DNA from: Blastopirellula marina | GTDB lineage: Bacteria > Planctomycetota > Planctomycetia > Pirellulales > Thermoguttaceae | Reading direction: 5' to 3' | DNA: 41,034 bases | Assembly (NCBI GenBank): GCA_020721965.1 | Contig: DYLS01000040.1 | Span: forward strand, 1 to 41,034 | Shown here: positions 1 through 41,034 of the stretch, one piece after another | Position numbering within the stretch: position 1 is the stretch's first letter | Layout: each line of letters starts with the position of its first letter | The notes under the pieces: generated by a model | The model's input: only the letters and a program-made list of their open reading frames with translations | What the model was told of the DNA's origin: nothing | The model's database searches: none | Translations under genes and position numbers: made by a program

Positions 1-20
1 CTGCTTTGGGAGGCCCGTTC

Positions 21-1097
21 TTGAAAGCTCTGCGCGTGATCGTCATCGGTGGAGGGCGGCTGGGGCAATTCCACGCCGCCAAGCTCGCGGCACGCCCCGA
101 CGTTCATTTTCTCGGCATCGTCGAGCCTGTCGCCGAAAGGCGTCTGGAATTGTCGCGGCAGGGTTATCCCGTCTTCGCCGATCGGCACGAGGTGCCAGAG
201 GCTATTCAGGCGGCCGTCGTCACCGCACCGACCACCGTGCATGGCCGCATCGTCTGCGACTTGCTTTCCGAAGGAATCGACGTCTTGGTCGAAAAGCCGA
301 TCGCTTCCACCACGGCCGAGGCTCGCCAGATGGTCGCTCTGGCACACGTCCGACACCGCATCCTTCAGGTAGGGCACATCGAACGCTTCAATCCGGTTTT
401 CGCCGTGGCGCAGCAGCACGCCACATCCCTATGGCTGGTCGAGGCCACCCGTTGCGGTCCCTTTACAGGAAGGTCGCTCGATGTTGGCGTCGTGCTGGAT
501 TTGATGATCCACGACCTGGACCTGATCCTGACGCTGAGTAAAAGTTTTCCTGCCGCAATCGCCGCCTCGGGTCGGGCACTGCTCGGCCGGCACGAAGACG
601 TCGCGGAGGCTCGGATCGTCTTCGAAAACGGTTGCACCGCCGTGCTCCATGCGTCGCGTGTGACCCGGCAACCCCGACGCGAAATGAAAATCTGGTCCAA
701 GGGCGCCATCACGCATCTCGATTTCGCCACCGGTAAGGTCCACATCGCGCGCATCGACTCGGATATTCAGAGCGGTGCGTTCCGCGCCGCGGATCTATGC
801 GCGACGGAGTTGCAGCAACTTCAACCCAAGTTCCACGACATTTACCTGCCGGAGGAGACCATCGAGTGCGAAAAGCGGGACGCCTTGGCGGCGGAGGTCG
901 CCGAGTTCCTGGAGTGCGTCGAGACCCGGCGACGGCCGGTGGTGGACGCCACGGACGGTCTGGCCGCCCTCCAATCTGCCGAGGCCATCGTCCAGTCCAT
1001 CACCACGGGAGAAAGCATCTATCCGCTACCAGCTACGCGGGTCGCTGGGGAGGTGCAGCCGATCCCGATACCTCCGCGGCGTGCCGAGGCGGCCTGA
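21..1097 (+). CDS. Gfo/Idh/MocA family NAD(P)-dependent oxidoreductase
   Basis: This is a 358-residue cytoplasmic oxidoreductase. The N-terminus has the Rossmann dinucleotide-binding motif GGGRLGQFHA right after the first beta strand, and an EKPIA motif near residue 90 that is diagnostic of the Gfo/Idh/MocA family. The C-terminal half is the usual alpha/beta substrate domain. I chose the TTG at 21 because GGGAGG at 8-13 sits seven bases upstream; an in-frame TTG at 6 would overlap that site. Proteins of this type oxidise or reduce a hydroxyl of a sugar, often a nucleotide sugar. In some planctomycetes such genes lie next to lipid A genes, but nothing before base 1 is visible, so no substrate is assigned. 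The fold is certain and the reaction is not. Confidence 0.9.
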   Translation: MKALRVIVIGGGRLGQFHAAKLAARPDVHFLGIVEPVAERRLELSRQGYPVFADRHEVPEAIQAAVVTAPTTVHGRIVCDLLSEGIDVLVEKPIASTTAEARQMVALAHVRHRILQVGHIERFNPVFAVAQQHATSLWLVEATRCGPFTGRSLDVGVVLDLMIHDLDLILTLSKSFPAAIAASGRALLGRHEDVAEARIVFENGCTAVLHASRVTRQPRREMKIWSKGAITHLDFATGKVHIARIDSDIQSGAFRAADLCATELQQLQPKFHDIYLPEETIECEKRDALAAEVAEFLECVETRRRPVVDATDGLAALQSAEAIVQSITTGESIYPLPATRVAGEVQPIPIPPRRAEAA

Positions 1098-1177
1098 ACG
1101 GGCCGCACCCTGTCCCCATCCCCGTCCCACGCGAGAATGGCGTGTTGCCTGGCAATGCGTTGAATCCTGCCACGTCG

Positions 1178-1624
1178 TCAATCGTGTGCGCCGAGGTCGC
1201 CCATATAGGCCTCTTGCACCAGCTCATTTTCCTCGTGCTCATGCCGATGGAGATCGTCTTTCAAGGCCTGATATTCTGCGCGAACCCAGCTATACCACTC
1301 GAGGCTCCCCATGTTCGGCTTTACAGCCTTGGCCGCGAAGGCTTTTGCGGCCTCTACGATTGGACCGTGCTGGGCCAGGATCGCATCGGCACGGGGTTGG
1401 AGGTGCGGGGCACGCAACATCCCTTCGTCGAAGTACCGCTCGGCTTCTTCGAAAGCGAAGTGGGCCTCCAGATGCAGTGGCAATTCCTGCAGCAATCGCA
1501 CGATCTCCTGGGGTGGCCGATCGCACTTGGCCAACCTGTCATCCAGCTCTTGCAAAATGGCTTCGATCCGCCGGTGTTCTTCAAGGAACCGTTCGACATC
1601 TACCCGCTGCTTCGGTTTCATCAT
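1178..1624 (-). CDS. hemerythrin-like (HHE) domain protein
   Basis: A 148-residue all-helical protein. Histidine and carboxylate residues are spaced as in HHE/hemerythrin four-helix bundles: H17 in helix 1, H51/H55 with E59 in helix 2, H86 in helix 3, and an H126-x-H128-x-H130-E cluster with further glutamates in helix 4. Such residues normally hold a di-iron centre that binds O2 or senses O2, NO or redox state in the cytoplasm. No signal peptide or membrane segment is present. The tandem ATG ATG start follows GGAAGGGA on the minus strand. It is convergent with the oxidoreductase gene and stands alone, so its partner is unknown. Domain assignment is good; its specific role is inferred only from the family. 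Confidence 0.8.
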   Translation of the reverse strand: MMKPKQRVDVERFLEEHRRIEAILQELDDRLAKCDRPPQEIVRLLQELPLHLEAHFAFEEAERYFDEGMLRAPHLQPRADAILAQHGPIVEAAKAFAAKAVKPNMGSLEWYSWVRAEYQALKDDLHRHEHEENELVQEAYMGDLGAHD

Positions 1625-2423
1625 GGCACGTCCCTTCCGACCTGACTGATTTACCCCCCCAATTCCCGTAACCTCCCGTGGGCGTGCCGCAACCCTTCAC
1701 GCCCTACTTCAATCTTAACCATTTCCTGGCCCTGCACGAAATCACTTTATGCTGCGAAATGTCTGGGGAAATTGCTCTCAATCGATTCGGGAAAGACGCA
1801 GGCTCAGGCAATCGGTTATCGGCCGGGGACGCACGATCAGCTAAAGAAGCCTTTCGTGCTACAGCGCTGGGTTGTTCTCAACATCTTGTGGTGATCGGAA
1901 ACAACGCATTGGGACGTATGATGAGCGCATCATACAGGCACACGGACTTTACGCTGTAGGATTAGATTCACAATCGGCTATCCGCTCGGGATACACGATT
2001 GACTATAGGGTCTGGATACAGCTCCGTTCGAGGCCAGCAACGGGGATCTCGCCCCCATTGTGTGGGCATCGCATATACTCAAAAATAAGTACTACAGGAT
2101 ATGAAGGACGGCTGCGGGACGAATCAAAGCGTTTTTGGCACAAAAGGTCGGCTATACTAATCAGTCTGGAGCGCTCCCGCTGCCGATGACTGTAAAGGCA
2201 CACGCAACCCGGGCTGCCACGGTAAGCTCGCAACCCTTGAGCAAAACGGTTGGGCGACAGCGACGGGGTTGTGTAGGCCACTTGCCAGATGGGATCGCTA
2301 TTGTGGGTTGTTTGTCGCTCTGTCCCGGTTTTTACCTCATCCCTGCGGCACGACTGTCATAAATCGTTTTTCCAAGTCATACATGTCAACCTCTCGAAAC
2401 ATTTGGCCCCGCTGAGACTAAGG
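1625..2423. other. 799-bp stretch without a recognisable gene
   Basis: This lies between the hemerythrin-like gene, read leftward, and the ketosynthase-like gene, read rightward, so it should hold both promoters. It contains dispersed repeat copy A. I found no convincing ORF; the small frames here lack ribosome sites and family features. A possible -10 box (TATACT) lies near 2152, but its -35 partner is weak. Confidence 0.6.
1859..1959 (+). repeat. dispersed structured repeat, copy A
   Basis: A 101-bp element begins with CTACAGCGC and ends with ACGCTGTAG, giving near-perfect 9-bp terminal inverted repeats. It has an internal perfect hairpin (GTATGATG, AGCG loop, CATCATAC) and a second stem from GTTGTT and AACAAC. 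By manual alignment, 90 of 101 positions match the reverse complement of copy D at 22132-22232. It encodes no protein. Confidence 0.85.
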
Positions 2424-3689
2424 ATGGCGTTCCGCGAAACTGTCGTCACTGGAATCGGAGTCGTATCCCCCATCGGGGTCGGTCTGGAAGCATTTCGTGC
2501 CTCGCTCCTTTCTGGCGTTTCCGGTGTGGGGCCTATCACACAATTCGACCCCGGGGGCCTGCCCGTCCGTTCGGCCGCGGAGGTCCGCGACTTCGATGCG
2601 AGACGTTTCGTCCCCAATCGCAAGAGCCTTAAAGTCATGGCTCGGGATGCCCAGTTGGGGGTCGCCGCCTCGCGACTCGCCTTCCAGGAAGCTGGCCTAG
2701 GGGCCAAACCGGTCGACGCAGACCGTTTTGGCGTCGTGCTGGGGGCCGATCGCATCTGCGGCTCGCTGGACGACAGCATCGCGCCCTATCGGACCTGCAT
2801 CACGGATGGCCGCTTCGATTTCCGACGCTGGGCCACGGAAGGTTTCGCGGTCACCTACCCGTTGAGCTTCCTCAAAGTCTTACCCAACATGATCGCCTCG
2901 CACATCTCGATTGTGCTCGACGCCCGTGGTCCCAATAACACGATCCATCAGGCCGAAGCCTCTTCCCTGCTGGCGTTGATCGAGGGGGCGACCCTCATCG
3001 AGCGTGACCTGGCCGACCTGGTGATCGTCGGCGGCGCAGCATCGGAAATGACTCCCTTCGATTGGAGTCGTTTCGCCGTCCTGGGGCGACTCTCCCGCCG
3101 GGCCGACCAGGACGGGCGATCCCCCCGCCCCTTTGATCGAGATCGGGACGGCGAGGTTCGCGGCGAAGGGGCCGCCGTCTTCGTCCTCGAGCGCGAGCGC
3201 CACGCGGTCCATCGTGGGGCCAAGATCATGGCACGCATCCGCGGGGGGGCACGCATCTATCATCGGCCATCGTCGAGCCATGGGGTTACCGCCGCCGTGG
3301 GTCAGGCAGTCCGAACTGCCCTCCACGACGCGGGGGTCGCACCGGACGCGATCGGGTACGTCAATGCCGAAGGTCGCGGTACGATACGAGAAGACATCTG
3401 GGAAAGCCTGGCATTTGCCGAATCACTGCCCGGCGTGCCCGTGACCGCGCCAAAATCATTTTTCGGCAACGGGGGGGCTTGCTGCGGCGCATTGGAGCTT
3501 GCGGCCAGCCTGGCGCTAGCTGAGGAAAAGACGGTACCCCGAACTCTGCACTGCGATTCTCCCGACACTCAGTGCCCGGTCCCCGTTGTGACATCCGGAG
3601 ACTATCCCAGCGAGAAGAACCTTTTCTTGTCTCTCAACTACACTTTGGCGGGTCAGGCAGTTGCCGTAGTTGTCGAAAGCACGGCGTGA
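2424..3689 (+). CDS. ketosynthase-fold protein lacking the catalytic triad
   Basis: A 421-residue protein co-linear with FabF-type beta-ketoacyl-ACP synthases: VVTGIGVVSPIG at the N-terminus, FDRDRDGEVRGEGAA mid-protein, and IGYVNAEG and APKSFFGN near the end. All three catalytic positions are changed. The nucleophile Cys (FabF C163 equivalent) is E178, the first active-site His is E316 in NAEGRGT, and the second His is N349 in KSFFGN. The supporting Lys of the KS motif is kept, and the C-terminal GFGG loop is replaced. It therefore should not condense acyl chains. It more resembles a chain-length-factor-like or scaffolding partner, but no active ketosynthase is next to it. ATG 2424 matches the usual FabF start, and the upstream extension to 2289 is not homologous. 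Its end overlaps the next gene by 37 bp, tail to tail. Confidence 0.88.
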   Translation: MAFRETVVTGIGVVSPIGVGLEAFRASLLSGVSGVGPITQFDPGGLPVRSAAEVRDFDARRFVPNRKSLKVMARDAQLGVAASRLAFQEAGLGAKPVDADRFGVVLGADRICGSLDDSIAPYRTCITDGRFDFRRWATEGFAVTYPLSFLKVLPNMIASHISIVLDARGPNNTIHQAEASSLLALIEGATLIERDLADLVIVGGAASEMTPFDWSRFAVLGRLSRRADQDGRSPRPFDRDRDGEVRGEGAAVFVLERERHAVHRGAKIMARIRGGARIYHRPSSSHGVTAAVGQAVRTALHDAGVAPDAIGYVNAEGRGTIREDIWESLAFAESLPGVPVTAPKSFFGNGGACCGALELAASLALAEEKTVPRTLHCDSPDTQCPVPVVTSGDYPSEKNLFLSLNYTLAGQAVAVVVESTA

Positions 3690-4003
3690 ATCCCGGGACT
3701 GCCCGTGCCGGCGTGCACGGACTTGGCTCCTAAATCCCAATTGTAGCGGCACAGCTCGAACCACAGGCCGATGACCGCGATTGTAATCGCCAGTAGCGAT
3801 AAGCCCAGCATCACCGTGAAGATGCTGGTTTGCCTCAGACGATCGAACAGCCTGGCACGTCGCGGTTTCTCAGCGGGACGTTCCTCGGCAGTGTCGGCGG
3901 CCGCGGAAGGGGCCTCCCGGCTCAGACCGCCGCTATCACCCGCCGCTGCGGCGTCTAGATTGAAATCGTCCAAGTTAAAGGGGTTATCTCCAGGGTTCGA
4001 CAC
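3653..4003 (-). CDS. small single-pass membrane protein, planctomycete type
   Basis: A 116-residue protein. The first half is acidic and low in complexity (NPFNLDDFNLDAAAA), a basic patch follows (KPRRARLFDRLRQ), then one strong hydrophobic segment (VMLGLSLLAITIAVIGLWFEL), and a short tail beginning CRYNWDLGA. The basic patch before the helix suggests the N-terminus stays in the cytoplasm. The GTG at 4003 is chosen because GGAGGG lies just upstream on the minus strand; the longer frame from 4045 has no such site. Proteins with a WFELxRYxWD-like tail are familiar from planctomycetes, but I know of no function. The 3' end overlaps the ketosynthase-like gene. Confidence 0.7.
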   Translation of the reverse strand: MSNPGDNPFNLDDFNLDAAAAGDSGGLSREAPSAAADTAEERPAEKPRRARLFDRLRQTSIFTVMLGLSLLAITIAVIGLWFELCRYNWDLGAKSVHAGTGSPGIHAVLSTTTATA

Positions 4004-4405
4004 GAGAAGCCCTCCGAAGAGTGATGAACTGCAACCCGATCCCATCGCCCGCCTCTCCGCCCATCATCAGTGCTCAGGCGGAATCCGCATCTGCCCCCAT
4101 GCGGTAACCGATCGGACACGGCTGAAGCGAAAGCGGCATACTCGCCGGGCGATCGGCGGCATCCCTGAATAACTCTCGCCCCGGATGTCGTCCGCGCCCA
4201 CGCTTCGATTATAACCTCGAGTGAGGTTCCGCGCCAAAAAAGAACCCCTTCCTAGTGGTAGGGGGTATTGGGACCGAGAGGCACCCGCTGCGTTGCTGAG
4301 CCGAGATGTACCTGCCGTCTTGCTGGCCGAGGTGCACGCACCACGTGGCTCGCGGCGGCCATGCGATCGCAAACGTGTTGTCAGCGTGCCGCCGTCGTCC
4401 CACGG
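4004..4405. other. 402-bp intergenic region
   Basis: This lies between the end of the HtrA gene and the start of the small membrane protein gene, both read leftward. It holds the probable HtrA terminator at 4236-4266 and presumably the promoter of the small membrane protein. No coding frame with family features was seen. Confidence 0.55.
4236..4266 (-). terminator. probable rho-independent terminator after the HtrA gene
   Basis: On the minus strand the stem ACCC-CCTA, loop CCAC, TAGG-(AA)-GGGGT is followed at once by TTCTTTTTT. The inner CCTA/TAGG stem is perfect and the outer stem has a small bulge. It lies about 140 bp past the stop of the protease gene, so the assignment to that gene is positional. 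Confidence 0.6.
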
Positions 4406-5761
4406 TTACTTTTCGCTGCTCGTTCGGGCAATCGCCAAGTAACCGTAGAACGTCTCGTTATCCCGAAGAATGAAGAATTTCAGAGGGAGAAAGCTCTCGA
4501 AGTCTGGCCGCTGGATGATGTACTGGACGTTTTCGAGACTGACGGTTTCCCATAGGTGCATGCCGACCAAGACGTCCCCGGGCCGGAGTCCTTGAGCAGC
4601 CGCGGGACTGCCCGAGCGAACATCCGTGATCAGCAGTCCGCCGCGGTATCGAGTCCGGTATTTGCTCAGGAATTCGTCCGACGGAATCGATTCCAGCCGC
4701 AGGCCCACCACTTCCCACACGGCATCGGTTGGATCGCCGTCCGCTGGTCCGCTCAAAACCACCGTCAACTTTGCTTCCGCCCCCTCGGGACGCAGGACAG
4801 CGAATTCCAACGACTCCCCGGGCTGGCGTTCCAACAGGGCACGCTGGAAATCCAGTTCGTTCGCGACGGGCCGCCCGCCGACGCTCACAATGACGTCCCC
4901 CATCCTCAAGCCCGCTTTTGCGGCCGGGAGGTCGGGAAAGACTTCCGTCACCGACAGCCGGGCACCAATACCACTAGCTGATGCAAACCGCAAGCCAAGC
5001 ATGAGATTTTTCTGGTTGATCTCCGCCAGCAGCCGGGCCGCGGCTTGAACCGCGCGGTCCACTGGTATGGCAAAACCGATGCCTTGGGCCCCAGCCCGGA
5101 CGGCGACGTTGATACCCACCATCTCGCCATTGATATTCAGCAACGGCCCTCCCGAGTTGCCAGGATTGATACTGGCGTCTGTCTGGATGAGGTCTTCGTA
5201 GAACTGCGAGTCGCTGACCTGTACCGCCCGGTGCAGGGCACTTACGATTCCGCGCGTTGCCGTGTGCTCATAGCCGTACGCATTCCCCAGGGCAATGACG
5301 GACTCTCCCACCATGAGGTCGAACGACGTGCCGATCTGAATCGTTTGCAGAGGGCGATCAGCGTCGATCTTGATGATGGCGAGATCGGTCTCGGAGTCGC
5401 GGGCAATCAATTTGGCAGTATAGCGGCTGCCGTCGTACAGATTGACCTCGATCTCACGGACGCCATCAACGACATGGTGGTTGGTGATGATGTAGCCGCG
5501 TTCGTCGATGATCACGCCCGTCCCCATGCCATTGACCCGCCGCGAGGCATCGGGACGGGTCCCGGAAGCCCCCGCCGCGGTCACCAGAGTCTTCTCGCCC
5601 CGGATGTTCACCACCGCGGGCCGAGCCTTGCGTATGGCCACCACGATGGGGGTCTCTCGCAGATCCTCCGCGAAGGACCAAGCCCCTGGCAAACCAAGGC
5701 CCCAGACCATGTATAGGGTAAGACACCAGACAAACGTTGCGAAGCGGCGAGGAAATGGCAT
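4406..5761 (-). CDS. HtrA/Deg-type serine protease with two PDZ domains
   Basis: A 451-residue exported protease. A signal peptide covers residues 1-31 and ends in AWSFA. The trypsin-like domain (about 35-250) has the catalytic triad H96 (TNHHVVDG), D126 (SETDLAII) and S203 (NPGNSGGPL). Two PDZ domains follow, at about 255-335 and 350-435, which would bind exposed C-termini of misfolded proteins in the periplasm. The family acts as a protein-quality protease and chaperone. ATG 5761 is chosen because it gives a normal signal peptide. Upstream in-frame starts at 5816 and 5977 exist, none has a strong ribosome site, so the exact start is uncertain. The gene appears monocistronic, with a terminator candidate downstream. 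Confidence 0.9.
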   Translation of the reverse strand: MPFPRRFATFVWCLTLYMVWGLGLPGAWSFAEDLRETPIVVAIRKARPAVVNIRGEKTLVTAAGASGTRPDASRRVNGMGTGVIIDERGYIITNHHVVDGVREIEVNLYDGSRYTAKLIARDSETDLAIIKIDADRPLQTIQIGTSFDLMVGESVIALGNAYGYEHTATRGIVSALHRAVQVSDSQFYEDLIQTDASINPGNSGGPLLNINGEMVGINVAVRAGAQGIGFAIPVDRAVQAAARLLAEINQKNLMLGLRFASASGIGARLSVTEVFPDLPAAKAGLRMGDVIVSVGGRPVANELDFQRALLERQPGESLEFAVLRPEGAEAKLTVVLSGPADGDPTDAVWEVVGLRLESIPSDEFLSKYRTRYRGGLLITDVRSGSPAAAQGLRPGDVLVGMHLWETVSLENVQYIIQRPDFESFLPLKFFILRDNETFYGYLAIARTSSEK

Positions 5762-6415
5762 AGCTGGGCAGGCCGTCGGTCTTAGGGTGAAGGTCCGCGC
5801 AAAGGCCTCTTGCATACCGGAATCGAAAGGCGTTCCCGGCCTAGAATCGTTACATCGGAACGAATCCACACCGCCTTGACCGGGCCACCCTCCTCCGGAA
5901 AAGTCGAACAAGCTTGCCTCATCGGTAATTGTCACGCAGATACCGCATTCACACAGGTGCCGTAAAACTCCAGACACAGTGCGACATTCCCCTCGCTAAG
6001 GCACGAGCGAAGACTGCTCCCGCACCGGCTCACACCGGGCCCCCATTTCATTCCCGAAGTATTGCTCAACGCGTCGGCCGGTCGCACCCGCAAAAACGCG
6101 ACTCTTGGTCGGACTCTTGGCACGCGTGCCCCAAGAGCGGCTTGCCGGTCGCCGCTGCGAGACCAGCTACATCGAGGCCGGTCAGTGCTACAGCGCAGGC
6201 CAGCTTGCTTCGATCCATTTTGGTAAGAAAACACAGCGCCTCGCAGCACATGCTGGGCACATGATGCCGTGAGGCAGACTTCGCGCTGTAGGATCGGCTC
6301 CATACAGGGCTTTGCCCATCGCCGCGGGCGGGCCAAGTAAGCGAAGAGGTGCTGCTGCATCCAGCCCGGGCGTGCTGCGAGCCCTGGACTAGACATTTCG
6401 GGGCTGAAATGAACG
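5762..6415. other. 654-bp intergenic region
   Basis: This lies between the HtrA start and the end of the Cys-rich lipoprotein gene. It contains the divergent repeat copy E. Part of it could encode an N-terminal extension of HtrA if the 5977 start were used. Otherwise no gene was seen. Confidence 0.5.
6188..6291. repeat. dispersed structured repeat, divergent copy E
   Basis: A 104-bp element bounded by CTACAGCGC and GCGCTGTAG, the same termini as copies A, B and D. The interior is diverged. It shares the segment CTCGCAGCACATGCTGG with the related interior of copy F (35271-35405), suggesting a second subfamily. Confidence 0.65.
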
Positions 6416-7369
6416 TCAGCGGCGGGCCGTGCGCTGCTGACGGTTACCCGACGAGGAGCTGTCGCCGGGGACGATTACCTTCGGATCCGCGAACTGAAAG
6501 GGAGAAGCGGGAAGAAACACCCAGGCTGTATCCTGGCGGGATCGGACAGCGGTTCCGCCAGAGCCGACAACTCCTGGTGCCGCTCTCCCGTCGGTCGCGC
6601 CAACTGGCCCGACTCCGCCCATGCCCCGCCAGCCCGCACTATCCCACACCTGGGGCCGGACGGTACTGCTGCCTGACGGTTCGCTCCCGGGCACCTGCAA
6701 GGGATCTTCCGGCGGCAACGGCGCCGGCGTGGGTATCACTTCACGGGTCTGGCTGCCAGACGATGCACCATTGCCGCCATTCGCTTCACGCCTGCCACTG
6801 GCGTCACGCCCGGTATTCGTATCATTCGCGTCACCCCCATCATTGGCCTCAGGCCCATCATTGGCCTCACGATGCCAATCGCGGGAGAAGTCGCTGCGTC
6901 TTTCGGCAGAAGTGGGAAGAGCGGCCTGCTCGTCCGTGGAGGAAATCCCGTTTTCACCCTTCTGCAAAAGGTCGTCCGGAATCACCCGGGGATAGAATAC
7001 TGGTCGCGTCGGCAGGGGGAAAAGCTCGTCCAAAATAGGGGGCGGTGTGGGCCCTGGGGGTGTTCCTTCGTCGGGTCGCCCGACTATCCCCTCCCGCGCT
7101 AGCCAACGGACGTCGCTCATCAGGCCTCGCAAGCGACAACCCATGCCTTGAAGCCGGCAGCCCAGCTTCCAACAGGGCACGGGGGGAGCAGGCTCGCACA
7201 CCGCGCTGCCCGTAACCGAGGAAGCCTGATCTTCGAGAGATCGACAGGTGGGAGAAGGGCATGTCCCGGCGGCACTGCACTCCCGATGGATGGAACAGCC
7301 GCCCAGGCTCAAGGCCAGGAGGCAAGCGATCCCAGATCGGTTCCACCATCGGCAGGGTACGAGCGACAC
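6416..7369 (-). CDS. Cys-rich lipoprotein with hexapeptide repeat tract
   Basis: A 317-residue predicted lipoprotein of unknown function. The signal peptide ends in a lipobox-like LGGC with C25 as the lipidated residue. Eight cysteines fall between residues 25 and 78, then comes a proline-rich stretch. At residues 164-199 there is a hydrophilic tract of degenerate six-residue repeats (EANDGP, EANDGG, DANDTN, and so on) coded by six 18-bp units. The C-terminal third is Gly/Pro/Ser rich and ends in SSSSGNRQQRTARR. The GTG start at 7369 has GAAGG a few bases upstream. It is divergent from the lipoprotein gene at 7896. No enzymatic domain is recognised; a surface or periplasmic structural role is only a guess. 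Confidence 0.65.
   Translation of the reverse strand: MSLVPCRWWNRSGIACLLALSLGGCSIHRECSAAGTCPSPTCRSLEDQASSVTGSAVCEPAPPVPCWKLGCRLQGMGCRLRGLMSDVRWLAREGIVGRPDEGTPPGPTPPPILDELFPLPTRPVFYPRVIPDDLLQKGENGISSTDEQAALPTSAERRSDFSRDWHREANDGPEANDGGDANDTNTGRDASGRREANGGNGASSGSQTREVIPTPAPLPPEDPLQVPGSEPSGSSTVRPQVWDSAGWRGMGGVGPVGATDGRAAPGVVGSGGTAVRSRQDTAWVFLPASPFQFADPKVIVPGDSSSSGNRQQRTARR
6773..6880. repeat. 18-bp tandem array inside the lipoprotein gene
   Basis: Six consecutive 18-bp units in strict phase, diverged in sequence but recognisable by GGCCTCA and CCATCATT blocks. The period is a multiple of three and yields the hexapeptide repeats of the encoded protein. Confidence 0.75.
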
Positions 7370-7895
7370 TGGCCTTCACCGCAAAAGGGTAACCAAGAGG
7401 CTACGATCCCAAATCAGACTCCACTATCAACTAGTGCATCGGCAAACCCACCCGCAAAATCGACAAAACCCGCATTGTCGTATAAACCTTCCCGCAACTC
7501 TCATAACAGCCATTCGACCCATCCTCTCATCAGCCCTCTGGCTACGTTCGCGGTGGCTGGCATCTCCATTCCCCCCTTATGGAGGCGCATCCATTTTTTA
7601 CGAACACGTTTCAATTACGCTCTCAACCATCCAACCTGGTCGAGTACACCACGCAGGAAAGAAAAGACAGGGCGATTGTTTAGAATGCGGCGACTCTACT
7701 GATTGTTCATAATGAAACGAATCTATCGATTACGAAAAAATTACAGACAGCCACGTTCTCTTGCCGAAAAACCCTTAGGGACATTGCCCCCAACTAAACC
7801 CTGAATTTGGCAAAACGCATTCCTGGTGCGACTTGCTTTTGTTGGTGCGACTCGGTTTTGTCCCTGGGGCGGTGATACTGACGGGGATTCCCCTC
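7370..7895. other. divergent promoter region between two lipoprotein genes
   Basis: 526 bp without a supported gene, AT-richer than its surroundings around 7670-7750. It must hold the promoters of the leftward and rightward lipoprotein genes. I could not define a convincing -35/-10 pair for either one. Confidence 0.5.
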
Positions 7896-8495
7896 ATGCA
7901 GAGCAGATTTTGGCTGTATATCCTTGCTACCTTGATCCTTCTCTCGGGATGCCGAATGTGTTCCAGCCCCTATGACTATTGCGGGCCAACCTTCCTCGGC
8001 CACTCCGACGGGAGCGATTGCCACTCCTGCTCCCCGGTCGCCGGCCGTGCCGGATCCGCCATCGCCCCGTCGCAGGATCTTCTGATGACTGCGGACGAAA
8101 CTTCCGGCGCCTCGGGCGATGTGGAGGAAACGGTCTCAGAGGAGGACACCGCCACCGCAAGCGAGTTCCGACCCGCACCCGCGGCAGATTACACGACCCA
8201 TCTTCGATCACCTTACACCATCACACACGAGCCTGTGATCGATTTTGGTGTGCCGCCCGAGAACATCATCTCCATCACGGATCGGAAACTAGAGGCCCCG
8301 CCGACGGAATCCACAACTGCCCCCAAGGATGCTTCGGTATATCCAGCGACGAACGCGCTGGCAACTCAGGCAGAAGCGAGCGCGCCGGCAACTCAAGCGG
8401 AAGGCCGGCCTCTCGCGGGGCGCGGGGTTCCAGATCAAGGAAGCTCTGACGGCGGTTGGACAGCGTGTGGCAACCGCCCCGAAATGCTCCGGTGA
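7896..8495 (+). CDS. small lipoprotein, planctomycete type
   Basis: A 199-residue predicted lipoprotein. The signal peptide MQSRFWLYILATLILLSGC has lipobox LSGC with C19 lipidated. It is followed directly by a Cys/Tyr-rich motif, RMCSSPYDYCGPTF, of a kind seen in planctomycete lipoproteins. The remainder is acidic and low in complexity, with a short internal duplication (ATQAEASAP, ATQAEG). ATG 7896 is chosen because it gives a clean signal peptide; the frame open from 7833 adds 21 residues of no use to export. GGGGAT lies about nine bases upstream. Function is unknown. It is followed, after about 300 bp, by the Nramp-like transporter gene on the same strand. Confidence 0.75.
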   Translation: MQSRFWLYILATLILLSGCRMCSSPYDYCGPTFLGHSDGSDCHSCSPVAGRAGSAIAPSQDLLMTADETSGASGDVEETVSEEDTATASEFRPAPAADYTTHLRSPYTITHEPVIDFGVPPENIISITDRKLEAPPTESTTAPKDASVYPATNALATQAEASAPATQAEGRPLAGRGVPDQGSSDGGWTACGNRPEMLR

Positions 8496-8791
8496 CCGAT
8501 CTTTGCCACAGTCCCTCGATCGGCCTCCGCGGGTCCAGTGCCGATTCGAACGCAACACTCTTCCTCGCTGCCGGTAGTCGCCAGGTTTTCCCCCCGGGCA
8601 AAGTCTCCATGTGATTCGGGGCCTTCCCAGCGAATCCAGCCGTTGCCGGGTTGCACACAGGGGCATGTCGCGGTAATCTCCCTTCTAAGGATAGGGAACG
8701 GCTTCCTCGAAACGCCGGCTTGTGCGACCGATGGCGGGCCATCCTCGCACATGGAGGCGGCGAACAGACGCGATGTGCCCCATTTTTCGGA

Positions 8792-10396
8792 ATGCCGCCC
8801 GTGAGCAGCACAAAACCAACCATCGATGCACCGCCGGTAGAGGCGGCGCGAGATCCGCCGACTGCTTTCAGCCGCATGCTCCTCAGCATGGGACCGGGGA
8901 TGATCATCGCCGCAGCCGTGGTTGGCTCGGGAGAGCTGATCGCCACCACGCGGACCGGCGCCGAGGCCGGGTTCGCTTTGCTGTGGCTCATCGTCATCGG
9001 ATGCATCAGCAAGGTTTTTGTTCAGGTTGAACTGGGACGGCATGCCGTGGTCACGGGCCGGACCACCATGGCCGCCATCAACGCCTTGCCAGGCCCTCGC
9101 GCCCGCGTGCACTGGATGCTGTGGTATTGGCTCGTCATGTTCATCGTCAGCCTGGCCCAATTGGGCGGGATTGCGCATGGCGTGGGCCAGTCCCTCGCTC
9201 TCGCCCTGCCCTTGAACGGCAGCTACCAACGCTTGCTCGACGCCCAGGACGAATGGGCACGCCGCTTGGCCCCTCGGAATGGCGGTGCGAAGGCCCAGCC
9301 GGATGCGGGCCATCAAAATACCGGCCGGCAGGATACCGAGCGTCTCATCCCTCCCGCCAAAGCCGTCTCGAAAATCCCGCCACGACCCGATTACGGTACC
9401 GTGGGTTACATGCTGACGGACGACATCCTTTGGACAGCGATCATTTGCATCGGCACTATCCCCATCCTTGTCCTCGGGCGATACGGAACCATCCAGTGGG
9501 TGTGCACCCTTTTGGTGGCAGCCTTCACCGTCGTCACCGTGTGGTGCGTGATCGCCCTGCAATTCCAGCCCGACTGGGCCTTTTCCCTGACGGACATCAT
9601 GGATGGCTTCCGTTTTCGCCTGCCGTCGGGAGTGGATCGTTGGACCGCCGTCGGCACGGCCCTGGCTACTTTCGGAATCATCGGGATGGGCACGAATGAG
9701 CTAATCACATATCCCTACTGGTGCCTGGAAAAAGGGTACGCCAAGCACGCGGGCCGCTCCGATGGCTCACCAACCTGGATCGCTCGAGCACGTGGCTGGA
9801 TGCGCGTCATGCAGTGGGACGCGTTTCTCACCATGGGGGTCTATACCTTCGCGACGGCAGCCTTCTATCTGTTGGGGGCCACGGTGCTGTTTCGCGCTGG
9901 ACTGAGGCCCGAAGGTTCCCGCCTGATCGTCGCGCTCAGCCAAATGTACGCCCCGGTTTTTGGAGAGTGGACGCAGGCCGTGTTTCTTGCCGGGGCGGTG
10001 GTTGTGTTATACTCCACCTTTTTCTCAGCCACGGCAGGGCACGCACGGGTGGCATCCGACGCGCTGCGGTTATTCCTGGGCCGCGCGGATCGAGTTGAGC
10101 AGCCCCCGAAATCCTGGGTCATTGCCTTCAGCGTCGGTTTTCCGCTATTCAGCCTGGCAACCTGCATCCTGTACCGAGAACCGGTCTCGCTCATCATCGC
10201 CAGCGGATTCATGCAGGCGATCATGCTGCCGATGCTGGCGGGAGCGGCGATCTTCTTCCGCTATCGCACCTGCCCTGCGGAGTTGCGTCCCGGCCGGGGA
10301 TGGGATATTCTCCTCTGGATTTCGGCGTTCGCTTTGCTCACCGCCGGTGTGGCTGGGGCGTTTTTCGCCGTGCGACCGTGGCTTTTCGGCCGCTGA
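8792..10396 (+). CDS. Nramp-fold transporter lacking the canonical metal-site motifs
   Basis: A 534-residue polytopic inner-membrane protein resembling the Nramp/MntH family (about 11 hydrophobic segments, GPG near residue 34). In Mn/Fe transporters the TM1 motif is DPGN; here that position reads VGSGEL (residues 44-49). The TM6 MPH motif is also absent, with TNELITYPYW in the corresponding region near residue 300. A hydrophilic insertion of about 60 residues follows the fourth segment. The changed motifs mean the substrate may not be Mn or Fe, so I avoid the name MntH. ATG 8792 starts close before the first membrane segment; the frame extends to 8651 without homology. No ribosome site is obvious. 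Confidence 0.78.
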   Translation: MPPVSSTKPTIDAPPVEAARDPPTAFSRMLLSMGPGMIIAAAVVGSGELIATTRTGAEAGFALLWLIVIGCISKVFVQVELGRHAVVTGRTTMAAINALPGPRARVHWMLWYWLVMFIVSLAQLGGIAHGVGQSLALALPLNGSYQRLLDAQDEWARRLAPRNGGAKAQPDAGHQNTGRQDTERLIPPAKAVSKIPPRPDYGTVGYMLTDDILWTAIICIGTIPILVLGRYGTIQWVCTLLVAAFTVVTVWCVIALQFQPDWAFSLTDIMDGFRFRLPSGVDRWTAVGTALATFGIIGMGTNELITYPYWCLEKGYAKHAGRSDGSPTWIARARGWMRVMQWDAFLTMGVYTFATAAFYLLGATVLFRAGLRPEGSRLIVALSQMYAPVFGEWTQAVFLAGAVVVLYSTFFSATAGHARVASDALRLFLGRADRVEQPPKSWVIAFSVGFPLFSLATCILYREPVSLIIASGFMQAIMLPMLAGAAIFFRYRTCPAELRPGRGWDILLWISAFALLTAGVAGAFFAVRPWLFGR

Positions 10397-10475
10397 TTCC
10401 CCCAAGGGCAGCGCAATCCCAACCAAGGTTCAGTAATGCCAAGCTCGGCCGCTTTTGGCGAAAAGTGATATAGTC

Positions 10476-10585
10476 CTACAGCGCAAAGTCGGTGTGGCTG
10501 CATGATGCGCCCACCATACGTTCCAAGCCATTCCATGCGTGGTTTCCCATCACCACAAGATGTTGAGAACAACCCAGCGCTGTAG
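10476..10585 (-). repeat. dispersed structured repeat, copy B
   Basis: A 110-bp element bounded by CTACAGCGC and GCGCTGTAG, inverted relative to copy A. Its reverse complement shares long blocks with copy A, including TTCTCAACATCTTGTGGTGAT. The internal hairpin is kept through wobble-compatible changes (GTATGGTG against CATCATGC). It lies 80 bp past the transporter stop. Confidence 0.82.
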
Positions 10586-11015
10586 TGATAGGTGAACGTA
10601 AGATCCATTGCTTGAAAGACTTCTGTTACAAGGTCATTGTCACGGAGGGACCTACGCGTTTAAGGACCAAGTATAGCTCGCATGACGCCCAGCCTTGGCC
10701 AGCCGCCCTTGCGGATAGGCAGAGCACGGGGCTGTAGCCCATCGCGGAGGTCGCCCACACGCCGTGCTCGCCCCCGTTCCGTAATTCCTCCCATTCGCGT
10801 ACCGTGTCGCCGAAGACTGCGGGCGCGGACGCCATCTGAACGGGAGGGCGAGGCACCGCCTGGCGCATTCTTCGTTTGCTCATGGTAAACTAAATTTCTA
10901 GAGATGCGTTGCAAAACGGGTCGCAAACCAATCTTGCGAGGCCTCGGGAGCTGCCTCACCGCGATTGTTTCGCCATGCAACCCAACGGAACCATGTCCGA
11001 ATCGGGAACCAAGTC
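10586..11015. other. 430-bp region without a supported gene
   Basis: This follows repeat copy B and precedes the acidic membrane protein gene. An 85-residue minus-strand frame (10626-10883) has no ribosome site or family features and was not accepted. The rest shows no structure I can interpret. Confidence 0.5.
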
Positions 11016-12116
11016 ATGAGTAACCCCGCTGAACTGCCCGAAAAGCGAAAAACCTCGTCGCTGGAATCTATTGACGACGCGTCAGAAGCAAAGCTCGGAG
11101 CCAGTCCCATCCCCGCTCCTCCCCCGCCAGATGCCACCGACGAACCCAGGCAGGCCGAAGCGGACGACATGCTCCTGGAGCTTCCGGAAGACGAGCTGCT
11201 GGATATTCCGGAGGCCGAGGGGGTGAGGGTGACGCATCGCGCATCCGATGAGGGGGACGACGCCGTCCACGATCGCCAAGACCCAACAGCCGAGGAGGAG
11301 CAGCAACGCATCGGGGACGAAGTCTTCGAACTTGCCAGCGATAGTCGTCCCAACGACACGGAGATTCTTTCCAAAGCACTCACCGAGGATGGCGAAGCAA
11401 CCCCCGAGGCAGGAACAGGCATTGGTATCCACGACGCCAACGCCGCGTCCCTTCCAGAGGCATCGCCTCCCGCGCCCGCCTCCGCCGAAGACGGCAGCGT
11501 TTCGGAGGGAGATGCCGATGTCGCGTCGCGGACAGAGCTGGAGAACGCCGAGGAACCGGCTGAGGCACCCATCCTTGTCCGTGCTCCGGATGGGGCCGAC
11601 CTCTTCGCTTTGAGCGAGTTGATCATCGAACCGTCGGGGCGGCCATTGGGAGAAACGGCTGCCCGCTGGATCGGCCGAATCCTCGCAAAGCTCGAGGAAG
11701 CAACCACCCCCGACGGGGACATCGACGAGCCACGGATGGAAGCCTGGATTCGCGAAACCGTCTTGCCGTCGATTGCGACGGGTGAGGCACCCGATGAAAT
11801 CGCCGAAAGCTTTTCGTTTACCCCCGCCGGTGTCAGCGAGGAGACCTCCGTGCGGGACCGTCTCCGGGGAGATGGCAAGAAGAAGTCACTCCTGGGAGAG
11901 TTGGTGGGGATCGTGTTGGGGGGGGTCGGGGGGCTGTTGATCGCGTATTACGCCCTGAATTGGTTCGGCGGCCCACGCTACGATTTCGCCAACATTCCGC
12001 TCCCCGGCATAAAACACACCTATCGCCATGCGCCGCCCTGGTTGAAAGCCTACCTCCAGCCGATCGAGAAACAGCGATCCGGCGACTCAGAAGGCTCATC
12101 GCCCGACTCGCCATAA
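11016..12116 (+). CDS. acidic single-TM protein of unknown function
   Basis: A 366-residue protein. Residues 1 to about 190 are strongly acidic and low in complexity (many Asp, Glu, Pro and Ala). A compact predicted helical region follows (about 200-270, ALSELIIEPSGRPLGETAARWIGRIL). One glycine-rich hydrophobic segment sits near residue 300 (ELVGIVLGGVGGLLIAYYAL), then NWFGGPRYDFANIPLPGIKHTY. The GG-rich helix plus a W-GGP-D-P tail is a pattern I associate with uncharacterised planctomycete membrane proteins. ATG 11016 is taken because the 17 residues before it in the open frame look unrelated. It is convergent with rpiB. No function can be assigned. Confidence 0.68.
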   Translation: MSNPAELPEKRKTSSLESIDDASEAKLGASPIPAPPPPDATDEPRQAEADDMLLELPEDELLDIPEAEGVRVTHRASDEGDDAVHDRQDPTAEEEQQRIGDEVFELASDSRPNDTEILSKALTEDGEATPEAGTGIGIHDANAASLPEASPPAPASAEDGSVSEGDADVASRTELENAEEPAEAPILVRAPDGADLFALSELIIEPSGRPLGETAARWIGRILAKLEEATTPDGDIDEPRMEAWIRETVLPSIATGEAPDEIAESFSFTPAGVSEETSVRDRLRGDGKKKSLLGELVGIVLGGVGGLLIAYYALNWFGGPRYDFANIPLPGIKHTYRHAPPWLKAYLQPIEKQRSGDSEGSSPDSP

Positions 12117-12204
12117 GGGGTAAGCGGTAAAACGAACTCCCGGGAACGACAATCCCCGCGAGCATGTCAGAGCATAGCGAGGGAAATCAATATGTGCGAC
12201 ATAT

Positions 12205-12678
12205 CTAGCCGTTCCTGGGCGAGGCGTTATGGCAGCATCCGTTGCGGCATTCCAATTCCGCGATTTTGCGAATCCTGCGCAAGTGCCGATCTCCTTCGAA
12301 CTCCGTGCGGAGCCAGATCTCGACAAGCCGATCGGCGACTCGAGGCCCTAGGATGTCGGCAGCCAGGCAGAGGATATTCAGATCGTTATGCCTGCGGCTG
12401 ACCTCGGCGGTGATCTCGTCGTGGCAGGGCGCCGCACGAACCCCAGGAAACTTGTTGGCCACAATGGCCATCCCCAATCCACTGCCACAAATCAAGATGC
12501 CACGATCCGCGCTTCCGTCACTGACCCGGCGGGCGACATCGGCGGCGACCTCCGGATAATCCACGGCCTCTCCATCAACGCCCACGTCCACGACCTGGGC
12601 ACCTAATCCCTCGAGCAAGACGAGCACCTTGTGACGCAGTGTGGACCCGCGGTGATCGCTGCCGATGGCGACTCGCAT
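12205..12678 (-). CDS. rpiB: ribose-5-phosphate isomerase B (RpiB/LacA/LacB family)
   Basis: A 157-residue cytoplasmic sugar-phosphate isomerase. Family motifs are intact: SDHRG at the N-terminus (D8 and H9), the catalytic cysteine C64 in ICGSGLGMAIVANK, PGVRA after it, and HNDLNILCL (H97, N98). RpiB interconverts ribose-5-phosphate and ribulose-5-phosphate in the pentose phosphate pathway; LacA/LacB relatives act on galactose-6-phosphate, so substrate is likely but not certain. ATG 12678 gives the normal start (MRVAIGSDH); earlier in-frame starts add unrelated residues. It is useful as an internal comparison for the RpiB-like BMC protein at 22247-23038, which has lost these catalytic residues. 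Confidence 0.9.
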   Translation of the reverse strand: MRVAIGSDHRGSTLRHKVLVLLEGLGAQVVDVGVDGEAVDYPEVAADVARRVSDGSADRGILICGSGLGMAIVANKFPGVRAAPCHDEITAEVSRRHNDLNILCLAADILGPRVADRLVEIWLRTEFEGDRHLRRIRKIAELECRNGCCHNASPRNG

Positions 12679-12849
12679 CTTGCTGGCGGCCGATCCGATC
12701 AAGACCTCTCCCTCCGGCTTCCACGGTATCAAGCGATGACCCGGCAATAGCATCTCGATTCTCGGCGAAACAAGAACCAATATTCAAATCTAGCCTAATC
12801 CTGCGGCAGGGGCAACGCGTTCGCTATCACCATCCCCCCGCGAGGTTCG

Positions 12850-12880
12850 GCCCCTTCGAGGGGCATGGCTGCTACAGCCA
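12850..12880 (-). terminator. two adjacent perfect hairpins after the MFS gene
   Basis: GCCCCT-TCG-AGGGGC (12850-12864) and TGGCTG-CTA-CAGCCA (12866-12880) are back-to-back 6-bp perfect stems with 3-nt loops. They start 28 bp past the MFS stop on the minus strand. No T-tract follows, so a terminator role is only suggested by position. Confidence 0.35.
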
Positions 12881-12907
12881 GCCCGCTGGGGGGGCACTCG
12901 CTCAATT

Positions 12908-14299
12908 TCACCTGGTGCATTTATCGCTCCAGGAGGCCAATGCCTCTGGCTCCGGAAGACGTGACCGCGCGTTTCCCCCCGCACCGGACAAGACTGTCGA
13001 GCCAGAGGGCATCGATTCGGGCGGCTCCGGAAGCGGCGCCTTTTCCTTCACCTGGCCAATCTCATGCAAGGCTCCCACTCGCGTCAGGTCCGGCCAGAGC
13101 TTCATCACGACCGCTACGGAAACGATAGCCCCGACACCTCCAAAGAGGACGGACCCCACCGGGCCGAAAAGTCGCGCTGTTACCCCCGACTTCAGGCCTC
13201 CCAAGTCATTGGAAAGAACGATGAAGACAGTATTCACCGCCGACACTCGCCCGCGCATGGCGTCCGGCGTCAACATTTGAACCATCGTATGTCGGACCAC
13301 CACGCTGATATTATCGAAGGCGCCGACGAGAAACATCATGGCCAGCGAGAGCGCGTAGTTCTTCGACAGTCGGAACACGATCGTGGCGGCCCCGAAGGCC
13401 GCTACCGCCAAGAGCATGTTTCGGCCGGCACGCCGCATCGGCGGGAGGTGCGCTAGGAGCATGGCCATCACGATGGCCCCCGCCGCCTCCGCGGAACGAA
13501 GCATTCCCAATCCAGTTGGACCGACCCGGAGGATGTCCTCGGCATAAACGGGCAGCAGGTATGTGACCCCACCCAAAAGTACGGCCAACAAGTCGAGGCT
13601 GATGGCCCCCAGGATCATGCGGTGACGCAGGACGAACCGCAACCCCTCCCAAACGCTCTCCGCGGTTTCCGTCTGTGAGGGGGCATGGACCTGGGGACGG
13701 GGGGTGACAAACATCATCAGCCCCAGGGCAGCAGCCCGAAAGCCCATCACCGCCAGCATGGCCGCGGCGGCATCCTTCTCAGATCCCATCAGCAGGCCAC
13801 CCAGCACCGGGCCGGTCATCGTTCCCAATTGGAAGATGCTGCTATTCCGGGCCACGGCGTTACTGAAATTCGCAATCGGGACGATCAGCGGCAGAATTGC
13901 GGCCCGCGCCGGCGTACCCAGGGCCTGTGCCGCGGCGGTCGCGGCCAGCAAAACGTAAATCCAACCCACCTGCCCATGGTAGATGGCCAGCCAAATGCCG
14001 ACGCTCGCCAAGGTTATCATCGCCAACGTGACTACGACCAGCCACTTACGATTCCAACGATCGGCCAGGTGCCCACCCATCAGCGCCAGTACGATGACCG
14101 GCAAGGCCTTGGCGAGTCCCAACCACCCCAGGGCCATCGGGTCGCCCGTCCGGTCATAAACATACACCCCCAGCGCCACCAGTTCGATCTGCGAGGCAAA
14201 GACCATGGCAAACCAGGCGGGGGCGTACCATCGATAACTTGGCGACCGCCACGCGGCGTAGGCATCGCGGCGGGGGTCCACGGGCACCGAAGGGGACAT
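12908..14299 (-). CDS. MFS transporter, EntS/MFS_3-like
   Basis: A 463-residue polytopic membrane protein of the major facilitator superfamily. The loop between segments 2 and 3 carries the MFS signature GGHLADRWNRKW, and the middle region TPARAAILPLIVP is typical of the EntS-like MFS_3 branch. A matching loop, TPDAMRGRVSAVNTVF, occurs in the second half. Some twelve hydrophobic segments can be counted, and the last 60 residues are hydrophilic. Members of this branch are drug or siderophore exporters, but no biosynthetic cluster is nearby, so the substrate is unknown. ATG 14299 (MSPSVPVDPRRD) precedes the family's usual start; the frame runs on to 14440 without support. Confidence 0.85.
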   Translation of the reverse strand: MSPSVPVDPRRDAYAAWRSPSYRWYAPAWFAMVFASQIELVALGVYVYDRTGDPMALGWLGLAKALPVIVLALMGGHLADRWNRKWLVVVTLAMITLASVGIWLAIYHGQVGWIYVLLAATAAAQALGTPARAAILPLIVPIANFSNAVARNSSIFQLGTMTGPVLGGLLMGSEKDAAAAMLAVMGFRAAALGLMMFVTPRPQVHAPSQTETAESVWEGLRFVLRHRMILGAISLDLLAVLLGGVTYLLPVYAEDILRVGPTGLGMLRSAEAAGAIVMAMLLAHLPPMRRAGRNMLLAVAAFGAATIVFRLSKNYALSLAMMFLVGAFDNISVVVRHTMVQMLTPDAMRGRVSAVNTVFIVLSNDLGGLKSGVTARLFGPVGSVLFGGVGAIVSVAVVMKLWPDLTRVGALHEIGQVKEKAPLPEPPESMPSGSTVLSGAGGNARSRLPEPEALASWSDKCTR

Positions 14300-14691
14300 A
14301 AGTTGAGTGCCAAACTCCAGGAGGCAGTCTACGACAGAAGCGGCCGCGGCATCGGGAGGTGCACCACGCGGGAAAGTAGCGCAAAAACAATCCCGCCGTG
14401 GTAGGCATCCCGACACGCGACCGACCACGGCGGTGAACACCTTCCTGAATCATACGCCAGGTTCACGATTTCGTACACCGGCTCGGAATGGATTGGAAGA
14501 AATTCGGCCCCGCCGATTCACGAGACCTCTTGGCCGCTCATTCAACCTGGTTCAGCAAACCAACCAAGCACGGAACGCACTTGGCGTCAACACACGTCGT
14601 CGAAGCCGGAGGAATTGGCATGAGTTGCGAAAAGCCCCACGAAGGGCTGTGCCCCAGCGACCTCAGCCCCCCATCGTCAGCGAAAGCTGTT
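14300..14691. other. 392-bp intergenic region
   Basis: This lies between comM and the MFS gene, both read leftward, so it should hold the MFS promoter and the comM 3' end. Open frames here are shadows without ribosome sites. I see no repeat or clear regulatory structure. Confidence 0.5.
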
Positions 14692-16230
14692 TCAGCGGAA
14701 GATGTCGCGGTCCAGCATCCGATATTGGATGGCCTCGCTCACATGAGCCTCGCTGATTTCGTCGCTCCCATCCAGGTCAGCGATCGTTCTTGCCACGCGC
14801 AGGATTTTGTCGTGCGCCCGGGCCGAAAGCCCCAGCTCGGTCATTGCCGCCTGAAGCAAGGATCTGGAGGTCGGCCCCAATTTGCAGTGCTTGCGGATTT
14901 GCTGGTGCGACATTTCGGCGTTGCAGCGGGCACGGCTGCCTTGCAGGCGCTGCTGCTGCCGCTGCCGCGCCTCGATCACCACTCGCCGCGCATCGGCGCT
15001 GGTGGTACCATCCCGCCCGCTCGAAAGCTCCTGAAACGGCACCGCCGGGACCTCCAAGTGGATGTCGATCCGATCCAGCAGTGGCCCCGAGATTTTCGCC
15101 ATATAGCGTTCGATTTGCGGCACCGTGCAGTGGCACTGCCGCCGGGGATCGCCGCGATACCCGCAGGGGCAAGGATTCAGCGCCGCAACCAGCATGAAAT
15201 TCGAGGGAAAGGTGGTACTGAAACTGGCCCGCGCGATCGTCACCGTACGCTCCTCCAACGGTTGGCGCAAGACCTCCAGCGTGCGGCGGTTGAATTCGGG
15301 CAGCTCGTCGAGGAACAGCACGCCGTTGTGTGCCAGGCTGATTTCCCCCGGGGTGGGCGTAGAACCTCCTCCTACCAAGCCGGCGTCGCTGATAGTGTGA
15401 TGCGGGGCCCGAAACGGCCGAACCGCCAACAGCGGTTTCTCCGGATCGACCTTGCCCAGGGCGCTATAAATGCGCGTGGTCTCGATCGACTCGGCGGGGG
15501 TGAGATCGGGGAGAATGGTGGGCAACCGCCGGGCCAGCATGGTCTTTCCTGAGCCAGGCGGGCCGACCATGAGTAGATTATGCCCACCCGCCGCCGCCAC
15601 GATCAAGGCCCGCTTCGCCATCTCCTGGCCACGCACGTCCGCCAGGTCGTCCTCGTACGCCGCATAGCGGTGGAACAGCTCCTCCAATTGCGAGGGGTGC
15701 GGCGGAATCTCCACTGCACCGTTCAGAAAGGCCACCGTCTGCGTCAAGGAATCGACGGGAATGACCTCGATGGCCTCGACGATGGCGGCCTCGGGCGCGT
15801 TGTAGCGGGGCACCAGGATTCCGCGACACCGCCGCCTCTTGGCCAAGGTCATGGCCATCGACAGGGCACCCCGAATGGGGCGGACCGTGCCGTCCAAGGC
15901 CAGTTCGCCGACCACCGCATAGCTCGTGAGCCGCCCCGGATCGAGTTGCCCTCCCGCCGCCAAAATCCCCAAGGCGATGGGCAGGTCGAAAGAGGCCGCC
16001 TCCTTGGGCAGATCGGCCGGTGCCAGATTGATGATCGTGCGGTTCTCCGGGCGCTCGAAGCCGGAGTTCACGATCGCGCGATCCACGCGGTGCGTGCTCT
16101 CGCGGACAGATGCCTCCGCCAGCCCGACGATCACCGTCTTGGCCAACCCAGAAGGCGAAACATCCACTTCCACCTCCACGGGAATGGCATCGATCCCCAC
16201 AAGGCTCAATGTCGTCAGCTTTGCCAGCAT
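14692..16230 (-). CDS. comM: ComM/YifB family AAA+ ATPase (Mg-chelatase-like)
   Basis: A 512-residue protein of normal family length. The N-terminal domain (about 1-170) has the ChlI-like fold with NLAPADLPKEAASFDLPIALGIL. The AAA+ domain carries Walker A GPPGSGKT (223-230), Walker B VLFLDELPEF (about 300) and FMLVAALNPCPCGY with the CPCG cysteines. The C-terminal Mg_chelatase_C helical domain ends in SEAHVSEAIQYRMLD. In naturally competent bacteria ComM is a hexameric helicase that drives branch migration during integration of transforming DNA; outside those organisms its role is less clear. No competence gene is visible beside it. The ATG start (MLAKL) is the standard one. Confidence 0.93.
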   Translation of the reverse strand: MLAKLTTLSLVGIDAIPVEVEVDVSPSGLAKTVIVGLAEASVRESTHRVDRAIVNSGFERPENRTIINLAPADLPKEAASFDLPIALGILAAGGQLDPGRLTSYAVVGELALDGTVRPIRGALSMAMTLAKRRRCRGILVPRYNAPEAAIVEAIEVIPVDSLTQTVAFLNGAVEIPPHPSQLEELFHRYAAYEDDLADVRGQEMAKRALIVAAAGGHNLLMVGPPGSGKTMLARRLPTILPDLTPAESIETTRIYSALGKVDPEKPLLAVRPFRAPHHTISDAGLVGGGSTPTPGEISLAHNGVLFLDELPEFNRRTLEVLRQPLEERTVTIARASFSTTFPSNFMLVAALNPCPCGYRGDPRRQCHCTVPQIERYMAKISGPLLDRIDIHLEVPAVPFQELSSGRDGTTSADARRVVIEARQRQQQRLQGSRARCNAEMSHQQIRKHCKLGPTSRSLLQAAMTELGLSARAHDKILRVARTIADLDGSDEISEAHVSEAIQYRMLDRDIFR

Positions 16231-16474
16231 ATGCGTACCGCCCCGGCGGACTGCTGTTTCCGACCCAGCCGCTTATTCTGGCCGCTTTCACCGCCAGGGG
16301 CAAGACACGGGAGCCCATTTTCGCGACGCCAAGACGCAGGTTATCGGTTGAGATTGGAAACCAGCGGCGCCACACGGATGACCGCTGCCCTGGCCTGGCT
16401 ACGAACGTCAAGTCAGGCCGCCCACGCTCCGCCTTCCGCCGCGTGACCTGTCGCGTCCTGTTTCGTGCGCCAGC

Positions 16475-16649
16475 CCAGCGTTGCCTGCTTGACTCAACGT
16501 CTTGTGGTGGTGCGACTTAGCGCCTCGTAACACATAAGGCTACAGCGCTAGGTCGTTTACTTGACTCAACATCTTGTGGTAATGGGAAATGACGCATTGC
16601 AACGTAAGACGGGCGGATCATACGGGCACACGGACTTTGCCCTGCGGTA
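16475..16649 (+). repeat. dispersed repeat copy C with a fused partial copy
   Basis: A full-length copy at 16540-16649 (CTACAGCGC to CCTGCGGTA) is in the same orientation as copy A. It is preceded directly by a partial copy at about 16475-16539. Both contain CTTGACTCAACxTCTTGTGGT, about 70 bp apart. The rest of the 16231-16695 gap shows no gene. Confidence 0.75.
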
Positions 16650-16695
16650 ATAATACTGGGTCCGTCTTTAATCAGGCGGACTTCACGATGTAGCC

Positions 16696-18033
16696 TCAGG
16701 GCCGCCGTGGCCCGGCAATCCATTCCAGATTGCTGATCCCCGGCTTGGGCAAAGGATAATTGCCGGTCGCGTCTGGCAAGGTGGGCGGGTCCATGCCTAG
16801 GGTAGCCTCTTCGGGCAAAGGTCGATAGGCGAAATCCATGCCAGCCACGTCCTCGAACCGCATGGCCTGCCCCGTGTAAACTGCCAACTGGCCCAGTACG
16901 GTGATCATCGTACTCTTGGCCATGTGGTAGCCGCTGTTGTAGGGTTGCCCCTTACGGATCGAGTCCATGAGCGTATCGATTTCCGTCTGGTAGGGGTCGT
17001 TCTGCTCCCCCTCGAACTTCCAATTCGTCTCCCCTTCGATTCGCTTCTGCCCCAAGTAGCAAACCCCTTTCGTGCCCCTGATGATATCGCTGGCGTTGCC
17101 GTAAGTTCCATTCTGCGTCCGGCACATGGCGTACACCCGGGCGCCGCTATCGTATTCGTACACAACGGATTGATTGTCGTACATGTCCCCCAGCCCCTCG
17201 CCAAAAGACGCGGCGCGGCCACCCAGCCCAAAGGCCCAGGCGGGCATCTCCTCCTGCAAGGCCCAGGTGACACGATCCAAGTTATGAACCAGCGATTGCG
17301 GGAGGTCGTCCCCGGAAAGCCAGCAGAAGTGATACCAGTTCCAAAATTGGAATTCGAGCTCGGAATGCTCGGGCTTGCGGGCAAAGACCCGGTACGGGGC
17401 ACGGAGGAACATCGATTGCACCGCCACGATATCGCCCAGGATACCGTCGTGAATCCGCTTCATGGTCTCTTGCCAGCCCAGGTCGAACCGGCTTTGGAGC
17501 CCCGAAACGAGACTCAGCCCCTTTTCCTTGGCCAGATCGCAGGCCGCCTGCATCCGCCGCACCCCAACCGGGTCGATTCCATGCGGCTTTTCCACGAAGA
17601 CGTGCTTGCCCGATCGGATCGCCTCTTCGGCATACATCGGGTGGAACTTGGAGGCGCACGCAATGAGCACCACGTCGCAGGCCTCAATCACTTTCTTATA
17701 ACCCTCCAGACCGGTGAAGCGGTGATCGGCGTCAACCACCACGCGATCCGATGCTTGAGCCTTCAAGTTCTGATAAGCCGCGTTGAGCCTGGCCTCGAAG
17801 ATGTCGGCCATGGCGACGATTTGAACATCCGGTCCGGCCTTCAAGGCTTGCGAGGCCGCGCCCGAGCAGCGTCCCCCGCAGCCAATCATTCCCACGCGGA
17901 TGACGTCGCTTCCCGCGGCATGGACGCTCCGCGCCAAGGCCGGGCTGGCCAAAGCGGCCATTCCCCCCACCCCCGATTGTGCCAAGAAGGATCGCCGTGA
18001 AAAAGAAGCCTTGGAGGACATCGTGTTACCCAT
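16696..18033 (-). CDS. Tat-exported Gfo/Idh/MocA oxidoreductase
   Basis: A 445-residue oxidoreductase with a twin-arginine signal (SRRSFLAQSGVGG near residue 10, cleavage after a run of alanines near 35). The Rossmann motif VGMIGCGGRCSGA begins near residue 43, and EKPHGIDPVGVRRM lies near residue 150. Long C-terminal regions are typical of the large planctomycete Gfo/Idh/MocA paralogues thought to work on sugars in the periplasm. GGAG sits about eight bases before the ATG at 18033. It is downstream of the isomerase and ThuA-like genes on the same strand, with a 321-bp gap holding a short inverted-repeat element, so co-transcription is possible but not shown. The substrate is unknown. Confidence 0.9.
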   Translation of the reverse strand: MGNTMSSKASFSRRSFLAQSGVGGMAALASPALARSVHAAGSDVIRVGMIGCGGRCSGAASQALKAGPDVQIVAMADIFEARLNAAYQNLKAQASDRVVVDADHRFTGLEGYKKVIEACDVVLIACASKFHPMYAEEAIRSGKHVFVEKPHGIDPVGVRRMQAACDLAKEKGLSLVSGLQSRFDLGWQETMKRIHDGILGDIVAVQSMFLRAPYRVFARKPEHSELEFQFWNWYHFCWLSGDDLPQSLVHNLDRVTWALQEEMPAWAFGLGGRAASFGEGLGDMYDNQSVVYEYDSGARVYAMCRTQNGTYGNASDIIRGTKGVCYLGQKRIEGETNWKFEGEQNDPYQTEIDTLMDSIRKGQPYNSGYHMAKSTMITVLGQLAVYTGQAMRFEDVAGMDFAYRPLPEEATLGMDPPTLPDATGNYPLPKPGISNLEWIAGPRRP

Positions 18034-18160
18034 CGTTCATGCTCCTGTAGGAAAACCCATGAAACCCACCATCCGATCACGCCATCTCCGCATGCGTAGT
18101 GCGAAGGTATCCCAGGTGCGTGCTGCATCACCACCGCGCAACATTCAGGCTTCTTGCATC

Positions 18161-18314
18161 GTAACGGTTCACGGAACAGGCTGCGTATGACGCGGTGGCA
18201 CTCACAACATTTTGTGCGATCCTTGAGCAATTGGTGCCCACGCGCAGAGCGTCTTTGTCACACGCTTCGTGAAAACACGTCGTGCTCCGCATGATTCCAC
18301 CCGTGAACGGTTAC
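18161..18314. repeat. 154-bp segment with 14-bp terminal inverted repeats
   Basis: GTAACGGTTCACGG at 18161 and CCGTGAACGGTTAC at 18301 are inverted repeats matching at 13 of 14 positions. The enclosed 126 bp has no coding frame of note. A perfect inverted match to the right end lies at 40980-40993. It fills most of the gap between the isomerase gene and the oxidoreductase gene. Confidence 0.5.
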
Positions 18315-18354
18315 CTCGCGTCGAGCACGAGACAGACCTGGATTTCTTCAACCG

Positions 18355-19224
18355 TTAGACGCAGTGGCTTCCTCGGGGATGCCCAGCGGTGCTCCGCAAC
18401 CACTTCAAGGAGCGTTCGATCATCGGCCCGCCCTGCCCTTCACATTCCATGCTCAACGGGCCGCTATAGCCGCTATTGCGAAGGATCGTGAGGACCTGGC
18501 GAATATTGCCGGCGTTCACACCCTCGCCAATCGCACAATGACTCACGGCGATCCCCGTCTCTTGTCCGCGGACCGCCGCCGCCAGCGACTCGCTAACATC
18601 CTTGATGTGTACATGGTGAATGCGGGAGGCAAATCGTCGAGCGAACTGCACAGGATCCTGGCCCGCAATGAACGAATTGCCCGTGTCGAGGTTGAGCCGC
18701 AAATACGGGCTGCTGCAAAAATCCAGCATCTCGGCCAGGCGGTCGGGGTTGGTGGTGAAGTAGCCGTGCACCTCGATATTGATGGTGATCTGATAGGCCT
18801 CGGCGACTTCCATGATCTGTTCGTAGCTCCGCTTCATGAGGGCCATCGCCTCGTCGTCGGAAAGACCTTCCGGCCGATCCAGGCCATCGGTCGTGGCGAT
18901 CCTGGGGCAGCCCGCCAGCTTGGCCCAGCGGATCGCGTTCAGCACGTACGGCACGCCATACAGGGGTCCATCCTTGCCGGACAGGGGATACGCGGCATCG
19001 ATCTGCGAAAAGGCCACACCGTAGCGATCCATTTTCCGTCGCAACAGGAGCGGATCCTCGTACAACGCTACGTGCGGCTGGTACCCCAGACCGTGAATCC
19101 AGCTCACTCCGCCAATCACCCCACACTCGATGAAACGCAGGTCGTGCGATTGCGCCCATTGCAAGCACTTCTCGAAATTCCAATACGACGAATTGAAGGC
19201 GTCCGTGTGAAAGCTGATTTGCAT
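18355..19224 (-). CDS. TIM-barrel sugar phosphate isomerase/epimerase
   Basis: A 289-residue protein of the AP-endonuclease-2 fold group (xylose-isomerase-like TIM barrel). Visible features include MQISFHTDAFNSSYWNFEKCLQWAQ at the start, INIEVHGYFTTNP with a metal-ligand-type Glu, LRLNLDTGNSF with Asp, and IHHVHIKDVS with the His pair and Asp expected of the metal site. Such enzymes epimerise or isomerise sugars or inositols. ATG 19224 is supported by AGAGGAG about 11 bases upstream. The ThuA-like gene ends 71 bp upstream on the same strand, so the two are probably one operon. The family is clear and the substrate is not. Confidence 0.87.
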   Translation of the reverse strand: MQISFHTDAFNSSYWNFEKCLQWAQSHDLRFIECGVIGGVSWIHGLGYQPHVALYEDPLLLRRKMDRYGVAFSQIDAAYPLSGKDGPLYGVPYVLNAIRWAKLAGCPRIATTDGLDRPEGLSDDEAMALMKRSYEQIMEVAEAYQITINIEVHGYFTTNPDRLAEMLDFCSSPYLRLNLDTGNSFIAGQDPVQFARRFASRIHHVHIKDVSESLAAAVRGQETGIAVSHCAIGEGVNAGNIRQVLTILRNSGYSGPLSMECEGQGGPMIERSLKWLRSTAGHPRGSHCV

Positions 19225-19295
19225 GGGTTCATGGCTCCTCTCACGCGTGGTTCCCAGGACTCTGGTTGAAGCTCCTCGTCCAGACCGGCCGCATC

Positions 19296-20156
19296 CTATC
19301 GCCCGGCCGACCACAAACAACCGCGGCGATACAATGCCTGCACGCTGGGATTGCGTAGAGCGGGAACATCGTGCCCTAACACACAATGAAAGACCCGGCC
19401 CCTACCAACATTCAAGGTGAAAGCCATGGGATAGGCACGACCATCCACCCGCGAGACGGCCTGCGCCACCACATGAATGGGTGTATCTCCGGCCAAGCAG
19501 GTGTACAGCTCGTCGGTCGTTTCGAAGTTCGTCAACCCTTGCGTGATCGGGTGCTTTGCGTCCGTAATCACGACTTCGAATTTGCCGTACGGATCGTGTC
19601 CTCGCAGCGACGGATCCCAAACCCTACCAGCCAGCTTCTCAAAGTCGGATTGGAACTCTTGAAAGGCACCGCACGCGAAATGCACCAGAACCAGCCCCCC
19701 GCCGTCCTTCACAAACTGGTTCAAGGCGTGGAAGGCCGCCTGACCCGGCACGTTGGCGTCGTAGTTCTTGAAATGCATGACGATGGTATCATATCGCGAC
19801 CAGTCCACGTTCCGCACCTCCGCCAGCCGATCCAGTACATCGACGTGAATCCGGCCGTCCTGCGACAAAGCCTCGACAAGAACGGGCGTGGTCTCCTGCC
19901 ACCTGTGAGCGGGATAATCCTCTCCCGTGATCAACAGGCAACGAACAGGCTCGGCCCCGGGTTGATTATCGACAGGAGAGAGGGCTGGCCGCGAAGCCTG
20001 CTCTGCACAGAGGGGAGCAGATTGGCACACAATTACGCCGAGAAGGAGCACGCATCGCGGGAGAAAGCCGAAGGTGTTAGCTCGCGATCTTGGGCAAGCC
20101 CAAGCAAACAGGAGGTTGGAAAGACAGTGGGAATATGGGGTGGGTCCGGGAGGCAT
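19296..20156 (-). CDS. exported ThuA-like protein
   Basis: A 286-residue protein of the ThuA family (glutamine-amidotransferase-like fold). Motifs include RCLLITGEDYPAHRW, YDTIVMHFKNYD, GGGLVLVHFACGAF and RGRVFHCVLGHD. A hydrophobic stretch, PRCVLLLGVIVCQSAPLCA, looks like a signal peptide but starts near residue 33, so the true start may be downstream of 20156 at a non-ATG codon; no ribosome site decides this. ThuA proteins occur with sugar oxidoreductases in planctomycetes, and the biochemical role is poorly defined. It leads a leftward cassette with the TIM-barrel isomerase and possibly the Tat-exported oxidoreductase, suggesting joint work on a carbohydrate. Confidence 0.8.
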   Translation of the reverse strand: MPPGPTPYSHCLSNLLFAWACPRSRANTFGFLPRCVLLLGVIVCQSAPLCAEQASRPALSPVDNQPGAEPVRCLLITGEDYPAHRWQETTPVLVEALSQDGRIHVDVLDRLAEVRNVDWSRYDTIVMHFKNYDANVPGQAAFHALNQFVKDGGGLVLVHFACGAFQEFQSDFEKLAGRVWDPSLRGHDPYGKFEVVITDAKHPITQGLTNFETTDELYTCLAGDTPIHVVAQAVSRVDGRAYPMAFTLNVGRGRVFHCVLGHDVPALRNPSVQALYRRGCLWSAGR

Positions 20157-20790
20157 GGCGAGCGGCTCCGCAAACGGTGAGAAACGCTGGTCGCACGGTT
20201 CTGCGACCGATCGCCCTTAGCATAACCGCTGGAAGACCGCAGTCAACAGCGACACCTTGCCCGATGAGAGATACCGGTCGGGGCTTTATTACGAGAGCTC
20301 GCTCTTAGCCGGGCTGGTCCCCCGAGCTGAGTTAGCCGCGGGTGTCCAGGAATTAGATTCCGCAGACTACCCAGATTCTCAACCGCACAGATACACGAAA
20401 CCGTGCGGCCAAATGTCCGAACACCATTGAAAACAAGGTTACCACTGTCAAATTCCCGGACACCCTCAGTTAGCCAAGCGGCTACTGAGGCAAGCGTTCA
20501 CGGCTGAACTATAACGGAAAAGAAAAGATTTGTGAAGCAACGACGGTTGTTCATAGGTTCCCAAAGATTGTTCAGAGGTCCCTTGAGTCTGGAATGGACC
20601 GCCATTTCGACGAGCGTTGACAATGTCATTTCGACGAGCGCCAGCGAGGAGAAATCTTGCCCCTTTCGCGAAGGTTTCTCGCTTCGCTCGAAATGACAGG
20701 AGGGTGAGCGAGCGGTTTTGCAACCCCGAGAACCCCTGCGAACGACTATCTGCTGAGAGGCAAGTAACCGCAGCGTGGTACCGCGTAGTA
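20157..20790. other. 634-bp intergenic region after the BMC operon
   Basis: This separates the end of the BMC operon from the ThuA-like gene, both read leftward. Apart from the inverted repeat at 20624-20698 and a preceding single arm (CATTTCGACGAGCGTTGACA at 20603-20622) I see no gene or clear signal. Confidence 0.55.
20624..20698. repeat. REP-like inverted repeat (TGTCATTTCGA family)
   Basis: The left arm TGTCATTTCGACGAGCG and the right arm CGCTTCGCTCGAAATGACA are inverted, with an extra inner complementarity between GAGAAAT and GTTTCTC. A lone left arm lies 20 bp upstream. Repeats with this sequence style recur in intergenic DNA of many bacteria. It lies about 90 bp past the last BMC gene, where its hairpin could protect or end the transcript. 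Confidence 0.65.
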
Positions 20791-21678
20791 TTACGAGCGT
20801 GAACCGGCCTGCAAGGCCTGCATCACGCGATCCGTGATGGCTTGAATCAGGGGCTCGCGATCATCGTCGGGCATGGGACTCCCGTTGCCGTTCGGACTGT
20901 TAGCAGGCGTGGCGCAGCTGCCTTCTTGGAATCGCGGGGGCTGAAAGACTTTCTGATCCACCCCGCTTTCCTTCCAACTGCTCCGGAATACGTCGTTGGC
21001 GCACAATTCGCAGTTCTGAAGCTCGGCCCGCGGATCCTTGTAGCCCAACTTCTGTTTCAGATCCAAGAGGGCCTTGGCCTCCGGCTCCGTGAAATAGTTG
21101 ATCCGTCCCAGACTCTGAGCCAGCATCAACATACGGCAATAAGCATCGAGGATCTCGGTGTACCAATACGCTTGCTCCACCGTATTGCCGAAGCTCACCG
21201 TGCCATGATTGGCGAGGATGATGACATTGCTTTTCTGCACAAAGGGGAGGATCGTATCGGCAAATTCCTGTGAGCCGGGCGTTGCATACCTCGCGATGGG
21301 AACTTCGCCCAGGAAGATTTCCACCTCCGGCAAGACGCACATGGGCACAGCCTCACGAGCGATTCCGAAGGCCGTCGCGTGCGGCGGATGGCAATGCACG
21401 ACCGACTTGATATCGGATCGCGACTTCATGATCGCCAAATGCAGCTTGATCTCGCTGGTGGCCTTCCTCCTGCCCGCAATCTGCTTGCCATCCATATCCA
21501 CGATGCAAAGGTCGTCGGGCTTCATGAAGCCCTTGCAAATCATCGTGGGCGAGCACAGCACCTCGTTTTCGCCAATGCGATAGGAAATATTGCCGTCATT
21601 CGCAGCGGCAAAGCCACGCTTGTACAGGCGATCGCCGATTTCGCAAATTTCCTGCTTGATCTTGTGCACGTTCAACAT
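20791..21678 (-). CDS. class II aldolase of the BMC (fuculose/rhamnulose-1-phosphate type), with C-terminal encapsulation peptide
   Basis: A 295-residue zinc-dependent class II aldolase. The active site is intact: E76 (SEIKLH), H95 and H97 (VVHCHPPH) and H158 (LANHGT). Relatives cleave L-fuculose- or L-rhamnulose-1-phosphate to DHAP and L-lactaldehyde. The catalytic domain ends near residue 215. A hydrophilic linker rich in Asn, Pro and Gly (about 250-270) leads to an amphipathic helix, PLIQAITDRVMQAL (277-290), with the i/i+3/i+4 hydrophobic pattern of encapsulation peptides that pull enzymes into BMC shells. It is the last gene of the BMC operon, 54 bp after the third BMC-P gene. The exact sugar phosphate is inferred from PVM-type loci. 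Confidence 0.92.
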   Translation of the reverse strand: MLNVHKIKQEICEIGDRLYKRGFAAANDGNISYRIGENEVLCSPTMICKGFMKPDDLCIVDMDGKQIAGRRKATSEIKLHLAIMKSRSDIKSVVHCHPPHATAFGIAREAVPMCVLPEVEIFLGEVPIARYATPGSQEFADTILPFVQKSNVIILANHGTVSFGNTVEQAYWYTEILDAYCRMLMLAQSLGRINYFTEPEAKALLDLKQKLGYKDPRAELQNCELCANDVFRSSWKESGVDQKVFQPPRFQEGSCATPANSPNGNGSPMPDDDREPLIQAITDRVMQALQAGSRS

Positions 21679-21732
21679 GGCAATTGATCCTCCGGACCTG
21701 CTTTTCCGGTTTTGGAGGCGGCCATCGTCGCG

Positions 21733-22041
21733 TTAGTAATCGCCCAACGGCCGCACGTCGATGTGATCCAGAATGGCAGCCACATAGGCGTCGACGGGCT
21801 TTGGCTCATCGAACGGTTGAGCTGCTTCTCGTCCCTCGCTAAAAGCCACGCGGCAATCCTCGTGCGAGGAGGTCTCGTCGTAAACGACCAGCTCCTCCGC
21901 TTGGGCCGCCGACCGGGCCAAAAGGTTATCTAGCGACAACGGCACCACAATCTTCCAAACCGCCCCCTTCAGGGAAGGGTGCGATCGATTTACGGTCACC
22001 GTTCCGATTACTTGTCCCACTCGCACTTCAACCCCTTCCAT
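21733..22041 (-). CDS. BMC-P pentameric shell protein (EutN/CcmL family), paralogue 3
   Basis: A 102-residue vertex protein. The family core is seen in VRVGQVIGTVTVNRSHPSLKGAVWKIVVPL, with an acidic tail and the C-terminal strand VDAYVAAILDHIDV. Pentamers cap the twelve vertices of the polyhedral BMC shell. It is the most diverged of the three here: the usual VDxVGAGxGE turn is replaced by VYDETSSHEDCRVAFSEG. ATG 22041 gives a normal start; a GTG at 22086 would add 15 residues. The gene lies between the aldolase and the RpiB-like gene, and a dispersed repeat separates it from the latter. Confidence 0.85.
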   Translation of the reverse strand: MEGVEVRVGQVIGTVTVNRSHPSLKGAVWKIVVPLSLDNLLARSAAQAEELVVYDETSSHEDCRVAFSEGREAAQPFDEPKPVDAYVAAILDHIDVRPLGDY

Positions 22042-22131
22042 GCCTTCCGCGGCGGCCAGGCGACCCCATCGTTTGCGCCTTATCACTCCGAACCGAATCC
22101 CGCCGAACCGAACGTTTCGGCGAACTTAATC

Positions 22132-22232
22132 CTACAGCGCCAAGTCCGTGTGCCTGAATGATGCGCCCACCATACGTCGCAATGCGTTGTTTCCGATCAC
22201 GACAAAATGTTGAGAACAGCGTAGCGCTGTAG
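22132..22232 (-). repeat. dispersed structured repeat, copy D, inside the BMC operon
   Basis: A 101-bp element bounded by CTACAGCGC and GCGCTGTAG. Its reverse complement matches copy A at 90 of 101 positions. It sits in the 205-bp gap between the RpiB-like gene and the third BMC-P gene, so it would be transcribed within the operon mRNA in the same sense as copy A. Confidence 0.88.
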
Positions 22233-22246
22233 CATGAGGTACTCGG

Positions 22247-23038
22247 CTAACTCAGGTATTTCGCAAAGGCATCCGGGCACTCACGACCCGCCCGAACAAA
22301 TTCCAACATCATCCGTTTGATCTGGAAGACGCCTTGTGTCGCGTCAGCGACGAGGACGTTTGCGCCCACCGCAGCGGCATCGGCGGCGACTTCGCTGGGC
22401 CGCCGCCCCAAGACAGCCCGAACGCCTTCCAAGCGGTTGGCCAAACACAGGCCGGCCGCAACCTGCGAAGTGACCACGCAGGCCCGACTCCCCGGACGGC
22501 GGACGACCTCCGCCACCCGGTGCGAGGTCCGCACCAGGCAATCCAACTCCTCCGGCAGGACGTTCACGTCTGTACCGCGAAAAAGCCCGGCCAGTTGCTG
22601 AGCCGAGATCCGTCGCGTAACCAAAACGACGGGCAACAAGGTGCCCCCCACGCCGCTTCCCACATCTGCCCCGCTGCGATTGCGTTTTGGTACCGGGCCG
22701 TAAGTCACCACAATGCCGCGTTGCCGCAGCAGGTCTCGAACCGCTGGGGTCAAAATGGTCCCAGGTTGGACCAGCAAGCGCCGCACGCCGTTGAGCTGGC
22801 CATCCAGCGATGCCACGGTAACCACGCGATCCGGGATTGCCAACTCGCCCTCCCGCGCGGAGATGATCCGCGCTTTTGCGGCCGCTGCGATAGGCGGCGG
22901 GCTGGGGGAGGGCGTCTCGCACGCCGACGCAGCCTCTGCTTGCGGCTCCACGGCGTTTTTGTGCCCCAACGCCGCGAGCACCTCGCGTACGATCCGCTCC
23001 ACCGTTTCGTTATCAGGTACGCCTTGCAGCTCTTGCAT
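22247..23038 (-). CDS. RpiB-like BMC-associated protein of unknown function, with N-terminal encapsulation peptide
   Basis: A 263-residue protein. Residues 10-25 (NETVERIVREVLAALG) form an amphipathic helix like those of the BMC enzymes, followed by a Pro/Ser/Ala linker (27-60). Residues 70-115 include QPGTILTPAVRDLLRQRGI, a short motif reminiscent of other BMC accessory proteins. Residues about 135-260 resemble the RpiB/LacA fold: VVTSQVAAGLCLANRLEGVRAVLG aligns with ICGSGLGMAIVANKFPGVRA of the RpiB encoded at 12205-12678. The catalytic CGSG is replaced by TSQV and the HND motif by AAVGANVL. An ordinary isomerase is therefore unlikely. The start overlaps the upstream stop by one base (TGATG), so translation is coupled to the BMC-P gene. 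Confidence 0.82.
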   Translation of the reverse strand: MQELQGVPDNETVERIVREVLAALGHKNAVEPQAEAASACETPSPSPPPIAAAAKARIISAREGELAIPDRVVTVASLDGQLNGVRRLLVQPGTILTPAVRDLLRQRGIVVTYGPVPKRNRSGADVGSGVGGTLLPVVLVTRRISAQQLAGLFRGTDVNVLPEELDCLVRTSHRVAEVVRRPGSRACVVTSQVAAGLCLANRLEGVRAVLGRRPSEVAADAAAVGANVLVADATQGVFQIKRMMLEFVRAGRECPDAFAKYLS

Positions 23039-23295
23039 CAGTCGGCAATTCCAACCACGGACCAGCGGACGGGCGTTTTCTTATCTTGCAGTACCGATTG
23101 CGTGTGCTTCCCATCGCTGGTAATGATGACCTGATCTCCGATGCCTGCCCCCAAATGATCCACCGCCAGCACAGGGTCTCCGTCAGGCGACCGGCCGTCC
23201 GCCGCGATGGGCTGGACCAATAACAGACGCCATCCCTTCATGGAAGGGTGCTTGATCGTTGCCCTGGCCGTTCCCACCACGCGTCCCGCCAACAT
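23038..23295 (-). CDS. BMC-P pentameric shell protein (EutN/CcmL family), paralogue 2
   Basis: An 85-residue vertex protein, a typical length for EutN/CcmL. Visible core: MLAGRVVGTARATIKHPSMKGWRLLLVQPI, then LAVDHLGAGIGDQVIITSDG (the VDxxGAGxGE turn) and the last strand VRWSVVGIAD. The open frame continues upstream to 23649 inside the aldehyde dehydrogenase gene, but only the part from ATG 23295 has homology. An AAGG sits about nine bases upstream. Its stop overlaps the start of the RpiB-like gene and it follows the aldehyde dehydrogenase by 86 bp, so it is clearly in the operon. Confidence 0.9.
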   Translation of the reverse strand: MLAGRVVGTARATIKHPSMKGWRLLLVQPIAADGRSPDGDPVLAVDHLGAGIGDQVIITSDGKHTQSVLQDKKTPVRWSVVGIAD

Positions 23296-23381
23296 CCTGT
23301 ACCTTGCCTGACCAATCGGCCGTTCCCGCTCCGTTATCGGCGTCTTCCGCCGCTGTTTTCCTGATGACCCACAAACCGCGG

Positions 23382-24836
23382 TCAACGCCCCAAAATCCGC
23401 AGACTGTCGATCATGGCGCAGCGGCGTTCCCGGGTAAACGTCAAGGGCGTGGTGATGCCCTCGCCTGTGGGACCGGCAATCGAGAACGACAGATAACCTT
23501 CGCCTCCCAGGCCCAAACCGGCCATGCACGGCCCGTTCTTGACGAAGATCGTCGTATCCAAGGCCCGTCCCATTTTCGTCATGTTGACCACATCGCGCGA
23601 ATGGATGATGGCCGTATGCCGGAATCCATGTTCGCTGAGCCGTGCCCACTCGATGGCCTCATCCACGTCGCGGCAACGAACGAAAGGCACGAACGGCATC
23701 ATTTGCTCGACTTGAACGAAGGGATGCTCGAAATCGGTCTCGCCGAAGATCATCTCCACGTTATCGGGGATATTTCGCCCGGCTGCGCGAGCCAGAACCG
23801 CGGCATCTTGGCCGATAAATTCCTTGACCGCAACATCGTGGCGGTGCGGGCCTTCTCCAACAGTGGTAATGGCCTTGGCGGTCAGGGCTTCGATCTCCGA
23901 GCCGTTGAGCCGTACCGCCCCCGCCCGTTCCATGGCCTCCATCAACGCATCGAAAATGTCCGCCACGGCGAAGACCTGCTTCTCGCCGATGCAGAGGAGG
24001 TTGTTGTCGTAGGCCCCTCCCTGAATGATGCAGCGTGCGGCACGATCCAAATCGGCGGTCTCGTCCACGACCACGGGCGGATTGCCTGGCCCCGCGACGA
24101 TGGCTCGCTTCGCTTGCTGCAATGCTGCTTTGGCCACACCAGGACCACCGGTCACACATAAGATGGCAATATTGCGATGCTTGAAGATGGCGTTGGCTGT
24201 CTCCAACGTCGGCTCGGTGATGACGCAGATCAAGTTATCCACGCCCAAGTCTCGATAGATGGCTTGGTTGTACCGCCGCACGCCCTCCGCCGCCACGCGT
24301 TTGCCGCTGGGGTGTGGGTTGAAGACCACCGTGTTGCCCGCCGCCAACATGCTGACGGCGTTCCCCGTCAAGGTGGGCAGGGAATGCGTCACCGGCGTGA
24401 TCGCGCCAATCACGCCGAAGGGGGCATGCTCGATGACCGTCAATCCGTGATCGCCGCTGAAGACCTCGCTCCGCATGAACTCGACACCAGGTGAACGCTC
24501 GCCCAGCGTCTTCAGCTTTTCAATCTTGTGCGGCAGGCGTCCGATCTTCGTTTCCTCCATTTCCATCGTTCCCAGCTCCACACACTGTTCGATGGAAATG
24601 CGGCGGATATGATCGATCGCCCGCTTTCGCTCCTCGATGGTGCACCGCGAAAGCCGGTCGAAGGCCTCGCTGGCAGCGGCCACCGCCTCCTCGACATCCG
24701 TAAACAGCCCGAGCCTTCCCTGATAGCTACGCACGGCCGGCGCCGGTGCCCCCGGAAGGGCTCCCGACCCGTTGCTCTTCAAGCGGTGGAGAACTTCTTC
24801 GACTACGGAACGCACCAAATTCTCGTTGACTTGCAT
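23382..24836 (-). CDS. BMC aldehyde dehydrogenase (CoA-acylating, PduP/EutE-like), with N-terminal encapsulation peptide
   Basis: A 484-residue enzyme that converts an aldehyde, CoA and NAD to acyl-CoA and NADH inside the shell. Residues 4-20 (NENLVRSVVEEVLHRLK) are an amphipathic encapsulation helix, followed by a Gly/Pro/Ala linker. The catalytic domain shows ITPVTHSLPT, VTGGPGVAKAA and the nucleophile C282 in NNLLCIGEKQ, the signature of PduP/EutE enzymes rather than hydrolytic dehydrogenases. ATG 24836 is preceded by AGGAGG at a spacing of about seven bases; the GTG at 24851 lies within that site. In PVM-type loci the substrate is thought to be lactaldehyde or propionaldehyde derived from deoxysugars. 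It lies between two BMC-P genes. Confidence 0.93.
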   Translation of the reverse strand: MQVNENLVRSVVEEVLHRLKSNGSGALPGAPAPAVRSYQGRLGLFTDVEEAVAAASEAFDRLSRCTIEERKRAIDHIRRISIEQCVELGTMEMEETKIGRLPHKIEKLKTLGERSPGVEFMRSEVFSGDHGLTVIEHAPFGVIGAITPVTHSLPTLTGNAVSMLAAGNTVVFNPHPSGKRVAAEGVRRYNQAIYRDLGVDNLICVITEPTLETANAIFKHRNIAILCVTGGPGVAKAALQQAKRAIVAGPGNPPVVVDETADLDRAARCIIQGGAYDNNLLCIGEKQVFAVADIFDALMEAMERAGAVRLNGSEIEALTAKAITTVGEGPHRHDVAVKEFIGQDAAVLARAAGRNIPDNVEMIFGETDFEHPFVQVEQMMPFVPFVRCRDVDEAIEWARLSEHGFRHTAIIHSRDVVNMTKMGRALDTTIFVKNGPCMAGLGLGGEGYLSFSIAGPTGEGITTPLTFTRERRCAMIDSLRILGR

Positions 24837-25006
24837 CGCATTCCTCCTCACGGGAATCGCCGTTTCACGCGGCGATCGAGATTCGCACTGATGGGGGGCT
24901 GCGCCGCACCACCTCGGCTGAGCAGGGCCTGCCTGCCGGCGGGCGATGGGCTATTCTCATGGGTTCTCCGCGCGGCCACAGGCCATGCCCGACCGTGCAA
25001 AACAAT

Positions 25007-25330
25007 TCAGCCCCGCTTCCCGTCCTCCTTGTCGTACACGCACGTCTCCTTGACGTGCACCTGATCGACGATGGCAATGATGACCGTATCCACGGGGAGA
25101 TTTTTGGTCTCGGGAGTGAGCCGGGCACTGGAACCTTGCACGATCAGCACCAGCTCGCCCTCGCCAGCCCCCACCGTGTCCACGGCAACGAAGGTACGTC
25201 CTGTCCCCACTAAGCGGCTGCGCGTCTCCGGGTCGAGACGGCACGGCTCGACCGTCAACAGCTTGTGGCCGACCATCGAGCCGACTTTGTGCGTAGCGAC
25301 CAAACTGCCGGTCACGCGGGCCAAGAACAT
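25007..25330 (-). CDS. BMC-P pentameric shell protein (EutN/CcmL family), paralogue 1
   Basis: A 107-residue vertex protein and the most canonical of the three: FLARVTGSLVATHKVGSMVGHKLLTVEP, VAVDTVGAGEGELVLIVQGSSAR and the closing strand VDTVIIAIVDQVHV. A charged tail of about 12 residues (KETCVYDKEDGKRG) follows. The start is only two bases past the stop of the kinase gene, so the two are translationally linked. The gap of 170 bp to the aldehyde dehydrogenase holds no further gene. Confidence 0.92.
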   Translation of the reverse strand: MFLARVTGSLVATHKVGSMVGHKLLTVEPCRLDPETRSRLVGTGRTFVAVDTVGAGEGELVLIVQGSSARLTPETKNLPVDTVIIAIVDQVHVKETCVYDKEDGKRG

Positions 25331-25332
25331 GA

Positions 25333-26520
25333 TCAGCCTCCCGCCTGCAAAACGTCGCGAACCTGCCGAGCCACCATCAACTCCTCATTGGTCGGCATGG
25401 TCCAGACGCGAATCCGACCACGGGAATCGCTGATCTCGCACTCTCCGCGGGCATCGCGATTCTTTTGCGGATCCAACACAAGGCCCAATTCCTCCAGATT
25501 GGCACACACCGCGGACCTCAGTTCCGCGTCGTTCTCGCCGATGCCGCCCGTGAAGACCACCATGTCCGCCCCGCCCAATTCGACGAAACAGGCGCCGAGA
25601 TAATGGCGAATCGCGGCGGTGAAGACATCGATGGCCAAGGCGGCCCGCGAGTTGCCCTGGGCCGCGGCTTGGCGTATGTCGCGCATGTCCGTGCCCACCC
25701 CGCTCAAACCCAACAAGCCCGACCGGTTCGCCAAGGCATCCAGCGTCTGTTCCAGCGTCCAACCCGCTTTGGCCATCACGATCGGAATGGCGAAGGCGTC
25801 GAAATCCCCCACCCGATTGTTGTTCGGCAAACCGGTCTGGGGGCTCATTCCCATACTAGTGAAGACGCTTTGACCATTGCGGATGGCGCACAGCGAACTG
25901 GACCCGCCCAGATGACAGGACACGACACGAAGATCGTTGCGTCCCATCAGCTCGGCCGTGCGAACCGCGATATAGCGGTGGCTGGCCCCGTGAAAACCCC
26001 AGCGCAGCACATGCCACTCCGCCCACTCGTAGGGCACGGCATAATACCGGTTTCGATCGGGCATGGTCCGGTGAAAGTCTGTCTCGAAGGCAGCCACCAA
26101 GGGGATGCCCGGGAGCTTTTCCCGCAGCAATCGCATCGCCGCAATGTAGGGTGGATTGTGGGCTGGAGCCGTGGACGCCATCTCTTCCATCGCCGCCAGT
26201 ACGTCTTCAGTAACCCGCTGCACCCCGGACACGCGGCCCCCATGCACCGCCTTGAAGCCGATGGCCGCCACCTCCGCGGCGTCCCGCAAACAGCCCAACT
26301 CCGGGTGGGTCAATTGCTCCAAGCAGCACCGCACGGCCACGGCATGATCGGGGACGGGGAGCTTCTTTTCCAACCGCTTCCCGGCGATTTCCGCCGTGAT
26401 CGGGCTTTCCTTGGCCCCAATGCGCTCGATGCCGCCGCGCGCGATCTGCCGCTCCGACGTCATGTCGAAAAGGCGATACTTGAAGCTCGTCGAACCGAGA
26501 TTGGCGACCAAAACCTTCAT
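25333..26520 (-). CDS. ackA: BMC-associated acetate/propionate kinase family protein
   Basis: A 395-residue acyl kinase, normal family length, that makes ATP from an acyl phosphate and ADP. Conserved features: NLGSTSFKYRLFD (canonical NxGSSSxK), RWGFHGASHRY, SGLLGLSGVGTDMRDI, FTGGIGEND and TNEELMVARQ with the C-terminal Glu. The motif that normally reads MMGTRSGDxDP is GLPNNNRVGDFDAF here (230-243), keeping the Arg and Asp but altering the surroundings, which may mark a BMC-specific substrate variant. It would take the acyl phosphate made by the PduL-type enzyme encoded earlier in the operon. No encapsulation helix is seen, consistent with action outside the shell or recruitment by other means. 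Confidence 0.9.
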   Translation of the reverse strand: MKVLVANLGSTSFKYRLFDMTSERQIARGGIERIGAKESPITAEIAGKRLEKKLPVPDHAVAVRCCLEQLTHPELGCLRDAAEVAAIGFKAVHGGRVSGVQRVTEDVLAAMEEMASTAPAHNPPYIAAMRLLREKLPGIPLVAAFETDFHRTMPDRNRYYAVPYEWAEWHVLRWGFHGASHRYIAVRTAELMGRNDLRVVSCHLGGSSSLCAIRNGQSVFTSMGMSPQTGLPNNNRVGDFDAFAIPIVMAKAGWTLEQTLDALANRSGLLGLSGVGTDMRDIRQAAAQGNSRAALAIDVFTAAIRHYLGACFVELGGADMVVFTGGIGENDAELRSAVCANLEELGLVLDPQKNRDARGECEISDSRGRIRVWTMPTNEELMVARQVRDVLQAGG

Positions 26521-26667
26521 ACTCCGTTCTCCTCGCTCGACATCCTATCCCGGGAGTCCCAATGTCCAGGGTAGTGCGAAGCCGGGACCGGCCCCTCGTT
26601 CACGCGACACGTCTCGCCCGAAACCGAGGAGCCGCTACGACTTCGTACCGTGGGCCAATGCCTTGCC

Positions 26668-26937
26668 TCAGCTCAGGTACGCGGCGATCACACCTTCCGC
26701 GGGGCGGGGAATGATGTGGCTGGCCACCAATTCACCGACCTGCGAAGCAGCATTCGCACCGGCTTCCACTGCGGCTCGCACACTGCCCACATCGCCGCGG
26801 ACGATCGTCGTCACCAATCCGCCGCCGATCTGCACGCGCTTCACGATCTGGACGTTAGCGGCCTTCGCCATCGCATCTGTCGCTTCCACCAAAGCCACCA
26901 AACCCTTCGTTTCAATCAATCCAATGGCGTCTTGCAT
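26668..26937 (-). CDS. BMC-H hexameric shell protein, paralogue 2
   Basis: An 89-residue single-domain BMC protein: [32 protein letters not shown], pore loop RVQIGGGL (GGG at 38-40), then [20 protein letters not shown] and VASHIIPRP. Hexamers tile the facets of the shell, and the pore loop lines the central channel. The open frame extends upstream to 26997, but ATG 26937 fits the family and an AAAGGG lies about 11 bases before it. It follows the other BMC-H gene by 66 bp and precedes the kinase gene by 147 bp. Confidence 0.95.
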
Positions 26938-27003
26938 GGTAGAGATACCCTTTCTTTTTTCAACAATCCCAGCTCGAGTACTTTTGCGAGGCGTCATGAT
27001 GAA

Positions 27004-27309
27004 TCAATCCGCCTTGGATTCCTTGACCATGGTCGCCGGCAAAACCGCCGAAAGCTCATCATGAGGGCGAGGAATGACCTGCACGCTAACCACCTCGCCG
27101 ATCCGCGCGCCAGCCGCCGCACCGGCGTCCGTGGCCGCCTTGACCGCCGCCACATCACCCGTCACAAACACGCTCACCAATCCGCTCCCCACCTTGTCCC
27201 AACCCAAGAACTGCACATTGGCAGCCTTGAGCATGGCATCGGTGGCTTCCACCAGGGTCACGAAACCCTTGGCCTCAATCATGCCTAAAGCTTCCATTGA
27301 CTTTGCCAT
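27004..27309 (-). CDS. BMC-H hexameric shell protein, paralogue 1
   Basis: A 101-residue BMC-H protein: [33 protein letters not shown], pore loop DKVGSGL (GSG at 41-43), [22 protein letters not shown] and [11 protein letters not shown], with a tail of about 12 residues ([12 protein letters not shown]). The GSG pore resembles that of PduA-type shells, unlike the GGG of its neighbour, so the two hexamers probably differ in what they pass. It lies 143 bp after the PduL-type gene in the leftward operon. Confidence 0.95.
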
Positions 27310-27452
27310 CGTTTTCTACTCCAGGGGTACGAACCAAACCGAACTCACATTTTCCACTTGGATGCCTCGGCCTTTTCCGCGGCCTTCCGGCATCCGACGA
27401 CGAACTTCTGCCTTTTACCCTGCTTGGGTGATCTCCCCTCCGCCTCCGATTC

Positions 27453-28118
27453 TTAGGGCTTGAACAACTCGACTCGCACCGCGTGATCGATATCCGCGGC
27501 GTTCCCTTCATCCGTATCCAGATGCACCTCCAGCTTGCTGGTTTCATCCGCACGGACCAACAAGCCCTCATACACCGTCGTGCAAGATCCCGATTCGATG
27601 CGCAGAGACATGCGATCGCCGTTTTGGACGCCGTAATAGTCGGCATCCCGGAGGTGCATATGCACGTGCCGCTCGGCGCGAATCACGCCTTCCTTCAAGT
27701 CCACCACACCCGCCGGTCCCACCAGCACGCATCCCGGCGTGCCGTCGATCTTGCCGCTGGCACGCACCGGGGCATCGATCCCTAGGGAAATGGCATCCGT
27801 AAACGCCAACTCCACCTGGGTCCGTGAACGCGTGGGTCCCAAGACGCGAACGCTGGGCAACATCCGCCGCCGCGGCCCCACGAGCATCACCGTTTCTTCC
27901 GCGGCGTAAAAGCCGTCCTGGTACAGCGGCTTCATGGGCGTCAATTGATGCCCCTTGCCGAACAGCGTCTCGACATCCTCCTGACTCAAGTGGCAGTGCC
28001 GCGCCGAAATGCTGACCACCAGTTCGGGCTTGCCCGTCGGGCCGCCCAGCAACTGCACCACGATTTCGCGGACGATCTTTTCCACCTGCGAACGATCAAT
28101 CGGAGGTGCCACGCTCAT
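27453..28118 (-). CDS. pduL: PduL-type phosphotransacylase, with N-terminal encapsulation peptide
   Basis: A 221-residue enzyme that converts acyl-CoA and phosphate to acyl phosphate, recycling CoA in the shell. Residues 7-24 ([18 protein letters not shown]) form the encapsulation helix. Metal-ligand histidines are present: H41 and H43 in SARHCHLS, H151/H153/H155 in AERHVHMHL, and H199 in [13 protein letters not shown]. The length matches PduL rather than Pta. ATG 28118 is preceded by AAGGAAGGAG at about 12 bases. The frame stays open upstream to 28499 through a 14-bp tandem array, but that period is not a multiple of three, so the extension is not credible as protein. It is the first structural BMC gene. 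Confidence 0.94.
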
Positions 28119-28375
28119 GGTTCTCGGGTTCTCCTTCCTTAACCTGAATACCGGCCTTCCGCCGGAAGATGTTCCACCTGTGATCGCGCCTGCGGCCGTT
28201 CCCTGCCCCGGCTCTTTTGTCCCAGTTATTTTGCCCAGGCTATTTGTCCTGATTACTTTTTCCTGGTTACTTTGACCTGATTGCTTCGCCCCCGTTACTT
28301 TGCTCCAGCTATTTTCCCCAGCTACTTTGTCCCGGTTACACTCACGTACCGCTCTCGCCCAGCCGCGATCCGCGT
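28119..28375 (-). promoter_or_regulatory. leader between deoR and the BMC structural genes
   Basis: 257 bp between the deoR stop and pduL start. Most of it is a 14-bp tandem array (28216-28339). The rest contains the pduL ribosome site. A second promoter for the structural genes could lie here, but I see no convincing -35/-10 pair. Read-through from the deoR promoter is also possible. Confidence 0.4.
28216..28339. repeat. 14-bp tandem array in the BMC leader
   Basis: Nine consecutive units (seven of 14 bp and two of 13 bp) with plus-strand consensus near TTTGTCCCAGTTAC; on the transcribed minus strand they read about GTAACYRGGACAAA. Divergence between units is moderate, but the phase is kept throughout. 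Being out of step with codons, the array is probably non-coding. Confidence 0.85.
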
Positions 28376-29227
28376 TCAACCGCTCCGCACCGCAGAATTC
28401 GCGTCGCCCATGCCGATCTCTCCCACCGGAAGCGTCTGCCGCTCCTGCACGGGGGCCACCAAGAGCCTCACACCAACCGACTCGAGTCTCGCCCGCCATG
28501 CATCCACCAAGCTCTCGTCCGAGACGACGACTTGCACGGCATCCAACGGGCAGAGGTGCGTCAAGCTACAGTGCCCGAACTTGGAACTGTCCGCCACCAC
28601 GATCACCTCGTCGGCGACCTCCATCATGCGGCGTTCGGTCTCCACCAGCAGAACGTTATTGTTGAAAAAGCCTTGCTCGTTGATCGCAGCCACGGACAAT
28701 ATCGCCTTCCGCACGCGCAGCGATCCGATCATCGCGTTGGCCAGCGGCCCTTGCGACACGCCGCTGCGAGGACAAATACTACCTCCCAAAAAGACTAGGT
28801 CACTAATCGGACTGGAGGCAAACAAATTGGCCACGGGAAGCGAATTGGTCACGACATGCACCGGCAGCCCGACCAATAGCCGGGCCACTTCATACGTCGT
28901 ACTCCCGCCGTCCAGAAGGACGGAATCGCCCGGCTGAATCAACTCCACGGCTTTGCGGGCGATCGCCTTCTTTTCGGCCCAATTCATGGGTTGCCGCAGT
29001 TCGAAATGGGGCAATTTGGGCGTCTTACCGGTATATAAAACGCCGCCGTGAATCCGCTGCGCCTCCCCTTCCTCCTCCAATGCCTCCAAGTCCCGGCGGA
29101 CCGTCGATTCCGACACGCCCAGCACGGTCGTCAAATCGTCCAGCGTGGCAAAGGTTTGCGCACGGATCAGCTCCAGAATCTGCTGCCGTCGCTCCTGAAC
29201 AGTCAGCGTTGATGAACTGGGCGGCAT
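28376..29227 (-). CDS. DeoR/GlpR-family transcriptional regulator of the BMC operon
   Basis: A 283-residue repressor-type protein. The DeoR winged helix-turn-helix lies at residues 10-62 ([42 protein letters not shown] without a break in the family pattern). The C-terminal DeoRC sensor domain has the sugar-phosphate loop [15 protein letters not shown] near 106 and [10 protein letters not shown] near 215. Such regulators usually release DNA when a phosphorylated sugar binds, fitting control by fuculose- or rhamnulose-phosphate. AGGAAG is about eight bases before the ATG. A strong promoter overlapped by a palindrome lies upstream (29305-29333), suggesting autoregulation. It is co-directional with, and upstream of, all BMC genes. 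Confidence 0.92.
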
Positions 29228-29304
29228 AACGGTCTTCCTAAACCTTTAGCCCTACGTGGACCATCTCAACTCGAGAATCTTCACAGCAACCGAATCTCAC
29301 CTCG

Positions 29305-29333
29305 ATTATTACATCGTGACAGTTTTCTGTCAA
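29305..29333 (-). promoter_or_regulatory. sigma-70-type promoter for deoR and the BMC operon
   Basis: On the minus strand, -35 TTGACA (29333-29328, six of six), a 17-bp spacer and -10 AATAAT (29310-29305, five of six). This would start transcription near 29298, about 70 bp before the deoR ATG. Matches are to the general bacterial consensus; use in this organism is inferred. Confidence 0.68.
29317..29332. promoter_or_regulatory. perfect palindrome overlapping the -35 box: candidate DeoR operator
   Basis: TGACAG-TTTT-CTGTCA has perfect 6-bp arms around a 4-bp centre and covers most of the -35 hexamer. Binding here would block RNA polymerase, which fits a self-regulating repressor. Which protein binds is an inference from position. 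Confidence 0.55.
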
Positions 29334-29502
29334 CTAGGTGAACCAAACTTTTCATGCCTAGCACAAACGTGAATCATTAATATCACGGAAACCTGTCGCA
29401 AATAGTGTTATTTCGATTTCGATTCCCAACGGCGCAGACCGCTTTCAACCGCATCTCCAGCATTTTCGGAATAATCCTCAAGGTTTTCCCAGATTTCGGA
29501 CG

Positions 29503-31158
29503 ATGGAAGTTTCCAGCACGGCGGACCGCATAGCGGCGAGTTTGCCGTCAAAACTACCCCAAACATTCGTATTTACCCCTTTTTCGAATTCGGTGGCCAT
29601 GAGCGAGCAATTCCAGCGTCCAGGCAAGGACCCTCATCCAGAAACCGAAACCTGTTCGGAACGGAAAGCCGCACCGGAAGCCCAGAATCCTTCCCCCGTG
29701 CGATCATGCTCTTCCAGCTCCACATCGCGTTTGAGCGTTCTGACAGAAATACCCGACCTGAATCGTCCAGACGCGGATCTCGAAGAAATTGGACCTATTT
29801 CTCCTGGAGGCTATACCATGTGGGAAAAACCGGTTTGGCGTGGGGTCGTCCTCGGCGGGATAGTGATCCTTCTTCTGCTTGGGGTTTGGTTCATCTCACG
29901 CAATCGTAACGACGCCGGCGGATCGCGGGACAGCGCCGGCCGCTGGCAAGTCCCGGTTCCCCAGCCTGATGCGCCCGAGGCGCCCCGCTGGGGCTCCAAT
30001 CTGGCGGCACCCTCTAGCCCTGGGCCATCGGCAGATGCCCCCCCATCGCCGACCACGGCCGGGGAATGGGATTCATACGGGTCGTCACCGTCCCCAGGGC
30101 AAACAGCAGTCCCGCCCAAGTCTCCATTGGGCTTCGACCTTCCGCCGGGGAACCGATGGGGAGAGCCGGTCACCGTAGCTGCCGGTCCTCAGCCCAGCGC
30201 AGACTCCCTGCCGCCGCAGTATTCTCAACCGCAAACCAGCCGAGCCGAGGCGTCGCTGCCGGTTCCCAGTTTCCCGCCCCAGGGGATGTACGCTTTGCCA
30301 GCTCAACAGGGTGCTTGGGACGCTGCCGCCTCGCAGGCGCCGGTCACCCAACCGCAGCCCCCGACCTGGGCCAATGCCGTCCCGAGCAGCGTGACGGAAT
30401 CGCAACCCAGCAATGCCGCAGTATCGGCCTCGCTCCAAGAGGGCCAACCCTGCACGGTCCAAAACCCGTACTATCAGCCGGCGAACTCGATCCCTGAAGC
30501 GAGCCAGTATGCGGCCCAGAATGCCAGCGGCACAGCGTGGCCGGCCGCTCAGCCACCGGTCACTCCGGCGGCCCCGACTTCGAACTGGGCCGTCCAGCCC
30601 TCGCAGTCCCCTTGGCCGAACCTGCCCACAAGCTACCCGCAAAGCCAGCAAGCCTTTGCGAATGCCCCGGGCTACCGCTACCCCGGCTCGGAGACCATGC
30701 CGCCCGATGGTCTTCGCGTGGCGGCTCGCGACGGTAACAACGGTAATCTGACCGCCAGCAGCGGGTACGTCCCCGCCTATTCTCCTGACGGCGGCCGCCC
30801 AACCACCCCTACTTGGGCACCCAATCCAGCTGCCGCTCCGACCTATTCTTCACCGTCAGGTTTTTCACCGTCAGGCGCGGTCCCCGGTTGGAACCAGTAT
30901 CCTGCCCCCTCTCTGCCCAGCAGTGTTCCCAACCTGCAACCCCAGGTCGTCGATCCGGGGGTGGTCCGAGCGGATTACACGGGGGCAAGCCAAGCGGCAA
31001 ATGCGGGCAGCAACAGCGGCACGGTTCCCAATTGGCCCGCGACCGGTCAAGGTTCCGCTGCGACCCCGGGCACGTCGCCGTATTATTATCCGACAACGCC
31101 CCAAAACGCGCCCGTCTATCCCCAAACATCCACCTCGACGTGGAACACGTATCGTTAA
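29503..31158 (+). CDS. Pro/Gln/Ser-rich single-pass membrane protein
   Basis: A 551-residue protein with no recognised domain. The first ~105 residues are hydrophilic and acidic. One membrane segment (WRGVVLGGIVILLLLGVWFI) lies near residue 115, followed by a basic stop (SRNRND). The remaining ~420 residues are a low-complexity tract rich in Pro, Ser, Ala, Gln, Gly and Tyr, with loose recurring blocks such as QPPTWANAVPS, YPQSQQAFANAPGYRYPGS and SPSGFSPSGAVPGWNQYP. The topology suggests a long extended exported tail. Alternative starts are ATG 29599 and ATG 29818 (which begins right at the membrane segment); no ribosome site decides. It is upstream of the CpsD-like ATPase on the same strand, 155 bp apart. 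Confidence 0.65.
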   Translation: MEVSSTADRIAASLPSKLPQTFVFTPFSNSVAMSEQFQRPGKDPHPETETCSERKAAPEAQNPSPVRSCSSSSTSRLSVLTEIPDLNRPDADLEEIGPISPGGYTMWEKPVWRGVVLGGIVILLLLGVWFISRNRNDAGGSRDSAGRWQVPVPQPDAPEAPRWGSNLAAPSSPGPSADAPPSPTTAGEWDSYGSSPSPGQTAVPPKSPLGFDLPPGNRWGEPVTVAAGPQPSADSLPPQYSQPQTSRAEASLPVPSFPPQGMYALPAQQGAWDAAASQAPVTQPQPPTWANAVPSSVTESQPSNAAVSASLQEGQPCTVQNPYYQPANSIPEASQYAAQNASGTAWPAAQPPVTPAAPTSNWAVQPSQSPWPNLPTSYPQSQQAFANAPGYRYPGSETMPPDGLRVAARDGNNGNLTASSGYVPAYSPDGGRPTTPTWAPNPAAAPTYSSPSGFSPSGAVPGWNQYPAPSLPSSVPNLQPQVVDPGVVRADYTGASQAANAGSNSGTVPNWPATGQGSAATPGTSPYYYPTTPQNAPVYPQTSTSTWNTYR

Positions 31159-31313
31159 GCGTCCGACGATCGACAAGGGCGTTTCGTAACGCGGAGCTGC
31201 GATTCGTTTAACGATTCTACTTGGCAAACATCCATCACCTTGCATGCTTCGCTGAGAGTCGCTTCGTCGAAGCCGATGAACGGAAACATCACAGGGTAGA
31301 AGGACACGCGAAG

Positions 31314-32441
31314 ATGACACGCGTCGATCAGGCATTTCTTCGGCACTTGGACGCACTCGTGCCGAAACTGCCGGGCGTCGAGCAACCCGCCGTGCCCGAA
31401 TCCGCTTCAACCGCGACCGGCCAAGGGGAAGCCCCAAAACCTGGTCGAAGCCGGGTGGCGGCCCCCCATTTTGTCCTCCGACGAGCAACCGTGGACGCCC
31501 CGGCCCCGTGGCCGGCCGCTCCAATCGAGGCACGTCCTGAAGCAAAAACGGACGACGTCCACGCGGCAGAAGACGTGCACGCGGCACAAGAACCGTCATC
31601 CACCCATCCATCACCAACGCAGAGACCGAGTATGGCGATCGATACCCGCACGGGGACCAATGACATCCTGTCTCTTCCCAATTCCCAGGCTGCGGGGGGA
31701 CGTTCCGGCGGTTACGCACCATCCCTCGAGGTGGACGCCTTCGTGATCCCCCCGCTTTGCCGTACGTTGGCCGACCGCTACGGGGAGACCGCCCTTGCGC
31801 CGGTCGCCCAAGCCTTGGCTTCGGCAGCTCGGCGTGGCTGCTGCATCGGCGGCTTCCTGGGCTGGAGCGAGGCGTGCGGATGTACGGCGACGACCCTCGC
31901 CACGGCGATGCTCCTGGCCGATCGCGGCAAACGCGTCCTGGTCGTCGATGCGGCCGAAAACTCCGGCTTGAGTTTCCAGCTTGGCTTGGAGTTGGAGCAC
32001 GGCTGGGACACCGCCCCGAACCAGCCGTTACGCGAGTTGGTGATTCGTTCCGTCGATGATCGTTTCGATCTCTTGCCGCGTTCCACGGTCGCTCAAGACT
32101 CCAACGCGGCGGTCGGCGCCGACCCCACCAGGCAGCAGTTGCCCCCGCCACCATTATGGCGGAGATTGGCGGAGCTGACCCCACATTATGCCTTCATCTT
32201 GATCGACCTGGGCAAAGAGCCTATGGAAAACGGCCCGGCCAGCCAAGGCCCCCACGCGAGAAACGACAGGCACACGGCGCAACGGAAAACGGATTTGATG
32301 GCCGCGTGTGACATACTGTTCCACATTCGGGATGCGCGGAACCGGCAAGACCTGCGCGTCGCCCCACGGCCGAACCTCGCGACAGCCGCAATGCCCCGCC
32401 AACGTGCCTACATCATCGATAATTTCGCGTCGGGCACGTAA
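31314..32441 (+). CDS. CpsD/ParA-like ATPase-fold protein with degenerate P-loop
   Basis: A 375-residue protein. The first ~140 residues are low in complexity and include a short duplication (DDVHAAE, DVHAAQE). From residue 145 it follows the MinD/ParA/BY-kinase fold: FLGWSEACGCTATTLATAMLLADRGKRVLVVDA. The Walker A lysine is missing (CTATT where GKSTT is expected), while the following helix and VLVVDA strand are kept, as is YAFILIDLG later. ATP hydrolysis is therefore doubtful. ATG 31314 has GAAGGA upstream. It precedes the ExeA-like ATPase by about 70 bp. Similar CpsD-like and ExeA-like pairs occur in polysaccharide or exosortase-linked export loci, and the glycosyltransferase downstream agrees with that. 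The exact role is unknown. Confidence 0.78.
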   Translation: MTRVDQAFLRHLDALVPKLPGVEQPAVPESASTATGQGEAPKPGRSRVAAPHFVLRRATVDAPAPWPAAPIEARPEAKTDDVHAAEDVHAAQEPSSTHPSPTQRPSMAIDTRTGTNDILSLPNSQAAGGRSGGYAPSLEVDAFVIPPLCRTLADRYGETALAPVAQALASAARRGCCIGGFLGWSEACGCTATTLATAMLLADRGKRVLVVDAAENSGLSFQLGLELEHGWDTAPNQPLRELVIRSVDDRFDLLPRSTVAQDSNAAVGADPTRQQLPPPPLWRRLAELTPHYAFILIDLGKEPMENGPASQGPHARNDRHTAQRKTDLMAACDILFHIRDARNRQDLRVAPRPNLATAAMPRQRAYIIDNFASGT

Positions 32442-32512
32442 AGGAAGCAAAGCCATCCTTGTAGCACAGGCTACATTGGGTGGAGCCGATCTCCAATCCG
32501 TCGAGAGGTACG

Positions 32513-33334
32513 ATGATGTACGAGCGTTACTGGGAGTTGCGAGAAAGGCCCTTCAGCGACGACGCGTCGGGGGCATTCTTTCCCGCCGAGACTCATCAAA
32601 CGGCCCTCTTGAAGCTCCGCTATGCGTTGGACAATCGTCATGCGGCCGTGCTTCTCCTCGGCCCCTCCGGGATCGGCAAAAGCCTCGTGATCTCCCGTCT
32701 GCGGCGTTCCCTGGCGGAGAACTACCGGCCGATCGTTCATCTCGCTTACCCCTTCGTCATGCCGTCCGAAATACCTCTCTGCATTGCCGCAGAAGCTGGC
32801 TGGGTCTCCGCCGACGGCGGCGCGATTGGCACCCCGCTTCTGTTGCAAACCCTGGATCGCCGACTTCGAGAAATATCGCGACGCGGCGAGCGGGCCGTGG
32901 TGATCCTCGAAGAAACCCATCTTTGGCGATCCGCGCGATTCTGGGAAACCCTCCGCTCGCTCTTGAACCTTCCAGCCGGCGAGACTCCGGCATGGACCTT
33001 CATCATCTCGGCGCAGCCCGACATTCTGCCGACATTGCGAAGCCTGCCGCACCTGGAAGAACGGTTCTCGCTCCGCTGCCGCCTGAAGCCCTTCGGACCA
33101 GGCCAAACGCGGGAATACGTGCGGCACCGCTTATTGGCGGCGGGGGCGACGCGGCCCATCTTTACCGAAGAAGCCGAAGCCTTGATTCACGATCTTTCCG
33201 GCGGCGTGCCACGGCGGATCAACCGGCTTTGCGATCTGAGCCTTTTCATCGGCTTCGCCGAAAATCTGGACCAGCTCGGCCCGGAGCACGTGCAGGCCGT
33301 TCATGAGGAATTGACCGCCGTGACGGCCGAATAA
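32513..33334 (+). CDS. ExeA/GspA-like AAA ATPase
   Basis: A 273-residue AAA protein with the typical start MMYERYWELRERPFS of ExeA-like and exosortase-associated ATPases. Walker A is GPSGIGKS (50-57), Walker B is VVILEETHLW (about 128), followed by an arginine-containing sensor region and a C-terminal lid (GGVPRRINRLCDLSL). ExeA family proteins use ATP to assemble envelope machines; related proteins sit with CpsD-like kinases in exopolysaccharide loci. GAGAGG lies just before the double ATG at 32513. Unlike its upstream neighbour, it has an intact P-loop, so it may supply the ATPase activity of the pair. Confidence 0.85.
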   Translation: MMYERYWELRERPFSDDASGAFFPAETHQTALLKLRYALDNRHAAVLLLGPSGIGKSLVISRLRRSLAENYRPIVHLAYPFVMPSEIPLCIAAEAGWVSADGGAIGTPLLLQTLDRRLREISRRGERAVVILEETHLWRSARFWETLRSLLNLPAGETPAWTFIISAQPDILPTLRSLPHLEERFSLRCRLKPFGPGQTREYVRHRLLAAGATRPIFTEEAEALIHDLSGGVPRRINRLCDLSLFIGFAENLDQLGPEHVQAVHEELTAVTAE

Positions 33335-33386
33335 GCTGGTTGACACCGGTCTCCCCCAGGTCCCCGCCGCGTGCCATACTGGGGAC

Positions 33387-35261
33387 ATGAGGCCGATCCT
33401 TTTTCATTTCCCATCGATTCGTCGCGCGACCTTCCGTCGCTGCCGACGTGCCACTGCCGTGATCCTAGCCTTGCTGGTGGGCATCGGCGTGGCACTATTG
33501 CTGCTTGCGACCTCACCGTCCCTCCCCATGGCCTGGGATGAAGGCGATGCCCTCGATCGGGCGGACGCGATTCGCGAGTGGTTCGCTTCCTGGGCATCGC
33601 CCCGTGGCGAGGTCTCCCCGCGGAAGGCTTCACCCATCCGCAAGGGCTGGCCTTTCACTACGACGCGCGAGGGTCATCCCGCATTTTACGGCCTGGTGAT
33701 AGCGGCGGGACGCGCGATCGCACCGGACTTTCTCGACCCGCTCAGCCGCTATCGCCTGGGCCCGATTCTCCTTTTTGCCCTAGCGTGCGGGACAGTGACG
33801 GCGAAGCTCTCGCAGCGCTGGGGGACGTTCGCGGCCATCGCCGCCGTACTGGCAATCCTTCTACAACCTCGACTCTTTGCCCACGCCCATTTCGCCTCAT
33901 TCGATAGTCCTCTCACCGCATGTTGGATGCTAACCTGGGCAGCCCTGCCATTCGGCGCCGAGCGCCGGTGTTCCGCCTCTCATGCAACCCAGCACCGATT
34001 CCACGCGTCCGCTCTCGTATGCGGCGTATGTTTAGGTCTGACCATGGGGTGCAAGGCGAGCGGCTGGTTGGCGGTGATCCCCGTGGCTGTCTCCCAACTT
34101 TTAACCTACCGCCGCCGATTCCTCTTGCCGCTGGTCGCCGTCCTTGCGATCGCTGACGCGACTTTTATCGCTGTCAATCCACCGTTGTGGCACACCCCGC
34201 TCGCCGGTTTCGCCCATTTCTTCTACTTGAACCTTCACCGTTCCGCTCAACCTGGCCTCAATATCTCTATTTTATTCGCGGGACGCATGTACAATCTCGA
34301 TTATCCGCTCCCCATTTATAACACATTTTTATGGACCATGATCGCTGTACCGCTACCGCTTCTCGCTTTTTTCGCCGCCGGTCTGGTGTTCTTGCTTGCC
34401 TCGCGCAGCCATCGTCGCTGGGGCGCCGTGCTTATTTTGTTTTGGATTACACTGGTCCTTGCACGGGCCATCCCCGGCACGCCTCCGCACGACGGTATTC
34501 GCCAGTTTCTCCCAGCCTTTGCCATCCTCGGCATCATCGCTGGAATCGGCCTATCGACAGTGCTGCGATGGAGCCGCATGCTGATTCGCAGGAGGGCGAT
34601 TTACGCCATACCGCGAGAGATCTTCATCCGCCTCTGCCGTCGTTCGCCGTTCCAAGCATGGCCCGGCGAATCGCCGTCATCCAACGCTTCGCTCTCCTGT
34701 CCGATCCATCCGCACCACGACAGATTATTTCGGCAAGGGCAACAAATTCTTACAAATTGTATTTCCTTGGCCATCCTCATATTTTATTGTCTTCCTGCAT
34801 ATAGTGTCTATATTTATACGCCTCAATGGTTGTCTTACTACAACGTTTTAATCGGCGGTCTAAGTGGAGCGGAACGGGCGGGGTTCGAGGCAACCTATTA
34901 TTGGGATGCCTTGGATTGGGAAGTCATGGAATGGCTCAATCATCAGGCGGGCCACGGTAGGAGCGTATATTTGTCCACTTACCCGCAATGGAACTTGCGG
35001 CGGTTGCAGGAGTGGCGCTGGGCCGTTTGGAAGGACGCGTCGCGTCCGGAAGATGCGGCGTGGTACGTGGTTCAGAACCGCCCCAGCGGTTGGACTACCA
35101 CCGATGGACGGCTCTACCAGCGAGGGCAGGCCGCGTTCGAAAAAAGGATTCGCCGACTAGGTTCTTCGAGTCCGCCCCTGCTGAAGGTATTTTCCCGAGA
35201 TGAATTCCTCCGCTGGCGTGCGACGCAGGCAGTTCTCGCAAGCCCAGGCGTCGATCCCTGA
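33387..35261 (+). CDS. GT39/ArnT-like integral membrane glycosyltransferase
   Basis: A 624-residue protein with about ten hydrophobic segments and the GT-C fold arrangement: one N-terminal membrane helix, then a periplasmic loop with the catalytic-type acidic pair in AWDEGD (D51, E52), and REGHPAFYGLVIAAGR before the next helices. The C-terminal ~170 residues form a soluble domain. GT-C enzymes transfer a sugar from a polyprenyl phosphate to a protein, lipid or glycan on the outer face. It begins 53 bp after the ExeA-like gene and is likely co-transcribed. Local AT-richness near 34260-34340 and 34730-34850 is higher than in the neighbours. Acceptor and donor are unknown. Confidence 0.82.
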   Translation: MRPILFHFPSIRRATFRRCRRATAVILALLVGIGVALLLLATSPSLPMAWDEGDALDRADAIREWFASWASPRGEVSPRKASPIRKGWPFTTTREGHPAFYGLVIAAGRAIAPDFLDPLSRYRLGPILLFALACGTVTAKLSQRWGTFAAIAAVLAILLQPRLFAHAHFASFDSPLTACWMLTWAALPFGAERRCSASHATQHRFHASALVCGVCLGLTMGCKASGWLAVIPVAVSQLLTYRRRFLLPLVAVLAIADATFIAVNPPLWHTPLAGFAHFFYLNLHRSAQPGLNISILFAGRMYNLDYPLPIYNTFLWTMIAVPLPLLAFFAAGLVFLLASRSHRRWGAVLILFWITLVLARAIPGTPPHDGIRQFLPAFAILGIIAGIGLSTVLRWSRMLIRRRAIYAIPREIFIRLCRRSPFQAWPGESPSSNASLSCPIHPHHDRLFRQGQQILTNCISLAILIFYCLPAYSVYIYTPQWLSYYNVLIGGLSGAERAGFEATYYWDALDWEVMEWLNHQAGHGRSVYLSTYPQWNLRRLQEWRWAVWKDASRPEDAAWYVVQNRPSGWTTTDGRLYQRGQAAFEKRIRRLGSSSPPLLKVFSRDEFLRWRATQAVLASPGVDP

Positions 35262-35270
35262 GCCGTGAAT

Positions 35271-35405
35271 GCTACGACGCCCGGTTGTTTCGTAGCCTCA
35301 ACACCTTGCGGTGGCGAGGCATGGTGATGGGACACGGTCACAAGACATAACGGCTCGCAACACATGCTGGCCAGGCCATGCAATCAGGCAGGCTTTGCGC
35401 TGCGG
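35271..35405 (+). repeat. dispersed structured repeat, divergent copy F
   Basis: A 135-bp element starting CTACGACGC and ending TTTGCGCTGCGG, longer and more diverged than copies A-D. It shares CTCAACACCTTGCGGTGG with copy A's corresponding block and CTCGCAACACATGCTGG with copy E. It lies just after the glycosyltransferase stop. Confidence 0.6.
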
Positions 35406-35430
35406 ACTTTGCGCTGAAGTCTTTGCGCTG
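35389..35430. repeat. three 14-bp tandem units at the end of repeat copy F
   Basis: CAGGCTTTGCGCTG, CGGACTTTGCGCTG and AAGTCTTTGCGCTG follow one another with exact 14-bp phase and a constant CTTTGCGCTG core. The first contains the terminal part of dispersed repeat F. Confidence 0.7.
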
Positions 35431-35469
35431 GGGTCCTCCAGCGGCTGTGATCATGGTGCCCGGCTGTGA

Positions 35470-36594
35470 TCATCGTGCCAAGGCCGGGCTTAGGAACCGC
35501 TGTTCCACGAACTGGGTGATCATTCGGGCGCCCTCTGGCAGAGGAAACTGGCGATCCACGTTCCCTTCCACGTAGGCGACTTTGTTCATGCCGTAGACGT
35601 CGGAGGTGGCCTCGTCTTGCCCAAGAACATATCCGCCGGCCGAGCGGATGTCGCGGCAGCCTTGCGCCCCGTCCCGCCCCATGCCGGTCATGATCACGCC
35701 GAGGACAATTCGCCCAAAGACCTGGGCCACACTCTTCATCAAAACGTCGACGGAGGGCTTATGCCCGCTGACCGGCTCGCCGTCGAACACGCGGAGGCGT
35801 GCGGTGCCCCGATTGCCGCGCACCGCCATGTGAAATCCGCCGGGGGCGATGTACACGCTATTGCAGCGGAGGGCGTCCCCGTTCTTGCCTTCCGCCACCG
35901 AAAGGGGCGAGCACGAATTCAGTCGCCAGGCAAAGGCCTTCGTAAACTGAGCCGGCATGTGCTGCACAATCACGATCGGTGGCATCGGCGGCCGGAGGCC
36001 GGCAAGCAATGCAGTCAACGCCGGAGGGCCGCCCGTCGAAATGCCGATCGCGATGCACGTGTGGATCAGGCCGGGTGGCTCGTTGCCGGGAGCGCATTTG
36101 GTTGGGGGCGACGCCGGCGATGACGCCGCGCCAGAAGAAACCGCACGCGGTGGCGCCATGCGGCGGCGATTGCGGACGATCCGCGCGATGTCCACCGAAG
36201 CCGCCGCGCGGATTTTACGAACCAAGTCGGCACCGAGCACCTCGCGTGCCGCCAATCCGCTCTCCGGCTTGGAGACATAATCGATGGCCCCGCGTTCCAG
36301 GGCGTCCAAGGTGATGGCGGCCCCGGCCTGGGTCAGCGAACTGACCATGATCACCGCAGTAGGACGCACCTGGAGGATGGCGTCCAACGCCTGCAATCCA
36401 TCCATGCCAGGCATCTGAATGTCCAATGTGACCACGTTTGGCTGCAATTGGCGGACCATTTCCACGGCCTGACGGCCGTCGGAAGCCGTGCCTGCCACTT
36501 CGATTCCGGATGCCGTTTTCAGGTAATCCGTAATCATCTTTCGCATCAGGGCAGAGTCATCCACCACCAGCACTCGAATCTTTGCACCGACCAT
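35470..36594 (-). CDS. cheB: CheB-type chemotaxis methylesterase/glutamine deamidase
   Basis: A 374-residue response regulator. The receiver domain (1-125) has the phospho-acceptor D58 in TLDIQMPGMDG and the acidic pair D12/D13. A linker of about 50 residues follows. The CheB_methylest domain has the catalytic triad S186 (GISTGGP), H212 (QHMP) and D308 (MTGMGRDGAQG). CheB demethylates chemoreceptor glutamates when phosphorylated by CheA, resetting sensitivity. ATG 36594 gives the standard start (MVGAKIRVLVVDDS); in-frame ATGs at 36627 and 36675 are possible. No CheA, CheR, CheW or receptor gene is present in this window. The last few bases overlap a 19-bp tandem duplication (35442-35479). Confidence 0.92.
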   Translation of the reverse strand: MVGAKIRVLVVDDSALMRKMITDYLKTASGIEVAGTASDGRQAVEMVRQLQPNVVTLDIQMPGMDGLQALDAILQVRPTAVIMVSSLTQAGAAITLDALERGAIDYVSKPESGLAAREVLGADLVRKIRAAASVDIARIVRNRRRMAPPRAVSSGAASSPASPPTKCAPGNEPPGLIHTCIAIGISTGGPPALTALLAGLRPPMPPIVIVQHMPAQFTKAFAWRLNSCSPLSVAEGKNGDALRCNSVYIAPGGFHMAVRGNRGTARLRVFDGEPVSGHKPSVDVLMKSVAQVFGRIVLGVIMTGMGRDGAQGCRDIRSAGGYVLGQDEATSDVYGMNKVAYVEGNVDRQFPLPEGARMITQFVEQRFLSPALAR

Positions 36595-36844
36595 CGCCTG
36601 CTTACCCACCGTATTATCAAATGCCATTGCAAAGGAAAAGAAAGTTGCGGTACATGGTCTCTCGCGGACAGCCATGCGGCGATTGCGACGGGAGACGCAC
36701 CGACCGTGCTAATCAAGCATGGCATTCAGAAATGGGACGTTCTGACAAGAGGACTTGTCGGTAGCCTCGCAAAACACGATGCCGCTCGGTAAACTCGGCG
36801 CAAACCGCAAATGCCCCCCGATCCTCATTCCTGTGAGGGTGAAA

Positions 36845-38119
36845 TCATTCCTGTGACAGATGAAAGAGGCGGCGCAGGGCGTCCAGAAGAGCTGGCGACG
36901 TACCGCGTCGGAACTCATCTTGCAGACGTCGCAGGGGGCGATGGAGGAGTTTGTTGAGGATGCGGTCCACCGTTTCCTCGACTTCTTGTCGATGGGATTG
37001 CGGCAATTGGGGGATTTTGTTCCATAGCCGCTGCAATTCCTCACGCTTGATCGTTTCCCAATCCTCGCGAATGCCGCGAATCACCGGGCCAGCAGTGCGA
37101 CCATGCAGCCGGATCAACAGATCGTCCACTTCTTGCTGGACAATGCGAAGGGCGGCGGGGATTTCCTGATCCCGAATGCGCCGATTCCTTTCGCACGCAA
37201 TCTTCAGATCGTCCAGGCAGTACAGGTATACGCCCGATAGCTTGGCGGCATCCGGCTCGAAATCCCGTGGCACAGCCAAATCGAGTACGAAGAGCGGCCG
37301 TTCCGGACGTGCGGCCACGGCCGCCTGCACCAATTTGACGGAGACGATGGGCTGTTCGGAGCCGGTAGTACTGACCACCAGATCGGAATCGGCCAGGAGG
37401 CGGGGCAGGTCTTCCCAATTTTCTGCTCGTCCCTGCCAGCGGGCGGCCAACTGATCGGCGCGATCCCGACTGCGGTTGACGACCGTAATCATCCGCACCC
37501 CGGCCTCGCGAAGATAGCGGAGAGTCTCCTCCGCCATCTCTCCCGCCCCGATCACCAAGGCCCGTTTGTCGTCGAATCGCTCGAAGACCGCGTGGGCGAA
37601 GTCGCCGATCGCCACGCTCGGGATACTGGTCCTGCGCAGTTGGATCGCCGTTTCGGAGGCGACCCGTTTGGCGGTCTTCGCGGCGGCCTGAAAGGTGAGA
37701 TGCAGAATCGAGCCGACCGTTCCTGCTTGAACGGCAATTTGATAAGCCTGCTTCACCTGGGCCGTGATCTGGCTTTCCCCCAAGACCATGCTGTCCAGGC
37801 TCGAACAGACGGAGAACAGGTGCTCGATCACTTCGCGCCCCTGGAAGTAGTAGATTCCTCCCTCCAGACCCTCCACGGCGAGGTTATGGAATTCGGTCAG
37901 AAAAGCTGCCAGCTCGCCGTGCGGCGGGGCTTGGGGCAGGTCCGTGGCCGTATACAATTCGACGCGATTGCATGTGGACAGCAGCACGGCCTCGATCAGC
38001 TCGTAGCGGTCGCGCCAGCGCGCGAGGAATTCGCTCGCCTGCTGGGGACTGAAGGCCAGCCGCTCTCGCAAGGCGAGGGATGCTGTACGATGGTTGCATC
38101 CCACGAGCTGAAGGATCAT
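36845..38119 (-). CDS. hemA: glutamyl-tRNA reductase
   Basis: A 424-residue enzyme of standard length that reduces glutamyl-tRNA to glutamate-1-semialdehyde with NADPH, the first committed step of C5-pathway haem synthesis. Visible features: the nucleophile C50 in LLSTCNRVELY, VLGESQITAQVKQAY, the NADPH-binding VIGAGEMAEETL near 190, and the C-terminal dimerisation helices. Its ATG overlaps the stop of the hemX/ccsA-like gene by four bases (ATGA), so the two are one operon. The 225 bp beyond its stop show no gene. Confidence 0.96.
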   Translation of the reverse strand: MILQLVGCNHRTASLALRERLAFSPQQASEFLARWRDRYELIEAVLLSTCNRVELYTATDLPQAPPHGELAAFLTEFHNLAVEGLEGGIYYFQGREVIEHLFSVCSSLDSMVLGESQITAQVKQAYQIAVQAGTVGSILHLTFQAAAKTAKRVASETAIQLRRTSIPSVAIGDFAHAVFERFDDKRALVIGAGEMAEETLRYLREAGVRMITVVNRSRDRADQLAARWQGRAENWEDLPRLLADSDLVVSTTGSEQPIVSVKLVQAAVAARPERPLFVLDLAVPRDFEPDAAKLSGVYLYCLDDLKIACERNRRIRDQEIPAALRIVQQEVDDLLIRLHGRTAGPVIRGIREDWETIKREELQRLWNKIPQLPQSHRQEVEETVDRILNKLLHRPLRRLQDEFRRGTSPALLDALRRLFHLSQE

Positions 38120-39420
38120 GCCAAACGCATCATCGGCGAGATGATCACCCCCGCCGCCTTATTGGAAGCCAAATCGCCGCCCCATCTGACGCCAAACACC
38201 GGCCCAACCAATTTCCCCCCCTTGCTCTCCCCGCCAGCCCAAATGTCGGCAAAAATCCTGCCACTTTTGCGAAGGGCTGGTTCCCAATTGTCTCGAAATG
38301 GTGACAGCCCCTTTTGAGGGCGGGGTTCCTTCGACGGGCTGGCCCCCTTTGTCGGGCGGCGTCCCGTTGACAGACTGGAATCCCTTGCCCATCTGAGATT
38401 TTTTGCGGATCTGAGACTCTCTGCCGATCTGAGATTCTTTGCTAATCTGACATTCTCTGTCGGGGTGGGCCATTTTGCCGGGCCGGGATCCTTTGTCTGG
38501 CAGTCGGTCTGAGTCAAGGGCACGCCTTGGAGGATGGGCACGGCCGAGGTCCCAGGCCCTCCAGTGGTGGCTCCCCGCTTTTGCCCGTGCTGCGTCCAAC
38601 CCGCGAGCATCAGGGCCAGCGCCAACACTAAGAAGACGAAGCTCAGGAAAGTGAAGTAGGCGACCTTCCGCCCTTCCCGAAGTGGCCGGTAAAAAGCCCC
38701 GATCAAAACCGTCCCGGCAAGCCAGGCAAACATGGCGAAGGTGCTGACCACGAGCGGATCGTTCCAAGGCAAGGCGGCATCTCCGGACTCGCCCGCCACC
38801 GCATTCAATACAATGCCGGAAAGAATACCCACCGCCAGGCAACCAATGGCGGCCAGGACCGCGTGCGCGTTGGCCTTTTGCAACCACTCCAAGCTGGGTG
38901 GCCGAATCGGCGTCACGGTAACAAGGCCCTTCTTCACGCGATGGCCCTGCCAGAGATAAACGCCGCCCGCGATGATCGCCACGAAAATGCACAGCGTGGC
39001 CCCCATCAGCGATAAAGCATGAACAAAACCCCAGACCTGGGAGGCCGCATTCCGTTCGAATGGGACGGGTTCCGCGAGAAAGAAGCCAACACCGAGCAGG
39101 ATCAACACCAGGGGCAAAAATAGGGCTGCGAAGGGAAAGCCGGGGCGAAACATCATCCATGCCAAGCACACGGCGGTCAGCCCCCAGGCCAATGCGAAGT
39201 ACCAATCCCGCTTGACGGCCCAAAACGCCCCCGCCCCTTGTATCTGCTCCCAAAACACGACGGTGTGATACCCCAGGATGGCGGTGTGCACAAGAAAGCC
39301 CGCCAGCACCATCCCCAGCGCCAGCCCGCGGGTATTGGCGTGCAGGACGGGCCGGGCCAATTCCAAGACCAACGTCAGGGCGTAAAGCAACCCCATGCAG
39401 CCGATCAAGATTTCCATCAT
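38116..39420 (-). CDS. HemX/CcsA-like cytochrome c assembly membrane protein with repeat-encoded C-terminal extension
   Basis: A 434-residue protein. Residues 1 to about 280 carry eight hydrophobic segments and the cytochrome c assembly (CcsA/HemX) pattern, including WGFVHALSLMGATLCIF and histidines within membrane segments that may contact haem. The typical HemX ends near residue 285. Here a further 150 hydrophilic residues follow; residues 308-368 are ten degenerate hexapeptides (AKNLRS, AESLRS, AKNLRW, and so on) coded by a phased 18-bp array. In HemX proteins the role is to influence HemA levels or haem delivery. Start is the ATG ATG at 39420; its stop overlaps hemA. The extension may be a relatively recent repeat expansion. 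Confidence 0.85.
   Translation of the reverse strand: MMEILIGCMGLLYALTLVLELARPVLHANTRGLALGMVLAGFLVHTAILGYHTVVFWEQIQGAGAFWAVKRDWYFALAWGLTAVCLAWMMFRPGFPFAALFLPLVLILLGVGFFLAEPVPFERNAASQVWGFVHALSLMGATLCIFVAIIAGGVYLWQGHRVKKGLVTVTPIRPPSLEWLQKANAHAVLAAIGCLAVGILSGIVLNAVAGESGDAALPWNDPLVVSTFAMFAWLAGTVLIGAFYRPLREGRKVAYFTFLSFVFLVLALALMLAGWTQHGQKRGATTGGPGTSAVPILQGVPLTQTDCQTKDPGPAKWPTPTENVRLAKNLRSAESLRSAKNLRWARDSSLSTGRRPTKGASPSKEPRPQKGLSPFRDNWEPALRKSGRIFADIWAGGESKGGKLVGPVFGVRWGGDLASNKAAGVIISPMMRLA
38318..38497. repeat. 18-bp tandem array in the hemX 3' end
   Basis: Ten consecutive units of exactly 18 bp, several of plus-strand form GATCTGAGATTCTTTGCY. The four central units are closely alike and the outer ones diverged. 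The period is a multiple of three, so the array is read as hexapeptides and the frame stays open. Confidence 0.88.
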
Positions 39421-39456
39421 CGAGTCGGACCTCGGGTCGGCCGTTTCACGCTACTA

Positions 39457-39623
39457 ACTGGACTTTTGCCAAGTGCGCGATCCCCCTCTGAGAGAGGGTT
39501 ATAAAGTGGAGCGTTGCGCAATTCGGGAAAACAAGGAAATCCGTTTTCATGGGAAACTGCCTTCGCCTCACCATCTCCCCGGGGAAGGTGGGAGCTTGTG
39601 ACCTCAAGTTGCAAAAGTCCAGT
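39457..39623. repeat. 167-bp element with perfect 13-bp terminal inverted repeats
   Basis: ACTGGACTTTTGC at 39457-39469 and GCAAAAGTCCAGT at 39611-39623 are perfect inverted repeats. The interior has no gene. It occupies most of the gap between the sigma-54 activator and hemX genes. Flanking bases show no clear target duplication, so a mobile (MITE-like) origin is only suggested. Confidence 0.6.
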
Positions 39624-39655
39624 ACGAACCAACCGTCTCCTCACCGGATCGGGGA

Positions 39656-40795
<1,140 letters not shown>

Positions 40796-40979
40796 GCTTC
40801 GGAAAGGCGGGTACACCGCCGCGAATGATCGTGCAACGGCAGGTCGTGCTTCCAAGGATTTCCTGCCGTGGGCGAGGCTCCACGTCTCGCCCTGTCTTCG
40901 GTTCTATTGTAGAGAATCTGGATCGAAAAGGAGAAAGGGGTGTGCGTGGCGGCCACGGAAGCAGGATGGCCTTTTCACC

Positions 40980-40993
40980 GTAACCGTTCACGG
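40980..40993. repeat. 14-bp match to the end of the 18161-18314 element
   Basis: GTAACCGTTCACGG is the exact reverse complement of 18301-18314. It may be one end of a second copy that continues past the window. Confidence 0.4.
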
Positions 40994-41034
40994 GGAGAGC
41001 CGCTCGCAGGGATTCTCCTCACTGCAAAACGGCT

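Follow-up and report, generated by a model that had tools for sequence, protein, structure and literature searches.

How enzymes are attached to the shell is known for just a few model microcompartments. Loss of EutQ or of PduM is reported to leave enzymes and shell in separate foci. Salmonella EutQ is described as associating with the shell, at the EutM/EutL interface, through H1/H2 (residues 9-41), as seen by deletion and imaging, and as binding helices of cargo enzymes through H3/H4 (62-99) (PMC12487888). According to the same description, the cupin at the EutQ C-terminus forms dimers and is not required for assembly, acetate kinase activity has been reported for the C-terminal domain, and the EutQ proteins of E. 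faecalis and L. monocytogenes are without the first three helices (PMC12487888). An earlier paper assumed that the EutQ site is on the cytosolic face of EutM (PMC4827028). The second described case, PduM, is presented as linking shell and core and as having an N-terminal signal helix (PMC9132943, PMC12108088). A 2025 paper states that no homology of PduM is known beyond Pdu organelles (PMC12108088), and according to a 2016 one Pdu operons appear to be without a EutQ homologue (PMC4827028).

The PVM type is described as an aerobic fucose/rhamnose organelle with a characteristic gene content (PMC4207490, PMC8217296). The window, that is, the whole stretch of 41,034 nucleotides analysed here, holds a locus that is a PVM-type (fucose/rhamnose) microcompartment by Pfam gene content. 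Its shell genes comprise three BMC-P and two BMC-H, and between two of the BMC-P genes sits a gene whose product is given the working name RPL. The features are as follows.

12205-12678, minus strand: intact RpiB
20791..21678, minus strand: class II aldolase, the PVM signature enzyme (PF00596)
21733..22086, minus strand: BMC-P (vertex) protein after RPL (PF03319; start codon uncertain)
22247..23038, minus strand: RPL gene, 263 aa, start ATG at 23038
22250..22648, minus strand: RpiB-fold domain of RPL, residues 131-263 (AlphaFold model; catalytic residues missing)
22697..22849, minus strand: ITP module of RPL, residues about 64-114 (predicted strand-helix-strand-helix-strand; profile homology)
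22958..23011, minus strand: N-terminal encapsulation-type helix of RPL, residues 10-27, NETVERIVREVLAALGHK (AlphaFold helix and helix profile)
23038..23295, minus strand: BMC-P protein before RPL (PF03319; approximate start)
23382..24836, minus strand: aldehyde dehydrogenase with N-terminal encapsulation-type helix (PF00171 and helix profile)
25007..25330, minus strand: BMC-P protein (PF03319)
25333..26520, minus strand: acetate kinase family (PF00871)
26668..26997, minus strand: BMC-H shell protein (PF00936)
27004..27309, minus strand: BMC-H shell protein (PF00936)
27453..28127, minus strand: phosphotransacylase (PduL type) with N-terminal encapsulation-type helix (PF06130 and helix profile; approximate start inside ORF 27453-28499)
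28376..29227, minus strand: DeoR-family regulator (PF00455, PF08220)

Pfam scans of 22 ORFs, part of those in the window, showed no lactate/malate dehydrogenase. Just past the aldolase, the minus strand at 16696-20156 carries genes for a GFO/IDH/MocA oxidoreductase, a xylose-isomerase-like TIM barrel and ThuA, which may belong to another sugar pathway.

The start codon of RPL shares bases with the TGA stop of the upstream BMC-P gene (TGATG). The first-pass annotation had placed the gene correctly at 22247-23038; it lies on the minus strand, and a plus-strand reading was rejected. The same annotation had compared the C-terminal half of RPL to RpiB, a likeness that is weak for the RPL sequence alone. 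The single sequence matches PF02502 at E=0.024 (15 bits, below the cut-off of 24.7 bits), which is the sole Pfam match at E<=10, a cupin domain (PF06249) being absent. An NCBIfam search with RPL alone gave no match, BLASTP against the window RpiB returned just a 10-residue alignment (E=0.49), and other single-sequence searches found no match in the PDB, in plasmids or in the contigs of relatives' genomes. Since these searches came up empty, profiles were required. PF02502 is matched at E<=1 by 17/24 RPL homologues (best 1.5e-8), its curated cut-off is passed by three homologues in other genomes (G023, G018, G006), and a 24-row RPL profile retrieves RpiB structures at E 8e-5. Kinship with RpiB is secure at the family level, and both the family profile and the predicted fold uphold it.

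In the AlphaFold model of RPL, built with 28 relatives (pLDDT 81, pTM 0.54), three parts can be told apart: a helix (residues 10-27), a small unit of strands and helices that is predicted well (about 65-113) and a strand-helix domain (134-262). Comparison of residues 131-263 with RpiB structures gave Z 16.7 with an rmsd of 2.0 over 120 residues. Matches from Z 16.7 to 11.4 fall within the RpiB superfamily and the best row outside it scores 8.2; the predicted domain has the full RpiB fold. Like RpiB/LacAB (PF02502), RPL carries the ANK..GxRA and ..AN.L motifs. It differs from them in adding a helix and the ITP module and in having lost the catalytic Cys, His and Asn and the phosphate-site Arg. 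In E. coli numbering, we take Cys66, Asp9-His10 and His99-Asn100 to be the catalytic residues of RpiB, together with the phosphate-site Arg. Among the 32 RPL homologues, Cys66, His99, Asn100 and Arg133 are present in none; Asp9 occurs in three and His10 in one, never both. The skeleton positions Asn77 (31/32), Arg83 (30/32) and Asn103 (32/32) are kept, which indicates that the skeleton is retained and the chemistry gone. The earlier observations that CGSG has become TSQV and that the HND motif is missing are confirmed by the alignment. RPL is not an RpiB enzyme, because the catalytic residues were tested and found absent.

Columns invariant across the 24 RPL rows are V17, V20, T97, P98, A200, N201, R202 and N227, of which N201, R202 (Lys in RpiB) and N227 are conserved RpiB positions. 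These rows share no new residue set. In a closer set of 29 rows C198 is invariant and C254-P255 nearly so; a new family-wide active site built on these cysteines was considered and dropped, as neither C198 nor C254 is invariant in the wider 24 rows. The C-terminal half of the RpiB domain has a mean pairwise identity of 0.37. For two pairs of sequences, G002-G001 and window-G003, dN/dS of the RpiB domain is 0.08 and 0.22, respectively; the ITP module gives 0.07 and 0.08 as against 0.43 and 0.52 for the main linker, and the helix values are based on 20 codons. Purifying selection acts on both the ITP module and the RpiB domain, the latter being maintained rather than decaying.

The first-pass annotation had also described an N-terminal helix like that of microcompartment enzymes. 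A profile of the RPL helix was searched against 5775 ORFs from 21 loci, those of the window and of 20 relatives. With E<=1 as the limit, its matches were 19 RPL proteins, as expected by construction, 12 phosphotransacylases, seven aldehyde dehydrogenases and nothing else, with unrelated matches starting from E 4.3. The phosphotransacylase and aldehyde dehydrogenase matches lie at or near the N-termini in the copies viewed; the C-terminus of the aldolase was unmatched by this profile. The helix predicted at residues 10-27 is therefore enzyme-like by a profile specific to the phosphotransacylase and aldehyde dehydrogenase tags. Its hydrophobic moment alone is unremarkable. This measure was rejected as uninformative and replaced by the profile test, since the moment was reached by 7% of shuffles for RPL, 19% for the aldehyde dehydrogenase, 45% for the phosphotransacylase and 52% for the aldolase C-terminus.

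Between the helix and the RpiB domain lies the part of RPL that the first-pass annotation overlooked. The ITP module, of about 50 residues and of V..xxTPAxRDxLxxRxI type, has T97-P98 invariant in 24/24 rows. It holds most of the functional information in RPL and ties the protein to assembly proteins of the EutQ/PduM type. On profile evidence it is a homologue of the N-terminal stretch of EutQ and EutT and of the C-terminal stretch of PduM, TIGR02536 and the microcompartment 'flavoproteins'. Among NCBIfam models at E<=1, TIGR02536 is matched by 11/24 RPL members and PduM by 5/24, within the ITP stretch in the members viewed, and the NCBIfam alignments put that stretch at the C-terminal ends of PduM and TIGR02536. 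In a forward search, 2555 ORFs from 12 loci (Enterobacterales, Fusobacteriota, Bacillota) were screened with a profile built from RPL modules only. The first round retrieved the C-terminus of a Rahnella microcompartment flavoprotein (1.1e-6), a 106-aa Acetoanaerobium protein (1.9e-4), the N-terminus of Cetobacterium EutT (2.0e-4) and that of Enterococcus raffinosus EutQ (2.5e-4), the last confirmed as EutQ by PF06249 (E 5.9e-36); E. coli PduM scored 0.47 and E. coli EutQ 3.7. After three rounds, with E-values inflated by iteration, 17 proteins stood at E<=1.5e-8, including three PduM and E. coli EutT. E. coli EutQ followed at 0.022, the next match at 2.3, and the best of 7665 shuffled ORFs at 0.97. 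When the search was reversed, with a profile of seven non-RPL modules, RPL genes took the first 17 places among 5775 ORFs, seven of them at E<=0.01. These profile searches show that the module is real and shared, although for E. coli PduM and EutQ the individual links depend on iteration or intermediates. The E. coli EutQ link is weak and runs by transitivity through E. raffinosus EutQ. This last protein (L167:8986-9603) retains the N-terminal ITP stretch, unlike the reported EutQ of E. faecalis and L. monocytogenes.

In its own genome RPL is the sole clear ITP gene. The fold of the module alone was not interpreted: an AlphaFold-type model (pLDDT 82.6) had no PDB match at E<=0.001, its best matches being a DUF1893 structure (0.015) and dCMP deaminase (0.036).

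RPL was found in 32/40 genomes (own included) and BMC-P in 38/40, with neither in G020 and G024. Six genomes have BMC-P without an RPL match (G008, G009, G014, G019, G028, G032). The G009 contig runs out just past the second BMC-P gene, and G008, G014 and G019 gave one BMC-P match each, in loci that look broken. A Thermogutta MAG is among the closest relatives found. In 20/20 relatives' loci, all chosen for having an RPL match, the same two BMC-P genes flank RPL, and this slot is conserved in many families within the order and class. In 244 planctomycete genomes, a draw not selected for RPL, BMC-P (PF03319) is present in all 56 genomes that match the RPL profile at E<=1e-10, and 39/95 BMC-P genomes are without such a match. 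At E<=1e-3, 22/101 RPL-profile matches lie in genomes without BMC-P; these weak matches are taken for ordinary RpiB genes because those viewed mostly cover the RpiB part alone. Three complete PVM loci, in G028 (L175), G032 (L176) and G266 (L123), have their two BMC-P genes adjacent and, in the stretch fetched, show neither RPL nor any other ITP match, which indicates that RPL is not needed in every PVM organelle. RPL is a real, conserved and under-described microcompartment component. Among the papers listed in literature searches, none concerned RPL or a module common to PduM, EutQ and RPL.

Twenty further planctomycete regions were fetched for variants. RPL is present in six of them, all PVM loci; one (G197) has just the helix and the ITP module, and one (G266) is without RPL. 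Four carry an ITP-RpiB fusion between BMC-P genes with no aldolase match, and another four such a fusion with no BMC gene found within 18 kb. Three hold other ITP proteins (with ACT domains), and one region is without either. The most divergent PVM copies are those of L116, L118 and L124, where the narrow ITP profile falls below or near threshold. The RPL slot of G030 contains an 87-aa gene, and the three forward frames that follow it show no trace of RpiB, so that in this genome, as in G197, helix and ITP module alone occupy the slot. The fusions, all planctomycete, are located as follows.

L117:8814-9605: ITP-RpiB fusion
L119:8334-9170: ITP-RpiB fusion
L120:8479-9408: ITP-RpiB fusion
L121:8510-9373, minus strand: ITP-RpiB fusion
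L125:8933-9679: ITP-RpiB fusion
L126:8806-9495: ITP-RpiB fusion
L130:7290-8042: ITP-RpiB fusion
L134:4676-5395: ITP-RpiB fusion

The fusions share the ITP-RpiB order with RPL and differ in having a near-intact active site: D9, H10, H99, N100, R133 and R137 are kept in 8/8, and Cys66 is replaced by Asp in 8/8. This suggests that the PVM protein came from a microcompartment-targeted RpiB fusion and lost its active site, and that the body can be dropped. A tree of the RpiB domain (40 rows: 16 of 32 RPL, 8 ITP-RpiB, 16 ordinary RpiB) places ordinary RpiB on one side (SH-aLRT 94). The tree is compatible with descent of RPL from the fusions and does not decide it, because the RPL branch is very long, with four of the RPL rows flagged for their length.

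We propose, with moderate confidence, that RPL works in the PVM microcompartment as an adaptor between shell and core, with a dead isomerase as its folded body. The N-terminal helix would join the enzyme core, as the encapsulation helices of aldehyde dehydrogenase and phosphotransacylase do, and the ITP module would bind the inner side of the shell, like the homologous first ~40 residues of EutQ. The RpiB-fold domain, its catalysis lost, would form a folded, probably dimerising, body that multiplies both binding ends and takes the part played by the cupin domain in EutQ. The RpiB fold normally oligomerises. Such an arrangement would put RPL in the lumen as an oligomer with two binding partners and a role in assembly, and RPL would then work like EutQ and PduM. 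The first-pass annotation was right about an RpiB fold without catalytic residues, an encapsulation-type helix and membership of the microcompartment. Among the functions it had offered, a scaffold now gains most support; a sugar-phosphate binder or a new enzyme is less probable, and the family shares no new residue set. The phrase 'undescribed function' is too strong if RPL works like EutQ.

The comparison with EutQ is close in composition. Both proteins are encoded in a microcompartment locus and combine an ITP-type stretch, N-terminal in EutQ, with a cargo-side helical part and a folded body, and H1/H2 fall within the part of EutQ that is homologous to the ITP module. The body is a cupin in EutQ and an RpiB fold in RPL; the cargo helices H3/H4 of EutQ come after the ITP stretch, whereas the single helix of RPL precedes the module. 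The EutQ stretch is described as two helices (PMC12487888), whereas the RPL module is predicted to have strands as well. RPL is not a EutQ, because it has no cupin. The EutM residues for EutQ binding (K53, D57, Q64) were considered as support and set aside as weak, being common in BMC-H proteins; the window BMC-H at 27004-27309 keeps the K and D and not the Q, and the other BMC-H keeps none. PduM resembles RPL in its N-terminal signal helix, its ITP-type stretch and the position of its gene beside BMC-P, and differs in that the stretch is C-terminal and the middle region unlike RpiB. The best RPL member scores 14.4 of 50 and 19.3 of 179 bits against the PduM models TIGR04493/NF011957, and by model score RPL is not a PduM. 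TIGR02536 and the microcompartment 'flavoproteins' (PF02441) likewise have an ITP-type stretch, and their genes sit between phosphotransacylase and BMC-P in Eut/Pdu/GRM loci. Their module is at the C-terminus and their body flavoprotein-like or unassigned, in contrast to the RpiB fold of RPL.

Several observations tell against the adaptor reading. The ITP module also occurs on EutT and a phosphotransacylase, and may be a general shell tag rather than the sign of an adaptor. A mere body need not be as conserved as the C-terminal half of the RpiB domain. Finally, there are the three PVM loci without RPL, the cargo and shell elements come in another order than in EutQ, the link to E. coli EutQ is weak, strands are predicted in the RPL module where the EutQ stretch is described as two helices, and EutQ had earlier been assumed to bind the cytosolic face of EutM (PMC4827028).

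Some of these observations fit a different account, which we regard as unlikely although it fares best among the alternatives, namely that RPL is a lumenal enzyme or ligand binder with a re-purposed RpiB pocket, delivered by the helix and the ITP module. Its ligand might be, for example, fuculose/rhamnulose-phosphate or a DHAP-related compound. Purifying selection on the RpiB domain agrees with this account, as do the cysteines of the closer family (29 rows) and the presence of ITP modules on real or likely enzymes (EutT, a phosphotransacylase, the near-intact RpiB fusions). However, the wider family shares no new polar residue set, the invariant N201, R202 and N227 are simply conserved RpiB positions, and G030 and G197 do without the RpiB domain altogether. 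Galactose-6-phosphate isomerase is built of two unlike subunits, and its chains are among the structural matches of RPL. A LacA-like, non-catalytic RPL could pair with an active RpiB and bring it into the shell, as the RpiB fold's normal oligomerisation would allow. An intact RpiB gene does lie about 10 kb away in the window, as likewise in G002, where the distance is from the microcompartment locus, and the window's own genome has a second RpiB on a different contig. This pairing is nonetheless improbable: fucose/rhamnose breakdown requires no ribose-5-phosphate isomerase, RpiB and the microcompartment locus are on separate contigs in G036 and ~45 kb apart in G025, and the window RpiB carries neither helix nor ITP module.

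We give similarly little credence to the view that RPL is a passenger, an old microcompartment-targeted RpiB losing function and retained by chance. The missing catalytic residues, the near-intact fusions in other planctomycete loci and the three PVM loci without RPL would suit a passenger, but dN/dS well below 1 in the ITP and RpiB domains and a slot kept in many families within the order and class would not. That RPL, having kept the fold, still performs sugar-phosphate isomerisation is scarcely credible with Cys66, His99, Asn100 and Arg133 in 0/32 homologues and Asp9-His10 never together.

The adaptor reading of RPL can be extended to the other bearers of the module, which comprise EutQ, EutT, PduM, TIGR02536, microcompartment flavoproteins, a phosphotransacylase, and ACT and RpiB fusions. 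Tentatively, and as a proposition about as easily doubted as believed, the ITP module may be a shell anchor shared by metabolosomes, to which each organelle type joins a core-binding helix and an interchangeable body, the PVM body being a dead isomerase from a microcompartment-targeted RpiB. If so, a module common to RPL, PduM and EutQ would unite the few model cases, suggest a role for the C-terminus of PduM and be of use in engineering as a compact candidate for a shell anchor. It becomes testable whether a single short module serves to anchor contents to the shell in many types of microcompartment. RPL would also add a catalytically dead enzyme domain in structural use; a dead enzyme as a structural part had already been suggested for the second aldehyde dehydrogenase of GRM1 loci (PMC4207490).

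Several further ITP-type proteins came to light. A flavoprotein of GRM loci has been named as a possible electron shuttle (PMC4207490). Two 'flavoprotein' genes (PF02441) in the phosphotransacylase/BMC-P slot, L081:14567-15262 and L083:12679-13386, encode a C-terminal ITP-type module, and a structural role of such 'flavoproteins' now seems worth testing. A PduL-type phosphotransacylase of Acetoanaerobium (L169:9595-10497) has the module at its C-terminus. Three other planctomycete microcompartment loci combine an ITP-type module with ACT domains (L127:8117-8785, L128:6188-6742 and L129:7770-8747, all minus strand). In a Cetobacterium eut locus, an 88-aa ITP-only protein (L082:13482-13748) directly follows BMC-P and resembles the minimal forms of G030 and G197.
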